Assembly: GCF_031456835.1 (NCBI RefSeq)
Contig: NZ_JAVDVK010000001.1
Span: 1,116,001-1,180,000, forward strand
Source of the DNA: Leifsonia shinshuensis
Lineage (GTDB): Bacteria; Actinomycetota; Actinomycetes; Actinomycetales; Microbacteriaceae
Direction of reading: 5' to 3'
Length of the DNA stretch: 64,000 nucleotides
Positions 1 through 64,000 of the stretch are shown here, piece by piece; the stretch's first letter is position 1; every line of letters starts with the position of its first letter. Below the pieces are notes generated by a model. It ran no database searches and was not told where the DNA came from. It was given only the letters and a program-made list of their open reading frames with translations. Both the position numbers and the translations under genes were made by a program.

Positions 1-253
1 GACCATCGGCTCCTCCTTCCGCCAGTACTACGACTACGACTCCAACCCGCCCCGACCGCCGATCACCGCACCGCTGGGCGTGCTGCTCAGCCGCGAGCCG
101 GTGATGGACGGCTACCCCCGCTCCTTCGCCGAGCGCGCCGCGACGGATGTGCGCTCGTTCGAGCGCGCCCCGCACGGCGGCCACTTCCTCGGCCTCGAGC
201 AGCCGGACCTGGCAGCCGACCGCATCCGCGCATTCTTCGCCGGGCTGGCCTGA
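1..253 (+). CDS. Epoxide hydrolase-type alpha/beta hydrolase, C-terminal end (5' truncated by window)
   Basis: Only the last 83 residues are in the window; the reading frame enters at base 2 and stops with TGA at 251-253. The segment contains a GGHF motif, the usual setting of the catalytic histidine, followed by a terminal ADRIRAFF helix. Both are typical of the epoxide hydrolase branch of alpha/beta hydrolases, which open epoxides with water. The nucleophile and cap domain lie upstream, outside the window, so the exact substrate class cannot be judged. The assignment rests on the C-terminal motifs alone. Confidence 0.65.
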   Translation, partial: TIGSSFRQYYDYDSNPPRPPITAPLGVLLSREPVMDGYPRSFAERAATDVRSFERAPHGGHFLGLEQPDLAADRIRAFFAGLA

Positions 254-304
254 CGGTCGCGGGCTTTGCGGCATCCGGAGACCCACCTCGCTAGAGTCGG
301 CGTC

Positions 305-559
305 ATGGGGGAACGTCAGGGAGAACCGCGCTGGTTCCGTGTGGCCTTCGGGAAGCCCCGGACCTGGAACGGCGTGGTCTGGCTCGCGCTCGCTGCGTGC
401 TGGTTCGCCGTCTCGATCGTGGACGGCGGCCAACCGTGGCGATATCTTCTCGCCGCGCTCTGGGCGGTGCTGGGTGGAGTGGTGCTGACGGTCGCCGTCC
501 GCGACCGTCGCCACGCCGGCGGGGCGTACGCTCCGCCCGTCGTCGAGCGGCAGGACTGA
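305..559 (+). CDS. Small two-helix membrane protein, unknown function
   Basis: This 84-residue protein has two hydrophobic segments, at about residues 22-38 (VVWLALAACWFAVSIV) and 44-62 (WRYLLAALWAVLGGVVLTV), joined by a short polar loop, so it should be an integral membrane hairpin. I chose ATG 305 because TAGAGT at 292-297 lies 7 nt upstream, the leaderless pattern seen repeatedly in this window. A longer in-frame start at 266 would precede that hexamer. The stop codon at 557-559 abuts the next gene. I do not recognise the family. Confidence 0.6.
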   Translation: MGERQGEPRWFRVAFGKPRTWNGVVWLALAACWFAVSIVDGGQPWRYLLAALWAVLGGVVLTVAVRDRRHAGGAYAPPVVERQD

Positions 560-982
560 GTGCCGGCCATGCGTCGGCCATCGAGCACGCAGCGAATCGC
601 CGTCGCTGCGATGGCTCTGTATGCGCTGACGCTGACCGGGTGCACCCAGGCGAGGATGTGCGGAGAGGAGATCACGCCGGCGCCACGCATCACGGTCGAT
701 GTGCACTCGTGGGTCACGGCGCATCCGGAGACCAACGTGCGCGTGTGCGCCGAGGGGAGCTGCCTCACCGGGTACAACGTCGTCGCATTCACCATGGACG
801 AGCCGTCGACCCTGCCACACGACGGCGACAGCATGGCGCTCACCGCCGAGGCAGTGCAAGGTACGGACGCGGTCCAGTCGTTCCGTACGACCGCGCGACT
901 CGTTCACAACCAGTGCGGGCAGGAAGGCTTGTGGCTGCGGATGGACGCCAGCGGTCGGTTCTCGACCACATCGCCGCAGTAG
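560..982 (+). CDS. Putative secreted lipoprotein, unknown function
   Basis: The 140-residue product starts with GTG directly after the preceding stop codon; ATG 569 is an alternative start. A short basic N-terminus, a hydrophobic core and the lipobox LTGC at about residues 25-28 mark a type II signal peptide, so the mature protein should be lipid-anchored outside the membrane. The mature part has several cysteines (MCGEE, VCAEGSC, NQCGQ) that could form disulfides. No catalytic motif was recognised. Direct abutment suggests co-transcription with the small membrane protein upstream. Confidence 0.6.
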   Translation: MPAMRRPSSTQRIAVAAMALYALTLTGCTQARMCGEEITPAPRITVDVHSWVTAHPETNVRVCAEGSCLTGYNVVAFTMDEPSTLPHDGDSMALTAEAVQGTDAVQSFRTTARLVHNQCGQEGLWLRMDASGRFSTTSPQ

Positions 983-994
983 CGGCGGGCCGTC

Positions 995-1858
995 TCAACG
1001 GAGTCGTGGCCGTCTCCAGAGGTCGGCGGGTGTAGCTCCTGCGCGGAATCCGAACGTCTCCGCGAGGATGACGGCCTCCGGGAAGTTGGCGGCGAGCGCG
1101 TCCGGTGTGTGAGCGTCGCTTGCGAAACTGATCGCCCGACCCCCTTCCTCGGCCCACCACTGCGGCACCCACGACCAGAGCCGTCGCGTGTTCAGCTCGA
1201 GCGCCCGGCCGCTGTCGGCGATCGCGCGCATCGCGTGGCGGATGAGGCCCTCGAACCGTCGCGGGTCGAATGGACCGGCTTCTTCCGCCGGCCAGTGACG
1301 GAGGGCGTAGTCGATGTGGGTGAACACGTCGAACGCGTCCGAGCCCGCCACCATGACCGGGATCTCAGCGAGGTATGCGGTCATCACGTCTGCTGCAGGG
1401 TGTTCCTGCAGCAGCCTGCTCGGTTCCGCGCGACCGCCGCCCATGTCCAGGGTGTGCAGCGATCCGTTGATCCGATCGAAACGGTCCAGGTCCACCAGGG
1501 CGCGGGCCTCCGCCTCGAACAGGTGCGGCTGCCCGAACTCGACGCCCGTGAAGATGCCGAGCTCGGGGAACTCGCGGCGCATACGGTCGATGTCGTCGAA
1601 GTAGCCGTCGACGTCGAAGGGCTCGAACTCCATGAGGCCGTCCGGCTGCACATAGTGCCGCTGGTGCGGCATCAGGTCGCCCGGCTCCGCGCGCCAGGTG
1701 CCCGGAATGTCCAAGTGCTCGGTGAAGAAAAGCGCGGGTAAACCGATTCGGATCGCTTGTTCGCAGGTCTCCCGCATGCGACCGACGGCGGCGGAGTGCG
1801 GTCCGCCGGTGTCCCAGGACCATTCGCTGTGGACGTGGCTGTCAGCGGGCAAGACCAT
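995..1858 (-). CDS. PHP-domain phosphoesterase (histidinol-phosphatase-like)
   Basis: This 287-residue protein begins MVLPADSHVHSEWSWD. The HVH motif near residue 9 is the first metal-binding motif of the PHP domain. Later FFTEHLD, GVEFG, NGSLH, DVFTHIDYALRH and FASDAHTPD supply the other expected histidine, glutamate and aspartate ligands. The family hydrolyses phosphate esters using a tri- or dinuclear metal centre, and the length fits HisJ/HisK-type histidinol phosphatases. No histidine biosynthesis genes lie nearby, so the true substrate is open. It is convergent with the lipoprotein gene at 560-982. Confidence 0.75.
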   Translation of the reverse strand: MVLPADSHVHSEWSWDTGGPHSAAVGRMRETCEQAIRIGLPALFFTEHLDIPGTWRAEPGDLMPHQRHYVQPDGLMEFEPFDVDGYFDDIDRMRREFPELGIFTGVEFGQPHLFEAEARALVDLDRFDRINGSLHTLDMGGGRAEPSRLLQEHPAADVMTAYLAEIPVMVAGSDAFDVFTHIDYALRHWPAEEAGPFDPRRFEGLIRHAMRAIADSGRALELNTRRLWSWVPQWWAEEGGRAISFASDAHTPDALAANFPEAVILAETFGFRAGATPADLWRRPRLR

Positions 1859-1975
1859 AGCGGGATCGTAGTCCGTCGGTCCCGAGCCCCGAGCTCAAAC
1901 GAGATTCATGGCCACTCTCTACGCGTCATCCCTGAGAGGGACGAGGCGACCCTCGTCGCCCAGTAGCTTGGCCCC

Positions 1976-2335
1976 ATGTCCACGACTTTCGCGCCGCTGC
2001 GGCATCGTCGCCCGGTCCTGACCGCCGCGCTGCTGCTCCTGCTGCACGGCGTCATCGTCTTCGTCGCGGTCATGCTCGGTCTTTCGATCGCCCTCACGAT
2101 CGGAGGTCCCACCATCGGGAGAGACGAGCTGGGACGCATGGGACCGGCTCTGCAATTGGCTGTCGCGGGCGCGCTGGTGCCGTTCGCCTTCGCTGTGCTG
2201 CTGACCGCATTGGTCGGGCTTGTGTCCCCCCGCCGCGTCTGGGTCGTGCCGATCGTCGGCATCTGCAGCAGCGTCGTGTTGTGGGTCACCGCGATGCTCT
2301 TCCTGCACGCGCCCGATCCGGTCCTCGGCGGTTGA
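1976..2335 (+). CDS. Small membrane protein, three predicted helices
   Basis: The 119-residue protein has three hydrophobic stretches, at about residues 15-45, 60-84 and 90-110, and a basic N-terminus (PLRHRRP). This suggests a polytopic inner-membrane protein. TAGCTT at 1964-1969 lies 6 nt before ATG 1976, consistent with a leaderless transcript. I do not recognise a family and no functional residues stand out. It is divergent from the PHP phosphatase and convergent with the SDR gene. Confidence 0.6.
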   Translation: MSTTFAPLRHRRPVLTAALLLLLHGVIVFVAVMLGLSIALTIGGPTIGRDELGRMGPALQLAVAGALVPFAFAVLLTALVGLVSPRRVWVVPIVGICSSVVLWVTAMLFLHAPDPVLGG

Positions 2336-2369
2336 GTCGAGCGCGCTCGGGACGAATCCTCCCCGTCCT

Positions 2370-3302
2370 TCACATCGCGATGCGGGTGCCGGTCAGCCGC
2401 TCCGAAACCTCCCAGAGTGATACGGCCGCGCCGAGATCGGTCGCGACCGGCTTGAACCAGTCGCCGACAGCATCCGGGTGCGTCTTGGAACCGGTCGGGC
2501 CCCAGAACAATTCGGGTGAAGCGTCCGGGTGCAGGGCTGCCGTCAGGACGCCGACGTCGGCCGGCCCGGGTTCACGACCGATGGCTCCGGCGATGATCCG
2601 GGTCATCACCCGGGTCGCCACCGAGGGATACGTCGTGTGCAGGGGTGTGCGCGCCATACCCGGATGTGCGGCGAAGCTTCGTACGGAGCTCCCCGACTCC
2701 GCGAGACGACGACCGAGCTCCAGCGCGAACATGACATTGGCGAGCTTGGAGCGGTTGTAGGCGCGACCCGGTGAGTAGCGGGACGAGCTGGCGAGGTCCT
2801 CGAGATCGAGCTTCGCCGCTGCATACAGCGCGGACGACACGGTGACGACCCGCGGGTCGGTCCCCTGCTCGAGGGAGGGCAGCAGACGGGCGGCGAGGGC
2901 GAAATGCCCCAGGTGGTTGGTGGCGAATTGGCTCTCGATGCCGTTGCGATCGTGTCGGAGTGGGACGCTGCTGATGCCGGCGTTCAGGACGAGAAGGTCC
3001 ATCGGTGCGCCTGCGGCCATGCCCGCGAACCGCTCGATCGAGTCGGGGTCGATGAGATCCAGCTCTGCGACGGTGATTTTGCCTGCGGAAAGGTCGTGCT
3101 CGGCCAGCAGGTGCGCGCGGGCGGCCTCGGCTTTCGTGACGTCCCGAGCGCCGATGATCACGTCGGCGCCCTGGAGCGCGAAGGTGCGGGTCGTGACGAG
3201 GCCGAGTCCGCTCGCGCCGCCGGTCACGACGGCGCGTCGTCCTGCGAGATCGGGCAAGGTGAGGAGCGGGCTCGTCAGTCGTGTGGGTGCGGGGTAGTCC
3301 AT
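2370..3302 (-). CDS. Short-chain dehydrogenase/reductase
   Basis: This is a classical SDR of 310 residues. TGGASGLG near residue 29 is the Rossmann glycine motif, LVLNAG is the structural NAG motif, and YNRSK carries the catalytic Tyr-x-x-x-Lys with an upstream serine in VTVSS. It should be an NAD(P)(H)-dependent oxidoreductase in the cytoplasm; the substrate is not predictable. It is divergent from a MerR-family regulator, and their shared 48-bp gap holds a MerR-type operator. It is therefore probably the regulated target. Confidence 0.85.
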   Translation of the reverse strand: MDYPAPTRLTSPLLTLPDLAGRRAVVTGGASGLGLVTTRTFALQGADVIIGARDVTKAEAARAHLLAEHDLSAGKITVAELDLIDPDSIERFAGMAAGAPMDLLVLNAGISSVPLRHDRNGIESQFATNHLGHFALAARLLPSLEQGTDPRVVTVSSALYAAAKLDLEDLASSSRYSPGRAYNRSKLANVMFALELGRRLAESGSSVRSFAAHPGMARTPLHTTYPSVATRVMTRIIAGAIGREPGPADVGVLTAALHPDASPELFWGPTGSKTHPDAVGDWFKPVATDLGAAVSLWEVSERLTGTRIAM

Positions 3303-3316
3303 GCCGGAAGCGTAAA

Positions 3317-3338
3317 CTCTGACATCGGTGTCAAGGTC
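3317..3338 (-). promoter_or_regulatory. MerR-type operator/promoter between SDR and MerR genes
   Basis: The gap holds the dyad TGACA-N4-TGTCA (3320-3333), flanked by symmetric AC..GT bases. On the SDR strand it overlaps a TTGAC -35-like element. MerR-family regulators bind such dyads inside an over-long spacer and twist the DNA to activate. Its position, 14 bp before the SDR ATG and 13 bp before the regulator ATG, fits control of both genes. Confidence 0.55.
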
Positions 3339-3350
3339 AAGAGGAGTCTC

Positions 3351-3695
3351 ATGCGGATCGGTGAGCTGAGCGCGCGGACGGGTGCGAGCCCGAGGTCGCT
3401 GCGGTACTACGAACAGCAGGGACTGCTGACGTCGGAGCGGCAGCCGAACGGCTACCGGGAGTACGCACCGAACGCGGTCGCAATGGTCGAAACCATCAGG
3501 TCCCTGCTGGACATCGGACTTCCGACGGCGCTGGTCAAGGACGTACTCCCGTGCACCGTCGGGGAGCGGTCCGAGTCGGCATGTCCGGGGCTCCTCGAGC
3601 AGATCGCGGCGTTGCGGGACGACGTCCGGTTGCGCGCCGAACGGCTGACGACCATCGAGGCTTCGCTGACGACCTATCTGCGCGCCAACGCGTAA
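3351..3695 (+). CDS. MerR-family transcriptional regulator
   Basis: The 114-residue protein starts MRIGELSARTGASPRS, the canonical MerR helix-turn-helix, followed by LRYYEQQGLL and the wing NGYREY. The second half is a short coiled-coil dimerisation helix. A cysteine pair is present in LPCTVG and SACPGL but does not form a recognisable metal-binding loop. The likely role is ligand-dependent control of the divergent SDR gene and of itself. I chose ATG 3351 because the HTH begins at residue 2; the preceding AGGAGTCTC includes a plausible ribosome-binding site. Confidence 0.85.
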   Translation: MRIGELSARTGASPRSLRYYEQQGLLTSERQPNGYREYAPNAVAMVETIRSLLDIGLPTALVKDVLPCTVGERSESACPGLLEQIAALRDDVRLRAERLTTIEASLTTYLRANA

Positions 3696-3775
3696 CCCGG
3701 GGCGCCGGTTGGTCGGACACGGTGCGCGTGGATGAGCACAGCGTCCGCCCGACCTCCGACGCTCCTCAAAGCCGG

Positions 3776-3803
3776 TTGATCCCTCGGCTCACGCGTCTAC
3801 CGT
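3776..3803 (+). promoter_or_regulatory. Sigma-70-type promoter for the secreted lipase
   Basis: TTGATC at 3776-3781 and TACCGT at 3798-3803 are separated by 16 bp and lie about 70 bp upstream of the lipase start. This is the best promoter candidate in the 180-bp gap after the MerR gene; no other feature is visible there. Confidence 0.4.
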
Positions 3804-3875
3804 TTCTGGCCGAAGCCGCGCCCGCGACGGATAGCCCCGTCCGTCCCCCGGAGGGCGCAGACGGAAGAGGTACCG

Positions 3876-4727
3876 ATGTCGTTACTGAAGAAGCTGCTCA
3901 TCGCCGCCACTACGGCGGCCCTCGGGTCGATCGCGCTCGCCGTGCCGGCGCAGGCGGACACCGTGTCCGTCTCTCCCCCGGGCGCGAACGACTGGTCCTG
4001 CGTGCCGTCCGCCGCACACCCGTATCCGGTGATCCTCGTGCCGGGGACCTTCGAGAGCATGGCGAAGAACTGGGCGACGATGTCCCCGACCCTCAAGCAG
4101 GCCGGCTACTGCGTCTTCGCCCTCGACTACGGGCAGTACAACGGTGTCGATGCGTCCGGCCCGATCGCCGACTCCGCGAAGCAGCTCGCCCCGTTCGTGG
4201 ACGCGGTGCTCGCGTCCACGAAGGCGTCGCAGGTCGACCTCGTCGGGCACAGCCAGGGCGGCATGATGCCGCGCTACTACCTGGGCTTCCTCGGGGGCGC
4301 GAAGAAGGTGCACCAGCTGATCGGCATCGCCCCGTCGAACCACGGCACCCGGGGCGTCATCGTTCCCGGGCCGGACGGGCTGCCTGCTCTGACCAGCGCC
4401 TCCCCCACCGCGTGCCCGGCGTGCGCGGACCAGACCGCGGGATCCGCCTTCCTGCAGAAGCTGAACTCCATCGGCGACACGGTGAAGGGTCCGTTCTACA
4501 CGGTCATCTCGACCACGCACGACGAGGTCGTGACGCCGTACCAGACCCAGGCCTTGAGCAGTTCGGCCTCACAGGTCACGAATCTGGTCATCCAGGACAA
4601 GTGCCCCGCCGACCCGATCGAGCACGACCAGACACCGAACGACCCCGTCGTGCAGCAGCTGGTGCTGGAGGCGCTGAGCGTCCCGAACGGGCCGGCCGAC
4701 CCGGCCTACCAGCCGAGCTGCGTGTGA
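3876..4727 (+). CDS. Secreted triacylglycerol lipase/esterase (lipase class 2 type)
   Basis: The 283-residue protein has a Sec signal peptide (lysine pair, hydrophobic core, cleavage after VPAQA near residue 28). The mature enzyme carries an oxyanion-loop-like VILVPGTF, the nucleophile elbow GHSQGG (serine near residue 127), an aspartate in TTHDEVVTP and a histidine in IEHDQTPND, as in actinobacterial LipA/EstA-type lipases. Conserved cysteines (DWSCVPS, GYCVFA, ACPACA, PSCV) probably form disulfides. The ribosome-binding site GAAGAGG lies 7 nt before ATG. It should hydrolyse acyl esters outside the cell. Confidence 0.85.
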   Translation: MSLLKKLLIAATTAALGSIALAVPAQADTVSVSPPGANDWSCVPSAAHPYPVILVPGTFESMAKNWATMSPTLKQAGYCVFALDYGQYNGVDASGPIADSAKQLAPFVDAVLASTKASQVDLVGHSQGGMMPRYYLGFLGGAKKVHQLIGIAPSNHGTRGVIVPGPDGLPALTSASPTACPACADQTAGSAFLQKLNSIGDTVKGPFYTVISTTHDEVVTPYQTQALSSSASQVTNLVIQDKCPADPIEHDQTPNDPVVQQLVLEALSVPNGPADPAYQPSCV

Positions 4728-4770
4728 GTTGCGCCCTCGGGCGCCCTGCGGGTCGGGCGAGTGATTCGTG

Positions 4771-5754
4771 TCAGCCGCCCCCGCCCAGGTGGACGGTGTA
4801 CGCGGGCACGAACTGCACCGTGACCTGGGCCGGATCGACGCCCTGGGCCTTCAGCGCCGCCTCCAGCGAGCCGGTCTCGGGCACGGGAGGCTCACCGGTG
4901 AGCGTCAGAGTGGCCTGACTGCTGGTCGCCTGGAGTTCGCTGATCTCCCAGCCGTTCTGCTGCGCCCAGGGCTGAGCGGCCTGTCGGATGGAGTTCTCCA
5001 GCAGCTCCTGGTCGGCGAAGCGCGTCGACGTGAGCGTCAGAGGCACGCCGATGATCAGCAGGGTCACGACGATCGAGATGATCGCCCGGTGCCGCCTCCC
5101 CCAGCCCCGCCGCGCATGGGTCTCGGCGGCGGCACCGGAGACTGCCCCGATCCGGTAGCCCGTGAGGATGATCACCCCCGTCGCGAGAATCGCCGCCACG
5201 TTCGCGACGAACAGGAGCAGCGCGCCGCCGGCCTGACTCCACGCCTGCGATTCGAGCGTCAGACCCACCACCGAGAGCGGTGGCACCAGCGAGATCGCGA
5301 TCGCGACTCCCGGGAGCGTGTCCGAGATGTCCTTGCGCACCAGGGCGACCGTGCCGACGGCCCCGGTTGCCAGCGCGGCCAGAAGATCGATGAGGCTCGG
5401 CGAGACCCGTGCGGCGACCTGGCTGTTGGTGGCGGCGACCACGGGTGCAGCGACCAGGAGTCCGACGAGGTAGCCGATCGCGACGGCCGTAACGGCTCCC
5501 GCAGCGACCATGCCCCAGCTCAGCATGAGATTGCGACGGTCGCCCGTGACCGTGGCCAGCACGACCCCGAGGATCGGCGTCATCAGCGGGGCGACGATCA
5601 TCGCACCGATCACGGTGGCCGACGAGTCGCCGACGACTCCCGACGCGGCGATCACCGAGGACAGGCACAGCAGCAGCCAGAACCGGCTGAATTTGGAGGA
5701 TGCCCGGTCGCCTTCGAAGAAGACCGTTTCGCGCATGTCCGCGACCGTGTTCAT
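4771..5754 (-). CDS. DUF389-family membrane protein
   Basis: The 327-residue protein has about six hydrophobic segments. The conserved early block VVGDSSATVIGAMIVAPLMT is the signature of the DUF389 (TIGR00341-like) membrane family, whose biochemical role is not established. After the last membrane segment (about residues 225-245) a soluble C-terminal tail resembles a BON-like fold (ISELQATSSQATLTLTGEPP), but that resemblance is weak. It is convergent with the lipase gene. The 203 bp upstream (5755-5957) hold no supported gene. Confidence 0.75.
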   Translation of the reverse strand: MNTVADMRETVFFEGDRASSKFSRFWLLLCLSSVIAASGVVGDSSATVIGAMIVAPLMTPILGVVLATVTGDRRNLMLSWGMVAAGAVTAVAIGYLVGLLVAAPVVAATNSQVAARVSPSLIDLLAALATGAVGTVALVRKDISDTLPGVAIAISLVPPLSVVGLTLESQAWSQAGGALLLFVANVAAILATGVIILTGYRIGAVSGAAAETHARRGWGRRHRAIISIVVTLLIIGVPLTLTSTRFADQELLENSIRQAAQPWAQQNGWEISELQATSSQATLTLTGEPPVPETGSLEAALKAQGVDPAQVTVQFVPAYTVHLGGGG

Positions 5755-5957
5755 CCGCTCCCCTTCCCGGTCGCGATCGCGGACAAGGCGTCCCCGTCCG
5801 CGCAGCGCACGACGCGAGCGACTCCTTCGTCAACTCCTCCGGTCGCCGTCCCGTCCCGTCACAGAGCAAGCATCGCCAGGCGCGCGTGGCCGCACAAGCA
5901 GGCGTCGCTCGGGGCGGGATGGGCTCTCCTACGGGATCACAGCGCCCCAATGAAGAA

Positions 5958-5979
5958 AGCCCCCGGAATTCCGGGGGCT
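5958..5979 (-). terminator. Rho-independent terminator after the minus-strand tRNA cluster
   Basis: AGCCCCCGG-AATT-CCGGGGGCT forms a perfect 9-bp stem. On the minus strand it is followed by a T-rich tail (TTCTTC). It lies 22 bp beyond the 3' end of tRNA-Val(GAC). Confidence 0.7.
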
Positions 5980-6000
5980 CTTCTCTGTCTGTTCTCTCTG

Positions 6001-6072
6001 TGGGCGATACTGGGATCGAACCAGTGACCTCTTCCGTGTCAGGGAAGCGCGCTACCGCTGCGCCAATCGCCC
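6001..6072 (-). tRNA. tRNA-Val (GAC)
   Basis: The minus strand folds as a 72-nt cloverleaf. Acceptor stem GGGCGAT pairs with ATCGCCC, the anticodon loop CTGACAC lies between CTTCC and GGAAG, and the T-arm loop is TTCGATC. The anticodon GAC reads valine codons GUC/GUU. It is the last gene of the Gly-Cys-Val tRNA cluster. Confidence 0.93.
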
Positions 6073-6097
6073 GAGCCCGAACCGAAGCTCAGGATCG

Positions 6098-6168
6098 AGG
6101 TGGATACGGGATTCGAACCCGTGTATACGGCTTTGCAGGCCGCTGCCTCGCCTCTCGGCCAATCCACC
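6098..6168 (-). tRNA. tRNA-Cys (GCA)
   Basis: The minus strand gives a 71-nt cloverleaf starting GGTGGATTGGCC with anticodon loop CTGCAAA (anticodon GCA) and T-loop TTCGAAT. The discriminator base is U, as expected for bacterial tRNA-Cys. It is the middle gene of the cluster. Confidence 0.93.
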
Positions 6169-6234
6169 GAACGCCACAACACGGAAGAACCGTACCGTAC
6201 CCGAGAGGCCCGATCCGTAGACCGGGCCGACTCG

Positions 6235-6307
6235 AGCGGATGACGAGACTCGAACTCGCGACCCTCACCTTGGCAAGGTGATGCGCTACCAACTGCGCTA
6301 CATCCGC
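6235..6307 (-). tRNA. tRNA-Gly (GCC)
   Basis: The minus strand gives a 73-nt cloverleaf. Acceptor stem GCGGATG pairs with CATCCGC, the anticodon loop is TTGCCAA (anticodon GCC), the T-loop is TTCGAGT and the discriminator is U. It is the promoter-proximal gene of the cluster. Confidence 0.93.
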
Positions 6308-6341
6308 ATTTCGTTCCGCAGTTCCCTGCGGCACTTGAAAG

Positions 6342-6370
6342 ACTCTAGCCGATCCGCGCGCCCAAGACAA
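6342..6370 (-). promoter_or_regulatory. Promoter of the Gly-Cys-Val tRNA operon
   Basis: On the minus strand TTGTCT and TAGAGT are separated by exactly 17 bp, ending 34 bp upstream of tRNA-Gly. This is the strongest promoter candidate in the 158-bp gap between the divergent tRNA units. On the plus strand TAGTAT at 6442-6447 is a likely -10 element for tRNA-Val(CAC). Confidence 0.65.
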
Positions 6371-6465
6371 AACCGATGACGACGTCCGGGTGTGTCGATC
6401 CGCGCCTCCGTGTCGATGTGCATCGGGACCCCCGAGTCGGCTAGTATCGAATCTCGCAGCCCCCC

Positions 6466-6538
6466 GGGCGATTGGCGCAGTTGGTAGCGCGCTTCCTTCA
6501 CACGGAAGAGGTCATCAGTTCGAGTCTGGTATCGCCCA
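6466..6538 (+). tRNA. tRNA-Val (CAC)
   Basis: The 73-nt plus-strand cloverleaf has acceptor stem GGGCGAT/ATCGCCC, anticodon loop TTCACAC (anticodon CAC, codon GUG) and T-loop TTCGAGT. The acceptor stem and D-arm resemble those of tRNA-Val(GAC) on the other strand. An integrase remnant starts about 100 bp downstream, which suggests that this tRNA once served as an attachment site. Confidence 0.93.
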
Positions 6539-6546
6539 CAAATAAG

Positions 6547-6573
6547 AAACCCCCGGTCACGCCGGGGGTTTTT
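6547..6573 (+). terminator. Rho-independent terminator of tRNA-Val (CAC)
   Basis: AAACCCCCGG-N5-CCGGGGGTTT forms a perfect 10-bp stem followed by TTCTTC, starting 9 bp after the tRNA. An identical stem recurs at 14491-14515. Confidence 0.75.
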
Positions 6574-6640
6574 CTTCATCGTCCTCACTCGCGCTCCGCC
6601 GCGCACCCACAGAAAACCCACACTTCGGTTCAGAGCGGGG

Positions 6641-6784
6641 TCATTTCGGGATCATTTTGGGTGCCCAGAGGCTGACGTCGGTGCGCTCCGCCGCCTTCTC
6701 CGCGAGGACGTCTGAGACGGTCACGAGGTCGTCTTCGAAGCGGTCGGCGTACACGTCTAGAGTCATCGCGGCCAGGCTAGGTCT
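6641..6784 (-). pseudogene. Remnant of a tyrosine-type integrase (C-terminal end)
   Basis: About 48 residues remain. The string LAAMTLDVYADRFEDDL is the characteristic C-terminus of actinobacterial phage/ICE tyrosine recombinases, where the catalytic tyrosine sits in the T-L-D-x-Y context. Similarity breaks off upstream of about 6784, and no Arg-His-x-x-Arg box or N-terminal domain is present in any frame. It is a deleted gene, not a functional one. Its position next to tRNA-Val and convergent to it is the classical layout of an integrated element. Confidence 0.7.
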
Positions 6785-7223
6785 AGAACACAGGTCGAAA
6801 GAGATACGTGCGCTTCGCCCAGCAGCTGAGGTGGTCGCGACCGTGGGGCTCGTTTGGTGCCTGAAACTTCAACGCGGCTCGGCCTGATTCCAGTCGTGGT
6901 CCAGGAAAAAGCTCGCGCGCTGCTTCCCGCGCGCCATTCTCGCCGAAAGCACTCCATTCCCCGTCCCACTCGCATTCGGGATCGTTCAACTGTGCGCTAT
7001 CGCTGACGCTCCGCGCGGACTGCTTGTCCGGTTCCGCCTCCGAGTGTCCGGTCGAACTCTCGATCAGGTTGGCGAGACGCACCGTTTCAGGTGAGACAGA
7101 CTCCGCGCCCGGAGCAAAAGAACGCGCTCATTGGGCTGAGGTTTTCTGTCTGTTCGAGAAACGCCCGCGCACTCGCCAGCGCCGAGCTTTGGGCCACCTT
7201 GCCGTGGGCCACGCATGAGGGCA
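6785..7223. other. Stretch without a supported gene
   Basis: The base composition is lower in GC than the surroundings and the frames are short. A minus-strand frame of 99 codons (6783-7082, GTG start) has no ribosome-binding site and no recognisable domain. I read this as decayed mobile-element DNA following the integrase remnant. Confidence 0.4.
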
Positions 7224-7346
7224 GCCGGTCCCATGTAGGACCAAGTACCCGGCGTCGCACAGCCGTTTGACGATTGGGTGCATCGCTTGCGGGAAGATCC
7301 CGAACACAGTCGCCAGGGCTCGCATAGATGGAAGCTGGCGGCCCCC
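7224..7346 (-). pseudogene. Possible remnant of a GntR-like winged-helix DNA-binding domain
   Basis: The minus-strand reading RQLPSMRALATVFGI, followed by VKRLCDAGYLVLHG, resembles the helix-turn-helix and wing of GntR-family regulators (LPS-R-LA...F-GVS pattern). There is no start with a ribosome-binding site, and the sequence beyond the wing is not recognisable. The 257 bp up to the next gene (7347-7603) hold nothing else that I can support. Confidence 0.35.
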
Positions 7347-7603
7347 GGGAAGCCGGCCCGCCGATCACCGGTTTTGGCGCGGAATCACGCGGATCTTCGT
7401 GTCCGAGGCTGGCTCGTACAGCCTCGGATTGGGCGCCGAGGCGGTCGGGACACGTATGGTCTGCGATCTTTGCCGGACCAGGCACCCCTCAGCTACCAGT
7501 GGTCCGCGCCAGCAGCGAGTGTCTTCACGCTGGAGAGTAGCCGCCCAATTGCGAACCGCTTCCCGTCAACCGGGGATCGTCTCAGGCATGGCCTCGCGGG
7601 ACC

Positions 7604-8404
7604 TCACATCCGGGAGAGAATCTCTTGCTTCTTCGCCGCGAACTCGTCGTCGGTGAGGATGCCGGCGTCGCGGAGTTGCGCAAGCTGCTGCAGCTGGGCG
7701 ACATGGTCCGGCGCCGCCGCGACGGCGGGCTGCTCCGGGGCGGCGTTTGCGACCTGGACGGTGATGGGGGTGGCGGCGCGGGCCTGCATGAGGTTCAGGA
7801 TCTGCTGCCGGAACGCGGCGGCGTCGTCACGGTTGACCCGGAAACCGACAGTCCCCCCAGCAGTCTGCACCTCCACCAGGTGGTACAGCATCCCGTCTTT
7901 CCGGTTGCTGACGGACGTGATCTGGTTGATCGGCAGCATCTCGTACGCGTCCTTGCCGCCTTTCACCCCGGTGGCGAGAAGCGACAGTCCACCGGTGAGG
8001 ACACCGGCAGTGATCTTCCCGCCGGAGACGCCGCGGCCACGTTCCCATTCGATGCGGTCCGGCCAGAGCTTCACCTTGGCGTTCTTCCCGTCGATGTGGG
8101 AGACGATCTCGTACAGCGGCGCGTCGTCACCGGCGACGGCAACCGACACTTCCTGGTCGTTGCGGACCGCGGTCGCAGTCGAGACCCCGTAGCCGATGTT
8201 CGCCAGGCTTTCCGCGGCGACGGACGCGGCCGCGCTCTTCACCTTTGCGAACACACCCTGCCGCTCGCCAGTGGCGACAACCGCGCCGGCCCGGTCGACG
8301 ACCTGCGGCGTCTGCTGGTCGGCGAAGTGGTCCGTCCACTGGGCGCCGTCCCACCACCGCTGGCGTCCGGATCCGTCGTCGTACCAACCGGCGGGTGTGC
8401 TCAT
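7604..8404 (-). CDS. DUF2510 - PH-like - SHOCT domain protein
   Basis: The 266-residue protein has an N-terminal DUF2510 motif (AGWYDDGSGRQRWWDGAQWT, residues 4-23). A middle domain of alternating hydrophobic strands ends in GGTVGFRVN. The C-terminus is a SHOCT-type helix pair (LAQLRDAGILTDDEFAAKKQ). Such proteins are common in actinobacteria and are thought to be membrane-associated or oligomerising, but no activity is known. ATG 8404 follows AAGGAG by 7 nt. The frame could begin further upstream, but the ribosome-binding site favours this start. Confidence 0.75.
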   Translation of the reverse strand: MSTPAGWYDDGSGRQRWWDGAQWTDHFADQQTPQVVDRAGAVVATGERQGVFAKVKSAAASVAAESLANIGYGVSTATAVRNDQEVSVAVAGDDAPLYEIVSHIDGKNAKVKLWPDRIEWERGRGVSGGKITAGVLTGGLSLLATGVKGGKDAYEMLPINQITSVSNRKDGMLYHLVEVQTAGGTVGFRVNRDDAAAFRQQILNLMQARAATPITVQVANAAPEQPAVAAAPDHVAQLQQLAQLRDAGILTDDEFAAKKQEILSRM

Positions 8405-8535
8405 TGAGATCTCCTTGCTTGTTTGGGGCGAATCCACGCTAGTTGGCGATGATCAACAGGTGAGGCCCCAGAACAGGGGTGCAGGCTGGCTGCTCAGGTC
8501 GACCTCGTGAGTTCTCGACCGCGAACCCGTTAGAA

Positions 8536-8569
8536 GGGCGGCGGCCGGTTCGGGTCGCAGCCGCCGCCC
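8536..8569 (-). terminator. Hairpin terminator between DUF4352 lipoprotein and DUF2510 genes
   Basis: GGGCGGCGGC pairs with GCCGCCGCCC around a 14-nt loop, starting 14 bp after the lipoprotein stop codon on the minus strand. The T-tract is weak. Confidence 0.45.
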
Positions 8570-8582
8570 AGTCATTTTCGGG

Positions 8583-9119
8583 TCACTTGAGGTTGATCGT
8601 CTCTCCCTTGGTGAACGCGTTGTCGGATACCTGCACACTCGCGGCGGTGGTTCCGGCGGGGACGTCGAAGAGGATGGGCCCGGTAATGGCGTTGCCGGGG
8701 TTGATCGCGGCAACCCAGGCGGACTGGTTCGGGCTGGCGTAAAGAGTCGCGGTCGGGTCCGCGTCGTAGGTCTTCCCGGTCGCGTCGACGAGCTTGACGT
8801 AGTTGGAGAGGAACGTCGCGGCGCTGCTGCCGACGTTCTTGATGGTCAGGTCCACTTCGATGAACGTGCCCTGCGCGGTCTTCGTCAGCGGTGACGCTCC
8901 GGCGGTGGTTCCGGCGTCCTTGCTGGCGGTGACGGTGTATTCGAACGACCCGACCTTCACCGGGGTGTTCAGGCCGGCGGTCTTCGGGGCGGCTGGCGCG
9001 GCCGAGTCGCCCGCGGTGGAACCAGCGCCGGCTGTGGCGCCGCCGGCGGAGCAGCCGGTGAGGGCGAGGCCGGCGATGAGCGCGGCGGCTGTGGCGATGG
9101 TGGCGGTGCGACGGAACAT
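8583..9119 (-). CDS. DUF4352-type lipoprotein
   Basis: The 178-residue protein has a twin-arginine-like basic start (MFRR), a hydrophobic core and the lipobox LTGC at about residues 20-23, so it is a lipid-anchored surface protein. A low-complexity Ala/Gly/Ser linker is followed by a beta-rich domain with the DUF4352 pattern (FIEVDLTIKNVGSSA, then DATGKTYDADP). These immunoglobulin-like domains probably act in extracellular binding. The ribosome-binding site CAGGAGGAC lies 5 nt before ATG. It is divergent from the sensor kinase at 9292. Confidence 0.75.
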   Translation of the reverse strand: MFRRTATIATAAALIAGLALTGCSAGGATAGAGSTAGDSAAPAAPKTAGLNTPVKVGSFEYTVTASKDAGTTAGASPLTKTAQGTFIEVDLTIKNVGSSAATFLSNYVKLVDATGKTYDADPTATLYASPNQSAWVAAINPGNAITGPILFDVPAGTTAASVQVSDNAFTKGETINLK

Positions 9120-9291
9120 GGTGTCCTCCTGGTGGAAGTTCTCGGGGCCGACCTTCGGCCTTCACCAGGACACCGCGGACGGTGCGGTCGCCGACACGTC
9201 GGAACGGTCAGGATGGGCTGTACGAAAGGACGGTTGCGCCCCCTCCGAAAGGTGGTGGGGAGTTGTTGCGGCCCGCCTCTACGATCAGTGC

Positions 9292-10587
9292 ATGACCATC
9301 ACCCCACCTCCGACGAGCAGCTGGCCGGCGGCCGCACCCGCCGTGTTCGTGCCGTCGACGGCTCGACGTCGCTGGGCGCTGGTCGGATCGATCAGCTTGG
9401 CGGTGCTGTGTGCGCTCTTTGCGATGTCCGCCGGCGGGAACTACGGAACCACCGGTTCGACGTTCCCAGCGGCAGTGCAGCTCCTCGCGATGGTCGGTGC
9501 GTTCGTGATGATCGGGGTGTCCGTGCTTCTGATTTGGCGGCACCGTTTCCCTGTTCTCGTGTCAGCGCTCGCGATCGGCGGGGCCATCGTCTTCCCAACG
9601 ACACCGCTGCCAGCGTTGGTCGCGTGTGCTGCGGCGACCGCTGCTTTCACGGGTTGGCGGCGGTGGTTGTTCGTAGCGGGCACGTACGTCGCGGTCTTCG
9701 TTTCGTTCTGCTGGGACATTGCCGCTCAGGTGTCGATCCTGTCGGATTTCGTCAGCGCCCCAGCGGAGGGAACCCCGGCCAGGTTGGCGTTGTTCTGGTC
9801 GGTTCCGATACTTGCCGCGGTCGCTGTCGCACCGTTCGCCGGGTACGGTTTCGCGCGGCAGCTGCGCCGCGAACGAGACGCGGCAAGACGCGGCGCTGTC
9901 CAAGCGAACCGGAACATAGCCGTCCTCCACCACGAAGTGGAGCTGGAACGCGACCGGCAGGAAATCGCCCGGGAACTGCACGACACTCTCGCCGCACGGC
10001 TCAGCTCCCTGTCCCTTCACGCCGGGGCTCTCGAGCTGACGGTCGATGGCAGCAACGACCGGGCGGCAGCGGCAGCCCGCGCGGTCCGGGAAACCGCGCA
10101 AAGCTCCCTCGACGAGCTGCGCAATGTTGTCCACACCCTCCGCAACCCCGCCGCCGCGTCGGGTATCAGCACCGGGCTGGCGGACATCGCCCATCTCATC
10201 GACGAGGCTCTTGCCGACGGCGTTGATGTTCGCGCGCAGGTGCTCGTCAACGACCCGACATCCTGCGACCCGCAGGTCGCGCACGCGTGTTACCGGATCG
10301 TCCAGGAGTCCATCTCCAATGTTCGCCGGCACGCGCCAGGGGCTGGCATCCGAGTCGAGGTCCGCGGAGGCCCGGACACTGGTCTGACCATCACGGCGAT
10401 CAACTGGCTCACCCCACAGGCTGCGCCAACCTCGGTCGGAGGTGGGCACGGTCTCGCCGGGGTGGGCGAACGGGTCGGCCTCGTCGGCGGGTCGTTCCAG
10501 GCTGGGCCGACGCCGGACGGGACGTTCACTGTGCTGGTGTGGATGCCGTGGGCGCCCCGCCCAAGCGGCGGTAACACTCCCCGGTAG
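9292..10587 (+). CDS. Sensor histidine kinase (HisKA_3 / NarL-type)
   Basis: The 431-residue protein has four to five membrane segments in its first 180 residues, with no large extracellular sensor domain. A coiled helix leads to the phospho-acceptor motif ARELHDTLAARLS, then a dimerisation helix and a HATPase_c domain. The ATPase part retains YRIVQESISNVRRHA (N-box) and GGGHGLAGVGERVGLVGG (G-box). It should autophosphorylate and donate to the response regulator encoded immediately downstream. TACGAT at 9280-9285 lies 6 nt before ATG, so the transcript is probably leaderless. Confidence 0.9.
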   Translation: MTITPPPTSSWPAAAPAVFVPSTARRRWALVGSISLAVLCALFAMSAGGNYGTTGSTFPAAVQLLAMVGAFVMIGVSVLLIWRHRFPVLVSALAIGGAIVFPTTPLPALVACAAATAAFTGWRRWLFVAGTYVAVFVSFCWDIAAQVSILSDFVSAPAEGTPARLALFWSVPILAAVAVAPFAGYGFARQLRRERDAARRGAVQANRNIAVLHHEVELERDRQEIARELHDTLAARLSSLSLHAGALELTVDGSNDRAAAAARAVRETAQSSLDELRNVVHTLRNPAAASGISTGLADIAHLIDEALADGVDVRAQVLVNDPTSCDPQVAHACYRIVQESISNVRRHAPGAGIRVEVRGGPDTGLTITAINWLTPQAAPTSVGGGHGLAGVGERVGLVGGSFQAGPTPDGTFTVLVWMPWAPRPSGGNTPR

Positions 10588-10597
10588 ACTCACCCGC

Positions 10598-11254
10598 GTG
10601 ACCGACAGCCGACCGATCAGCGTCCTGGTCGTCGACGACGACACGATGGCGGCGAACGGGCTCACCGCGCTCCTCGAGCTCTCCGGCGACATCCGTGTCG
10701 TCGGCCGATGCTCAGACGGGACCGAAGTAGCGGCAGCCGTTGCAGCCCTGCGCCCCGACGTCGTGCTCTGCGACGTGCGGATGCCGCAGATGGATGGGGT
10801 CGCCGTCGTCGAGCAGCTCGGCGGCACAGGCCCGGCGTTCCTGATGATGACCGCGTTCGACGAGGACGGCCGTGTCCTCGACGCGGTCGCCGCCGGAGCT
10901 GCCGGGTTCATGCTCAAGGACGAAGACCCACGCCGGATCATCGACGCCGTCCGTGAAGTCGCAGCAGGTGACTCCGCGTTCTCGCCACGCGCCGCGAAGC
11001 AGCTGACCACGTGGGTGCGGGACTCCCACGCGTCCGACGCGCGACGGGACGCCACCGAGAAGATGCGGATGCTCACCGACCGGGAACGGGAGTACGCCAT
11101 CGGGGTCACCAATGGCGCGTCCGACGCGGAGCTTGCTCAACGGTTCTTCGTTGCGGAGACCACGGTGAAGTCCGCTCTCGCCGGGATCCGAGCCAAGTGG
11201 GGTGTGCGCACCCGTACAGAGCTCGCCGTCGTGGTCGCCCGCTCGGGCGCCTAA
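10598..11254 (+). CDS. LuxR-family (NarL-type) response regulator
   Basis: The 218-residue protein has a receiver domain with the acidic pair VVDDD, the phospho-acceptor aspartate in LCDVRMPQMDG, threonine in MMTAF and lysine in MLKDED. A LuxR-type helix-turn-helix follows (LTDREREYAIGVTNGASDAE, then FVAETTVKSALAGI). It is the cognate partner of the upstream kinase. Its putative -10 TAGACT (10585-10590) begins on the kinase TAG stop codon and lies 7 nt before GTG, so it can also be expressed separately as a leaderless transcript. Targets are unknown; the flanking surface-protein genes are candidates. Confidence 0.9.
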   Translation: MTDSRPISVLVVDDDTMAANGLTALLELSGDIRVVGRCSDGTEVAAAVAALRPDVVLCDVRMPQMDGVAVVEQLGGTGPAFLMMTAFDEDGRVLDAVAAGAAGFMLKDEDPRRIIDAVREVAAGDSAFSPRAAKQLTTWVRDSHASDARRDATEKMRMLTDREREYAIGVTNGASDAELAQRFFVAETTVKSALAGIRAKWGVRTRTELAVVVARSGA

Positions 11255-11341
11255 GCGCGTTCGGTGAGCGAAAGGTAGACAGCGCTTCTCACCTTTAGTG
11301 GGGGCTGATTGAACCCTATGTGTTCTGACAGGATCGCAAGC

Positions 11342-12538
11342 ATGAGTGACCCGAGCACCCCAGAACCACAGCAGCCGAACACCCCCGAATCCGCTCCCCC
11401 GCCCCCGCCGGCTCCGAGCACCGCCGGAATTGTCCCGCCCGCATCGGCAGTAACACCGCCGCCTCCCGCGCCCAGTCAGGCGCCCGGGGCGTACCCGCCG
11501 CCGCCCGCCGCCGGTCAAACAGCTGGCGCGTACCCGCCACCGCCGGCGGGTCAAACAGCTGGCGCGTACCCGCCACCGCCGGCCGGTCAGGTGCCTCCGG
11601 CACCGTACGGCGCGGCTCCACAGCCGCCGAAGAAGAGCGGTAACGGATTCGCGGTCGCCGCGCTCGTCCTCGGCATCGTCGGCGTCGTCTTCGCGTTCAC
11701 CCCCGCCGCGGGGTTCGGCATCGTCCTCGGTGTGCTCGCCCTTGTTTTCGGCATCCTCAGCCTGGTTCGGAAACCCGCGAAGTCCGGTATCCCCATCAGC
11801 GGCACCGCCCTGGGCGCGGCGGCGCTCGTCATCGGCATGATCTTCGCCGTCGTCTACGGAGGCGGTAAAGCCGCCTCGCCGGTCGCCGACGCGCCCGCCG
11901 CCGCCACCAGCAGCAGTGCGTCCACCCCGGCAGCGGCCGCACCGTCCCCGGAACCATCGAAGACCGAGACGCCGCCGGACCCGAATGCAGCGTACGACAA
12001 GGCATACGGGACGTTCGCCCCCGTCAATCAGGCCGGGTCGGGTGACACCGTCATCGCCATCCCCGCCCGCGCGAAAGCTGGCATCGTCATCGCCAGCCAC
12101 AACGGCTCGTCAAACTTCTCCATCAACGTCCTCGATGCGAACAACCAGTCCACCGGCGACCTGCTGGTGAACACCATCGGTGCGTACTCCGGCACGACCG
12201 CGTTCGGGATGCACTCGATCGGCGGCACCGGGACGAACCTCCAGGTCACCGCAGACGGCCAATGGAACATCACCATCAGCCCGGTCAGCTCCGCCCCCGA
12301 CTTCCCCCTGCCTGGAAGCGCGACCGGCGACCAGGTGTACAAGTACGGCGGCAAAGCCGCGAACATGGCTTTCACCAACCAAGGCCAGGGCAACTTCGCT
12401 GTCATCCAGTACGGTGCGGCATTCCCGAACCTCGCCGTCAACGAAATCGGACCGTACAACGGTAAGGTCCCCATGCTGGCCGGCCCCAGCGTGATAACCG
12501 TCACCTCGGACGGTGCGTGGACCGTCGCCGCCGGATAA
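11342..12538 (+). CDS. Proline-rich membrane-anchored surface protein
   Basis: The 398-residue protein has a cytoplasmic Pro/Ala-rich head with near-identical GQTAGAYPPPPA repeats (coded by a tandem DNA repeat at about 11505-11590). Two hydrophobic segments, at about residues 103-140 and 155-175, follow a KKSGNG stop-transfer. An Ala/Ser/Thr linker leads to an extracellular beta-rich domain of about 190 residues. The first part resembles DUF4190-type proteins. The outer domain was not recognised. It follows the response regulator by 87 bp and may be part of its regulon. Confidence 0.6.
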   Translation: MSDPSTPEPQQPNTPESAPPPPPAPSTAGIVPPASAVTPPPPAPSQAPGAYPPPPAAGQTAGAYPPPPAGQTAGAYPPPPAGQVPPAPYGAAPQPPKKSGNGFAVAALVLGIVGVVFAFTPAAGFGIVLGVLALVFGILSLVRKPAKSGIPISGTALGAAALVIGMIFAVVYGGGKAASPVADAPAAATSSSASTPAAAAPSPEPSKTETPPDPNAAYDKAYGTFAPVNQAGSGDTVIAIPARAKAGIVIASHNGSSNFSINVLDANNQSTGDLLVNTIGAYSGTTAFGMHSIGGTGTNLQVTADGQWNITISPVSSAPDFPLPGSATGDQVYKYGGKAANMAFTNQGQGNFAVIQYGAAFPNLAVNEIGPYNGKVPMLAGPSVITVTSDGAWTVAAG

Positions 12539-12548
12539 CCACACCCAC

Positions 12549-12592
12549 AACGACACCGGGGTCTCCTTCTCGGAGGCGCCCCGTTGTCGTGT
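12549..12592. terminator. Imperfect bidirectional hairpin between convergent genes
   Basis: CAACGACACCGGGG and CCCCGTTGTCGTG form an imperfect stem between the convergent ends at 12538 and 12603. It probably terminates both transcripts. Confidence 0.4.
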
Positions 12593-12602
12593 CGGTCGGA
12601 GG

Positions 12603-13046
12603 TTACGACAGTTTCGCCAGCCAGTGGTAGCTGCGGAGGTCAGGGGCGGTGAGGTAGTCGGTGTCCTGGTGACCGTCGACGTGGAGGCGGTATTGCTTCT
12701 CCCCGCCCGGCATTGCGCTGATCTGCATCACGTAGTTGCACTCACCCTGGTTCGCCGCCCATGATGTGGTTTCCGCGCTGAGCTTCCCCGTGGCGACAAC
12801 CTCCCCGGACTGATTCGAGACGGTCACCTGCCGCCCCTGCAGCGGGTCCTCGAGGTCGCAGCGGCTGCCTTCAGGGAACTGCTGCTTGGTCGCGTGCCCC
12901 AGCCCGAACGTGAACGTCCCATCAACCGTGAACGACGAGGTGCTGGTCGCATCCGGAGTATCCGTGGCGTCGGCCGCCGGTAGGGTCGTACACCCAGCCA
13001 GAAACGCCGCGATTGCGACCGCGGCGACGGCAGAAACACGTTTGAT
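12603..13046 (-). CDS. Lipoprotein with an apparent AUC start
   Basis: The frame encodes about 147 residues with a clear type II signal peptide: KRVSAVAAVAIAAFLAGC, lipobox LAGC. The mature domain has three further cysteines (one near SRCDLED, one near GECNYV) and an unrecognised beta-rich fold. No ATG, GTG or TTG occurs in frame between the upstream TAG stop and the signal peptide. The codon 6 nt after TAGAGT, where leaderless genes here start, is ATC at 13046-13044. Either AUC is the start or an ATG has mutated. GTG 12827 would remove the signal peptide. Confidence 0.55.
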   Translation of the reverse strand: MKRVSAVAAVAIAAFLAGCTTLPAADATDTPDATSTSSFTVDGTFTFGLGHATKQQFPEGSRCDLEDPLQGRQVTVSNQSGEVVATGKLSAETTSWAANQGECNYVMQISAMPGGEKQYRLHVDGHQDTDYLTAPDLRSYHWLAKLS

Positions 13047-13217
13047 GGCCGCACTCTATTGTGAGAGCTCACTCGACCGGCAGCCCGACCCGCCGCTGCA
13101 GCCCGGCACTGATCGGGCGGATCCCGGTGGCAGAGCTACCAGCTCAACGCGGTATCCGATAACGTCTGCTCAACGCCCGGCCTGCAACACGGGCGGACTC
13201 AAGCGAAGGAGCTCGTC

Positions 13218-13733
13218 ATGGCCGATCCCGGCTGGTACCCCGACCCGAGCGGTACGCCGCAGCTGCGCTGGTTCAACGGCGCGGAGTGGACGGCGAACAC
13301 GGCACCGTTCGCAGCTCCAGCACCTGTCTCCCGGCCTCACGGTGCACCGCAGCCGGCAGCCGCATACCCGGCTCCCGCCGTCCAGCCGGCACTACCGGCC
13401 TATGCTCAGGCTCCCGCGCCGCCCGCCGCGACGAAAGAGCCGGGTGCGGCACCGCGGCGCGGACTCGTCCTCGGTGTGATCTCCGCCATCCTTGCCGTGC
13501 TGACGGTTTTCTTCGGCCTGCTCGGCGGCACCGTCTACGCGTTGAACTGGCTCCTCTGGGTCGCCCTCGTGGTCCTGGCGCTCCCGGCGACCGTGCTCGG
13601 AGTCATCGGCGTCGTCCAGTCCTCCATTGGTCTCTCACGTTCGGTTGCCCCTGAGCAGCGGCGGCAGGCTGGCATCGGGCTCGGAACATCGAGTCTCGGC
13701 TGCATCTCGCTCGTGCTGCTCTTCGTCCTGTGA
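13218..13733 (+). CDS. DUF2510 membrane protein
   Basis: The 171-residue protein begins with a DUF2510 motif (DPGWYPDPSGTPQLRWFNG), followed by a Pro/Ala-rich linker to about residue 75. Three hydrophobic segments follow, at about residues 84-105, 110-130 and 150-171. The ribosome-binding site AAGGAG lies 7 nt before ATG. Its stop codon overlaps the next start as TGATG, so the two genes are translationally coupled. The function is unknown. Confidence 0.7.
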   Translation: MADPGWYPDPSGTPQLRWFNGAEWTANTAPFAAPAPVSRPHGAPQPAAAYPAPAVQPALPAYAQAPAPPAATKEPGAAPRRGLVLGVISAILAVLTVFFGLLGGTVYALNWLLWVALVVLALPATVLGVIGVVQSSIGLSRSVAPEQRRQAGIGLGTSSLGCISLVLLFVL

Positions 13734-14224
13734 TGGAGCCGCATGACGGAGTACCCGGTGACGCGGTGGGCGTCGGCACCGTGCCGGTGGCCGCGACTTG
13801 GTCGAATAGTAGAACGCTCCTTGGCGTTTTGGTGCTGCCGGTGCTGTACGCGGGCGGTGTTTTCGCCGTTTTCCACGTCCGATCTCCTCTGACAGCCGTG
13901 TTCATGGTGGTTTGGTTCGGGCTCCTGCTGCTGAACACCCACTTCTTGCTCTTCCGGGCCGCGTACCGTTTGGAGGTTCGCGGGCAGGACTTGTACTGGT
14001 TCGCGCCGTTCCGCCGCGGCGTCGTCCCGGTTGCTGAGGTAACCGGGGTGGCACCTTTCTTCAATCCGAGCATCGTCGTATTCAAGGCCGAATCCGGGGT
14101 GAGCCCGCTCATCATCCCGCGCCGGGGCATCACAAACTTCCTGATCGCCTTGCACCGGCTGAACCCGGCGCTGCCGACCACGCTTCCGAAGACGACACGG
14201 TTCTTCTCTGGCGTCTGGCGGTAG
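13733..14224 (+). CDS. Membrane protein with PH-like domain
   Basis: The 163-residue protein has two hydrophobic helices at about residues 30-70. A soluble part reads YRLEVRGQDLYWFAPFRRGV, a pattern like bacterial PH domains (bPH) in which a beta strand follows a paired membrane hairpin. ATG 13733 overlaps the previous stop codon. I infer a membrane-associated partner of the DUF2510 protein. The family assignment is tentative. Confidence 0.55.
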   Translation: MEPHDGVPGDAVGVGTVPVAATWSNSRTLLGVLVLPVLYAGGVFAVFHVRSPLTAVFMVVWFGLLLLNTHFLLFRAAYRLEVRGQDLYWFAPFRRGVVPVAEVTGVAPFFNPSIVVFKAESGVSPLIIPRRGITNFLIALHRLNPALPTTLPKTTRFFSGVWR

Positions 14225-14305
14225 CAGACGCCGCAGACCGAGGCACGCTCGTTTGCGTAAGAGAAGACCGGATGCGGGAGTGGGCGCGAGCGTACCATCA
14301 GCGGC

Positions 14306-14386
14306 ATGCCGTTCCTCCAGATCAATGGCGTCTTCGCCATCGTGGCGGTGCTCACTGCCGCGTCCGGGACGACCAGCACGCGTTGA
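14306..14386 (+). CDS. Possible leaderless 26-residue hydrophobic peptide
   Basis: The peptide MPFLQINGVFAIVAVL plus ten polar residues starts 7 nt after TACCAT (14293-14298), the same geometry as other leaderless genes here. It could be a genuine small membrane peptide or the surviving N-terminus of a larger deleted membrane protein. The surrounding gap (14225-14522) holds no other supported gene. Confidence 0.35.
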   Translation: MPFLQINGVFAIVAVLTAASGTTSTR

Positions 14387-14490
14387 ACAAGGCGTCCGAG
14401 GCACGAGCATCAAGGGGCCGCGGCCGATGCGCCGCACGCCGCAGCAACGGCGGGATGATGTAGATCCAGATCGGAACGGCGACAAGAGAG

Positions 14491-14515
14491 AAACCCCCGG
14501 TCAAGCCGGGGGTTT
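14491..14515 (-). terminator. Terminator of the small Cys-containing ORF
   Basis: AAACCCCCGG-N5-CCGGGGGTTT is a perfect 10-bp stem, followed by TCTCTC on the minus strand. It lies 8 bp after the stop codon at 14523. The stem is identical to that of the tRNA-Val terminator at 6547. Confidence 0.65.
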
Positions 14516-14522
14516 CTTGTTT

Positions 14523-14669
14523 TCAGGCGCCCGGCCCGCCGCAGTCGATGCAGCCGACGGTGAGGCACTGCCGTCCGGCCTCGTGGTCGCTCGCGTCGAA
14601 GTGCCGCTTCATCGCAGCGAAGCTCAGCTGCTGCGGATCGGCGGGGTTGAGGGTCTCGGTGTCGGTCAT
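14523..14669 (-). CDS. Small protein with C-terminal Cys-rich tail
   Basis: The 48-residue frame has a strong ribosome-binding site (GAAGGA, 6 nt before ATG) and its own terminator, which together argue for a real gene. The C-terminus CLTVGCIDCGGPGA carries three cysteines with C-x4-C-x2-C spacing, suggesting metal or iron-sulfur binding or a processed peptide. I do not recognise a family. Confidence 0.5.
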   Translation of the reverse strand: MTDTETLNPADPQQLSFAAMKRHFDASDHEAGRQCLTVGCIDCGGPGA

Positions 14670-14851
14670 GGGGGTCCTTCGGGTGGGCTGCTGTGGTGCT
14701 GCGGTCCGCCATCTGCGAGGGGGGCGCGTCGCGAACCGCCCGCCGATGATAACCAGCGATGTCAGTGATTCCGCTGAGACTGGGGCGGCCGAGTCGCCGG
14801 CGCTACATTCGGTGGTGGACGCAGGCCCGCACGCCAGAACGGAGCACGACG

Positions 14852-15187
14852 GTGTACACCTCCACATTCATCTTCGCGACCAAGCAATACGACGACGAGT
14901 TCCACCGGCTGAACGACGAGATCGCCGTGCGCGCCCGCCGCATCCCCGGCTTCCTCGGCGAGGAGGCGTGGGAGAACCCGGAGACCGGCCTCCACTCGGA
15001 GGTCTACTACTGGGAGTCCCTGGAGTCGCTGCACGAGCTGATCGGCATGGACACGCACCGCGTCGCGAAGGGCGCCCACGAGCAGTGGCTGGGGCCCTAC
15101 CGCGTGGTGATCGGACAGGTCCTCTCCGAGTACGGCCAGAAAGGCCTGGCCATCGAGCACGCACCGCTCCCGGTCCCCGGCGCCTGA
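14852..15187 (+). CDS. ABM-fold (antibiotic biosynthesis monooxygenase-like) protein
   Basis: The 111-residue protein reads YTSTFIFATKQYDDEFHRLN and then RIPGFLGEEAWENPET and YYWESLESLHEL. This is the ferredoxin-like dimeric alpha/beta barrel pattern of the ABM superfamily. Members include heme-degrading enzymes and small quinone monooxygenases, but many have no known reaction. GTG 14852 follows GGAG by 7 nt; an upstream in-frame ATG at 14759 lacks support. Confidence 0.7.
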   Translation: MYTSTFIFATKQYDDEFHRLNDEIAVRARRIPGFLGEEAWENPETGLHSEVYYWESLESLHELIGMDTHRVAKGAHEQWLGPYRVVIGQVLSEYGQKGLAIEHAPLPVPGA

Positions 15188-15314
15188 CCCGCTGGTCCGT
15201 TGAGCGGTTGCGCCAGGGCCACCTCGTGACTGCTGGTGCTCGTCACATCTGCCCGTGCTCGAGCGGCCGCACACGTGACGTGGCGCCGCAGTCGCATTCG
15301 GGCGGCCGCCCGCG

Positions 15315-15491
15315 TCAGCGGCCGCGCGTCTCCCCGGCGGGATTCGACGGGTCGAGGCCGTCTCCCGGGAGGTGCTGTACGGCTCCGCCGCTGGGCAGCC
15401 GCTGCGCCGGGCTCTCCCTGAGGCGACCCTCCGGTGGCCGGTAGTCGCGCTCGCGTCCGATCCACGCCCGCAGGCGCTCCATCACGGTCAT
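15315..15491 (-). CDS. Small leaderless ORF (58 residues)
   Basis: TAAACT lies 6 nt before ATG 15491, the leaderless geometry shared with confirmed neighbours. The product MTVMERLRAWIGRERDYRPP is followed by a polar, Pro/Gly-rich tail and has no membrane segment. The family is unknown. The rest of this gap, 15188-15314, shows nothing that I can support. Confidence 0.45.
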   Translation of the reverse strand: MTVMERLRAWIGRERDYRPPEGRLRESPAQRLPSGGAVQHLPGDGLDPSNPAGETRGR

Positions 15492-15542
15492 GCGGCGAGT
15501 TTACGCCCGCCGAGCAACCGCGCCCGTCGTAGCATCGAGCCG

Positions 15543-16160
15543 CTACGCCACCGGCCCCCGCGCATCCCGCCACATCGTGGTGACCGCCGCGCCGCCGAGC
15601 ACCGCGCGGAAGCCGCCGACCGGGCGGAAGCCCGCGCGCTCGTAGCGGTGGTCGTTGGCCGGGTTCGTCGACTCGAGGTACGACGGCACCCCGTCCGCGT
15701 CGAAGCGTGCCAGCGTCTCGGCGAGCAGGCGCTGCCCGACGCCCTGGCCGCGATGCTCGGGATGCGTCGCCAGCAGGCTCAGGTACATGTGCGGGGTGTC
15801 GTGCGGGTGCGACTGCTCGAACAGCGTCCAGAGCCGCCGGTAGGCGTCGAACCGCTCCGGGGTGAGGATGCGCTGCATCAGCGCATCCGCCGCCTGCTCC
15901 TGCTCCTCCGTCAGCTCGTCGGCGCCGGGCGGGATCCACAGCGCGACCGTCGCCGCCTCGCCGCGCGGGCCGTCGACGAGCCAGACGTGGCCGTGCGGGA
16001 TGCCGCCCTCGGCGAAGAAGCGCCAGAACGGGTACAGGTGGCCGGTTCCCCCGTCGGCGGCTTCGAGGGCCGGCCCCCAGACCGGGTCGTCCCGGAAGGC
16101 CAGGGCGATCGTCTCGGCGACCGCGTCCACGTCACCCGGTCCGGCGATGCGCGCATCCAT
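15543..16160 (-). CDS. GNAT-family N-acetyltransferase
   Basis: The 205-residue protein contains the acetyl-CoA binding motif A pattern LSLLATHPEHRGQGVGQRLL (the Q/R-x-x-G-x-G/A signature), followed by YLESTNPANDHRYERAGF, the usual motif B. This indicates acetyl transfer from acetyl-CoA to an amine; the substrate is unknown. TACAGT lies 6 nt before ATG 16160, so it is probably leaderless. Confidence 0.85.
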   Translation of the reverse strand: MDARIAGPGDVDAVAETIALAFRDDPVWGPALEAADGGTGHLYPFWRFFAEGGIPHGHVWLVDGPRGEAATVALWIPPGADELTEEQEQAADALMQRILTPERFDAYRRLWTLFEQSHPHDTPHMYLSLLATHPEHRGQGVGQRLLAETLARFDADGVPSYLESTNPANDHRYERAGFRPVGGFRAVLGGAAVTTMWRDARGPVA

Positions 16161-16216
16161 ACCCGCACTGTAGCGGTCGGCCCCTGCTGGCGAACCGTCT
16201 GCCGACACAGCCCGGC

Positions 16217-16735
16217 TCACCGCCACCCGTACCGCGCCGCCAGCGCCGCCCGCACCGCGTCGAACCGGCGCGCGTCGAGCGCCGCGCCCTCGCGGCGCAT
16301 CCCGCCCTGCTGCACCCGGAAGACGCGGTCGAGCCGCACGAAGCTCGGGCGGTGCCGGCCGTCCCAGTCCCCCGAGCCGATCGGCAGGTACTCCGGGCGC
16401 CCGGGATGCTCCTGACTGGTCAGCGCGACCGCCAGCACCGCCCCCGACGGCTCGGTCGCGACCACGAGCACCGGCCGGTCCTTGCCGCGGCCGTCGGCCT
16501 CCTCGTACGGCACCCACGTCCAGACGATCTCGCCGGGGTCCGCGTCGCCGTCCAGCCGCGGGTTGTACGAGGTGCGGATGCGGCCGAGGCCGCGCGGGCC
16601 CACCTGCGCGGTGGCCGCGGCGCCGGACCGGCCCCGTTCAGCGGGCGGAGCCGGGGCCGGCGGGGTCCGCGACGGACGGAACAGACCGCTCAGTGCGGAC
16701 AGGACGCTTCTGACGGAGGCCACGGTCGGCACCAT
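16217..16735 (-). CDS. PemK/MazF-like toxin-family protein
   Basis: The 172-residue protein has a variable N-terminus of about 55 residues. A core follows, GEIVWTWVPYEEADGRGKDR then PVLVVA and ALTSQEH, matching the PemK/MazF fold, whose members cleave mRNA. It lacks an adjacent antitoxin gene. The start overlaps the 3' end of the upstream Amt-like gene by 98 nt. An in-frame GTG 12 nt later lies 7 nt after TATGGT and is an alternative leaderless start. It may be a solitary family member with another role. Confidence 0.65.
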   Translation of the reverse strand: MVPTVASVRSVLSALSGLFRPSRTPPAPAPPAERGRSGAAATAQVGPRGLGRIRTSYNPRLDGDADPGEIVWTWVPYEEADGRGKDRPVLVVATEPSGAVLAVALTSQEHPGRPEYLPIGSGDWDGRHRPSFVRLDRVFRVQQGGMRREGAALDARRFDAVRAALAARYGWR

Positions 16736-17882
16736 AGCGGATGCGCGTGAGCCCGATGGTGAACCGCAGCGCGAGGGCGAGCAGCAGCGACACCGTCGTC
16801 GCGTACAGCAGCACCGACATCCCGGCGATGCCCTGCGCGATGAACAGGTCGAAGTTGCCGCTGTCGACCATTCCGCCGCCGTTCGCGAACAGCCCGGGGA
16901 AGAGCAGGCCGACCAGCCCGCCGACGACGGTGACGACGCAGAGCGTCAGCGACGGCCCGAATCGGGCTCGCGCCGCCAGATCGACCATCGTGGCGCAGGC
17001 GAGGGCCGAGAGTGCGCCGACGAGCATCGCCCAGCCGAGCGTCAGCACCCCGGAGGCCGCGGTCACCGACACCAGCCCGGCGAACGCACCCCACAGGGCG
17101 CTGGGGAGGGTGGGGCGCCGCAGCAGCACCGCATCCACGAGCATCCACATCAGCACACCGGTCGCCGAGGCGACGAACGCGCCGACGGCGATCAGCGGCG
17201 CGTAGGCGTCGAGGGCGCCCTCCGAGCCGACGACGAGCCCGAGCCACCCCACCCACAGCGCCGCGCCTCCGAACGCGACCAGTGCGGGACGCGCGGGCCG
17301 CGCGGGCTGGTGCTCGCCGCGGCCGCAGGCGAGCAGGACGCCGACGGCGCTGCCCCCGGCGGCCACCACCGGCAGCGCTCCCCCGAAGTCGACCACCTGG
17401 AGGCCGGCGACCGCCCAGCCGTCGTCCAGCGCGAACACGCCGTAGGCGACCGGAGCGACCACGAGCGGGAGCCAGAGGACGCTGAACACGATCCAGGCGC
17501 GGAGCGTCAGCCGCGAGGCCACGGCGACAGCGACCACCGCCGTGCACAGCACCAGCGCGGCGATCAGGTAGCCGGCCCGCGCGGCCGGATACGGCGACGA
17601 CGACGCGGGGTGGACCCCCGCGACCGACGAGAGTCCCGGATCGGGGGCGCCGATCAGGTGCGGGATGAGCGGAGCCCCGGCGACCATCCCGTACCCGCCC
17701 AGCACGGCCAGCAGCACGGTGACCGCCGTGCCGAGCAGCACGAACCGGAACGCCCGGGCCGCCCGGGCGCGGCCGCCCAGGCCGCCGACGTAGAAGGCGA
17801 GACCGAAGGCGGCGAGCAGCACCAGCGCGCCGCAGAAGAACAGCAGCAGTGCATCCACCTGGTCCGGCGTCGCCCGTGCCAT
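16638..17882 (-). CDS. Degenerate Amt-like membrane protein without the twin histidines
   Basis: The 414-residue polytopic protein follows the ammonium transporter pattern of its neighbour at 17986: YGMVAGAPLIPHLIG, DFGGALPVVAAGG, GWLGLVVGSEGALDAY and VVGGLVGLLFPGLF. The two pore histidines are replaced by Val173 and Thr318. Canonical Amt proteins need that pair for ammonium deprotonation and conduction, so normal transport is doubtful. The ribosome-binding site GAGGGAG precedes ATG 17882, and a TAGGGT -10 lies about 40 bp upstream. It may be a sensor, a subunit or a transporter of another substrate. Confidence 0.6.
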   Translation of the reverse strand: MARATPDQVDALLLFFCGALVLLAAFGLAFYVGGLGGRARAARAFRFVLLGTAVTVLLAVLGGYGMVAGAPLIPHLIGAPDPGLSSVAGVHPASSSPYPAARAGYLIAALVLCTAVVAVAVASRLTLRAWIVFSVLWLPLVVAPVAYGVFALDDGWAVAGLQVVDFGGALPVVAAGGSAVGVLLACGRGEHQPARPARPALVAFGGAALWVGWLGLVVGSEGALDAYAPLIAVGAFVASATGVLMWMLVDAVLLRRPTLPSALWGAFAGLVSVTAASGVLTLGWAMLVGALSALACATMVDLAARARFGPSLTLCVVTVVGGLVGLLFPGLFANGGGMVDSGNFDLFIAQGIAGMSVLLYATTVSLLLALALRFTIGLTRIRYGADRGLRQKRPVRTERSVPSVADPAGPGSAR

Positions 17883-17932
17883 GTGCTCCCTCGCTCGAAT
17901 CCGTGCCCCACCACACCCTAGCGACGACGACG

Positions 17933-17964
17933 GACGGGGCGCCGCCTTCCGGCGACGCCCCGTC
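17933..17964 (-). terminator. Hairpin terminator after the ammonium transporter gene
   Basis: GACGGGGCG and CGCCCCGTC form a stem with internal CCG/CGG pairs, 22 bp beyond the amt stop codon on the minus strand. Confidence 0.55.
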
Positions 17965-17985
17965 TGCTGTCGGTCTGCGGTCGGA

Positions 17986-19269
17986 TCAGACCGTCTCGAG
18001 CGAGTAGCCCTCCTCGCCGTGCACCACGGTGTCGACGCCGGCCAGCTCGTCCTCGTTCTTGATGCGGAAGCCCATCGTCTTCTGGATGACCCAGCCGATG
18101 GCGTACGCCAGGACGAAGGAGTAGATCAGCACCGAGAAGGCGCCGATGGCCTGCACGCCCAGCTGGTAGAAGCTGCCGCCGTACAGCAGGCTGGAGAACT
18201 CCGCGGTCGGCTCGCCCTTGCTGTTGTACATGTGGGTGAAGCCGAAGAAGCCGATCCACAGGGTTCCGATCAGACCGCCGACGAGGTGGATGCCGACCAC
18301 GTCGAGCGAGTCGTCGAAGCCGAGGCGGAACTTCAGGTCGATCGCCAGGGCGCAGACGGCGCCGGCGACGAGGCCCAGGAGGATCGCGAAGCCCGGGGTC
18401 AGGATGTTACAGGCCGGGGTGATCGCGACGAGGCCCGCGACGGCGCCCGATGCGGCGCCGATCGACGTCGGCTTGCCGTCCTTGATCTTCTCGACGATCA
18501 GCCAGCCGATGGTCGCGGCGGCCGGGGCGGCCAGGGTGTTGACCCAGGCGATCGCGGCGACGCCGTCGACCGCGGCCTCCGAGCCGGCGTTGAAGCCGAA
18601 CCAGCCGAACCACAGCAGCGCGGCGCCCAGCAGCGTCAGCGGGACGTTGTGCGGCTTGGACATGCCCTTCTGGAAGCCGACGCGCTTGCCGAGCACCAGC
18701 GCCAGGGCGAGACCCGCGGCACCGGCGTTGATGTGCACCGCGGTGCCACCGGCGAAGTCGTTCACGTGCAGGACCGCGGGCGCCCATCCGTCGGCCAGGT
18801 TGAACACCCAGTACGCGACCGGGAAGTACACGACGGTGACCCAGATGCCGGCGAAGACCATCCAGGAGCCGAACTTGGCGCGGTCGGCGATGGCGCCGGA
18901 GATCAGCGCGACGGTGATGATCGCGAAGGTCGCCTGGAAGCCGGCGAAGGCGAGGCCGCCGAGGTCGGGGGTGATGCCGTCCTTGCCCATCAGGCTGGAC
19001 AGGAACCAGTCCGGCGTGCCGAGCCAGTGCGGGATGGACGGGGTGCCGAACGACAGACCGTATCCGTAGACGACCCAGAGGACGCCCACGAGGGCCATCG
19101 CGCCGAAGCTCATCATCATCATGCTGATGACGCTCTTGGCGCGGACCATGCCGCCGTAGAAGAAGGCGACACCGGGAGTCATCAGGAGGACGAGGGCCGC
19201 GGCGACCAGGAGCCACAGGGCGTTGACCGTCCCTGCCTCCGCGTAGTCCGCTGCTGAGTGGAGCACCAT
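17986..19269 (-). CDS. amt: Ammonium transporter (Amt/Rh family)
   Basis: The protein of about 427 residues has some 11 membrane segments. It has the Amt signatures: FFYGGMVRAKSVISMMMMSF, the first pore histidine in DFAGGTAVHINAG, GWFGFNAGS, and the second histidine in DVVGIHLVGG. It conducts NH4+/NH3 into the cell. The C-terminal tail (GFRIKNEDELAGVD) matches the conserved cytoplasmic tail that interacts with PII proteins, but no glnK lies next to it. ATG 19269 is 12 nt after GAGAGG; a TTG at 19278 in the same frame is also possible. A GlnR-like box lies upstream. Confidence 0.93.
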   Translation of the reverse strand: MVLHSAADYAEAGTVNALWLLVAAALVLLMTPGVAFFYGGMVRAKSVISMMMMSFGAMALVGVLWVVYGYGLSFGTPSIPHWLGTPDWFLSSLMGKDGITPDLGGLAFAGFQATFAIITVALISGAIADRAKFGSWMVFAGIWVTVVYFPVAYWVFNLADGWAPAVLHVNDFAGGTAVHINAGAAGLALALVLGKRVGFQKGMSKPHNVPLTLLGAALLWFGWFGFNAGSEAAVDGVAAIAWVNTLAAPAAATIGWLIVEKIKDGKPTSIGAASGAVAGLVAITPACNILTPGFAILLGLVAGAVCALAIDLKFRLGFDDSLDVVGIHLVGGLIGTLWIGFFGFTHMYNSKGEPTAEFSSLLYGGSFYQLGVQAIGAFSVLIYSFVLAYAIGWVIQKTMGFRIKNEDELAGVDTVVHGEEGYSLETV

Positions 19270-19388
19270 GCGAATCAACTGCCTCTCTGTGCAAGCCCCG
19301 CGGGGTGACGCGATCCCGATCCGGGTGGGGGGCGCTTTCGGGGTGTGGCCAGTTTCGAGCCGAGAGGTTTCGTCAGAGGGATGCTCGT

Positions 19389-19404
19389 GTTTCGCGAGTG
19401 TTAC
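19389..19404 (-). promoter_or_regulatory. GlnR-like operator upstream of amt
   Basis: On the amt strand the sequence is GTAAC-N6-GAAAC, which matches the half-site pair described for actinobacterial GlnR (GTnAC-n6-GAAAC). It lies 120 bp upstream of the amt start within a 201-bp gap. GlnR activates amt under nitrogen limitation in Streptomyces. A related GTAAA-N6-GTTTC lies 17 bp further away on the opposite strand. Confidence 0.5.
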
Positions 19405-19470
19405 GCATCCGGCCGATGTGTAAACACTGTGTTTCGGGATGCTGCCGAAGTGCTCGGCGGATGCTCCCGA

Positions 19471-19905
19471 TCAGGCGGCGAGCTTCTCCCGCACCTGGCG
19501 CTTGGCGCGGCCGAGCAGCGCCGACATGCCGCGGAGGCGCAACGGCGAGACGGCCTGGGTCAGTCCCAGCGTCTGCGGGTACTCGTCGGGCACGGCGAGG
19601 ACCTCGTCGGCGGTGAGGCCGGCGAGGCCCTGCACCAGGATGGACGCGAAGCCGCGCGTGGTGGGCGCCTCACGCGGTGCCGTGGCGTACAGGTGCACGA
19701 TGCGGTCCGCATCCACCTCGACGAAGATGAACACCGGCGCCTGGCACTCCTCCACCCGCTCCAGCAGGTCGGGGTGGTCGCGGTAGCGCTCGGGCAGCTC
19801 CGGGAGCTCGTCGGAGAACTCCAGCAGCAGCTGCAGCCGGTCGTTCTGCTCCAGCGCCTGGAAGTCGTCGCGGATCTCGGCGAGCGCGCCCGTCAGTTCG
19901 GTCAT
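19471..19905 (-). CDS. SufE-family sulfur acceptor protein
   Basis: The 144-residue protein contains VEECQAPVFIFVEVD, in which Cys54 is the SufE sulfur-accepting cysteine. YATAPREAPTTRGFASILVQ is the second conserved block. SufE takes persulfide sulfur from a cysteine desulfurase for iron-sulfur cluster assembly. It follows the sulfurtransferase gene by 34 bp in the same direction, so the two probably form an operon handling persulfide sulfur. Confidence 0.88.
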   Translation of the reverse strand: MTELTGALAEIRDDFQALEQNDRLQLLLEFSDELPELPERYRDHPDLLERVEECQAPVFIFVEVDADRIVHLYATAPREAPTTRGFASILVQGLAGLTADEVLAVPDEYPQTLGLTQAVSPLRLRGMSALLGRAKRQVREKLAA

Positions 19906-19939
19906 CCTTCAAGGCTACGTCGGTTTGCGACGCAACCGG

Positions 19940-20842
19940 TCAGCGGGCCGGGACCTCGCCGGGCTCGGTCCCGGTCACGATCGGGACGCGCACGGCCGAG
20001 CCCCACTCCGTCCATGAGCCGTCGTAGTTCTTGACGTTCTCGAAGCCCAGGAGGTGGGTGAGCACGAACCAGGTGTGGCTGGAGCGCTCGCCGATCCGGC
20101 AGTAGGCGATCACGTCGTCGCCGGGGGCGAGCCCCGCCCCGTCGAGGTAGACCTGCTCGAGCTCGGCGCGGCGCTTGAACGTCGCGTCGGGTGCGGCGGC
20201 CTTCGCCCAGGGCACGGACTTCGCCGACGGGATGTGGCCGGCGCGCAGTGCGCCCTCGGTCGGGTACCCGGGGATCTCGGTCCGCTCGCCGCTGTACTCC
20301 TCCGGCGAGCGCACGTCGATGAGGGGCTGCGTCCCGAGGGCCGCGAGCACGTCCTCCTTGAAGGCACGGACGACCGTGTCGTCGCGCTCCACGACCGGGT
20401 AGTCGGCGGGTGCGGGCTGCGGGACCTCGCGGGTGAGCTCGCGTCCCTCCGCGATCCACTTGTCGCGACCGCCGTCGAGCAGGCGGACGTCCTCGTGGCC
20501 GAACAGGGTGAACACCCACAGCGCGTAGGCGGCCCACCAGTTGTTCTTGTCGCCGTAGATGACGACGGTGGTGTCGCGGGCGATGCCCTTCGAGCCGAGC
20601 AGCTCGGCGAAGCGCTCGGAGCTGACGTAGTCGCGCACGACGGGGTCGTTGAGGTCGGTGTGCCAGTCGATCTTCACCGAGCCGGGGATGTGGCCGGTGT
20701 CGTACAGGAGCACGTCTTCATCCGATTCGACCACCACGAGCCCAGACTGTCCGAGGTGTTCGGCGAGCCATTCCGTGCTCACCAGGCGCTCGGGGTGCGC
20801 GTAGCCGGCGAACTCGGGCGACGGGTCGGTCTCGATGGTCAT
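19940..20842 (-). CDS. sseA: Thiosulfate/3-mercaptopyruvate sulfurtransferase (two rhodanese domains)
   Basis: The 300-residue protein has two rhodanese domains. The N-terminal one ([16 protein letters not shown]) has aspartate in its loop (YGDKNN) and is inactive, as usual. The C-terminal one carries the catalytic loop CRIGERS with Cys248, and the CRxGxR pattern is typical of thiosulfate sulfurtransferases. It transfers sulfane sulfur to cyanide or a protein thiol. The downstream SufE-family gene suggests supply to iron-sulfur metabolism. It is divergent from zapE. Confidence 0.85.
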
Positions 20843-20988
20843 GCGGTGGGTCCTCCAGGGTTCGGTCCAGGGTCCGGTCGGGCGCGCGGGCTAGGCTGGG
20901 AAGCCTGCGACAGCCGCGGACCTGACTCCAGCGTAGGCGGCGGCGAACGACAGCGGTACGACTTCGACACAAAGGTGCACACTCCGCC

Positions 20989-22044
20989 ATGACCATCGAG
21001 CAGACCGGCGCCCTCCCTCGCCTCGCCGACCGTTCCCCCCAGATCACGGGCGCCGAGATCGCCGCCAGTCTGGTGCCGCCGTCGCAGTTCGAGCGGGCGA
21101 CGTTCGAGTCGTACCGTCCTGACCACGACTACCCGTCGCAGGCAGAGGCCGTCGCGACGCTCAAGCTGTTCGCGAAGGCGTGGGAGCCGCAGCGTCCGGC
21201 GGGACTGTTCAGCCGCAGCCGCAAGAAGGTGGATGCGATGAAGCCGGGCGTCTACCTCGACGGCGGCTTCGGTGTCGGCAAGACCCACCTCCTGGCCGCC
21301 CTATGGCACGAGGCGCCGGGCCCGAAGTACTTCGGCACGTTCATCGAGTACACCGCTCTGGTGGGCGCGCTCGGCTATGCGGGCGCGGTGGACCTACTGC
21401 GCGGATCCACCCTCATCTGCATCGACGAGTTCGAGCTGGACGACCCGGGCGACACCATGATGATGACCCGGATGCTCGGCGAGCTCGTCGCCTCCGGCAC
21501 CCGCATCGCCGCGACCAGCAACACGCCGCCGAACGCCCTGGGCGAGGGGCGCTTCGCCGCGAGCGACTTCCTGCGCGAGATCCAGTCGCTGTCGTCGAAC
21601 TTCCAGACCCTCCGCATCGACGGCCTCGACTACCGCCGCCGCGACACCACCGGCAACGCCGTCACTGTCGACGACGCCGAGTACGAGCGCGTCGTCGCCG
21701 CGATGGCCGCCCGCGGAGAGACCGTGACGAGCGACGGCTTCCAGGACCTCATCGCGCACCTGGCGACGGTGCACCCCTCCCGCTACATCAAGATCATCGA
21801 CGGGGTGGATGTGATCGGCCTGACGGGCGTGGAGGTGCTGCACGACCAGATGGCGGCGCTCCGCCTGGTCGCATTCATCGACCGCGTCTACGACGCCGAG
21901 ATCCCCGTCGTGCAGACCGGTGTGCCCCTGAGCGACGTCTTCGACGACGACATGCTCGGCGGCGGCTACCGCAAGAAGTACCTGCGCTCGATGTCGCGCA
22001 TGATCGCCCTCACCGCGGGCGAGCTGCCGCCGCACGACGACTGA
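20989..22044 (+). CDS. zapE: Cell division protein ZapE (AFG1-like ATPase)
   Basis: The 351-residue AAA+ ATPase has Walker A GGFGVGKTH near residue 92 and Walker B LICIDEFELDDPGD. It has the AFG1/ZapE hallmarks GTRIAATSNTPPNALGEGRF and SRYIKIIDGVDVI. ZapE interacts with FtsZ and affects ring stability in gamma-proteobacteria; the actinobacterial role is less studied. The start follows a 146-bp divergent gap with sseA. Confidence 0.88.
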   Translation: MTIEQTGALPRLADRSPQITGAEIAASLVPPSQFERATFESYRPDHDYPSQAEAVATLKLFAKAWEPQRPAGLFSRSRKKVDAMKPGVYLDGGFGVGKTHLLAALWHEAPGPKYFGTFIEYTALVGALGYAGAVDLLRGSTLICIDEFELDDPGDTMMMTRMLGELVASGTRIAATSNTPPNALGEGRFAASDFLREIQSLSSNFQTLRIDGLDYRRRDTTGNAVTVDDAEYERVVAAMAARGETVTSDGFQDLIAHLATVHPSRYIKIIDGVDVIGLTGVEVLHDQMAALRLVAFIDRVYDAEIPVVQTGVPLSDVFDDDMLGGGYRKKYLRSMSRMIALTAGELPPHDD

Positions 22045-22117
22045 GGCGTCCGCTCCCGGCGAGTCGAGTTTCGCCGAGTTGCGACATCATGTCACCACTC
22101 GCCGCGCGAAGCGACAT

Positions 22118-23347
22118 CTACTCACGAGTCGCGGCGGGCGCAGCCGCGGCGGGCGCAGTCGCGGCCGGCACGTGCTCGGCGAGCCAGCCGGCGATCGCCG
22201 ACGTCCACTTCGCCTCGTCGTAGTTCCACAGTTTCGTGTGGAGCGCCGTGTCGAACGGGACCAGGGTGACGATGTCGCTGCGGGCCTCGGCGAGCGCCCG
22301 CGACCCGGTGGAGGGCACGAAGCCGTCGTCGTCGCTGTGCAGGATGAGCATGGGCAGGCTGAGCTCGGACGCGCGGGCGACGAAGTCCATGCTGCGGAGG
22401 TCGATCGGCGCCCCCTGTCCGGTGATCGGACCGCTCCACTCGGCCTCGATGAGACGCAGGGCGGCGCGGGTCATCACGTCCGGGATGCGCAGCATGTTGC
22501 CCTGGTACTCGAGGGTGTCGATCCAGTCGATGACGGGCGACTCGAGCACGATGCCGGTCACGTGCTCCAGGCCCTTCCCGCGCGTGATGGTCTGCAGCAC
22601 CACGGCGCCGCCCATCGACCACCCCATCAGGACGATCGACCGCGCGCCGTGCTCCACGGCGTAGCCGATGGCCGCCTCGATGTCGCGCCACTCCGTGCCG
22701 CCCAGGCCGTAGCGGCGGTCCTCGCTCTCGGGCGCATCCCCGTCGTTGCGGTAGGAGGCGAGCAGGCAGGTGAAGCCGGACTCGTGGAACACCCGCACCG
22801 CGCGCAGTCCCTCCTGGCGGGAGGCGCCCCAGCCGTGCACCTGGATGACCCAGCGTCCGGGGTCCGCGTCGTCCGGTGCCGGGAAGATCCACGCCGGCGC
22901 CTGTCCGAGGTCGGTGGGGATCTCCGCACTCATCACCGGGAGGCCCAGCTCCTCCGGCTGGAGGTAGTAGTAGCCGCTGATCCGGGCACGGCCGGCACGC
23001 AGCTCCCCGAACTCGACCCCCTCGAGTTCGCGGGTGACGCTGCCGTCGCCGCGCTCGATCAGTCCCCCGACCTTCGCGAACGCGGTGTCGCCGCCCCACC
23101 ACAGGCCGAAGCGGCCGGGCATGGACGCGTCCGGCGTCGCGCGCAGGGTCACCGTCCCGGCATCCTCGTCGAACGAGCGGATGGTCTGGTTCTGCGGGCG
23201 GCGGCGCACCGGCGTGATCACGGTGCGGGCGACACGCGTGGTGACCACGGCGCCCAGCGCGGCCGTGCCGAGCACCAGTCCCGCGCCGACGAACGCCGCC
23301 GTGCCGAGTGCCTTGCCGAACGCCGATCGAGTGCCGCTCTCCGCCAT
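22118..23347 (-). CDS. Membrane-anchored alpha/beta hydrolase
   Basis: The 409-residue protein has one N-terminal hydrophobic segment (about residues 10-38) and a C-terminal alpha/beta hydrolase domain with oxyanion segment VIQVHGWGAS, nucleophile elbow GWSMGG, an aspartate in HSDDDGFVPS and a histidine in DTALHTKLWN. The protein ends in an Ala/Pro tail. It is likely an esterase or peptidase at the membrane; the substrate is unknown. TACGCT lies 6 nt before ATG 23347, so it is probably leaderless. Confidence 0.8.
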   Translation of the reverse strand: MAESGTRSAFGKALGTAAFVGAGLVLGTAALGAVVTTRVARTVITPVRRRPQNQTIRSFDEDAGTVTLRATPDASMPGRFGLWWGGDTAFAKVGGLIERGDGSVTRELEGVEFGELRAGRARISGYYYLQPEELGLPVMSAEIPTDLGQAPAWIFPAPDDADPGRWVIQVHGWGASRQEGLRAVRVFHESGFTCLLASYRNDGDAPESEDRRYGLGGTEWRDIEAAIGYAVEHGARSIVLMGWSMGGAVVLQTITRGKGLEHVTGIVLESPVIDWIDTLEYQGNMLRIPDVMTRAALRLIEAEWSGPITGQGAPIDLRSMDFVARASELSLPMLILHSDDDGFVPSTGSRALAEARSDIVTLVPFDTALHTKLWNYDEAKWTSAIAGWLAEHVPAATAPAAAAPAATRE

Positions 23348-23410
23348 AGTGCGAGCGTACCGGCGGGCGGCGGGAGGCGCCCTCAGGACTTCCCCAGGCG
23401 GCGTGCCGTA

Positions 23411-23440
23411 CTGACAGGACCCGGTAAAGGCTTCTAGTGT
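23411..23440 (+). promoter_or_regulatory. Promoter of the DUF3000-rnd operon
   Basis: CTGACA and TAGTGT are separated by 18 bp, and the -10 element ends 7 nt before GTG 23448. The transcript should therefore be leaderless. Confidence 0.6.
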
Positions 23441-23447
23441 TCGAAGC

Positions 23448-24059
23448 GTGCCGACACCGACATCCCCACCGCAGCATCCGGCGGAGTTCGCCACGGCGCT
23501 GCAGTCCATCCGTGCCGCAGTGTCGCGACCGGAGCTCGTCGTCGAGGAGATCCCTGCGCCCGCGCAGCTCGCACCGTACTCCGTCGCCCTCGCCGCCGAC
23601 GTGCGGCCGGCGCGGCATGGCAGCGACTCCGACCTGGGCACCGGACGCTTCATCCTGCTCTACGACCCGGACGAGCCGGAGGCGTGGGGCGGCCCGTTCC
23701 GCATCGTCTGCTTCGCCCAGGCGCCGCTGGAGACCGACATCGGGCTCGACCCGTTCCTGGCCGACGTCGCCTGGTCGTGGCTGGTGGATGCGCTGGATGC
23801 GCGGCACGCCCGCTACACCGCGGCGAGTGGCACGGCGACCAAGATCATCTCCACCGGGTTCGGCGAGCTCGCCGCCCAGGGCGACGGCTCGCAGATCGAG
23901 CTGCGCGCCTCCTGGAGCCCGCTGGAGTCCGACGTCTCGGCGCATGTCGAGGGCTGGGGCGAGCTGCTGTGCATGCTCGCCGGGCTGCCCCCGACCGGCG
24001 AGGGGGTCAGCCTGCTGAGCACACGGGCGACCTCGCCGAGAAGGACACCGCGTGGCTGA
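23448..24059 (+). CDS. DUF3000-family protein
   Basis: The 203-residue soluble protein has the conserved pattern AVSRPELVVEEIPAPAQLAP, then GGPFRIVCFAQAPLETDIG and GTATKIISTGFGEL. This matches DUF3000, an actinobacterial family usually encoded directly upstream of ribonuclease D. Its end overlaps rnd by 8 nt, indicating translational coupling. Its function is unknown, and a role connected with RNA processing is only guilt by association. Confidence 0.8.
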   Translation: MPTPTSPPQHPAEFATALQSIRAAVSRPELVVEEIPAPAQLAPYSVALAADVRPARHGSDSDLGTGRFILLYDPDEPEAWGGPFRIVCFAQAPLETDIGLDPFLADVAWSWLVDALDARHARYTAASGTATKIISTGFGELAAQGDGSQIELRASWSPLESDVSAHVEGWGELLCMLAGLPPTGEGVSLLSTRATSPRRTPRG

Positions 24060-25248
24060 ACATACGGTCATCGACTCCCGCGACGGATACCTCCGGGCCG
24101 TCGAGCGCATCGCCGCAGGCACCGGTCCCGTCGCCGTCGACGCCGAGCGGGCCAGCGGCTTCCGGTACTCGCAGCGGGCCTACCTCATCCAGGTGTTCCG
24201 CCGCGGCTCCGGCACGTTCCTGTTCGATCCGCCGGCCGTCGGCCGGTTCGACGAGCTGAACGACGCCATCCACGACGACGAGTGGGTGCTGCACGCGGCG
24301 ACGCAGGACCTCACCTGCCTGCGCGAGGTGGGCCTCGACCCGTCGATCGTCTTCGACACGGAGCTCGCCGCCCGACTGCTCGGGATGCCGCGCGTCGGCC
24401 TCGGGACCGTCGTCGAGGAGCTGCTCGGCATCCACCTGGCCAAGGAGCACAGCGCCGCCGACTGGTCGACGCGGCCCCTGCCGGAGCCGTGGCTGAACTA
24501 CGCCGCCCTCGATGTCGAGCTGCTGCCCGACCTCCGCGACGCGATCGCCGCGCTGCTGGATGAGGCGGGCAAGATGGACATCGCCCGCCAAGAGTTCGCG
24601 GACGAGCTGGTGCGCGACCTCGTACCGGTCCGGCACGAGCCCTGGCGCCGGCTGTCGGGCATCCACTCGATCCGGGGGCTGCGCAACCTCGCGGTCGCCC
24701 GCGAGCTGTGGCTGAGCCGGGATGCGCTGGCGCGCGAGCTCGACACCGCGCCCGGTCGCCTCGTGCCGGACGCGTCGCTGACCGCCGCCGCCAAGGCGAT
24801 GCCGGAGAGCAAGCGCGCGCTCGCATCGCTGCGCGAGTTCACCGGGCGGGCCAGCCGCTCCGAGCTGGACCGCTGGTGGGCCGCGATCGAAGCGGGACGC
24901 ACGACGGACGACCTCCCGGTGCTGCGCGGCAACGGCGACAGCCTGCCCCCGCCCCGTGCGTGGTCCGACCGCAACCCCGAGGCGGATGCGCGGCTGAAGG
25001 CCGCCCGCGCGGCGCTGACGACCGTGTCCGAGGAGCGCGCCATCCCCCTCGAGAACCTGCTGACCCCCGACACGCTGCGCCGTGTCGCCTGGACGCCGCC
25101 CGCCGAGGTGACGCCCGAGACCGTCGCCGAGGCCCTCACCGCGCACGGCGCCCGCCCCTGGCAGGTTGCCGCAACCTCACAGGTGATCGCCCAGGCGTTT
25201 GTGGAAAGTACCCAAAGCGCCGACGAGGGGTCCGAACCCGCTTCGTAG
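24052..25248 (+). CDS. rnd: Ribonuclease D
   Basis: The 398-residue protein starts with a DnaQ-like 3'-5' exonuclease domain: VAVDAERASGFRYSQRAYLI (Exo I acidic pair), VLHAATQDLTCL (Exo II) and YAALDVELLPDL (Exo III). An HRDC domain follows (ARELWLSRDALARELDTAPG). RNase D trims 3' ends of structured RNAs such as tRNA precursors. GTG 24052 is preceded by GAGAAGGA. It is coupled to the DUF3000 gene. Confidence 0.88.
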   Translation: MAEHTVIDSRDGYLRAVERIAAGTGPVAVDAERASGFRYSQRAYLIQVFRRGSGTFLFDPPAVGRFDELNDAIHDDEWVLHAATQDLTCLREVGLDPSIVFDTELAARLLGMPRVGLGTVVEELLGIHLAKEHSAADWSTRPLPEPWLNYAALDVELLPDLRDAIAALLDEAGKMDIARQEFADELVRDLVPVRHEPWRRLSGIHSIRGLRNLAVARELWLSRDALARELDTAPGRLVPDASLTAAAKAMPESKRALASLREFTGRASRSELDRWWAAIEAGRTTDDLPVLRGNGDSLPPPRAWSDRNPEADARLKAARAALTTVSEERAIPLENLLTPDTLRRVAWTPPAEVTPETVAEALTAHGARPWQVAATSQVIAQAFVESTQSADEGSEPAS

Positions 25249-25321
25249 GAAGGATCAAACGATTCTTTTCGTGCACAGCGGTGTACCTAGGATCGTTTCC
25301 GACCTTGATTTGGGAGGCACT

Positions 25322-26530
25322 GTGGCCGATAGGAACGATGTCGTGTTCGTCGACGGAGTCCGTACTCCGTTCGGACGGGCCGGCGAAAAAGGGCAGTACT
25401 GGAACACCCGGGCGGACGACCTCGTCGTGAAGGCGATGATCGGGCTGCTGGAGCGGAACCCCGAGGTGCCCAAGGACCGGATCGACGACGTGGCGATCGC
25501 CGCGACCACGCAGCAGGGCGACCAGGGACTCACCCTCGGCCGCACGGCGGCGCTCCTCGCCGGCCTGCCCAAGTCGGTCCCCGGATTCGCGATCGACCGG
25601 ATGTGCGCGGGCGCCATGACCAGCGTCACCACCCTCGGCTCGGGCATCGCGTTCGGCGCCTACGACCTCGTCATCGCCGGCGGTGTCGAGCACATGGGCC
25701 GCCACCCGATGGGCTTCGGGGCCGACCCCAACCCGCGCTTCCTCTCCGAGAAAATGGTCGCCGAGGACGCGCTCAACATGGGCATGACCGCCGAGCGCAT
25801 CCACGACCGCTTCCCCGCGCTCACCAAGGAGCGCTCCGACCGGTTCGCCATGCGCAGCCAGCACAAGCTCGCCGCTGCCTACGAGGCCGGCAAGATCCAG
25901 CCGGACCTGGTGCCGGTCGCCATTCGCTCGGAGTCGGGCTGGGGCCTCGCCACCGAGGACGAGGGGATGCGCCCGCAGACCACGATGGAGGGCCTCGCCA
26001 CGCTCAAGACGCCGTTCCGTCCCCACGGCCGGGTCACGGCGGGCAACTCGTCCCCGCTGACCGACGGCGCCACCGCCTCCCTCCTCGCGTCGCACGACGC
26101 CGTGAAGGAGCTCGGCCTGACGCCGAAGATGCGGATGGTCAGCTTCGCCTTCGCGGGCGTCGAGCCGGAGATCATGGGGCTGGGCCCGGTCCCGTCGACC
26201 GAGAAGGCGCTCCGCAAGGCGGGCCTCAGCATCGACGACATCGGCCTGTTCGAGCTCAACGAGGCCTTCGCCATCCAGGTGCTGTCGTTCCTCGACCACT
26301 TCGGGATCGCCGACGACGACCCGCGGGTCAACCAGTGGGGCGGCGCGATCGCGATCGGGCACCCGCTCGCCGCGAGCGGCGTGCGCCTGATGATCCAGCT
26401 GGCCCGCCAGTTCGAGGAGCACCCCGAGGTCCGCTACGGCATCACCGCGATGTGCGTGGGCCTCGGCCAGGGCGGCACCGTCATCTGGGAGAACCCGAAC
26501 TACGACAAGCGCGCCGCGCGGAAGGGCTGA
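25322..26530 (+). CDS. fadA: Acetyl-CoA acyltransferase (thiolase, FadA type)
   Basis: The 402-residue thiolase has the nucleophilic cysteine in DRMCAGAMTS (near residue 93), the histidine in IGHPLAASG and the second cysteine in MCVGLGQGG. VDGVRTPFGR is the typical N-terminus. It performs the last, thiolytic step of fatty acid beta-oxidation. GTG 25322 follows GGGAGG. The downstream fadB-like gene begins after 7 bp, giving a two-gene beta-oxidation operon. Confidence 0.92.
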   Translation: MADRNDVVFVDGVRTPFGRAGEKGQYWNTRADDLVVKAMIGLLERNPEVPKDRIDDVAIAATTQQGDQGLTLGRTAALLAGLPKSVPGFAIDRMCAGAMTSVTTLGSGIAFGAYDLVIAGGVEHMGRHPMGFGADPNPRFLSEKMVAEDALNMGMTAERIHDRFPALTKERSDRFAMRSQHKLAAAYEAGKIQPDLVPVAIRSESGWGLATEDEGMRPQTTMEGLATLKTPFRPHGRVTAGNSSPLTDGATASLLASHDAVKELGLTPKMRMVSFAFAGVEPEIMGLGPVPSTEKALRKAGLSIDDIGLFELNEAFAIQVLSFLDHFGIADDDPRVNQWGGAIAIGHPLAASGVRLMIQLARQFEEHPEVRYGITAMCVGLGQGGTVIWENPNYDKRAARKG

Positions 26531-26537
26531 GACGCAC

Positions 26538-28676
26538 GTGACCGACTACAGCAAGATCGACTTCTCCCCCCTCGCCGACCTCACCGACGACGAGGTCGTC
26601 ACCCACTCGTTCGTGAAGGATGTTCGCCTGCCGAGCGGCAAGAACCTCGCGCTGGTCACCCTCGACAACGGCCGCGACCACACGCGGCCCAACACGATGG
26701 GCCCGGCGACGCTCCTCGAGCTCGGGAAGACCTTCGACGAGCTGACCGAGCGGGCGAAGCGCGGTGAGATCGACGCGGTCGCCGTCACCGGCAAGCCGTT
26801 CATCCTCGCCGCCGGAGCCGACCTCAGCCGGGTGAACGAGATCCCGAGCGTCGAGGTGGCGAAGCTGCTCCCCCAGCTGGGCCACTACGTCCTGGGCAAG
26901 CAGGCCAAATTAGGCGTCCCCTCGTTCGTGTTCACGAACGGCCTGGCGCTGGGCGGCGGCGTGGAGATCGGCCTCAACGCCGACTACCGCACCATCGACC
27001 GCAACGCGGCCGCGTTCGCGCTGCCCGAGGTGTTCCTCGGGCTGATCCCCGGCTGGGGCGGCGCGACCATCCTGCCGAACCTGATCGGCATCGAGAACGC
27101 CCTGAAGGTCGTGGTCGAGAACCCGCTCAAGCAGAACCGGATGCTCAAGCCGCAGGAGGTCTTCGACCTGGGGATCGCCGACGCGATCTTCGACTCGGCC
27201 AACTTCCTCGAGGACTCGCTGAAGTGGGCCGACTCCGTGCTCACCGGCGCGACCGTCGTGAAGCGGCCGAACGAGCCGGGCAAAGTCGAGCGGATGGTCA
27301 AGTGGGACGCCGCCATCGGCATCGCCCGCAAGATGCTCGAGTCGCGCATCGGCACCGTGCCGAAGTCGCCGTACAAGGCGCTCGACCTGCTCAAGGCCGC
27401 GAAGTCGAACGACCGTGAGGCCGGCTTCGCCCTCGAGGACGACGCACTCGCCGAGCTGATCGCCGGCGACCAGTTCCAGGCCAGCATCTACGCCTTCAAC
27501 CTGGTGCAGAAGCGGGCCAAGAAGCCCGCCGGCGCGCCCGACCGCAAGCTCGCCAAGAAGGTCACCAAGATCGGTGTGATCGGGGCCGGCTACATGGCCA
27601 GCCAGTTCGCGCTGCTGTTCGTCCGCCGCCTGCGGGTGCCCGTGGTCATCACCGACCTCGACCAGGCCCACGTCGACAAGGGCGTTGCATACATCCACGA
27701 CGAGATCGGCACACTCCAGGAGAAGGGCCGCATCTCTCCGGATGAGGCCAACCGGCTGCGCGCCCTGGTCACCGGCACCACGAACAAGGCCGACTTCGCC
27801 GACTGCGACTGGGTCATCGAGGCCGTGTTCGAGGAGCTGTCCGTGAAGCAGGACGTCTTCGCCGAGGTGGAGCCGTTCCTCTCCGACGAGGCGGTCATCG
27901 CGACCAACACCTCCTCGCTCTCCGTCGAGCAGATCGGCGCGAAGCTGAAGCACCCCGAGCGCCTGGTCGGCTTCCACTTCTTCACGCCGGTCGCGGTCAT
28001 GCCGCTGATCGAGGTCGTGAAGACGCCGAACACCGACGAGGCCACCCTCTCCACCGCCATGGTCACGGCCGCGGCGCTGAAGAAGAACGCCGTCATCACG
28101 GCGGACACGCCCGGCTTCGTGGTCAACCGCGTACTGGCCAAGATCCTCGGCGACGCGATGCACGCCGTCGACGACGGGACGCCGTTCGAGGTCGTCGACG
28201 AGGCCATCGCCCCGCTGGGCCTGCCGATGGCGCCCTCCGCCCTGCTCGACCTGGTCGGGCTGAAGGTCGGCGCGCACGTGCTCGACACCCACCACGCGGC
28301 GTTCCCGGACCGGTTCTACCGCTCCGAGAACCTCCACAAGCTGGCCGAGTACGGCACGCTGCTGGAGAAGGACGCCAAGGGCAAGGTGAAGGGCCTCGAC
28401 AAGGGCGCAGCGAAGATCGTCTCGGGCGGCAAGAACCCGTGGACGAAGGAGCAGATCCTCCGCACCCTGGAGGACGGCCTGGCCGACGAGATCCACCGCA
28501 TGCTGGTCGACGACCACGTCGTCGAGGCGCCGGAGGACATCGACCTCTGCATGATCCTCGGCGCGGGCTTCCCGTTCCAGATGGGCGGCATCACGCCGTA
28601 CCTCGACCGGGTCGGCGCGTCAGAGCGGGTCTTCGGGGACACGTTCCACCACCCGCCGATCAAGGGCGTCGCGTAG
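26538..28676 (+). CDS. fadB: Multifunctional fatty-acid oxidation protein (enoyl-CoA hydratase / 3-hydroxyacyl-CoA dehydrogenase)
   Basis: The 712-residue fusion has an N-terminal crotonase domain to about residue 200 (FTNGLALGGGVEIGLNADYR holds the oxyanion loop). A Rossmann domain follows, KIGVIGAGYMASQFALLF (near residue 345), with the 3-hydroxyacyl-CoA dehydrogenase catalytic region ERLVGFHFFTPVAVMPLIEV and the C-terminal helical domain. It hydrates enoyl-CoA and oxidises the hydroxyacyl product using NAD. GTG 26538 directly follows fadA. Confidence 0.92.
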   Translation: MTDYSKIDFSPLADLTDDEVVTHSFVKDVRLPSGKNLALVTLDNGRDHTRPNTMGPATLLELGKTFDELTERAKRGEIDAVAVTGKPFILAAGADLSRVNEIPSVEVAKLLPQLGHYVLGKQAKLGVPSFVFTNGLALGGGVEIGLNADYRTIDRNAAAFALPEVFLGLIPGWGGATILPNLIGIENALKVVVENPLKQNRMLKPQEVFDLGIADAIFDSANFLEDSLKWADSVLTGATVVKRPNEPGKVERMVKWDAAIGIARKMLESRIGTVPKSPYKALDLLKAAKSNDREAGFALEDDALAELIAGDQFQASIYAFNLVQKRAKKPAGAPDRKLAKKVTKIGVIGAGYMASQFALLFVRRLRVPVVITDLDQAHVDKGVAYIHDEIGTLQEKGRISPDEANRLRALVTGTTNKADFADCDWVIEAVFEELSVKQDVFAEVEPFLSDEAVIATNTSSLSVEQIGAKLKHPERLVGFHFFTPVAVMPLIEVVKTPNTDEATLSTAMVTAAALKKNAVITADTPGFVVNRVLAKILGDAMHAVDDGTPFEVVDEAIAPLGLPMAPSALLDLVGLKVGAHVLDTHHAAFPDRFYRSENLHKLAEYGTLLEKDAKGKVKGLDKGAAKIVSGGKNPWTKEQILRTLEDGLADEIHRMLVDDHVVEAPEDIDLCMILGAGFPFQMGGITPYLDRVGASERVFGDTFHHPPIKGVA

Positions 28677-28691
28677 GCGCCCGCCCCATTG

Positions 28692-28735
28692 ACGCAGCAC
28701 GCCGTCCGCCTGAAGTGGCGGACGGCGTGTTGCGT
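28692..28735. terminator. Long bidirectional hairpin between fadB and the aldo/keto reductase gene
   Basis: The 19-bp arms ACGCAGCACGCCGTCCGCC and GGCGGACGGCGTGTTGCGT surround a 6-nt loop, with one G-T wobble. They lie between convergent genes. Confidence 0.65.
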
Positions 28736-28751
28736 TACGCAGCGGGACGGG

Positions 28752-29728
<977 letters not shown>

Positions 29729-29732
<4 letters not shown>

Positions 29733-30130
29733 GCGTCGTTCCCTTCCGTGACCTGGCCGACGCTCTGCCGGTACAGGTCGATCTTGTAGTCGATGGCCGC
29801 CAGGCTCGCCGTCATCTCCTCCAGTTGCCGCACGACGGCCATCCGGTGCAGGAGCAGCAGCTCGAGCCGTTCCGCCTGTGTGCCGTCGCCGTCGCGGGCG
29901 AGCACCACGTACTGGCGCATCGTCGCGATCGGCATGGCCGTCGAGCGCAGCTTCGTGAGGAACGTCACCCAGGTGACGTCCGCCTCGGTGTAGCGCCGGT
30001 GGGTGGAGGATGCGCGCCCGACCGGGGTCAGCATCAGCCCTTCGCGCTCGTAGTAGCGCAGGGTGTGCGTGGTGAGTCCGGTCCGCTCGGCGACGTCGGA
30101 GATCGACATCGCCGTCCGTGTGTCGGTCAT
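29729..30130 (-). CDS. MerR-family transcriptional regulator
   Basis: The 133-residue protein has the MerR helix-turn-helix [20 protein letters not shown], the wing [11 protein letters not shown] and a C-terminal coiled coil ([19 protein letters not shown]). It lacks effector cysteines. ATG 30130 lies 6 nt after TACTGT. Its own promoter has a 19-bp spacer containing a dyad, the hallmark of MerR autoregulation. It probably responds to a small molecule cleared by the co-transcribed aldo/keto reductase. Confidence 0.88.
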
Positions 30131-30136
30131 ATCGCC

Positions 30137-30167
30137 ACAGTAGAACTTCGAGCGCACTCCAAGTCAA
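30137..30167 (-). promoter_or_regulatory. MerR-type promoter (19-bp spacer) of the MerR-AKR operon
   Basis: On the minus strand TTGACT and TACTGT are separated by exactly 19 bp. The spacer contains the imperfect dyad ACTTGGAG-N4-CTCGAAGT. Such long spacers are the known target of MerR-family activators. Confidence 0.7.
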
Positions 30168-30188
30168 CCGATCCCCACCCACCGGGAA

Positions 30189-30243
30189 GATTTGTGCCAA
30201 ATCGTCGTTATGCGGCGGCCATAACCGAGATTTGGCGCAAATC
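30189..30243. repeat. Nested palindrome array between dxs and the MerR gene
   Basis: Two 15-bp palindromes, GATTTG-TGC-CAAATC (30189-30203) and GATTTG-GCG-CAAATC (30229-30243), flank TTATG-N7-CATAA (30208-30224). All are symmetric about position 30216, so the whole 55 bp is also a large inverted repeat. The DNA is AT-richer than its surroundings and lacks a terminator T-tract. It lies 22 bp upstream of the MerR promoter and 19 bp after the dxs stop. It may be a double operator. Confidence 0.6.
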
Positions 30244-30262
30244 TATCCCGGGAAGGGATGAG

Positions 30263-32218
30263 TCAGGCGCGGCGCTTCTTGGCGGGAGCGGCCTCGTCGG
30301 CGGCGGAGTCGTCGTCGGGCAGCGGGCGCGCGATCGGCACGCGGCTGCCGAGCACCTGCGCGACGAGGTCGCGCGCGATCTTCTGCGGGGTGAGCCCCGC
30401 ATCCTCGAGGATCTGCTCGCGCGAGGCGTGGTCGATGAACGCGTCGGGCAGGCCCAGCTCGTCCACCGCCGTATCGATGCCGGCCTCGCGGAGATCCTGA
30501 CGGACACGCGTGCCGATGCCGCCGACGCGGATGCCGTCCTCGATCGTCACCACGATGCGGTGCTCGGCCGCCAGCGACAGGATGCTCTTCGGCACCGGGA
30601 CGACCCAGCGCGGGTCCACGACGGTGGCGCCGATGCCCTGTGCGGCCAGCCGGTCGGCGACCTTGAGCCCGAGGTCGGCCATCGGGCCGACCGTCACGAG
30701 CAGCACATCCTTGCGGTCGCCCTCGCGGAGGACGTCCACTCCGTCGTCGAGCCGGCGCACCGCCTCGATGTCGGGCTGCACGGCCCCCTTCGGGAAGCGG
30801 AGGACGGTCGGCGCGTCGTCGACCGCCACGGCCTCCCCCAGCTCCTCGCGGAAGCGGGTGCCGTCGCGCGGCGCGGCGAGCCGGATGTGGGGGACCACCT
30901 GCAGGATGGCGAGGTCCCAGATGCCGTGGTGGCTCGGACCATCCGGCCCGGTCACCCCGGCCCGGTCGAGGACGAACGTCACGCCCGCCTTGTGGAGCCC
31001 CACATCCATCAGCACCTGGTCGAACGCGCGGTTCATGAAGGTGGCGTAGATCGCGACCACGGGATGCAGCCCGCCGAAGGCGAGGCCGGCCGCGCTGGTG
31101 GCCGCGTGCTGCTCGGCGATGCCGACGTCGTGCACGCGGTCGGGGAAACGCTCCGCGAACTTGTGCAGGCCGGTGGGCCGCAGCATGGCGGCGGTGATGC
31201 CGACGATCTTCGGGTCCTTCTCGGCCAGCCGCACGATCTCGTCGGCGAACACGTCCGTCCACCCGACCTTGCTCGACCCCGCTGTCGACTCACCAGTCTC
31301 CGGGTCGATCTGCCCGACGGAGTGGAACTGGTCCGCGGCGTCGCGCAGGGCCGGCTCGTAGCCGCGTCCCTTCTGCGTGATGGCGTGGACGATGACGGGC
31401 GCGCCGTAGTTCTTGGCCTGCTCGAGCGCCTCCTCCATCGCCTGCACGTCGTGGCCGTGGATCGGACCGATGTACTTGATGTCGAGGTTCGAGTAGAGCG
31501 CCTCATTGTTCGTGAACCGGCTCAGGAAGCCGTGCAGCCCGCCGCGCACTCCACGGTAGAAGGACCGCCCTGGGGTGCCCAGCTTGTCGAACGCCTTGCG
31601 CGACGTGAGGTACAGGTTGCGGTAGCCGCGGCGGGTGCGCACCGTGTTGAGGAAGCGCGCCATGCCGCCGATCGTCGGCGCGTAGGAGCGGCCGTTGTCG
31701 TTGACGACGATGATCAGCTTGCGGTTGTTGTCGTCGGAGATGTTGTTGAGCGCCTCCCACGTCATGCCGCCGGTGAGGGCGCCGTCGCCGACCACCGCGA
31801 TCACGTGGCGGTCCTGCTGGCCCGTCAGCTCGAACGCCCGGGAGATGCCGTCGGCCCACGACAGCGACGACGACGCGTGGGAGCTCTCGACGATGTCGTG
31901 CTCCGACTCGGAGCGCTGCGGGTACCCGGCGAGGCCGCCGCGCTGGCGCAGCTGCGAGAAGTCCTGCCGCCCCGTGAGCAGCTTGTGGACGTACGACTGG
32001 TGGCCGGTGTCGAAGACGATGGCATCCCGCGGCGAGTCGAACACCCGGTGGATGGCGATGGTCGTCTCGACGACGCCCAGGTTCGGGCCGAGGTGGCCGC
32101 CGGTCTTCGCCACATTGGCGACCAGGAACGCGCGCACTTCGCCCGCGAGCTGGACGAGCTCCCGCTCGGTCAGCCGATCGAGGTCGCGCGGACCCTGAAT
32201 GGTCTCGAGGATGCCCAT
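30263..32218 (-). CDS. dxs: 1-deoxy-D-xylulose-5-phosphate synthase
   Basis: The 651-residue TPP enzyme has GHLGPNLGVVE, FDTGHQSYVHKLLTGR, the TPP motif GDGALTGGMTWEALNNISD, then DVGIAEQHAA and DRAGVTGPDGPSHHG. It condenses pyruvate and glyceraldehyde 3-phosphate in the first step of the methylerythritol phosphate isoprenoid pathway. The C-terminal tail is Lys/Ala-rich. TAGACT lies 7 nt before ATG 32218, so it is leaderless. It stands alone, without other pathway genes nearby. Confidence 0.95.
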   Translation of the reverse strand: MGILETIQGPRDLDRLTERELVQLAGEVRAFLVANVAKTGGHLGPNLGVVETTIAIHRVFDSPRDAIVFDTGHQSYVHKLLTGRQDFSQLRQRGGLAGYPQRSESEHDIVESSHASSSLSWADGISRAFELTGQQDRHVIAVVGDGALTGGMTWEALNNISDDNNRKLIIVVNDNGRSYAPTIGGMARFLNTVRTRRGYRNLYLTSRKAFDKLGTPGRSFYRGVRGGLHGFLSRFTNNEALYSNLDIKYIGPIHGHDVQAMEEALEQAKNYGAPVIVHAITQKGRGYEPALRDAADQFHSVGQIDPETGESTAGSSKVGWTDVFADEIVRLAEKDPKIVGITAAMLRPTGLHKFAERFPDRVHDVGIAEQHAATSAAGLAFGGLHPVVAIYATFMNRAFDQVLMDVGLHKAGVTFVLDRAGVTGPDGPSHHGIWDLAILQVVPHIRLAAPRDGTRFREELGEAVAVDDAPTVLRFPKGAVQPDIEAVRRLDDGVDVLREGDRKDVLLVTVGPMADLGLKVADRLAAQGIGATVVDPRWVVPVPKSILSLAAEHRIVVTIEDGIRVGGIGTRVRQDLREAGIDTAVDELGLPDAFIDHASREQILEDAGLTPQKIARDLVAQVLGSRVPIARPLPDDDSAADEAAPAKKRRA

Positions 32219-32249
32219 GCGTTCGAGTCTAGGCGCGCCTTCGTCAAGA

Positions 32250-32278
32250 GAGGCTCGGAACCGGCGGTTCCGAGCCTC
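32250..32278 (-). terminator. 13-bp hairpin downstream of the OLD nuclease gene
   Basis: GAGGCTCGGAACC-GGC-GGTTCCGAGCCTC is a perfect hairpin, followed by TCTTG on the minus strand. It starts only 8 bp beyond the outer copy of a 14-bp repeat whose other copy contains the acnA stop codon. It could be the original acnA terminator. Confidence 0.55.
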
Positions 32279-32285
32279 CCCTTGA

Positions 32286-32299
32286 CAGCGGCGTGCTTA
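32286..32299. repeat. 14-bp direct repeat, left copy flanking the OLD nuclease gene
   Basis: CAGCGGCGTGCTTA is identical to 34355-34368. On the minus strand both copies read TAAGCACGCCGCTG, and in the right copy the TAA is the acnA stop codon. The interval between copies holds one GC-poorer gene. The 97 bp from here to that gene's stop codon contain no other supported feature. Confidence 0.6.
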
Positions 32300-32396
32300 T
32301 CCCGGCCGGTATACGACGATGCTGCCAGGGGACCTGGTGGCTCAGAGCGCAAACATCACTAAGCCGACTTCTTCGTCTCTGCTTCGCGACTGTTGG

Positions 32397-34136
32397 TCAT
32401 ACACTCGCGGCGATGGGCTCATCGTCGACAACTGATGTCTGTAGGATCGCGACGCGAGAAGTGAGGTCATCGAGCAGACTTGACCACCTCTCGTAGTGCT
32501 TTGGCTTGGCGTTCCGCGCCAGCCACCCCGGAAAGTCCTGCTTTCCGCGAGGCGTAAAGTCGTATCGGTACTCTCCGCCGAACTTCACCTTGGACTTCAA
32601 CACCAGTTCTTCGCCTTGGTCGTCGACGAACTTCTGCATCAGCGCCGCTGGGAACATCCACTCGCTCTCCGCATCTTGGTGACCGCCGACGAACGTTCGA
32701 TACTCCAGGATCGACTTCTTCGCAAAGCCAAATCGTCCAGATAGCAAGTCGCGTGCGGAGCGGCCTTCCTCATCGGAATCGAACAGGGCAATCACCTGTT
32801 GCTTTGCCTCGGCGCGGAGGAGGATGGCCTGCGCGACCGCTGAGTGCGCGCCTTTGCAGGGCACGATCGTGACAGAACTCAACTCGTCAGCGCGGCCCAA
32901 GGCTGACGCCGCCAACTCGATGAACTGCTTGTCGGTCTCACCTTCCACCACGAGGAGCAGTGCACAGTCGGGAGGAACTGAGTGATAACGGTCGAGGAGT
33001 TCGGGTACGACGGTGTCGACGAAGAGTCCGGACATGACTTTGGCGTGCTCGCCGTTCCCGAGGGCAGACCCAACAACTCGCGAGATCCCGTCATTCAAAC
33101 CCTTCTCCAACGCGACTACCTGCGCATTCGACGACCGGGAGACTATGTATGGAGAATGAGACGTCACCAGTAGCGTCACATCATCTCGCTCCGCAAGTAG
33201 CTCGAGATCGTCTCGTAGGGCTTGTTGCGCTGCCGGGTGCAGGAAGGCTTCTGGCTCTTCGAGCGCGAAAACGAGAGACTGCTTGCTCGCATCGCTGAGG
33301 TAGCGCAAGAGCGCTATGAGAATGCCGCCGGCGATACCTGTGCCTTTAGAAGCCAGATCGGTCATCACCGAGTCCTCGAGCCGAATCCGGATGTTAGACA
33401 GGGTTTCTTCGAGCGATGTCACTGACGGGACAAGGGCGATGCTCTTCACCTCGGGGAACAGCCGTTGGCTGAGGTTCAGGATCTTCTCGCGCATCGGCGC
33501 AAGCAGACCATCTTGAAGATGCTGTTCGTACGCGATCCGAGCTTCTTCTGATTCCCCGTATGCCGTTCCCAACTCCTCACGCAAGACGGAGTGAAGGATC
33601 TCCCGGAACTGCCCAACCAGAAGCATCTCGATGCTCTGGCCGCTCTCAACAGATACGAATCTCACGAGCTTGCGGAACTGCTTGAGCGCACGCTCGTTGA
33701 GCGCCGCCTCGCCGCGCCGATCGCCGACTCCCTTTGCCGCGAAGTACTCCTGCCTCACCAGACCGGTTGCCTGGTTACCGCGATAGGTGACGACCAGGCG
33801 TAGCTCGTTCGCACCAGCGTAGGTGGGCTTGCCATCGCCTACGACACTCTCCTCATACTCCCGGAGATACTTGAGCAGCGTCCTTTCGGAGCTCGAACGA
33901 CCCTCGACCTTGAAGGTGAGCGTCGTTCGCGGATAGGCATAGAGCAGCTGGCCGGGAACATCTCGAGACGCCTCGAAGTCGTACGCCGGATCAAGCGCCA
34001 ACTTAAGCGCCCGGACGAGATTGGACTTCCCGCAATTATTCGGCCCGACGAAAGAGTTCATGCCCGTGACGAGCGAGACATCGATGCCTTCCACGAACGA
34101 GCGAAACGACTTTACGTCAAGGCGTACTAGCTTCAC
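32397..34136 (-). CDS. OLD-family ATP-dependent endonuclease (AAA ATPase + TOPRIM)
   Basis: The 579-residue protein starts with an ABC/SMC-like ATPase: Walker A GPNNCGKSN (residues 31-39), signature region ASKGTGIAGG, Walker B LVFALEEPEAFLHP, and a switch histidine in TSHSPYI. A TOPRIM domain follows, with the catalytic glutamate in LLVVEGETDKQF and the acidic pair in VIALFDSDEEG. OLD nucleases cut DNA and many defend against phage. No UvrD-like gajB or other partner is adjacent, so this looks like a single-gene (class 1) OLD system. GC content is visibly lower than in neighbours, suggesting acquisition by transfer. Confidence 0.85.
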   Translation of the reverse strand: MKLVRLDVKSFRSFVEGIDVSLVTGMNSFVGPNNCGKSNLVRALKLALDPAYDFEASRDVPGQLLYAYPRTTLTFKVEGRSSSERTLLKYLREYEESVVGDGKPTYAGANELRLVVTYRGNQATGLVRQEYFAAKGVGDRRGEAALNERALKQFRKLVRFVSVESGQSIEMLLVGQFREILHSVLREELGTAYGESEEARIAYEQHLQDGLLAPMREKILNLSQRLFPEVKSIALVPSVTSLEETLSNIRIRLEDSVMTDLASKGTGIAGGILIALLRYLSDASKQSLVFALEEPEAFLHPAAQQALRDDLELLAERDDVTLLVTSHSPYIVSRSSNAQVVALEKGLNDGISRVVGSALGNGEHAKVMSGLFVDTVVPELLDRYHSVPPDCALLLVVEGETDKQFIELAASALGRADELSSVTIVPCKGAHSAVAQAILLRAEAKQQVIALFDSDEEGRSARDLLSGRFGFAKKSILEYRTFVGGHQDAESEWMFPAALMQKFVDDQGEELVLKSKVKFGGEYRYDFTPRGKQDFPGWLARNAKPKHYERWSSLLDDLTSRVAILQTSVVDDEPIAASV

Positions 34137-34307
34137 GTCGAATCCCCAAACTCGATTTTCCTACGTTGTCTCGACTCTTCCATACGAGCCGGGACTCGGA
34201 TGCGAGAGCCGGCGTGGTGTGTCGTGCCGCGCCACCGAATCACGACCCTCGAGGCGGTCATAGGAAGCGGAGGAATAGCCGAGGCGACTCACTGGTAGAC
34301 AGCGAAA

Positions 34308-34349
34308 ACGGAGGCGTCGTCGGCCGCTTCTAGCCGTCAACGCCTCCGT
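34308..34349 (-). terminator. Terminator of acnA
   Basis: ACGGAGGCGT pairs with ACGCCTCCGT, extended by an inner GACGGC/GCCGAC pairing, followed on the minus strand by TTTTCG. It lies 17 bp after the acnA stop codon. The rest of the 229-bp gap up to the OLD start shows only a weak promoter region (TAGGAA near 34160). Confidence 0.65.
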
Positions 34350-34354
34350 CTCAG

Positions 34355-34365
34355 CAGCGGCGTGC

Positions 34366-34368
<3 letters not shown>
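34355..34368. repeat. 14-bp direct repeat, right copy at the acnA stop codon
   Basis: This copy of CAGCGGCGTGCTTA includes the acnA stop codon (TAA on the minus strand, 34368-34366). The partner copy is at 32286-32299. Elements that integrate into the 3' end of a gene leave such duplications. Confidence 0.6.
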
Positions 34369-37194
<2,826 letters not shown>

Positions 37195-37274
37195 AATGCC
37201 CTCTCCTTCGTCGGCAGGCGATGTTCACGCACGCCTCGTCCATCTTCGTCGTCCGTCGAAGCGCCTTTCCAGCA

Positions 37275-37286
37275 AGGTAAGCCTAA
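37275..37286 (-). promoter_or_regulatory. IdeR/DtxR-like iron box over the acnA -10 region
   Basis: AGGTAAGCCTAA matches the core of the DtxR/IdeR consensus (AGGTWAGSCTWA). It overlaps a TAGGCT -10 candidate on the acnA strand, about 80 bp upstream of the start. Iron-dependent control of an iron-sulfur aconitase would make sense. Confidence 0.45.
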
Positions 37287-37303
37287 ACCCGGCTGACGGA
37301 AAG

Positions 37304-37321
37304 TATCTTGACGTCGAGATA
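37304..37321 (-). promoter_or_regulatory. 18-bp dyad upstream of acnA
   Basis: TATCTTGACGTCGAGATA is palindromic except for one central base pair on each side. It lies 110 bp upstream of acnA and 12 bp after the P-type ATPase stop codon. The form is typical of MarR- or TetR-type operators; the protein that binds it is unknown. Confidence 0.5.
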
Positions 37322-37333
37322 AATCTACCACGC

Positions 37334-39709
37334 TCAGAGCCGGTCGAAGACCAGGGAGCGCCGCTTGGCGAAGCGATAGAACAGCTCGACGCCGGCCCCG
37401 CCCACGGCGCCCACCGCGACGCCCCAGGCGAGGGCCGCATCCAGCTGCAGGTGCATCTCGAAGAACGACGAGGTGAAGGGGATGACGCACATCAGCACGA
37501 AGGCCGCGGCGACCGCCGCGAGGAGGAGCCAGCGGATGCCGGTCAGCGGCCGTGTGAGCACGCACAGGATCCAGAGCGACACGCAGAACAGCGCCACGGT
37601 GGTCACGCTCCGCGCCTCGTGGAGCGGGATGCTGCGGTACAGCGGCGCATACGCGACGACCGCGGTCAGGCCTGCGATGAGTCCGGTCGGCACCGAGTAT
37701 CGCAGCACACGGCCGAGCACGCCCGGCGTGTAGATGCGCTTGTTCGGCGCGAGTGCGAGGAAGAAGGAGGGGATGCCGATGGCGAGGGAGGACACGAGTG
37801 TCAGCTGGCGCGGCAGGAACGGGAACGGCCAGAGCAGCACGGCGCTGAGCAGCGCGAGCAGGATGCCGTAGGTCGTCTTCGCCAGGAAGATGTTGGATAC
37901 GCGCTCGACGTTGGCGATCACGCGCCGGCCCGAGGAGAGCACGTCCGGCAGGCGGTCGAACCGGTCGTCGAGCAGGACCACCTTGGAGACCGCCTTGGTC
38001 GCGGCGGTACCGGTGCCCATCGCGATGCCCAGATCGGAGTCCTTGACGGCCATCGCGTCGTTGACGCCGTCGCCCGTCATGGCGACGGTACGGCCGCGCT
38101 CCTGGAGCAGCCGGACGGCGGTGCGCTTCTGGTCCGGGCTCACGCGCCCCAGCACAGCGGCGCGCTCCAACGCGTCGCCGAGCGCCTCGTCGGTCGTCAG
38201 CGTGGACGCGTCGATCGTGTCGCCGTCGAGTTGCAGCTCCTTCGCGATCGCGGCGACGGTGACCGGGTTGTCGCCGGACATGACCACCACGCGGACGGCC
38301 TGCTCGCGGAAGTAGCCGAGGGTGTCCCGCGCCTCGGGCCGCAGCGTCTCCGCGAGCAGCACCAGCAGGGCGGGCTCGACACGGGTGCCCGCGAGCGGAA
38401 CATGCAGCTCGCTCGGCAGCGGGTCCACCGCCCGGGCCAGCGCGAGCGTCCGCAGCCCGGTCGCGGCGAGCGCCGTCGCCCGGGCCAGCTCCTCCGGGTG
38501 CCCGTCGAGCACGCGCTCCGGCGCTCCCAACACCCACGACGTCTCCGCGCCGTCCACGCTCATGACAAGGGCGCTGTACTTCGTCGCCGAGCTGAACGGG
38601 ATGCGGCGGTTCACCCGGAACCGGTCGCTGCGGAACCGCGACCCCAGGATGCCGGACGTCGCGTTCCCGGCCTCGTCCGACCCGAAGGCGGCGAGCGCCG
38701 TCTCGGCGAGCGCGACGTCGACGTCGTCGCCGAGCGCCTCGGTGCCGTGCAGCGACAGCTCGCCCGTCGTCAGCGTCCCCGTCTTGTCGAGGCAGAGCAC
38801 ATCGACGCGCGCCAGCACCTCCACGGCGGCGAGCTCCTGGACGAGCACCTTGCGCGTCGCCAGCTGGATGGCCGCCACCCCGAAGGCGAGGCTGGTCAGC
38901 AGCACCAGCCCCTCGGGGATCATGCCGACGACGGCTGCCACCGCGTCCACGAGCGCCCGGCGCCAGTGGTCGTCCGTGAAGAGGTTCTCGAAGCCGCCGT
39001 ACGTCAGCACGCGGCCGATCAGGGTGATGAGGATGAGCGGGCCGAGGATCCACGAGAGGTAGACCAGGATGCGGTTGGTCGCCTCCCGCAGCTCCGACCG
39101 CACCAGCGAGTGCTTGCGGATCTCGCTCGTCAGGCGGCTGGCGTAGGAGTCGGCGCCCACGGCGGTCACCACCGCGAGCCCGGTGCCCGTGACCACGTGC
39201 GAACCGGACAGCAGCGGGGCCTCCGCGTCCTTGAACATCGGGTCGGACTCGCCGGTGAGCATGGACTCGTCGAGCGACAGCCCGGTGCTCTCGACGACGA
39301 CCGCGTCCGCCGGCACCTGATCGCCGGGTCGCAGCACCAGGAGGTCGTCGAGCACCACATCTTCGAGCGGAACCGTCACGACCTCGCCGTCACGCCGCAC
39401 CCGGCTGTGCGGGGCGGCGAGCAGGGCGGCGCGATCGAGCACGCGCTTGGCGCGGTACTCCTGAACGATCCCGATCAGGGCGTTGACGACGACGATCCCG
39501 AAGAAGAAGCCGTCGCGCAGGTCTCCCAGGAGCACGACGGCCACGAAGCAGGCGGTGAGGATGCCGTTGAACAGCGTGAAGATGTTCTCGCGCAGGATGT
39601 CCCCCACCGAGCGCGAGCTGGGCTGCGTCTGCGTGTTGACCCGGCCGTCGGCGACGCGCTGGGCGACCTGGGCGGCAGTCAGCCCCTCTTGCGTGCCCGC
39701 CTCCAGCAT
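37334..39709 (-). CDS. P-type cation-transporting ATPase (CtpE-like)
   Basis: The 791-residue P-type ATPase has the phosphorylation motif LCLDKTGTLTTG, the actuator SLDESMLTGESDP, hinge MTGDGVNDAMAVKDSDLG and the membrane motif GMIPEGLVLLTSLAFGV. About ten membrane segments are present. The PEGL motif without heavy-metal CPx or N-terminal HMA domains groups it with mycobacterial CtpE, a calcium exporter/importer. The actual ion here is inferred. It stands upstream of acnA in the same direction, with a 139-bp gap. Confidence 0.85.
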   Translation of the reverse strand: MLEAGTQEGLTAAQVAQRVADGRVNTQTQPSSRSVGDILRENIFTLFNGILTACFVAVVLLGDLRDGFFFGIVVVNALIGIVQEYRAKRVLDRAALLAAPHSRVRRDGEVVTVPLEDVVLDDLLVLRPGDQVPADAVVVESTGLSLDESMLTGESDPMFKDAEAPLLSGSHVVTGTGLAVVTAVGADSYASRLTSEIRKHSLVRSELREATNRILVYLSWILGPLILITLIGRVLTYGGFENLFTDDHWRRALVDAVAAVVGMIPEGLVLLTSLAFGVAAIQLATRKVLVQELAAVEVLARVDVLCLDKTGTLTTGELSLHGTEALGDDVDVALAETALAAFGSDEAGNATSGILGSRFRSDRFRVNRRIPFSSATKYSALVMSVDGAETSWVLGAPERVLDGHPEELARATALAATGLRTLALARAVDPLPSELHVPLAGTRVEPALLVLLAETLRPEARDTLGYFREQAVRVVVMSGDNPVTVAAIAKELQLDGDTIDASTLTTDEALGDALERAAVLGRVSPDQKRTAVRLLQERGRTVAMTGDGVNDAMAVKDSDLGIAMGTGTAATKAVSKVVLLDDRFDRLPDVLSSGRRVIANVERVSNIFLAKTTYGILLALLSAVLLWPFPFLPRQLTLVSSLAIGIPSFFLALAPNKRIYTPGVLGRVLRYSVPTGLIAGLTAVVAYAPLYRSIPLHEARSVTTVALFCVSLWILCVLTRPLTGIRWLLLAAVAAAFVLMCVIPFTSSFFEMHLQLDAALAWGVAVGAVGGAGVELFYRFAKRRSLVFDRL

Positions 39710-39746
39710 CCGTCCCCCTCCGTCGCCGTGAACTCAGTCGATCGTT

Positions 39747-40541
39747 CTACTTGGTAGGACGCACGTCGGCGGTCGTTCGTGACGGCTTCTGCGGGAACTG
39801 CCCCTTCACGACGAACCAGGTGACCAGGAGCAGCGGTGCGTACAGCGGCACGCCCATCAGCAGCTTCGTCAGCGCCAGGGCGCTCGTCGCCGCGTCGGTG
39901 TGCGCGAGGTACAGGGGCACCTGCACGAGCAGGCGGGCGGCAAAGAGCAGGAACCACAGGAACGTCAGCGCCTGCATGACCCGGAACTTCCGCTTGTCGC
40001 GTCGCCAGGCCACGCCGTCGCCCATCAGATAGCCGGCCGCGAGTCCGATGACGGGCCAGCGGACGAGCATCGAGATCAGGATGCCGGCGGCGTACGCGGC
40101 GTTGGTCCAGATCCCCAGCAGGAAGTTGTCCTCTCCGCGGCCGGTGATGAGCGCGAGGATCGCGGAGATGCCGACACCGATCAGTCCGGCCATCGCCTGC
40201 GTGACCGGGGTCTTGCCGATCACGCGGGCGACGGTGAAGACGACGGCGACGGCCACCGACGACACGATCGACACCGGCACGTTCTGCGTGAACGTGAAGA
40301 GGATGAGGAAGACCAGTCCCGGGAGGATGGTCTCGCAGAGCCCGCGGACGCCGCCGAGGGCGCCGAGCAGGGCCGCACTCGTCGAGGTGTCCGTCTCGGC
40401 CAGCTGCCCCAGACCGGAGCGGCGCGCCGCCGCGGCGATGCTCTCGCTGAGCGCCGGCGACGGCGCGGGCGCGGGCGTCGCCGGCTGCGCGTCGTCCGCT
40501 GGCCCGTCCGCTTCGGGTGCTGGACGGTCGTGATCGGTCAT
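39747..40541 (-). CDS. DUF3159-family membrane protein
   Basis: The 264-residue protein has a disordered Pro/Ala N-terminus and five to six hydrophobic segments. The pattern LGGVRGLCETILPGLVFLI, then LITGRGEDNFLLGIWTNAAY and MGDGVAWRRDKRKFRV, is that of DUF3159. This actinobacterial family is found next to dut and DUF3710 genes, as here. It has been likened to intracellular septation proteins, but the role is unproven. It starts 10 bp after the DUF3710 gene. Confidence 0.82.
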   Translation of the reverse strand: MTDHDRPAPEADGPADDAQPATPAPAPSPALSESIAAAARRSGLGQLAETDTSTSAALLGALGGVRGLCETILPGLVFLILFTFTQNVPVSIVSSVAVAVVFTVARVIGKTPVTQAMAGLIGVGISAILALITGRGEDNFLLGIWTNAAYAAGILISMLVRWPVIGLAAGYLMGDGVAWRRDKRKFRVMQALTFLWFLLFAARLLVQVPLYLAHTDAATSALALTKLLMGVPLYAPLLLVTWFVVKGQFPQKPSRTTADVRPTK

Positions 40542-40551
40542 GGCGGTGCCT

Positions 40552-41223
40552 TTAAAGAGAGGAGTAGTCGTTCTCGGTGCCGGTCGTGGGGGCGGCGGGC
40601 ATCCGGAGCGGGATGAGGTCGCGCGGCGGCATGGGCACGGTGCCGCGCACGACGACGATGCTGCGGAAGAGGTCTTCCACGAGCGCGGCGGCCTCCGGCT
40701 GCACCGCGGCGTCTCCGGCGATGACCCCGCGCAGGAACCAGCGCGGGCCGTCCACGCCGACGAAGCGGGCGACGCGCGTCTCGACGGTGCCGCCCTGGGC
40801 CGCCGCCACGGGGATCTCGGCGACGAGCTCCGGGCCGAACGCGCCGTCGCGCTCGGTTACGCGGCCGCCCTGCCGCTGGATCTGGTCGGTGATCTGCTCG
40901 CGGATCTCGTGCCAGAGGCCGGTGGAGCGCGGCGCGGCGAACGGCTGGACCTGCAGGGTCGAGTTCGCGTAGTCGAGGCCGACGGCGACGACGCGCTGCG
41001 TCTCCTCCTCCACCTCGAGGCGCAGGTGCAGCCCCTCGCGCGGAAGGATCTTCACCCCGCCCAGGTCGACGTACGGGCGGACCGGGTTCGCCTCGCTCTC
41101 GTCGAGCGGCCCCTCGGTCGCGCGGTCCTCGGGGGCGGACTTCTCGAACTCCAAGGCCTCGCCCTGCTGTTCGAGCTCTGCGCCCTCGTCGGACCCGCGC
41201 GGGGTGTCGCTGATATCGCTCAC
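40552..41223 (-). CDS. DUF3710-family protein
   Basis: The 223-residue soluble protein has an acidic low-complexity head and a conserved core (VDLGGVKILPREGLHLRLEV, ARFVGVDGPRWFLRGVI). This is the DUF3710 pattern found beside dut in actinobacteria. GTG 41223 overlaps the dut stop codon by 4 nt (GTGA) and follows AGGAGA, so translation is coupled. The function is unknown. Confidence 0.82.
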   Translation of the reverse strand: MSDISDTPRGSDEGAELEQQGEALEFEKSAPEDRATEGPLDESEANPVRPYVDLGGVKILPREGLHLRLEVEEETQRVVAVGLDYANSTLQVQPFAAPRSTGLWHEIREQITDQIQRQGGRVTERDGAFGPELVAEIPVAAAQGGTVETRVARFVGVDGPRWFLRGVIAGDAAVQPEAAALVEDLFRSIVVVRGTVPMPPRDLIPLRMPAAPTTGTENDYSSL

Positions 41224-41678
41224 GCGTGTTCTCCTGCCTCGGTCACGGTGTACCCGGACGAGCCGAAGCCCGCTGTGCCGCGCTGGCTGTCCGGGAGGGT
41301 GTCGACGGGGATGAACCGGGCTCGCGTGACCGGCATGACGATCAGCTGGGCGATCCGGTCGCCGACGGCGATATCGTACGGCATCGATCTGTCCGTGTTC
41401 AGCAGGGTGACCTTGATCTCGCCGCGGTATCCCGCGTCCACCGTGCCGGGCGCATTGACGATCGTGAGGCCGTGCCGCATGGCCAGTCCGCTGCGCGGGA
41501 CGACGAACGCGGCGTAGCCGTCGGGCAGGGCGATGGACACGCCGGTCGGCATCGTGAAGCGCTCCCCCGGGCCCAGCACGACGGCCTCGGCGGCGCACAG
41601 GTCGGCGCCCGCGTCGCCCGGGTGGGCGTAGGCGGGAGGGAACGAGGCGATGATCGGGACGTCGACGGTATCGGTCAC
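41220..41678 (-). CDS. dut: Deoxyuridine 5'-triphosphate nucleotidohydrolase (dUTPase)
   Basis: The 152-residue trimeric dUTPase has all five motifs: HPGDAGADL, VPRSGLAMRHG, NAPGTVDAGYRGEI, GDRIAQLIV and RGTAGFGSSGY. It hydrolyses dUTP to dUMP and pyrophosphate, protecting DNA from uracil and feeding thymidylate synthesis. It leads the dut-DUF3710-DUF3159 operon and is divergent from the DUF3093 gene. Confidence 0.95.
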   Translation of the reverse strand: MTDTVDVPIIASFPPAYAHPGDAGADLCAAEAVVLGPGERFTMPTGVSIALPDGYAAFVVPRSGLAMRHGLTIVNAPGTVDAGYRGEIKVTLLNTDRSMPYDIAVGDRIAQLIVMPVTRARFIPVDTLPDSQRGTAGFGSSGYTVTEAGEHA

Positions 41679-41717
41679 GTGTCGAGGGTAGTGCAGAAGT
41701 CTGATCGAATAGAGGCC

Positions 41718-42164
41718 ATGGACCTGTACCGAGAGCGGCTGTGGGCGACGCCCTGGCTGTTCATCTCCACCCTGCTCGTCATCCCCGCGATCATGCTCGT
41801 CTTCGCACCGATCAACTTCTCGGTGGGCGTCGTCCTGGCGATCGTCGTCTACGTCGCGTTCGCGGTCTTCCTCGTCGTGACGGCCCCGACCATCCGGGTC
41901 ACGGAGGACGAGCTCGTCGCCGGCTCCGCGCGCATCCCGCTCGCCCTCGTCGGCGCCCCGACGGCGTACCGCGGCGAGGAGGCGACGCAGGAGCGCGGGC
42001 GCCGGCTGGACGCGCGCGCGTGGCTGCTGATCCGCGGCTGGATCAAGCCGGTCGTGAAGGTGCCCGTGCTGGATGCGGACGACCCGGCGCCCTACTGGCT
42101 GCTCTCAACAAGAAACCCGGACCAGCTGGTCCGGGTTCTCGGTGAGGCTCGACCCGCCTCGTAG
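41718..42164 (+). CDS. DUF3093-family membrane protein
   Basis: The 148-residue protein has two membrane helices in residues 10-55. A soluble domain follows, TIRVTEDELVAGSARIPL and then LDARAWLLIRGWIKPVVKV, which is the DUF3093 pattern of the actinobacterial dut neighbourhood. Its last codons contain a perfect 24-bp palindrome that probably doubles as a terminator stem. The function is unknown. Confidence 0.8.
   Translation: MDLYRERLWATPWLFISTLLVIPAIMLVFAPINFSVGVVLAIVVYVAFAVFLVVTAPTIRVTEDELVAGSARIPLALVGAPTAYRGEEATQERGRRLDARAWLLIRGWIKPVVKVPVLDADDPAPYWLLSTRNPDQLVRVLGEARPAS
42114..42137. terminator. 24-bp perfect palindrome inside the 3' end of the DUF3093 gene
   Basis: AACCCGGACCAG and its exact reverse complement form an uninterrupted dyad, read as RNPDQLVRVL in the coding frame. 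It ends 27 bp before the stop codon, between convergent genes, and could terminate both. Confidence 0.5.
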
Positions 42165-42190
42165 GCGGCGTCGTCGGGGGTGCGTGCGCG

Positions 42191-42484
42191 TCAGGCGGCG
42201 CACTCCACGCAGATCGGTCCGAGCTTCGTCTCGTGGTCGATCTGCGAGCGGTGCTTCACCAGGAAACAGTTCACGCAGGTGAACTCGTCCGCCTGGGGAG
42301 GCAGCACGACGACGTCCAGGTCGAGGTCGGAGAGGTCGGCGCCGGGCAGCTCGTACCCACCTGGGTTGTCGGCGTCCTCGACGTCCACGACACCCGACAT
42401 CTTGTCCGGGACACGCTCCTTGAGGGCCTCGATCGACTCGGAGTCGTCCTCGGTCTTCCGCGGTGCGTCGTAATCCGTTGCCAT
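42191..42484 (-). CDS. DUF4193-family protein (small zinc-ribbon-like)
   Basis: The 97-residue acidic protein starts MATDYDAPRKTEDD and ends with CVNCFLVKHRSQ plus GPICVECAA, giving two C-x2-C pairs that could bind zinc. This is the DUF4193 pattern, conserved across actinobacteria near dut and sepH and possibly linked to RNA polymerase or growth control. ATG 42484 matches the family N-terminus; an ATG 6 nt upstream is possible. Confidence 0.85.
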   Translation of the reverse strand: MATDYDAPRKTEDDSESIEALKERVPDKMSGVVDVEDADNPGGYELPGADLSDLDLDVVVLPPQADEFTCVNCFLVKHRSQIDHETKLGPICVECAA

Positions 42485-42689
42485 GCCCATCCACTTCTCG
42501 TCATAACGGCCGATTCTCGCAATCGGCGGCCATAGTTTGCATCAATCACCCCTGAATAGCAAAACCACTCCAGGGGCCTCTCAGCGATTGCTCGGTGTGC
42601 AACTTCCGGCACGCCCGCGGTATTCCCCGGAATGCCTTCCGTCGCGTGCGATCCTGAGGCCGTACGAACGAGCTCGGAAGGCAGTCCAC

Positions 42690-43826
42690 ATGCAGGATCT
42701 GAAGGTCATCGGGGTCGAGAACGGCGCGCTCGTCGCCGTCGGTGACGACGGTGAGCGTTTCCGCATCGCCGTCGACGAAGCATTGCAGTCGAAAGTGCGG
42801 CAGGTGCGCCAGGAGACGCCCGCCGACGCCCCCAAACTGTCGCCCCGCGAGGTGCAGGCCCACATCCGCTCCGGCATGTCCGCGGAGGACGTCGCGGCGG
42901 TCACCGGCGCGCCCCTGGAGTACGTGCAGCGCTTCGAGGGACCGATCATCGCCGAGCGCGAGCACATCGTCGCCAGCGCCCTCAGCGTCCCGGTGCACAC
43001 GACGGACGCGGTCGACCCGCTGGGCGAGGCCGAGACGTTCGGGTCGGTCATCCGCGACCGCCTCGCCTCCCTCGGCGTGTCCGGAGAGCGCTGGGCGAGC
43101 TGGAAGGACAGCGAGACCGGCTGGATCGTGAAGCTCGAGTTCACGGCCGACACGATCGACCACGACGCGCGCTGGTCCTACGACGCGCGCAAGCACGCCC
43201 TGGCGCCGCTCAACTCGGAGGCGACCACCCTGTCGCAGGCGGGCGAGCTGCGCGGCGGAGCGCTCATCCCCCGGCTCCGCGCCGTGCTGCCGCACGAAGG
43301 CGAGCCCGACAACTCGCGCTTCGACAGCGGAGCCTTCACGTTCCCCGCGCCGTCCGCCGACCTGCTCGGGCCGGAGATCACCGCGCCCATCGAGCCGCTG
43401 ACGCCGGGCCGCGCGCCGGGCGCCAACAACTCCATCCAGGTGTCCGCCATCAAGCGCGCCGACGAGGGCGCCCCGCGCGACCTGCACCAGACCGCCGACC
43501 TGCTGGAGGCGCTGCGCCGCCGCCGGGGCGAGCGCGAGGCCGCGACCTACGAGGACCGCACGCCGGCCCCGGAGCGCCCGCTGGCCTCCGACCCGGCGCC
43601 CGTGCCCACGCCGACGCCCACTCCCTCGCCGTTCCGTGTGGTGGACGAGCGGATCGCCGAGCGGCCGCCGGTCGCCGAGCAGCCGCCGCTCCCCCTCGAC
43701 GTGCCGCCGCCCGCGAACAGCAACGACTCGGGTCCGCAGCCGTCCGGCCGCAAGAAGGGCCGCACCGCGATGCCGAGCTGGGACGAGATCGTCTTCGGCG
43801 CGCGCACGGACGACGACCTGGCCTGA
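42690..43826 (+). CDS. sepH: Septation protein SepH
   Basis: The 378-residue protein has the N-terminal SepH (DUF3071) domain, MQDLKVIGVENGALVAVGDD, with the helix-turn-helix-like SPREVQAHIRSGMSAEDVAA. A long Pro-rich disordered middle follows, then a conserved C-terminal patch RTAMPSWDEIVFGAR. In Streptomyces and Mycobacterium SepH binds FtsZ and stimulates ring assembly. ATG 42690 matches the family start. The preceding 205 bp hold its promoter but no gene. Confidence 0.9.
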   Translation: MQDLKVIGVENGALVAVGDDGERFRIAVDEALQSKVRQVRQETPADAPKLSPREVQAHIRSGMSAEDVAAVTGAPLEYVQRFEGPIIAEREHIVASALSVPVHTTDAVDPLGEAETFGSVIRDRLASLGVSGERWASWKDSETGWIVKLEFTADTIDHDARWSYDARKHALAPLNSEATTLSQAGELRGGALIPRLRAVLPHEGEPDNSRFDSGAFTFPAPSADLLGPEITAPIEPLTPGRAPGANNSIQVSAIKRADEGAPRDLHQTADLLEALRRRRGEREAATYEDRTPAPERPLASDPAPVPTPTPTPSPFRVVDERIAERPPVAEQPPLPLDVPPPANSNDSGPQPSGRKKGRTAMPSWDEIVFGARTDDDLA

Positions 43827-43833
43827 TCTTCTT

Positions 43834-43901
43834 CTCGCCGAAGTGCACCTTCTTGTGCACCCGTGCGGCGTGTCGCACGCAACGACGTGCACCTCAGCCG
43901 T
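43834..43901. repeat. Dispersed palindromic repeat, copy 1
   Basis: The stem has GTGCAC-containing arms around a GTGCGGCGTGTCG core. It is about 85% identical, over some 66 bp and in reverse orientation, to the element at 52118-52187. Both copies lie between the ends of convergent genes, here sepH and the phosphodiesterase gene. It is probably a REP-like element that also terminates transcription. Confidence 0.65.
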
Positions 43902-43922
43902 GTCGGGATGCGGGAGCGCGGG

Positions 43923-45056
43923 TTACCCGGCGGCGCCGAAGCGCAGGAGGGGCACCCGCGTCTCCTCGGGCGTGATCGAGCCGTGCTGGCCGACCATGTT
44001 GCGGCCGGTGCGCAGCGGGTCGCGGCCGTCGTAGTAGGCGATGCGCTTGCGCGCGGCGACCAGCACATCCCCGATGCGCGGTGCCACCTCGGGGGCGACC
44101 GCCGCTCCGAACCAGCCGGCCTCGACCGCTTCGGCGCGCGTCGCCACCCAGGAGCGGTCGCCCTCGGCGTCGCGCCAGCGCTCGGCAACGTCCGTCGCCG
44201 AGGTGCCGGGAGCCGTGTAGAGGTGCAGGACGCGCGGCTCGCCCGCCACGTCGGCCACACCGTCCAGGAGTTCGGGGGCGGTGTCGTAGAGGATGTGACC
44301 GCCCTCGGGGACGTCGACCACGCCGTGGTCGGCGGTCAGCAGAGCCGCGCGCCCGGGGCCGAGCCGCCGGGCGAAGGACGCGACCAGCGCGTCCAGCGTC
44401 TCGAGGGCGGCCGTCCAGTCGCTCGACTCCCAGCCGCGCGCGTGCGCCAGCTGGTCGAGCTCGGCGACATAGAGATAGGTCAGCCCCGGGCCCGGGGTCG
44501 CGACGATGTCGGCGGTAGTGTCGAACCGCTCGGCCAGCGACTGCACGCCGATGAACTCCGCGCCCCGCAGCACCGCCTCGGTGAAGCCGGAACCGGCGAA
44601 CTTCGGCAGGCCGATCGCCCGCGCGCGCACGCCCTCGTCGGCCGCGCGCTCGAAGACGGTCCGCGACCGCTGCCAGGTGGACGGATCCATCTGCGCGTCC
44701 CAGCCGGAGAGCTGGTTGGTCAGGCGGCCGGTGCCGTCGCGGACGCGGTAGCCGACCAGGCCGTGCTCGCCAGGCGCCGTGCCCGTGGTCAGTGTCGCCA
44801 GCGCAGCGGCGGTGGTGGTGGGGAAACCGGCGTCGATCGTCGTCGCCTTCCCGAGCATCGGCGCCAGCGTCCGCGCGTGACCGGATCGTGCCCGCAAGGC
44901 CGCGGCGCCCAGGCCGTCGACCAGGATGACGACCACGTGATCCAGCCGCGGCAGGTCGAGGTCGTTCCGTTCGCCGCGCAGCGCCGCGAGCGAACTCGGC
45001 AGAACCGTGGCGAGGCTCGCTCGCGTGGTGAAGGCGGCCGGTAGCATGGGGGGCAT
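43923..45056 (-). CDS. Alkaline phosphatase-superfamily phosphodiesterase
   Basis: The 377-residue protein has the metal-binding start [18 protein letters not shown], the nucleophile threonine in [16 protein letters not shown], and further metal ligands in [15 protein letters not shown] and [16 protein letters not shown]. This is the nucleotide pyrophosphatase/phosphodiesterase branch, with Thr as nucleophile. No signal peptide is evident. It is divergent from parC. ATG 45056 is the likely start; a second ATG lies 9 nt later. Confidence 0.85.
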
Positions 45057-45169
45057 CCGGCCCAGTCTGGCACAGGCATCACGGCGCCGGCCGAGCCACC
45101 CCCGCTCCCCGGGCACGCGCTTCCCGAGCCCGTGCTCCCCCCGAGCCCCGACCTGCACAGAATGCACGA

Positions 45170-47650
45170 ATGACACCCGCAGACGATCAGCCCGCCGGAA
45201 CGACCGAACGCATCGAGGACGTCGACGTCACGACCGAGATGCAGGGCTCCTTCCTCGAGTACGCCTACTCGGTGATCTACTCCCGCGCCCTCCCGGACGC
45301 CCGCGACGGCCTCAAGCCGGTGCAGCGCCGCATCCTCTACATGATGACCGAGATGGGCCTGCGCCCGGACCGCGGTCACGTGAAGTCCGCCCGCGTCACC
45401 GGCGAGGTGATGGGAAAGCTGCACCCGCACGGCGACAGCGCGATCTACGACGCCCTGGTGCGCATGGCGCAGGACTTCACCCTGCGCGTGCCGCTGGTCG
45501 ACGGGCACGGCAACTTCGGCTCCCTCGACGACGGGCCGGCCGCCGCCCGGTACACCGAGGCACGTCTCGCCGCAGCGGCGCTCGCGATGACGGAGGATCT
45601 CGACGAGGACGTCGTCGACTTCGTCCCCAACTACGACAACCAGCTGATGCAGCCGGATGTGCTGCCCGCCGCCTTCCCGAACCTCCTGGTCAACGGCGCG
45701 AGCGGCATCGCGGTCGGCATGGCCACGAACATGGCGCCGCACAACCTGATCGAGGTCGTGGGCGCAGCCCGCCACCTGCTCGCGAACCCGGATGCGACCC
45801 TCGACGACCTGATGGCGTACGTCCCCGGGCCCGACCTCCCCGGCGGCGGCACCATCGCCGGGCTGGCGGGTGTGCGCGACGCGTACGCGACCGGCCGCGG
45901 CAGCTTCCGGATGCGCGCCAAGGTGACCGTCGAATCCATCACCGCGCGCAAGAGCGGCCTCGTCGTCACCGAGCTCCCCTACCTCGTTGGCCCCGAGAAG
46001 GTCATCGAGAAGATCAAGGACGGCGTCAACGCCAAGAAGCTCAACGGCATCTCGGACGTCACCGACCTCTCCGACCGCCAGCACGGCCTGCGTCTCGTCA
46101 TCGGCATCAAGACCGGCTTCAGCCCGGAGGCGGTGCTCGAGCAGCTCTACCGGCACACGCCGCTCGAAGAGGGCTTCGCGATCAACAACGTCGCGCTCGT
46201 CGCCGGCGGTCCGCAGACCCTCGGCCTGCGCGACCTGCTGCAGGTGTACCTCGACCACCGCGTCAGCGTGGTCACCCGGCGGTCGCAGTTCCGCCTCGCG
46301 CGCCGGCAGGAGCGGCTGCACCTCGTCGAGGGCCTGCTCATCGCCATCCTCGACATCGACGAGGTGATCCAGGTCATCCGCACCTCGGACGACACCGAGC
46401 AGGCGCGCGGACGGCTGATGCAGGTGTTCGACCTCAGCACCCTGCAGGCCGACTACATCCTCGAGCTGCGGCTGCGCCGGCTCACCAAGTTCAGCCGCAT
46501 CGAGCTCGAGACCGAGCGCGACCAGCTGCGCGCCGAGATCGAGGAGCTGCAGGCCCTGCTCGCCTCCCGTCAGCGCATCGACGACCTGGTCTCGGACGAG
46601 CTGGAGCAGGTCGCCACCCGGTTCGGGACGCCGCGGCGCACCCTCCTCACCGAGGCGAAGCCGTCGATCGCCGGCGCCTCGCGCAGCAAGGCCGCGACGG
46701 TGCAGCTCGAGGTGGCGGACGTGCCCACGCGCGTGTACCTCTCCACCACCGGGCGCATCCTGCGAGTGGATGCGGTGCCCGGCGCCGACGGCGAGGGCGG
46801 GCTCGACCGCATCCAGCCGCCGGCCCGGCGCAGCAAGCACGACGCGATCCTGTCCCAGCTGGACACGACCAGCCGGAGCGAGATCGGCGCGGTGACGAAC
46901 CGCGGGCGGCTCATCCGCTTCTCCCCCGTCGACCTGCCCGGGGTGCCGGCCAACTCCATCCAGCTGGGCGCCGGCGTCAAGATCGGCGACTACCTGGCGC
47001 TCGCGGACAAGAAGGAGCGCATCCTCGCGATCGTCTCCCTCGACTCGGAGCGCACCATCGCCCTCGGGACGAAGCAGGGCGTGGTCAAGCGCGTCGCGCC
47101 AGGCGACTGGGCCAACAAGCCCGAGTTCGAGATCATCAGCCTGAAAGCCGGCGACGAGCTCGTCGGTGCGACGACGGTGACGGACGACGACGAGCTGGTG
47201 TTCGTCGCCAGCGACGCGCAGCTGCTGCGGTTCGCCGCCTCCAGCGTCCGTCCGCAGGGACGCGCCGCGGGCGGTATGGCCGGCATCAACCTGGGATCGG
47301 GCGCGCGCGCGATCTACTTCGGCGCCGTCGCCTCGGGCGACACCGACGAGGCCGTCGTCGCCACGATCGCGGCGAGCGACGCGACGCTGCCCGGCGCAGA
47401 CCCGGGCACCGCGAAGGTGAGCGACTTCTCCGAGTTCCCCGCGAAGGGACGCGCCACCGGCGGCGTCCGCGCCCAGCGGTTCCTGAAGGGCGAGAGCGAG
47501 CTGGTCATGGCATGGGCCGGCCGCGGCCCGGCGCTGGCCGTCGCCCCCGACGGCGCTGCGCGCACCCTCCCCGAGGGCGGCGCCCGCCGCGACGCCTCCG
47601 GCACCCCCCTCGACACCGTCGTCGGCTCGATCGGCCGCCGCATCTCCTGA
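45170..47650 (+). CDS. parC: DNA topoisomerase IV subunit A
   Basis: The 826-residue type IIA subunit has [17 protein letters not shown], the [17 protein letters not shown] region where quinolone resistance maps, and the catalytic tyrosine in [10 protein letters not shown]. The C-terminal pinwheel has a degenerate GyrA box ([11 protein letters not shown]), which separates ParC from GyrA. With ParE it decatenates chromosomes. Unlike the usual parEC order it is convergent with parE, separated by a strong hairpin. Confidence 0.9.
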
Positions 47651-47657
47651 CCATCGG

Positions 47658-47708
47658 TTCCTCAGTTAGTCCGCTCGACGCGCCGTCGGAAGCGGATTAA
47701 CTGAGGAA
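47658..47708. terminator. Bidirectional hairpin between convergent parC and parE
   Basis: TTCCTCAGTTAGTCCGCT and AGCGGATTAACTGAGGAA form an 18-bp stem with one G-T wobble. The loop contains a further CGAC/GTCG pairing. Confidence 0.7.
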
Positions 47709-47728
47709 GCGATGAATGGATGAGGGGG

Positions 47729-49828
<2,100 letters not shown>

Positions 49829-50039
49829 GTGCGCTCCTTGTGGATGGTGTGCGCCCGTTTCCGCGGGCGCGCGTGCTTCTCCAGCGTACGTGCCGGACGC
49901 CGAACCCTACGTCACGACACCCGTCGGGACGCTGTGGCTACGCGTTGAGCGAAATGGCAGGCGATACGCGCAGAGTTACCGGGTATCCGTGGTTCTATAG
50001 ACGTACCGAGTTCACCGGTTGCGACGGAAGGAGCATCAC

Positions 50040-50276
50040 ATGTCGACAGTAACCTCGGAGAACGGGGCCGTTGACGAGCTCGCATCAGGGCCGCAACTGA
50101 CGGCCGCGGACCGTTGCGACAGCTGCGGGGCGCAGGCGTACATCAGGGTCGTCGTGAACAACGGCGAACTGCTGTTCTGCGCGCACCACGGCAAGAAGCA
50201 CCAGGAGAAGCTCTCTCAGATCGCCCACAGCTGGCACGACGAGACCGCTCGCCTGTTCGAAGAGCAGCGCGCGTAA
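50040..50276 (+). CDS. Small Cys/His zinc-binding-like protein (DUF7455 type)
   Basis: The 78-residue protein has DRCDSCGAQAYIRVV and then LLFCAHHGKKH, a C-x2-C ... C-x2-H set likely to bind one zinc ion, followed by a helix rich in Glu and Lys. Such proteins are conserved in actinobacteria near sigA and parE; I believe the current family name is DUF7455. ATG 50040 follows GGAAGGAG by 5 nt. The function is unknown. Confidence 0.75.
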   Translation: MSTVTSENGAVDELASGPQLTAADRCDSCGAQAYIRVVVNNGELLFCAHHGKKHQEKLSQIAHSWHDETARLFEEQRA

Positions 50277-50312
50277 CGCGACCGCATCGCGAGACGCGGG
50301 GCTGACCGGAGG

Positions 50313-51017
50313 ATGGTGACACGGACGGGTGTGCGCAGACGCGCCCACATCGACCTCGACACCATCCGCCAGACGGCAGCCTCCTCGTCACTCCCCGACT
50401 GCACCGCCGATCTCCGCGCCGACGCGTACGGACACGGGCTCCTGCCCGTGGCTCGTGCGCTGACGGATGCGGGGGTCGGCGGTTTTCTCGTCTCCCGGGT
50501 GGAGGACGCCGCCGCGCTCGCGGACGAAGGCCTCCCCGTCCCGGTCGAGATCGGCGCCCCGGAGTCCGGCCGCACCGTTCGCGGGCCGGAGCTGTTCGGG
50601 CTCGATCCCGCACATCCATCGCCCCCCGCCATGCGGCTGGAGGGCGAGGTCATCGCCGTGAAGCGCGTGCCCGCCGACCGCGGCGTCTCGTACGGCTACA
50701 CCTACCGCACGTCGCACCCCACCACGCTCGTGCTCGTCGCGCTGGGCTATGCCGACGGCATCCTGCGCGTGGCGTCCAACAAGGCGCCGGTCAAGGTCGG
50801 CGACATCATCGGCCGCATCACCGGCCGGATCGCCATGGACCAGTTCGTCGTCGACGTCGGCGGTGACGGTCCAGCGCCCGGCGACCCGGTCATCCTGTTC
50901 GGCGACCCGGAGCTCGGCGAGCCGACGGTGCTCGACTGGGCGGACGCCCTGGGCGTGGCCGCCCCGGTCATCACCAGCAGGCTCGGCCGGCGCATCGAGA
51001 GGACGTACACCCGATGA
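50313..51017 (+). CDS. Short alanine racemase paralogue: keeps the C-terminal domain, lacks PLP lysine and most of the barrel
   Basis: This 234-residue protein joins the first strands of an alanine racemase barrel to a full C-terminal domain. The PLP-lysine motif reads LRADAYGHG, with Arg35 instead of lysine, and about 130 barrel residues are absent. The C-terminal domain is well kept: GVSYGYTYRT holds the catalytic tyrosine (Y127, equal to Y265 of Geobacillus Alr) and GRIAMDQFVV holds the substrate-carboxylate methionine. Alone it cannot bind PLP covalently. Its stop codon is 10 bp before a full-length paralogue that has the lysine but not this tyrosine. The start is ATG 50313 or GTG 50316. 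Confidence 0.75.
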   Translation: MVTRTGVRRRAHIDLDTIRQTAASSSLPDCTADLRADAYGHGLLPVARALTDAGVGGFLVSRVEDAAALADEGLPVPVEIGAPESGRTVRGPELFGLDPAHPSPPAMRLEGEVIAVKRVPADRGVSYGYTYRTSHPTTLVLVALGYADGILRVASNKAPVKVGDIIGRITGRIAMDQFVVDVGGDGPAPGDPVILFGDPELGEPTVLDWADALGVAAPVITSRLGRRIERTYTR

Positions 51018-51027
51018 GGACGCCCGC

Positions 51028-52104
51028 ATGACGATCGTGGACGCCGTCGCCGAACCGCTCCCCCGCGCGGTCATCGACCTGGCCGCTCTGCGGCACAACG
51101 TCGCGCACCTCACCGCGCTGATCGCCCCCGCCGAGACGATGCTCGCCGTGAAGGCGGACGCGTACGGCCACGGGCTGCTGCCCATCGCCGAAGCCGGCCT
51201 GGAGGCGGGAGCCACCTCTCTCGCCGTGCTCGAGATCCCGGCGGGGCTGGTGCTCCGCCACGCGGGGATCACCGTCCCCCTGCTCGCCTGGCTGCACGGC
51301 CGCGACACGGACTGGCGCGCCGGCATCGAGGCGGACATCCAGCTGGGCATCTCCGCCCAGTGGCAGCTGGATGCGATCGCCGCGTCCGGCGCGGACCGCC
51401 CCGCGGTCATCCACCTCAAGGTCGACACCGGCCTCAGCCGCAACGGCGCCACCCGCGAGGAGTGGCCCGGGCTCATCCGCGCCGCCGTCGACCTCGAGCA
51501 GCGCGGCATCGTGCGCATCCGCGCCGCCTGGTCGCACCTCGCGGACGCGTCCATCGCCGACGACGAGGCGGCCCTCGCCGAGTTCCGCGATGCGGTGCTC
51601 GAGGCCGAGAAGCTCGGCGCCCGGTTCGAGGCCCTGCACCTCGCCGCCAGCTCCGCGGGCATCCGGATGCCGGAGGCTCGCTTCTCGTTCGTGCGCTTCG
51701 GGATCGCCGCCTACGGCTTCTCGCCGTTCGACGACTCCACCGGCGCCGAACTAGGCCTCATCCCGGTGATGCGGTTGGAGGCTCCGGTCACCGAGGTGCA
51801 CGTCGGCGGCACCACGCACGCCCGGCTCGGGATCGGCTACGCGGACGGCGTGCCGACCCTCGGCATCGCCAAGACGTCCATCCAGCTGAACGGCCGCCGT
51901 TGCCCCGTGATCGAGGTGGACGCCGACAGCATGCTCGTGGATGCGGGTCCGCACCGCGTGGAGGTGGGCGACACCGCCATCCTGTTCGGCCCGGGCACCG
52001 ACGGCGAGCCGACCGCGGAGAAGTACGCCGACTGGGCGGAGACGATCGCCGACGAGATGGTGACGGGCGTCGCCGCCCGCGTCCCCCGCGTCTACGTCAA
52101 CTGA
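51028..52104 (+). CDS. alr: Alanine racemase-family PLP protein lacking the catalytic tyrosine
   Basis: The 358-residue protein has an intact barrel: LAVKADAYGHG with PLP lysine Lys42, LKVDTGLSRNG, WSHLADAS and FVRFGIAAYGFSP. In the C-terminal domain the segment that should carry the catalytic tyrosine (VSYG) is deleted and reads VHVGGTTHARLGIGYADG. The carboxylate-binding CMDQ-type motif is replaced by IEVDADSM, and the final SYRVPR by AARVPR. A homodimer would thus lack the base supplied in trans. The symbol reflects family only; it may racemise another amino acid or need the upstream short paralogue. Confidence 0.8.
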   Translation: MTIVDAVAEPLPRAVIDLAALRHNVAHLTALIAPAETMLAVKADAYGHGLLPIAEAGLEAGATSLAVLEIPAGLVLRHAGITVPLLAWLHGRDTDWRAGIEADIQLGISAQWQLDAIAASGADRPAVIHLKVDTGLSRNGATREEWPGLIRAAVDLEQRGIVRIRAAWSHLADASIADDEAALAEFRDAVLEAEKLGARFEALHLAASSAGIRMPEARFSFVRFGIAAYGFSPFDDSTGAELGLIPVMRLEAPVTEVHVGGTTHARLGIGYADGVPTLGIAKTSIQLNGRRCPVIEVDADSMLVDAGPHRVEVGDTAILFGPGTDGEPTAEKYADWAETIADEMVTGVAARVPRVYVN

Positions 52105-52117
52105 GCCCGGCGCGTTC

Positions 52118-52187
52118 TTTCGTCGAGGTGCACCTTGTTGCGCTCGACACGCCGCACAGGTGCGCAACAACGTGCACCTCGGCGAAA
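52118..52187. repeat. Dispersed palindromic repeat, copy 2
   Basis: The arms TCGAGGTGCACCTTGTTGCG and CGCAACAACGTGCACCTCGG surround CGACACGCCGCAC. The reverse complement is about 85% identical to 43834-43901. It lies between convergent alr and gatD and probably terminates both. Confidence 0.65.
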
Positions 52188-52212
52188 AGGGACAGGGCGA
52201 GCGGGCGCGCGC

Positions 52213-52929
52213 TCAGAGGGAGACGCCGAGGCGGTCCGCGATCGCGCGGCGCGCGTTGGTGGCGTAGCGGTCGACCCGCTCCGTCTGCGGAACCGGCGCG
52301 ACCTCGCCGCGCAGGGCGGTGCTCAGGAAGCGGTCCGCGAGGGCGGGGTTCATCGGGAGCAGCGGACCGTGCAGGTGCGTGCCGATCGACGCGCCGACGA
52401 CGACGCCCTCCGTCTGGTCGCCGTTGCCCGTGCCGCTGACGACTCGGCCGAGCGGCTCCGCCTCGTCGAGGACGGTGCGGGCGGAGTGGTTCTCGAACCC
52501 GGCGATGGTGCTGCCGTCCGCGAGCGTGACGACGATCTCGCCGACGTGCCGCTTGGCGCCGAGCGCAGCGCGGGTCGGGAAGACCGCCGCGCCGGCGAGC
52601 ACCTCGCCCTCGGGGGTCTCCAGTTCGCTGCCGAGCAGCTGCCAGCCGCCGGCGATGGCGAGGAACGGCACGCCCGCATCCCGCCAGTCGCGTAGCCGGG
52701 CGGCGATGCGCAGGACGTCGGCGTGTACGGCGCGCTGACCGGAGAGCGGGCCGGAGCCGATATGGACGATGTCCGCGCTGGTCGGAAGCTCCGCGCCGAC
52801 GCTGTGGCGGACCACCTCGACGTCGATGCCGCGCCACTGCGCGCGCTCGGCGAGGGCGAGCACGTTGCCGGCGTCGCCGTTGATGCCGAGCTCGGCCGGA
52901 TAGAGGTGCAGGATGCGCAGCACGGTCAT
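52213..52929 (-). CDS. gatD: GatD-like glutamine amidotransferase-fold protein without the catalytic cysteine
   Basis: The 238-residue protein matches GatD along its length: LHLYPAELGINGDAGNVLAL, GFENHSARTVLD and GTHLHGPLLPMNP with the catalytic histidine His187. The nucleophile motif that reads ICGGYQ in S. aureus GatD reads IAGGWQ here; residue 93 is alanine (codon GCC, 52651-52653 on the plus strand). The protein contains no cysteine at all. Glutamine hydrolysis by the normal mechanism is therefore impossible. ATG 52929 overlaps the murT stop as ATGA, so it is coupled to murT and sigA. Confidence 0.85.
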   Translation of the reverse strand: MTVLRILHLYPAELGINGDAGNVLALAERAQWRGIDVEVVRHSVGAELPTSADIVHIGSGPLSGQRAVHADVLRIAARLRDWRDAGVPFLAIAGGWQLLGSELETPEGEVLAGAAVFPTRAALGAKRHVGEIVVTLADGSTIAGFENHSARTVLDEAEPLGRVVSGTGNGDQTEGVVVGASIGTHLHGPLLPMNPALADRFLSTALRGEVAPVPQTERVDRYATNARRAIADRLGVSL

Positions 52930-54200
52930 CGCTCGCGGCCCTCCAGGTCGAGGAAGCCGAGCTGCTTCCGGATCAGCATCATCTGCTCGTAGTTCACGAT
53001 CATCGTCTTCGTGCCGCGCGACGGTTTTGGCAGGGCGAGGAACGCCTGCAGCGCCGGCTTCAGCTCGGGCAGGACCTGGTCGACGTCGATGCCGGCGTAG
53101 GCGAACCGCGTGGCGAACTGCCACGCCTTGGTGCCGGACACCACATCCACGTGCGTGAGCTTCGACAGGTCGATGTCGTACACCCACGACGGGTCGGGGG
53201 TGCCCTCGTCGACCGCGACGAACACCTGCTCCGGCGACTCGGCCAGGTAGTCGAGGTTGAGCTGGAGGCTCGGCGGGTTCTTCATCATGATGATCTCGAC
53301 GTCCTCGTCGCCGACCTTCAGCGTCTCTCCGCGACCGTAGACGGTGCGCAGCGCTGCCATGGCCGCCACGACCGACTGCGGCTGGAACTTCTCCCCCAGC
53401 AGCCGGCGCGCCATCGCCGTGGCGCCCGCCGCATCCACCGCGTAGTGCAGCCCGCGGGCCGGCAGGCCGATCCGGACGTGCTCGCCGCCGATGGTGAGCT
53501 GGGCGCTCTGCACCTCCAGCTTGCTGACGAACACCGACGGGATGGGCAGGGAGCCCGCCGACGCGCCGGTCAGGTCCTTCACATTGGCGAGGCCGTTGGG
53601 GGACGACTCGATGATGGACGGCGCGACGGCGAACGTGGAGACGTCACGGCCCTGCGCGACGAGCTCGGCGCCGACCCGCGACAGGCTGTCGTCGTCCGCG
53701 TTCACCACGACGAACTCGGACGAGCCCTCGGCGATCGAGCGCAGCATCCCGATCACGCGGGTGGGCTCGAAGAAGCGGTTGAGCTGGTCGATCTGCACGT
53801 TGAGCAGCAGCGAGCCGCGCGGCTTCAGCACGCGCGCGAGGTCGACGCCGTAGGCCTCGTCCACCTCGATCACGCCGACATCGCCGCGAACGTAGCCGTC
53901 CAGGGGCACGTCGGCGAGCAGCGCGGAGGCGATGCCCTGCGGCAGGTTGCCGCCCGAGGGATTGGTGAAGACCTCGAGACCGTGCTCGCGCAGGATCGCG
54001 GTGAGCATGTTGGTCGTCGTGGACTTGCCGTTCGAGCCGGACACGAACACGACGCCCAGGGGAAGCCGGCTGACCGCGCGCTCCAGGAACTTCGGGGCGA
54101 TGGCAAGCGCGACACGGCCGGGGACCGCGGAGCCGCCTCCCCGCAGGCGAAGAAGCCAGCGGGCGAGGCGGCCGGCGAGGACCGCCAGTCGGTAACGCAC
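52926..54200 (-). CDS. murT: MurT-like Mur ligase without the zinc ribbon
   Basis: The 424-residue Mur ligase has the P-loop VSGSNGKSTTTN (residues 53-64), the magnesium motif VIEVDEAYG, NVQIDQLNRF, and a C-terminal DUF1727 domain with MMKNPPSLQLNL and SWVYDIDLS. S. aureus and S. pneumoniae MurT amidate the D-Glu alpha-carboxyl of lipid II with ammonia from GatD and carry a Cys4 zinc ribbon. This protein has no cysteine, and the corresponding region (about residues 175-240) is Cys-free. GTG 54200 starts 4 bp after the sigA stop codon. Confidence 0.85.
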   Translation of the reverse strand: MRYRLAVLAGRLARWLLRLRGGGSAVPGRVALAIAPKFLERAVSRLPLGVVFVSGSNGKSTTTNMLTAILREHGLEVFTNPSGGNLPQGIASALLADVPLDGYVRGDVGVIEVDEAYGVDLARVLKPRGSLLLNVQIDQLNRFFEPTRVIGMLRSIAEGSSEFVVVNADDDSLSRVGAELVAQGRDVSTFAVAPSIIESSPNGLANVKDLTGASAGSLPIPSVFVSKLEVQSAQLTIGGEHVRIGLPARGLHYAVDAAGATAMARRLLGEKFQPQSVVAAMAALRTVYGRGETLKVGDEDVEIIMMKNPPSLQLNLDYLAESPEQVFVAVDEGTPDPSWVYDIDLSKLTHVDVVSGTKAWQFATRFAYAGIDVDQVLPELKPALQAFLALPKPSRGTKTMIVNYEQMMLIRKQLGFLDLEGRER

Positions 54201-54204
54201 CGGT

Positions 54205-55569
<1,365 letters not shown>

Positions 55570-55811
55570 GTGAACACCTTTCATACCAAGCGGAGAGGGC
55601 CGGGATCCTGACGGCCGAGCCTGGCTCAGGGTTTGCGTGCGGACACTACTAAGACCCATGTCAAGTCCGGGATGAGGCGCCGGGCATCGTCTAATGCTCC
55701 GGCCCCGGGACATGAACGGGTCCAGACGTCAATTATTGCACGTTCCACGCGCTCCCCCGACCATTCGCGGCCAGCTCTCGGATCGGGATCGATCGGGCGT
55801 CCCCCACGCCC

Positions 55812-57143
55812 CTACAACGCTTCGTGACCGCCGCGCCTTCTCCACGCTCCGACAAGTGCAACCCAGAGAGGGGCCACTTCTATTCCCTCGTCCTCCTGCA
55901 GCCGGCGCCGTGTGCGGCGGCGGGCGTGCACCAGGAAGCCGACGCCGATCCCGACGATGACGTACTGGATGGCGAACGCCCAGCGGAAGTGGTCCAGCTG
56001 GTAGAGCTGCGCGTCCCCCTCCGCCCCATGCGCCTGCACGTCCAGGGAGACGCCGATGAGGAACATCATGACGAAGCTCGCGAGGAAGCCGCCGACGTTG
56101 ACGATGCCGTTCGCCGACCCGAGGCTGTGCAGTGGGTTGAAGGTGCGCGCGAAGTCGAAGCCGATCAGGGAACCGGGGCCGCCGATCCCGATCGCCGCGA
56201 TCAGCACGATGACGGTCCACAGCGGCGGCTCGCCCGGCCACAGGAGCACGAGCGTCCAGGCGGCGGCCATGAGCGCCACGATCCCGAGCACGAGGTTGCT
56301 GCGCCGCATCGGGAAGCGGGCGGTCAGGATGCCGAGGATCGGTCCCGAGATGAGACCCGCTCCCACCAGCACGGTCAGCAGGGCCGACGCCTCCGCCGGC
56401 TCGATGCCCAGGGCGAACACCAGGAACGGGATACCCCACATCAGGCTGAAGACGGTGCCGGAGGACTGCGTGACGAAGTGGGACCAGAAGCCGAGCTGCG
56501 TTCCGGGGCGGGCCAGGCTGATCCTCAGTTGCCGCAGCGAGTCGGACCACGTCGCCGGACGCGGTCCCTCGCTCGCGCCGACCGGCCGGTCGGCGACCGC
56601 GACGGCGATGCCGATCAGGGCGACGACGGACAGCGAGGCGGCGCTGAGGAAGGCGACCGTCCAGCCCGAGAGATGCAGCAGCAGGGCGAACGGCACGGCG
56701 GACAGCACCTGGCCGAGCTGGCCGACGTTGCCGATCCACTGCGACAGCTGCGGCACGATCCTGCCGCGGAACCAGGAGTTCACCAGGCGCATCAGCGAGG
56801 TGAACACCGTCGCATCTCCCGCCCCCACCAGGATGCGACCCACGATGGCGATCGCGATGCTCGGCGCCAGCGCGACGGCGACCTGCCCGACGACCATGAG
56901 TGCCGTGCCCGTCAGCATGAGTTTGCGGGAGCCGATCCGGTCGATGAGGACCCCGACCGGGACCTGCATGCCCGCGTACACGATGAGCTGCACCACGGCG
57001 AGGGTGGAGAGGACGGAGGCGGAGACGTGGAACCGCTCGGTCGCCGCGACGCCCGCGACACCGATCGTGGTGCGCTGCATGACGGCGATGAGGTAGGCGA
57101 AGACGCCGATCCCGTAGACGACCCAGGAGCGACGCGAATTCAC
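55812..57143 (-). CDS. Major facilitator superfamily transporter
   Basis: The 443-residue protein has 12 hydrophobic segments. The motif A-like loop GVLIDRIGSRKLMLTGTALM lies between helices 2 and 3, and a shorter repeat lies in the second half (ILTARFPMRRSNLVLGI). It is a proton-driven transporter of unknown substrate. TAGGAT lies 6 nt before GTG 57143, so it is leaderless. It lies upstream of sigA with a 242-bp gap that contains the sigA leader. Confidence 0.85.
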   Translation of the reverse strand: MNSRRSWVVYGIGVFAYLIAVMQRTTIGVAGVAATERFHVSASVLSTLAVVQLIVYAGMQVPVGVLIDRIGSRKLMLTGTALMVVGQVAVALAPSIAIAIVGRILVGAGDATVFTSLMRLVNSWFRGRIVPQLSQWIGNVGQLGQVLSAVPFALLLHLSGWTVAFLSAASLSVVALIGIAVAVADRPVGASEGPRPATWSDSLRQLRISLARPGTQLGFWSHFVTQSSGTVFSLMWGIPFLVFALGIEPAEASALLTVLVGAGLISGPILGILTARFPMRRSNLVLGIVALMAAAWTLVLLWPGEPPLWTVIVLIAAIGIGGPGSLIGFDFARTFNPLHSLGSANGIVNVGGFLASFVMMFLIGVSLDVQAHGAEGDAQLYQLDHFRWAFAIQYVIVGIGVGFLVHARRRTRRRLQEDEGIEVAPLWVALVGAWRRRGGHEAL

Positions 57144-57216
57144 CGGACGATCCTACGCCCGGCGCAGCGGCCGCCCGTTCGGCGTGGCCGTCGCCCGTGC
57201 GCTCAGCGCTCGCCGA

Positions 57217-58146
57217 TCAGCGCTCGCCCCGCCCGTTCTCCTCGTCGCCGTGGCGGCGGAAGGCGAGGAAGTTCTCGAGCTCGGCGGCGATCTCGTCGGC
57301 GGTCGGCAGCTCGCCGTCGCTGTCGGTCAGCGGGGAGCGCAGCTGCGTGTCCTCCATGTACGAGTCGTGGCGCTCCTCCAGCGTGCCGACCAGTCGGCCG
57401 AGCTCGGGATTGCCCGCGACCTGCTCGTCGATGTTGGCGACGAACTCGCGGTCCTCCTGGCGGAGCCGGTCGGTCGGAAAGATCAGGCCGGTGGCCGCGC
57501 TGATCGAGTCGAGGGCCGCGACCGCGGCAGCCGGGTACTCGGTGTCGGCGAGGTAGTGCGGGATCAGCAGGATGAATCCGGCGATCGGGTACGAGAGCTG
57601 CTGGAGCCGGTACTCGAGCAGGTGCAGCGCGTTGGCGGGCACCTGCGTGTGCGGCTTCCAGATCGACATGGAGTCGATGAGCTCGGAGCGGTTGCCGCTC
57701 ACCGTCACGCCGATCGGACGCGTGTGCGGAACGGGCATCGGGATGGAGTGGACCCAGGTGATGCTCTTCACCTTGAAACGCTCGATCAAGCCGAGCACCG
57801 CCTCCGTGAACGCCTCCCAGCGGAAGTCCGGCTCGAAGCCCGACAGGAGGAGGAACGGCTGGCGCAGCTCGTCGTAGGCGAGGTAGAGCTTCAGCGTCGC
57901 CGGCTGGTAGTCGGTCAGGTGGTCCTGGTCGAAGTAGATGATGGGGCGGCGGGCGCGATAGTCGAGCAGGATGTCCGCGTCGAAGGTCGCCACCACGTCG
58001 TTGTCGAGGGTCCCGAGCAGATAGGTGCCGAGCTGGCTGACGCCGGAGCCGGCGTCGGCGAAGCCCGTGAGGCCCGCGACCAGCGGCAATCCCTCCGGCA
58101 CACCGAGTGCCGGGTCGAGCTCGTACAGTTCGCCGGGGTCGCGCAT
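57217..58146 (-). CDS. PAC2-family protein (proteasome assembly chaperone fold)
   Basis: The 309-residue protein has VAGLTGFADAGSGVSQLGTY and FLLLSGFEPDFRWEAFTEAV, then VSGNRSELI and GFILLIPHYLADTEYP. This is the PAC2 pattern common in actinobacteria. In eukaryotes PAC2 helps assemble proteasomes; the bacterial function is not settled. The C-terminus is acidic. TAGAGT lies 6 nt before ATG 58146, so it is leaderless and divergent from pepA. Confidence 0.85.
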   Translation of the reverse strand: MRDPGELYELDPALGVPEGLPLVAGLTGFADAGSGVSQLGTYLLGTLDNDVVATFDADILLDYRARRPIIYFDQDHLTDYQPATLKLYLAYDELRQPFLLLSGFEPDFRWEAFTEAVLGLIERFKVKSITWVHSIPMPVPHTRPIGVTVSGNRSELIDSMSIWKPHTQVPANALHLLEYRLQQLSYPIAGFILLIPHYLADTEYPAAAVAALDSISAATGLIFPTDRLRQEDREFVANIDEQVAGNPELGRLVGTLEERHDSYMEDTQLRSPLTDSDGELPTADEIAAELENFLAFRRHGDEENGRGER

Positions 58147-58237
58147 ACTCCAACTCTAGGACGGAGCCCGGCGCACGACCCCGGATGACGGCCCGTGGGG
58201 GAACGCCCACAGCGAACACCCGGGTTAGGGTCGAGTC

Positions 58238-59728
58238 ATGACCGTTCCCGCGCTGACCGTGACCCTCTCCTCCACCCCCGCCACGTCCGCCGATGTCGTG
58301 GTCGTCGCCGCCCGTGCCGGGCGCGACAGCATCACCGTCCTCTCCGGCGAGCGCCGCGACGAGCTCGGGCGGCAGCTGAAGGAGATCGGGTTCTCCGGCG
58401 GCAAGGACGAGCTCGTGCGCCTGCCCGGGACGGGCGACGGACCCTCCGTCGCGGTCGTCGGCCTGCCGGAGGGCGGCGAGGACGCGCTGCGCTACGCCGC
58501 GGGCACCGCGGTCCGCCAGCTGGCGGGCACCTCCGCGGTCGCGCTCGACCTCCCGGCCGAGTCGGCGGCCGAAGCCGGCGCTGCCCTGGAGGGCGCGGCG
58601 CTCGGCGCGTACGCCTTCACCGAGTACCGCGAGAAGAGCCGCGCCGGGGCGAAGGACCCGGTGGCCGCGATCGAGCTGCTGGCCGCGGGATCCGACATGG
58701 ATGCGGACGCGCTCGTCGCGCGGGCGACCGCCGTGGCGGAGGCTGCCGCGCTGGTCAAGGATCTGGTTAACACTCCGCCGCTCGACCTCTACCCCGAGAC
58801 CTTCGCCGAGCGCGCCTCCGCCGCGGCGTCCGGACTTCCCGTCGAGGTCACGGTCTGGGATGAGGAGCAGCTCGCTGCCGACGGCTTCGGCGGCATCCTC
58901 GGCGTCGGGCAGGGGTCGACGCGCGGCCCGCGACTGGTGAAGGTCGTGTACGCGCCGGAGGGCGCATCCCGTCACCTCGCCCTCGTCGGCAAGGGCATCA
59001 CGTTCGACTCCGGCGGCCTCTCCCTGAAGCCCGCGACCGGGATGGTCGGCATGAAGTACGACATGACGGGCGCCGCCACGGTGCTCGCGGTCGCGCTCGC
59101 CGCCGCGCGGCTCGCGCTGCCGGTGAAGGTGACGGCATGGCTTTGCCTCGCCGAGAACATGCCGTCCGGCTCGGCCATCCGCCCGAACGACGTGCTGCGC
59201 ATCCGCGGCGGCCGCACGGTGGAGGTGCTGAACACGGATGCGGAGGGCCGCCTGGTGCTCGCCGACGGCCTGGTCGCCGCCAGCGAGGAGCAGCCCGACG
59301 CGATCGTCGACGTCGCCACCCTGACCGGCGCCGCCATGGTCGCGCTCGGCACCCGCTACGCCGCACTGATGGGCTCCGACGACCTGGTGGACCAGGTGCT
59401 CGGGGCGGCCAAGGAGAGCGGCGAGCTGTTCTGGCCGATGCCGCTGCCCGGGGAGCTGCGGGCCACCATCAACTCCGACGTCGCCGACATCGCCAACGCG
59501 AACCCGGGCAACACCGCGGGCGGCGCGCTGCTGGCCGGCGTGTTCCTGCAGGAGTTCGTCGGCCGCACCGGCGACGGCGACGACGCCCCCCGCATCCCCT
59601 GGGCGCACCTGGACATCGCCGGCCCGGCGAAGAGCCCGGCCGCCCCGTACGGCTTCACAGGCAAGGGACCGTCCGCCGTCAGCGTAAGGGCGCTCATCCG
59701 CCTGGCCGAGAGCTTTTCCGGGAAGTAG
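58238..59728 (+). CDS. pepA: Leucyl aminopeptidase (M17)
   Basis: The 496-residue peptidase has the two-metal site GKGITFDSGGLSLKP, MKYDMTGAATVL and the signature NTDAEGRLVLADGL, plus the C-terminal WAHLDIAGPA. It removes N-terminal residues from peptides as a hexamer with zinc or manganese. TAGGGT lies 6 nt before ATG 58238, so it is leaderless. Confidence 0.92.
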   Translation: MTVPALTVTLSSTPATSADVVVVAARAGRDSITVLSGERRDELGRQLKEIGFSGGKDELVRLPGTGDGPSVAVVGLPEGGEDALRYAAGTAVRQLAGTSAVALDLPAESAAEAGAALEGAALGAYAFTEYREKSRAGAKDPVAAIELLAAGSDMDADALVARATAVAEAAALVKDLVNTPPLDLYPETFAERASAAASGLPVEVTVWDEEQLAADGFGGILGVGQGSTRGPRLVKVVYAPEGASRHLALVGKGITFDSGGLSLKPATGMVGMKYDMTGAATVLAVALAAARLALPVKVTAWLCLAENMPSGSAIRPNDVLRIRGGRTVEVLNTDAEGRLVLADGLVAASEEQPDAIVDVATLTGAAMVALGTRYAALMGSDDLVDQVLGAAKESGELFWPMPLPGELRATINSDVADIANANPGNTAGGALLAGVFLQEFVGRTGDGDDAPRIPWAHLDIAGPAKSPAAPYGFTGKGPSAVSVRALIRLAESFSGK

Positions 59729-59758
59729 TAGGGTCGTATGGGCGGGAAAACCTGCCCA
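59729..59758 (+). promoter_or_regulatory. lpdA promoter -10 and leader hairpin
   Basis: TAGGGT (59729-59734) overlaps the pepA stop region and is followed by ATGGGCGGG-N4-CCTGCCCAT, a hairpin at the start of a leader of about 95 nt before GTG 59834. It could be a pepA terminator, an attenuator or an mRNA-stabilising stem. Confidence 0.4.
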
Positions 59759-59833
59759 TCAACACGCCCCCCGGAGCCATCCTCTCTGGGCGGCTTCGTG
59801 TCACATGATCCTGATGCGCGAGGGAGTTACTGG

Positions 59834-61207
59834 GTGTCCGAGCAGAACTTTGACATTGTGGTGCTCGGCGGTGGGAGTGGAGGCTACGCAGCAGCGCTGC
59901 GTGCGGCCGAGCTCGGTTTCACCGTCGGCATGATCGAGAAGGACAAGGTCGGCGGCACCTGCCTGCACCGCGGCTGCGTCCCGACGAAGGCGCTGCTCCA
60001 CGCGGCCGAGATCGCCGACTACTCCCGTGAGTCGTCGAAGTACGGCATCGTCACCCAGCTGCAGGGCGTCGACATCAACGGCGTGACCGAGTACCGCCAG
60101 GGAATCGTCGCCAAGAAGTACAAGGGACTGCAGGGTCTCGTGAAGGCTCGCGGCATCACCGTCATCGAGGGCGAGGGCCGCCTCACCTCCCCGACGACCG
60201 TCCAGGTCGGCGACGACACCATCGTCGGCAAGAACATCGTCCTCGCCACGGGCTCGTACTCGCGCTCGCTCCCCGGTCTCGAGATCGGCGGCCGCGTCAT
60301 CACGAGCGAGCAGGCGCTCGAGCTCGACTTCGTGCCGCGCAAGGTCGCGGTGCTCGGCGGCGGCGTCATCGGCGTCGAGTTCGCCAGCGTCTGGAAGTCG
60401 TTCGGCTCCGACGTCACCATCATCGAGGCGCTCCCCCACCTGGTCCCCAACGAGGACGAGTCGATCAGCAAGTCGCTCGAGCGGGCGTTCCGCCGCCGCG
60501 GCATCGACTACCGTCTGGGCATCCGCTTCCAGGGCGTGACCCAGGACGAGAACGGCGTGGTCGTCACCCTCGAGAACGGCGACACCGTCGAGGCCGACCT
60601 CCTGCTCGTCGCCGTGGGCCGCGGCCCGCTGACCCAGGGCCTCGGCTTCGACGAGGTCGGCGTCACCATGGACCGCGGCTTCGTCATCACCGACGAGCGC
60701 CTGCACACGAACATCCCCGGCGTCTACGCCGTCGGCGACATCGTCCCCGGCCTGCAGCTCGCGCACCGCGGCTTCCAGCAGGGCATCTTCGTCGCCGAGG
60801 AGATCGCGGGCCTCAACCCGATCGTCGTCCCGGACGTCAACATCCCCAAGGTCACCTACTGCGACCCGGAGGTCGCGTCCATCGGTCTGACCGAGGCGAA
60901 GGCGGCCGAGAAGTACGGCGCGGACAGCATCAGCAGCTACGACTACAGCCTGGCCGGCAACGCCCGCAGCGAGATCATCGGCACCAACGGAAGCGTGAAG
61001 GTCGTCCGTCTGAACGACGGCCCCGTGCTCGGCGTGCACATGATCGGCGCCCGCGTCGGCGAGCTCATCGGCGAGGCGCAGCTGGCCGTGAACTGGGAGG
61101 CGTACCCGGAGGACATCGCTCCGCTCATCCACGCCCACCCCACGCAGAACGAGTCGCTCGGCGAGGCCTTCCTGTACCTCGCGGGCAAGCCGCTGCACAC
61201 GCTGTAG
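59834..61207 (+). CDS. lpdA: Dihydrolipoyl dehydrogenase (E3)
   Basis: The 457-residue flavoprotein has the FAD motif VVLGGGSGGYAAALRAAELG, the redox disulfide GGTCLHRGCVPTKALLH, NAD motif VAVLGGGVIGVEFASVW, FAD motif VYAVGDIVPG and the C-terminal His-Glu pair HAHPTQNESLGEA. It reoxidises dihydrolipoamide for 2-oxoacid dehydrogenases. GTG 59834 follows GGGAG; upstream in-frame codons do not match the family. It precedes sucB. Confidence 0.94.
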   Translation: MSEQNFDIVVLGGGSGGYAAALRAAELGFTVGMIEKDKVGGTCLHRGCVPTKALLHAAEIADYSRESSKYGIVTQLQGVDINGVTEYRQGIVAKKYKGLQGLVKARGITVIEGEGRLTSPTTVQVGDDTIVGKNIVLATGSYSRSLPGLEIGGRVITSEQALELDFVPRKVAVLGGGVIGVEFASVWKSFGSDVTIIEALPHLVPNEDESISKSLERAFRRRGIDYRLGIRFQGVTQDENGVVVTLENGDTVEADLLLVAVGRGPLTQGLGFDEVGVTMDRGFVITDERLHTNIPGVYAVGDIVPGLQLAHRGFQQGIFVAEEIAGLNPIVVPDVNIPKVTYCDPEVASIGLTEAKAAEKYGADSISSYDYSLAGNARSEIIGTNGSVKVVRLNDGPVLGVHMIGARVGELIGEAQLAVNWEAYPEDIAPLIHAHPTQNESLGEAFLYLAGKPLHTL

Positions 61208-61215
61208 GACCATCG

Positions 61216-61242
61216 GGCGGGTCCGCCGTGCGCGGACCCGCC
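61216..61242. terminator. 11-bp hairpin between lpdA and sucB
   Basis: GGCGGGTCCGC pairs with GCGGACCCGCC around a 5-nt loop. No T-tract follows, so it may only partly terminate. A TAAGCT -10 candidate for sucB starts 5 bp later. Confidence 0.45.
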
Positions 61243-61285
61243 TGCAATAAGCTACTGAACGATCAGGTTTGAAGGAGAGAAGCTC

Positions 61286-62854
61286 ATGAGCGAATCCGTC
61301 AGCCTCCCGGCGCTCGGCGAGAGCGTCACGGAAGGCACGGTCACCCGCTGGCTGAAGAACGTTGGCGACCGTGTCGAGGTGGACGAGCCCCTGCTCGAAG
61401 TCTCGACCGACAAGGTCGACACCGAGATCCCGTCGCCGGTCGCCGGCGTCATCGAGGCGATCCTGGTGCAGGAGGACGAGACGGTCGAGGTGGGCACTGC
61501 GCTCGTGACGATCGGCGACGGTTCCGGCGCCGGCGCCGAGGCTCCGGCCGCGCCCGCCGCTGAGGCGGCGCCGGCTGAGGCCGCTCCGACCGAGGCTGCG
61601 CCCGCCGAGGCCGCGCCCGCCGAGGCCGCTCCGGCCGAGCAGGCTGCCCCGGCCCAGGAGTCCGCTCCCGCGCCCGCCGAGGCTGCGCCGGCCGCGGCCG
61701 CACCCGCCGCTCCGGCCCAGGAGGCGTCTCCCGCTGCTCCGGCTCCGGCCCCCGCCCAGGAGGCCGCACCCGCACAGCCGCAGCAGGCCGCTCCCGCCGC
61801 TCCGGCGCCGGCGGCCCCCGCCGCACCCGCTCAGGAGGCCGCACCGGCTCAGCAGGCTGCACCCGCTGCCCCGGCTCCCGCTGCCGCTCCGGCCCAGCAG
61901 GCTCCCGCCCAGGAGTCCGCTCCCGCCGCGCCGGCCTCGTCCGGTGCTCACGCGGGCAACGCGGGCTACGTGACCCCGATCGTGCGCAAGCTCGCGAACG
62001 AGCAGGGCGTCGACCTCTCGACCGTCACCGGCACCGGTGTCGGCGGTCGCATCCGCAAGGAGGACATCCTCCAGGCGGCGGCTCCGGCGGCGTCCTCTTC
62101 CGAGGCTCCCGCGGCCGCGTCGGCCCCCGAGGTCTCGCCGCTGCGCGGCACCACCCAGCCGATGTCGCGACTCCGCAAGGTCGTCGCGGAGCGCGCCGTG
62201 GTCTCGATGCAGTCGAGCGCTCAGCTCACCAGCGTCGTCGAGGTCGACGTGACCAAGGTCGCGGCGTTCCGCGACCGCGTGAAGGGCGACTTCCTGGCGA
62301 AGACCGGCGTGAAGCTCTCGTTCCTGCCGTTCTTCGCTCTGGCCGCCGCCGAGGCGCTGAAGACGTACCCCGTCATCAACGCGACCGTCGACGGCGAGAA
62401 CATCGTCTACCCGGACCACGAGAACATCTCCATCGCGGTCGACACCGAGCGCGGCCTCCTCACGCCGGTGGTGCGGAACGCCTCGGACCTCGACATCGCG
62501 AGCCTCGCCAAGGAGATCGCCGACCTGGCCCAGCGCACCCGCGACAACCGTCTGAAGCCGGACGAGCTCGCGGGCGGCACGTTCACGCTGACCAACACCG
62601 GTTCTCGCGGCGCCCTGTTCGACACCCCGCTGGTGTTCCTCCCGCAGGTGGCCATCCTGGGAACCGGCATCGTCACCAAGAAGCCGGTCGTCATCTCGGC
62701 CGACGGCACGGACTCGATCGCGATCCGCTCCACGGTGTACCTCGCCCTGTCGTACGACCACCGCATCGTCGACGGCGCGGACGCCGCCCGCTTCCTGGTC
62801 GCCGTCAAGAACCGCCTCGAGGACGGCAACTTCGAGGGCAACCTCGGGATCTGA
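61286..62854 (+). CDS. sucB: Dihydrolipoamide acyltransferase (E2)
   Basis: The 522-residue E2 has one lipoyl domain ([17 protein letters not shown], lipoyl lysine near residue 43) and an Ala/Pro/Glu/Gln linker of about 145 residues with [11 protein letters not shown] repeats. A peripheral subunit-binding domain follows ([20 protein letters not shown]), then the catalytic domain ending [15 protein letters not shown] with active-site histidine and aspartate. In actinobacteria this gene product usually serves the pyruvate complex. The ribosome-binding site AAGGAGAG lies 8 nt before ATG. Confidence 0.93.
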
Positions 62855-62858
62855 CCCG

Positions 62859-64000
62859 TCACGGGAACACCGCCCGTAGCCGCCAACCGGCCTCGCCCCT
62901 CACCAGCAGGAGCGAGGCCGGTTCGCTTTTCGGCGTCAGCGCGCGATCCGGCGCCACGCCGACGAGAGCGGCATCCCCCCAGCGCTCCACCAGTTCCACC
63001 CGGGCCCCGGCGTAGTCGCGGGCTGAGGCGGCAGCCGTCCGGCCGGCTTCGAGCGCCGTGAGTTCGTGCTCCAGCAGCGCCGCACCGGCCTCGACCACGG
63101 CCTCGAGGCATTCCCGACCGGTGCCGCCGGCGAAGCACGCATGCCGCCGGTCGAGGATCGCCTGCGCGGCGACGACCGGGTCCTCAGCATCCAGACGCGC
63201 CGTGGTCACGGCAGCCGTCGGCTCGGGCGACGACACGGCTGTCGCCGACGGTCGCGCCGTCGGCTCGGGCGACGATAGGGCTGTCGTCGATGGCTGAGCC
63301 GTCGGCGACGAGGTGGCCGGCCATCGGGATGCCGACGCGGATGCTGTCGAGTGCACGGATGCCGGCGACCCCGCGGCCGATGCGCTCCCTGCCGACGTCG
63401 ACGGCACCAGGACGATGACGGCGACAGCGAGAGCGACCGGGACGAGCGCACTCGCCACGAGGGCCGGTCGCCTGCGGGCCCACGAGCCGAGCCAGCGCGT
63501 CAGAACGCGGACCGGTTCTCCGTCGAGCGCCGTCATCGCGGCCGCGGCCGTCTTGGTAAGCCCGCTGCCGTGCTCACGGCGCGGTATCTGGCGTCCGGCC
63601 GGGAGTGCGCCGACCACACCCCTCGGCGCGCCGGACCCCGTCCCCGCCGTCACCGCCACCTCCGTCCCTGCGACTCCGCGGCTGCTGCGCCGAACCGGCT
63701 CCGGCGACGCCACCGCCAGAACGGCCGCCTCCACGGCCGACCACCGCCCCTGACGCAACCCGGCCTCGACAGCCGCGAGCAGCCGCATCCCGGACCCGTC
63801 GGTCACCCGCAGGCACAGTCGACGCGCCCAGGCATGGAACGCCTCCGCATCCGCGACGGCCGTCTCGGCATCCAGCGGGCGGATGCGGTCCAGCCCGTCG
63901 AGCGCCGGGCGCCCGTCGTCGGCGAGGACGACGGACGCGTTGTCGAGGTCCGGCGCCGCCCATCCCGCGCGATGGAGCGCTTCGACGCCGGCCGCCGCGC
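62859..64000 (-). CDS. Kinase-like membrane protein with degenerate active site (5' truncated by window)
   Basis: The last 380 codons are in the window. The visible start reads ALHRAGWAAPDLDNASVVLA and then GRPALDGLDRIRPL. This resembles the catalytic and metal-binding loops of protein kinases (HRDxKPxNVLL and DFG) with the key residues replaced, so it looks like a pseudokinase. A single membrane helix follows (ALVASALVPVALAVAVIVLV), then a Ser/Thr/Pro stalk with repeated SSPEPTA units and an extracellular domain of about 120 residues with two cysteines. It ends 4 bp from sucB, convergent. The kinase reading is tentative because the N-lobe is missing. Confidence 0.5.
   Translation of the reverse strand, partial: AAAGVEALHRAGWAAPDLDNASVVLADDGRPALDGLDRIRPLDAETAVADAEAFHAWARRLCLRVTDGSGMRLLAAVEAGLRQGRWSAVEAAVLAVASPEPVRRSSRGVAGTEVAVTAGTGSGAPRGVVGALPAGRQIPRREHGSGLTKTAAAAMTALDGEPVRVLTRWLGSWARRRPALVASALVPVALAVAVIVLVPSTSAGSASAAGSPASVHSTASASASRWPATSSPTAQPSTTALSSPEPTARPSATAVSSPEPTAAVTTARLDAEDPVVAAQAILDRRHACFAGGTGRECLEAVVEAGAALLEHELTALEAGRTAAASARDYAGARVELVERWGDAALVGVAPDRALTPKSEPASLLLVRGEAGWRLRAVFP

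Follow-up and report, generated by a model that had tools for sequence, protein, structure and literature searches.

In solved alanine racemases, every active site is shared between two chains, one of which gives Lys39, Tyr43, Ser204, Arg219, and Tyr354, while the opposite chain gives Tyr265′, Tyr284′, Arg290′, and Met312′ (PMC3245724, PMC3485190). The gate residue Tyr354 restricts the pocket to alanine and is absent from the lysine and broad-specificity racemases Lyr and Bar, which are homodimers as well and carry Thr391 (Lyr) or Ala393 (Bar) in its place (PMC3485190). Homodimeric Alr (TIGR00492; PDB 1vfh, 5fac, 1xfc) has two working sites. Racemization of L-Dab to D-Dab has been described for PddB, a DapF-like diaminobutyrate racemase that is PLP-independent, has another fold, and serves a secondary-metabolite product (PMC8225329). 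Heterodimers born by complementary loss are an already known kind, as exemplified by SerRS2α/SLIMP of animal mitochondria (PMC10570016), and trypanosomal AdoMetDC needs a catalytically dead paralogue for activity, the prozyme, which according to the title of the paper relieves autoinhibition (PMC5201418). A heterodimeric or split alanine racemase was not reported among the matches listed in the literature searched.

The gene pair considered here lies in a 64,000-nucleotide stretch of Leifsonia shinshuensis DNA, the whole of which was analysed and is referred to as the window; the genome that holds it comprises 3.79 Mb on a single contig. The features of the pair are the following:

50313..51017, plus strand: short chain S, 234 amino acids, with a barrel remnant and a full C-terminal domain (open reading frame and Pfam)
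50415..50417, plus strand: Arg35 of S, at the position of the PLP lysine Lys39 (alignment)
50691..50693, plus strand: Tyr127 of S, equivalent of the catalytic Tyr265′ (alignment)
50835..50837, plus strand: Met175 of S, equivalent of Met312′, which contacts the substrate carboxylate (alignment)
51018..51027, plus strand: intergenic gap of 10 bp (sequence)
51028..52104, plus strand: long chain Lg, 358 amino acids, with a complete PLP barrel and a C-terminal domain without the Tyr265 segment
51151..51153, plus strand: Lys42 of Lg, equivalent of the PLP lysine Lys39 (alignment)
52051..52053, plus strand: Asp342 of Lg, replacing the gate Tyr354 (TIADE versus TINYE; alignment)

A preliminary description had recognized two adjacent racemase paralogues, and both open reading frames and their Pfam domains bear this out: the genes stand in tandem on the same strand, 10 bp apart. 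The start codon of S is provisional, as GGAGG abuts the ATG, and a GAGG overlapping the S stop codon is, by eye, a plausible ribosome site for Lg. S matches Ala_racemase_N at positions 20–71 of 220 only and Ala_racemase_C over its full length (1–127 of 127), which, together with the residues, agrees with the description of a short chain that keeps the tyrosine and the methionine motif, has Arg35 for the lysine, and has lost most of the barrel. Lg matches the whole of Ala_racemase_N (1–220) and only positions 32–127 of Ala_racemase_C; the alignment likewise agrees that it retains Lys42 and the barrel, with the tyrosine segment deleted and the methionine motif replaced, and it identifies the "final tyrosine" said to be lost from this chain as Tyr354. 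Those two Pfam families are the only ones matched, so that neither chain has the DapF fold with its thiol pair. Against the alanine racemase profile TIGR00492 (cut-off 168 bits), Lg scores above (181.1 bits) and S below (117 bits), and Lg reaches only 60 bits with the broad-specificity racemase profile NF009879 (cut-off 434 bits). Membership of the TIGR00492 equivalog nevertheless fails on Tyr354 and on the presence of both bases in a single chain: Lys39 is found only in Lg and Tyr265 only in S, and the pair has both jointly, so that it would function as a two-piece alanine racemase. A third, complete alr is present elsewhere in the genome (G000:C1:1821030-1821407), adjoining a gene that we take to be tsaE-like from its P-loop motif.

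The partition of residues was followed in an alignment of 43 S with 45 Lg proteins, each assigned to the chain of the window, S or Lg, that gave it the higher score. All 43 S keep the equivalents of Tyr265, Met312, and Arg290, and none has Lys39, which is replaced by Arg (33), Ala (4), Ser (4), Gly (1), or Pro (1). Conversely, the equivalents of Lys39, Lys129, Arg136, His166, Ser204, and Arg219 are present in 45/45 Lg, and Tyr265 in none (gap in 42, Gly in two, Ala in one); among the 44 Lg with letters at these positions, Met312 is never found and Arg290 in three. For comparison, Lys39, Tyr265, Met312, and Arg290 occur together in all 60 rows filed as complete Alr. Loci with a tandem of two complete alr genes, termed B1 and B2, were also seen (L129–L135, L137–L140, L143, L144, L146, L150, and L151), B2 being the full-length partner in Herbiconiux, Clavibacter, Subtercola, and Planctomonas and having Asp at position 354. 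The four residues are likewise complete in 16/16 B1 and 16/16 B2. Each chain of the S–Lg pair therefore retains its own contribution to one shared site and loses its contribution to the other, and the complementary active-site halves proposed for the single pair recur in 43/43 S and 45/45 Lg. Several S proteins are nearly full-length with a ruined barrel (L161, L163, L164, L166, L170, and L181), as would be expected of intermediates.

The co-occurrence of both genes in related genomes, raised in the preliminary description as a point to check, was found throughout the genus, where 28/28 genomes hold S, Lg, and a complete alr. A family survey of 249 Microbacteriaceae genomes from 78 genera, for which 44 S–Lg loci were fetched, places the pair in at least 76 genomes and at least 27 genera (hand count, including six genus members in the sample). 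In 40 of the fetched loci, S and Lg are separate genes in this order on one strand; two have a single S–Lg open reading frame (L148, L166), and two are broken by contig ends. A search of 33 genomes was also inspected, 28 of which have an Lg-type match beside a short open reading frame with a complete C-domain (hand count; across two contig ends in G217), two of them already being among the 44 loci and the remaining 26 being judged from domain extents, not residues; the other five have complete C-domains only. Contig ends apart, S and Lg were adjacent wherever either was seen among the matches listed, and neither was seen alone. The preliminary description had regarded independent occurrence of the genes, with another complete alr present, as speaking against its reading: a complete alr does exist, but the genes were not seen apart. 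Moreover, 20 of 43 proteins in a related set, one being the query's own protein, carry the S C-domain followed by Lg in one chain. Fold prediction for one such natural fusion (P0254, from a relative and not the pair of the window) gave a pLDDT of 92.7 and a pTM of 0.91; this confident fold is consistent with an S–Lg complex, short of proof. Rows aligned to a model covered mainly its residues 251–601 and barely sampled the short half.

Split racemases were also found at a second place, the alr–tsaE locus (L319–L332, L335–L338), where the housekeeping alr itself is split or re-fused in genera g19, g46, g67, and g71. The two parts, termed Lg2 and S2, are separate genes in Agreia (g71) and one open reading frame in Pseudoclavibacter (g67) and genus g19, and a single open reading frame in genus g46 joins the barrel to one C-domain without the tyrosine, a second one with it, and a TsaE-like part. 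In all 16 aligned loci, Lg2 has Lys39 and a gap at Tyr265, and the single SYG motif is located in S2. A search with the Ala_racemase_C profile did not find a complete alr in 17 genomes with such a composite enzyme (four g71, three g67, five g19, and five g46; G278, Agreia bicolorata, repeats G198, and G184 and G226 were judged from profile matches only). D-Ala is required for the cell wall, and since no complete alr was found in these genomes, the composite alr–tsaE enzymes are presumably active, unless D-Ala has another source. A full-length racemase is present in addition in three further g67 genomes, and PRK13340 gave the best score for it in the one tested (G093). An extra full-length racemase with Ala at position 354 was observed at L333:3190-4356 and at L334 (g67), with a match in G270 as well; the one at L333 scores best with PRK13340, yet below the cut-off. 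In Subtercola, a racemase is joined to a TsaE Pfam domain (P0261, P0262, P0264–P0266, and P0268).

Taken together, reciprocal loss, adjacency, fusions, the fold of a fusion, and genomes in which only composite enzymes were found support the proposed obligate S–Lg heterodimer of the alanine-racemase fold, with a single composite active site, which we regard as very probable. In a quick barrel tree, Lg and B2 form one clade (SH-aLRT 98) that also takes in three rows classed as canonical, a B2 among them, and every Lg2 falls outside. An equally quick C-domain tree, resting on few columns, joins S2 of Agreia with B2 (support 99) and leaves S unplaced. As Lg2 lies outside the Lg–B2 clade in the one tree and Agreia S2 sides with B2 in the other, the sequences point to at least two origins of split forms, in which the losses fell on the two copies in opposite ways. 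Within the Lg–B2 clade, split forms are interspersed with complete ones, so that additional origins, or recombination, may have occurred there.

The surroundings of the pair in the window are as follows:

47729..49828, minus strand: DNA gyrase B-type topoisomerase subunit, ParE-like (Pfam)
50055..50276, plus strand: DUF7455 protein, upstream neighbour (Pfam)
52213..52929, minus strand: GatD-like subunit without the nucleophile Cys (AIAGGWQ; profile match)
52926..54293, minus strand: MurT-like ligase (profile match)

A sigma factor gene also lies downstream, on the strand opposite to the pair. By hand count, 32 of 44 loci have murT and/or gatD next to S–Lg, and three of the 12 without them sit on short contigs. 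As an obligate partner, MurT/GatD was discarded, because the pair-bearing genomes G060, G229, G079, G244, G076, and G153 have no GatD match at 1e-8. We take AIAGGWQ to be the GatD nucleophile motif without its Cys; this Cys is missing in 33/33 GatD beside pairs, that of the window included (L123–L182, L268–L288). It is also missing in 20/21 members of a mixed set that includes pair-less genomes, with G041 as the sole one having it, so that absence of the Cys does not mark the pair and looks family-wide. Microbacteriaceae MurT/GatD may hence have a role other than glutamine-dependent amidation, perhaps bridge attachment. In G079 (L153:2571-6638, minus strand), S–Lg is followed on the same strand by genes for an EctB-type diaminobutyrate transaminase (603 bits versus a cut-off of 552.2) and an ATP-grasp protein (ATPgrasp_ST), possibly forming a candidate operon for DAB synthesis, racemization, and ligation; EctB was found beside the pair in this one genome only. 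The dat family (TIGR00709) was rejected as a pair marker, with 50/249 genomes above the cut-off and that of the window below.

What such a heterodimer would act on is suggested by the gate. Of the 44 Lg with letters at position 354, 32 have Asp and the other 12 have Glu, and 16/16 B2 have Asp, as opposed to Tyr in 15/16 B1 (Trp in one) and in 15/15 Lg2 with letters. The 60 rows filed as canonical have Tyr (46), Trp (6), Glu (4), Asp (2), or Gln (2), both Asp rows sitting in B1–B2 tandem loci. By named record, Asp354 occurs in Lg of Leifsonia, whose walls contain DAB, Pseudoclavibacter, Pseudolysinimonas, and a Schumannella MAG, and in B2 of Clavibacter, Herbiconiux, Subtercola, and Planctomonas; Glu354 occurs in Agreia, Frigoribacterium sp. 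CG_9.8, a Homoserinimonas MAG, and the fusions of Parafrigoribacterium and Terrimesophilobacter. The Clavibacter wall has D-Glu linked to D-Ala through D-DAB (PMC9603630), that of Herbiconiux has both D- and L-DAB (PMC10011130), and that of Subtercola has DAB (PMC5945732), while D-Lys, Lys, and D-Orn are described for Frigoribacterium, Parafrigoribacterium, and Homoserinimonas (PMC7033078). Agreia is telling, because DAB is present as L-DAB and yet joined to D-Orn as the bridge residue (PMC5945732), and position 354 is Glu. Across the named genera with a described wall, Asp thus appears to go with DAB and Glu with D-Orn or Lys, though these genera are not independent, as the division into Asp and Glu largely mirrors the phylogeny. 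Rhodoluna is a counter-example to the assignment of a diamino acid substrate: the wall of R. lacicola has D-Ala-D-Dab, and the one Rhodoluna genome searched (G281, L234; an R. limnophila MAG) holds a single ordinary alr with Tyr354. Agromyces aureus is recorded with L-Dab, which the one alr found in the Agromyces genome searched fits, albeit in a different species. The searched literature names no gene for the enzyme that provides group B2 walls with D-DAB, D-Orn, or D-Lys.

Provided that the heterodimer forms, its substrate is likely to be a diamino acid of the peptidoglycan, here DAB. The "split racemase" of the preliminary description accordingly stands as regards the split, whereas the product, judging from Asp or Glu at position 354, is probably the D-diamino acid that bridges the peptidoglycan instead of D-alanine. 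The same composite heterodimer could instead use alanine (or serine/homoserine) and be an extra source of D-Ala, much as the alr–tsaE composites with Tyr354 presumably make D-Ala in the 17 genomes for which the search showed no complete alr. We consider this rather unlikely, given that the genome of the window already has a complete alr by the tsaE-like gene, that Asp or Glu occupies the gate of every Lg and B2 with a letter there, and that murein-ligase genes neighbour the pair. It is quite improbable that, instead of the two chains joining one another, Lg, S, or both associate with the cell's complete Alr, either to modulate it or as a hybrid: such an Alr is present here and would give Lg its Tyr265, but natural S–Lg fusions exist, Agreia and Pseudoclavibacter genomes hold pairs with no complete alr found, and S and Lg were not seen apart. 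Nor does it seem credible, except at a very low level, that neither chain takes part in racemization, Lg being a PLP protein with another, one-base reaction and S a structural partner; loss of Tyr265 does strip the second base from the Lg chain, yet S keeps the equivalents of Tyr265, Met312, and Arg290 in 43/43 proteins, a conservation that would make little sense if these residues did not act in the Lg site. Decay into pseudogenes, for which the large deletion in S might speak, can practically be dismissed in view of purifying selection (dN/dS of 0.21–0.44 for S and 0.14–0.33 for Lg between the window and nine relative loci, two of identical sequence) and conservation of the pair over at least 27 of 78 genera, the dN/dS and the partition in 43/43 S and 45/45 Lg showing neither chance nor decay.

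On balance, we favour the reading of S–Lg as a D-diamino acid racemase that serves the peptidoglycan bridge and works only as a heterodimer; the partition, co-occurrence, fusions, and fold of a fusion were observed, and the complex, its activity, and its substrate are inferred. In this heterodimer, Lg would supply the barrel with PLP bound to Lys42, together with the residues corresponding to Lys129, Arg136, His166, Ser204, and Arg219, and S would supply Tyr127 as second base and Met175 through its C-terminal domain. The mirror site, made up of the S barrel and the Lg C-domain, would be inactive, since S has lost the greater part of its barrel and the Lg C-domain has no tyrosine segment. With Asp342 for Tyr354, the alanine gate would be open and negatively charged, which is why a diamino acid is proposed, and the enzyme would turn L-2,4-diaminobutyrate into the D form that goes into the cross-bridge of group B2 walls.

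So conceived, S–Lg differs from homodimeric Alr in its two different chains, in Asp at the gate, and in having presumably one working site instead of two. With Lyr and Bar it shares a replaced gate, unlike these homodimers being a proposed heterodimer, with Lg far under the NF009879 cut-off, and with PddB it shares the proposed reaction, but not PLP independence, fold, or a secondary-metabolite product. Like SerRS2α/SLIMP, S and Lg are reciprocal-loss paralogues found together; the enzyme is a different one, however, and the losses split one shared site, seemingly more than once. Like prozyme, S would be a catalytically dead paralogue needed for activity, but one that gives a catalytic residue to the shared site instead of relieving autoinhibition.

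A wider scheme, which is tentative, is that Microbacteriaceae repeatedly made obligate composite racemases from tandem duplicates, through reciprocal losses within one shared catalytic site and in both directions, with the B2-type copy keeping the barrel at the parE–murT locus and the tyrosine at the alr–tsaE locus of Agreia, that the parE–murT family would be the D-diamino acid racemase so far missing for group B2 walls, and that Asp or Glu at position 354 would read out DAB versus Orn/Lys. Full-length, truncated, split, and re-fused racemase states coexist in this one bacterial family. If the proposal holds, S–Lg would represent a clean natural case of the passage from homodimer to obligate heterodimer, with two catalytic bases on two genes, as well as a candidate for the enzyme behind the D-DAB, D-Orn, or D-Lys of group B2 walls, and part of the wall type would become predictable from sequence.
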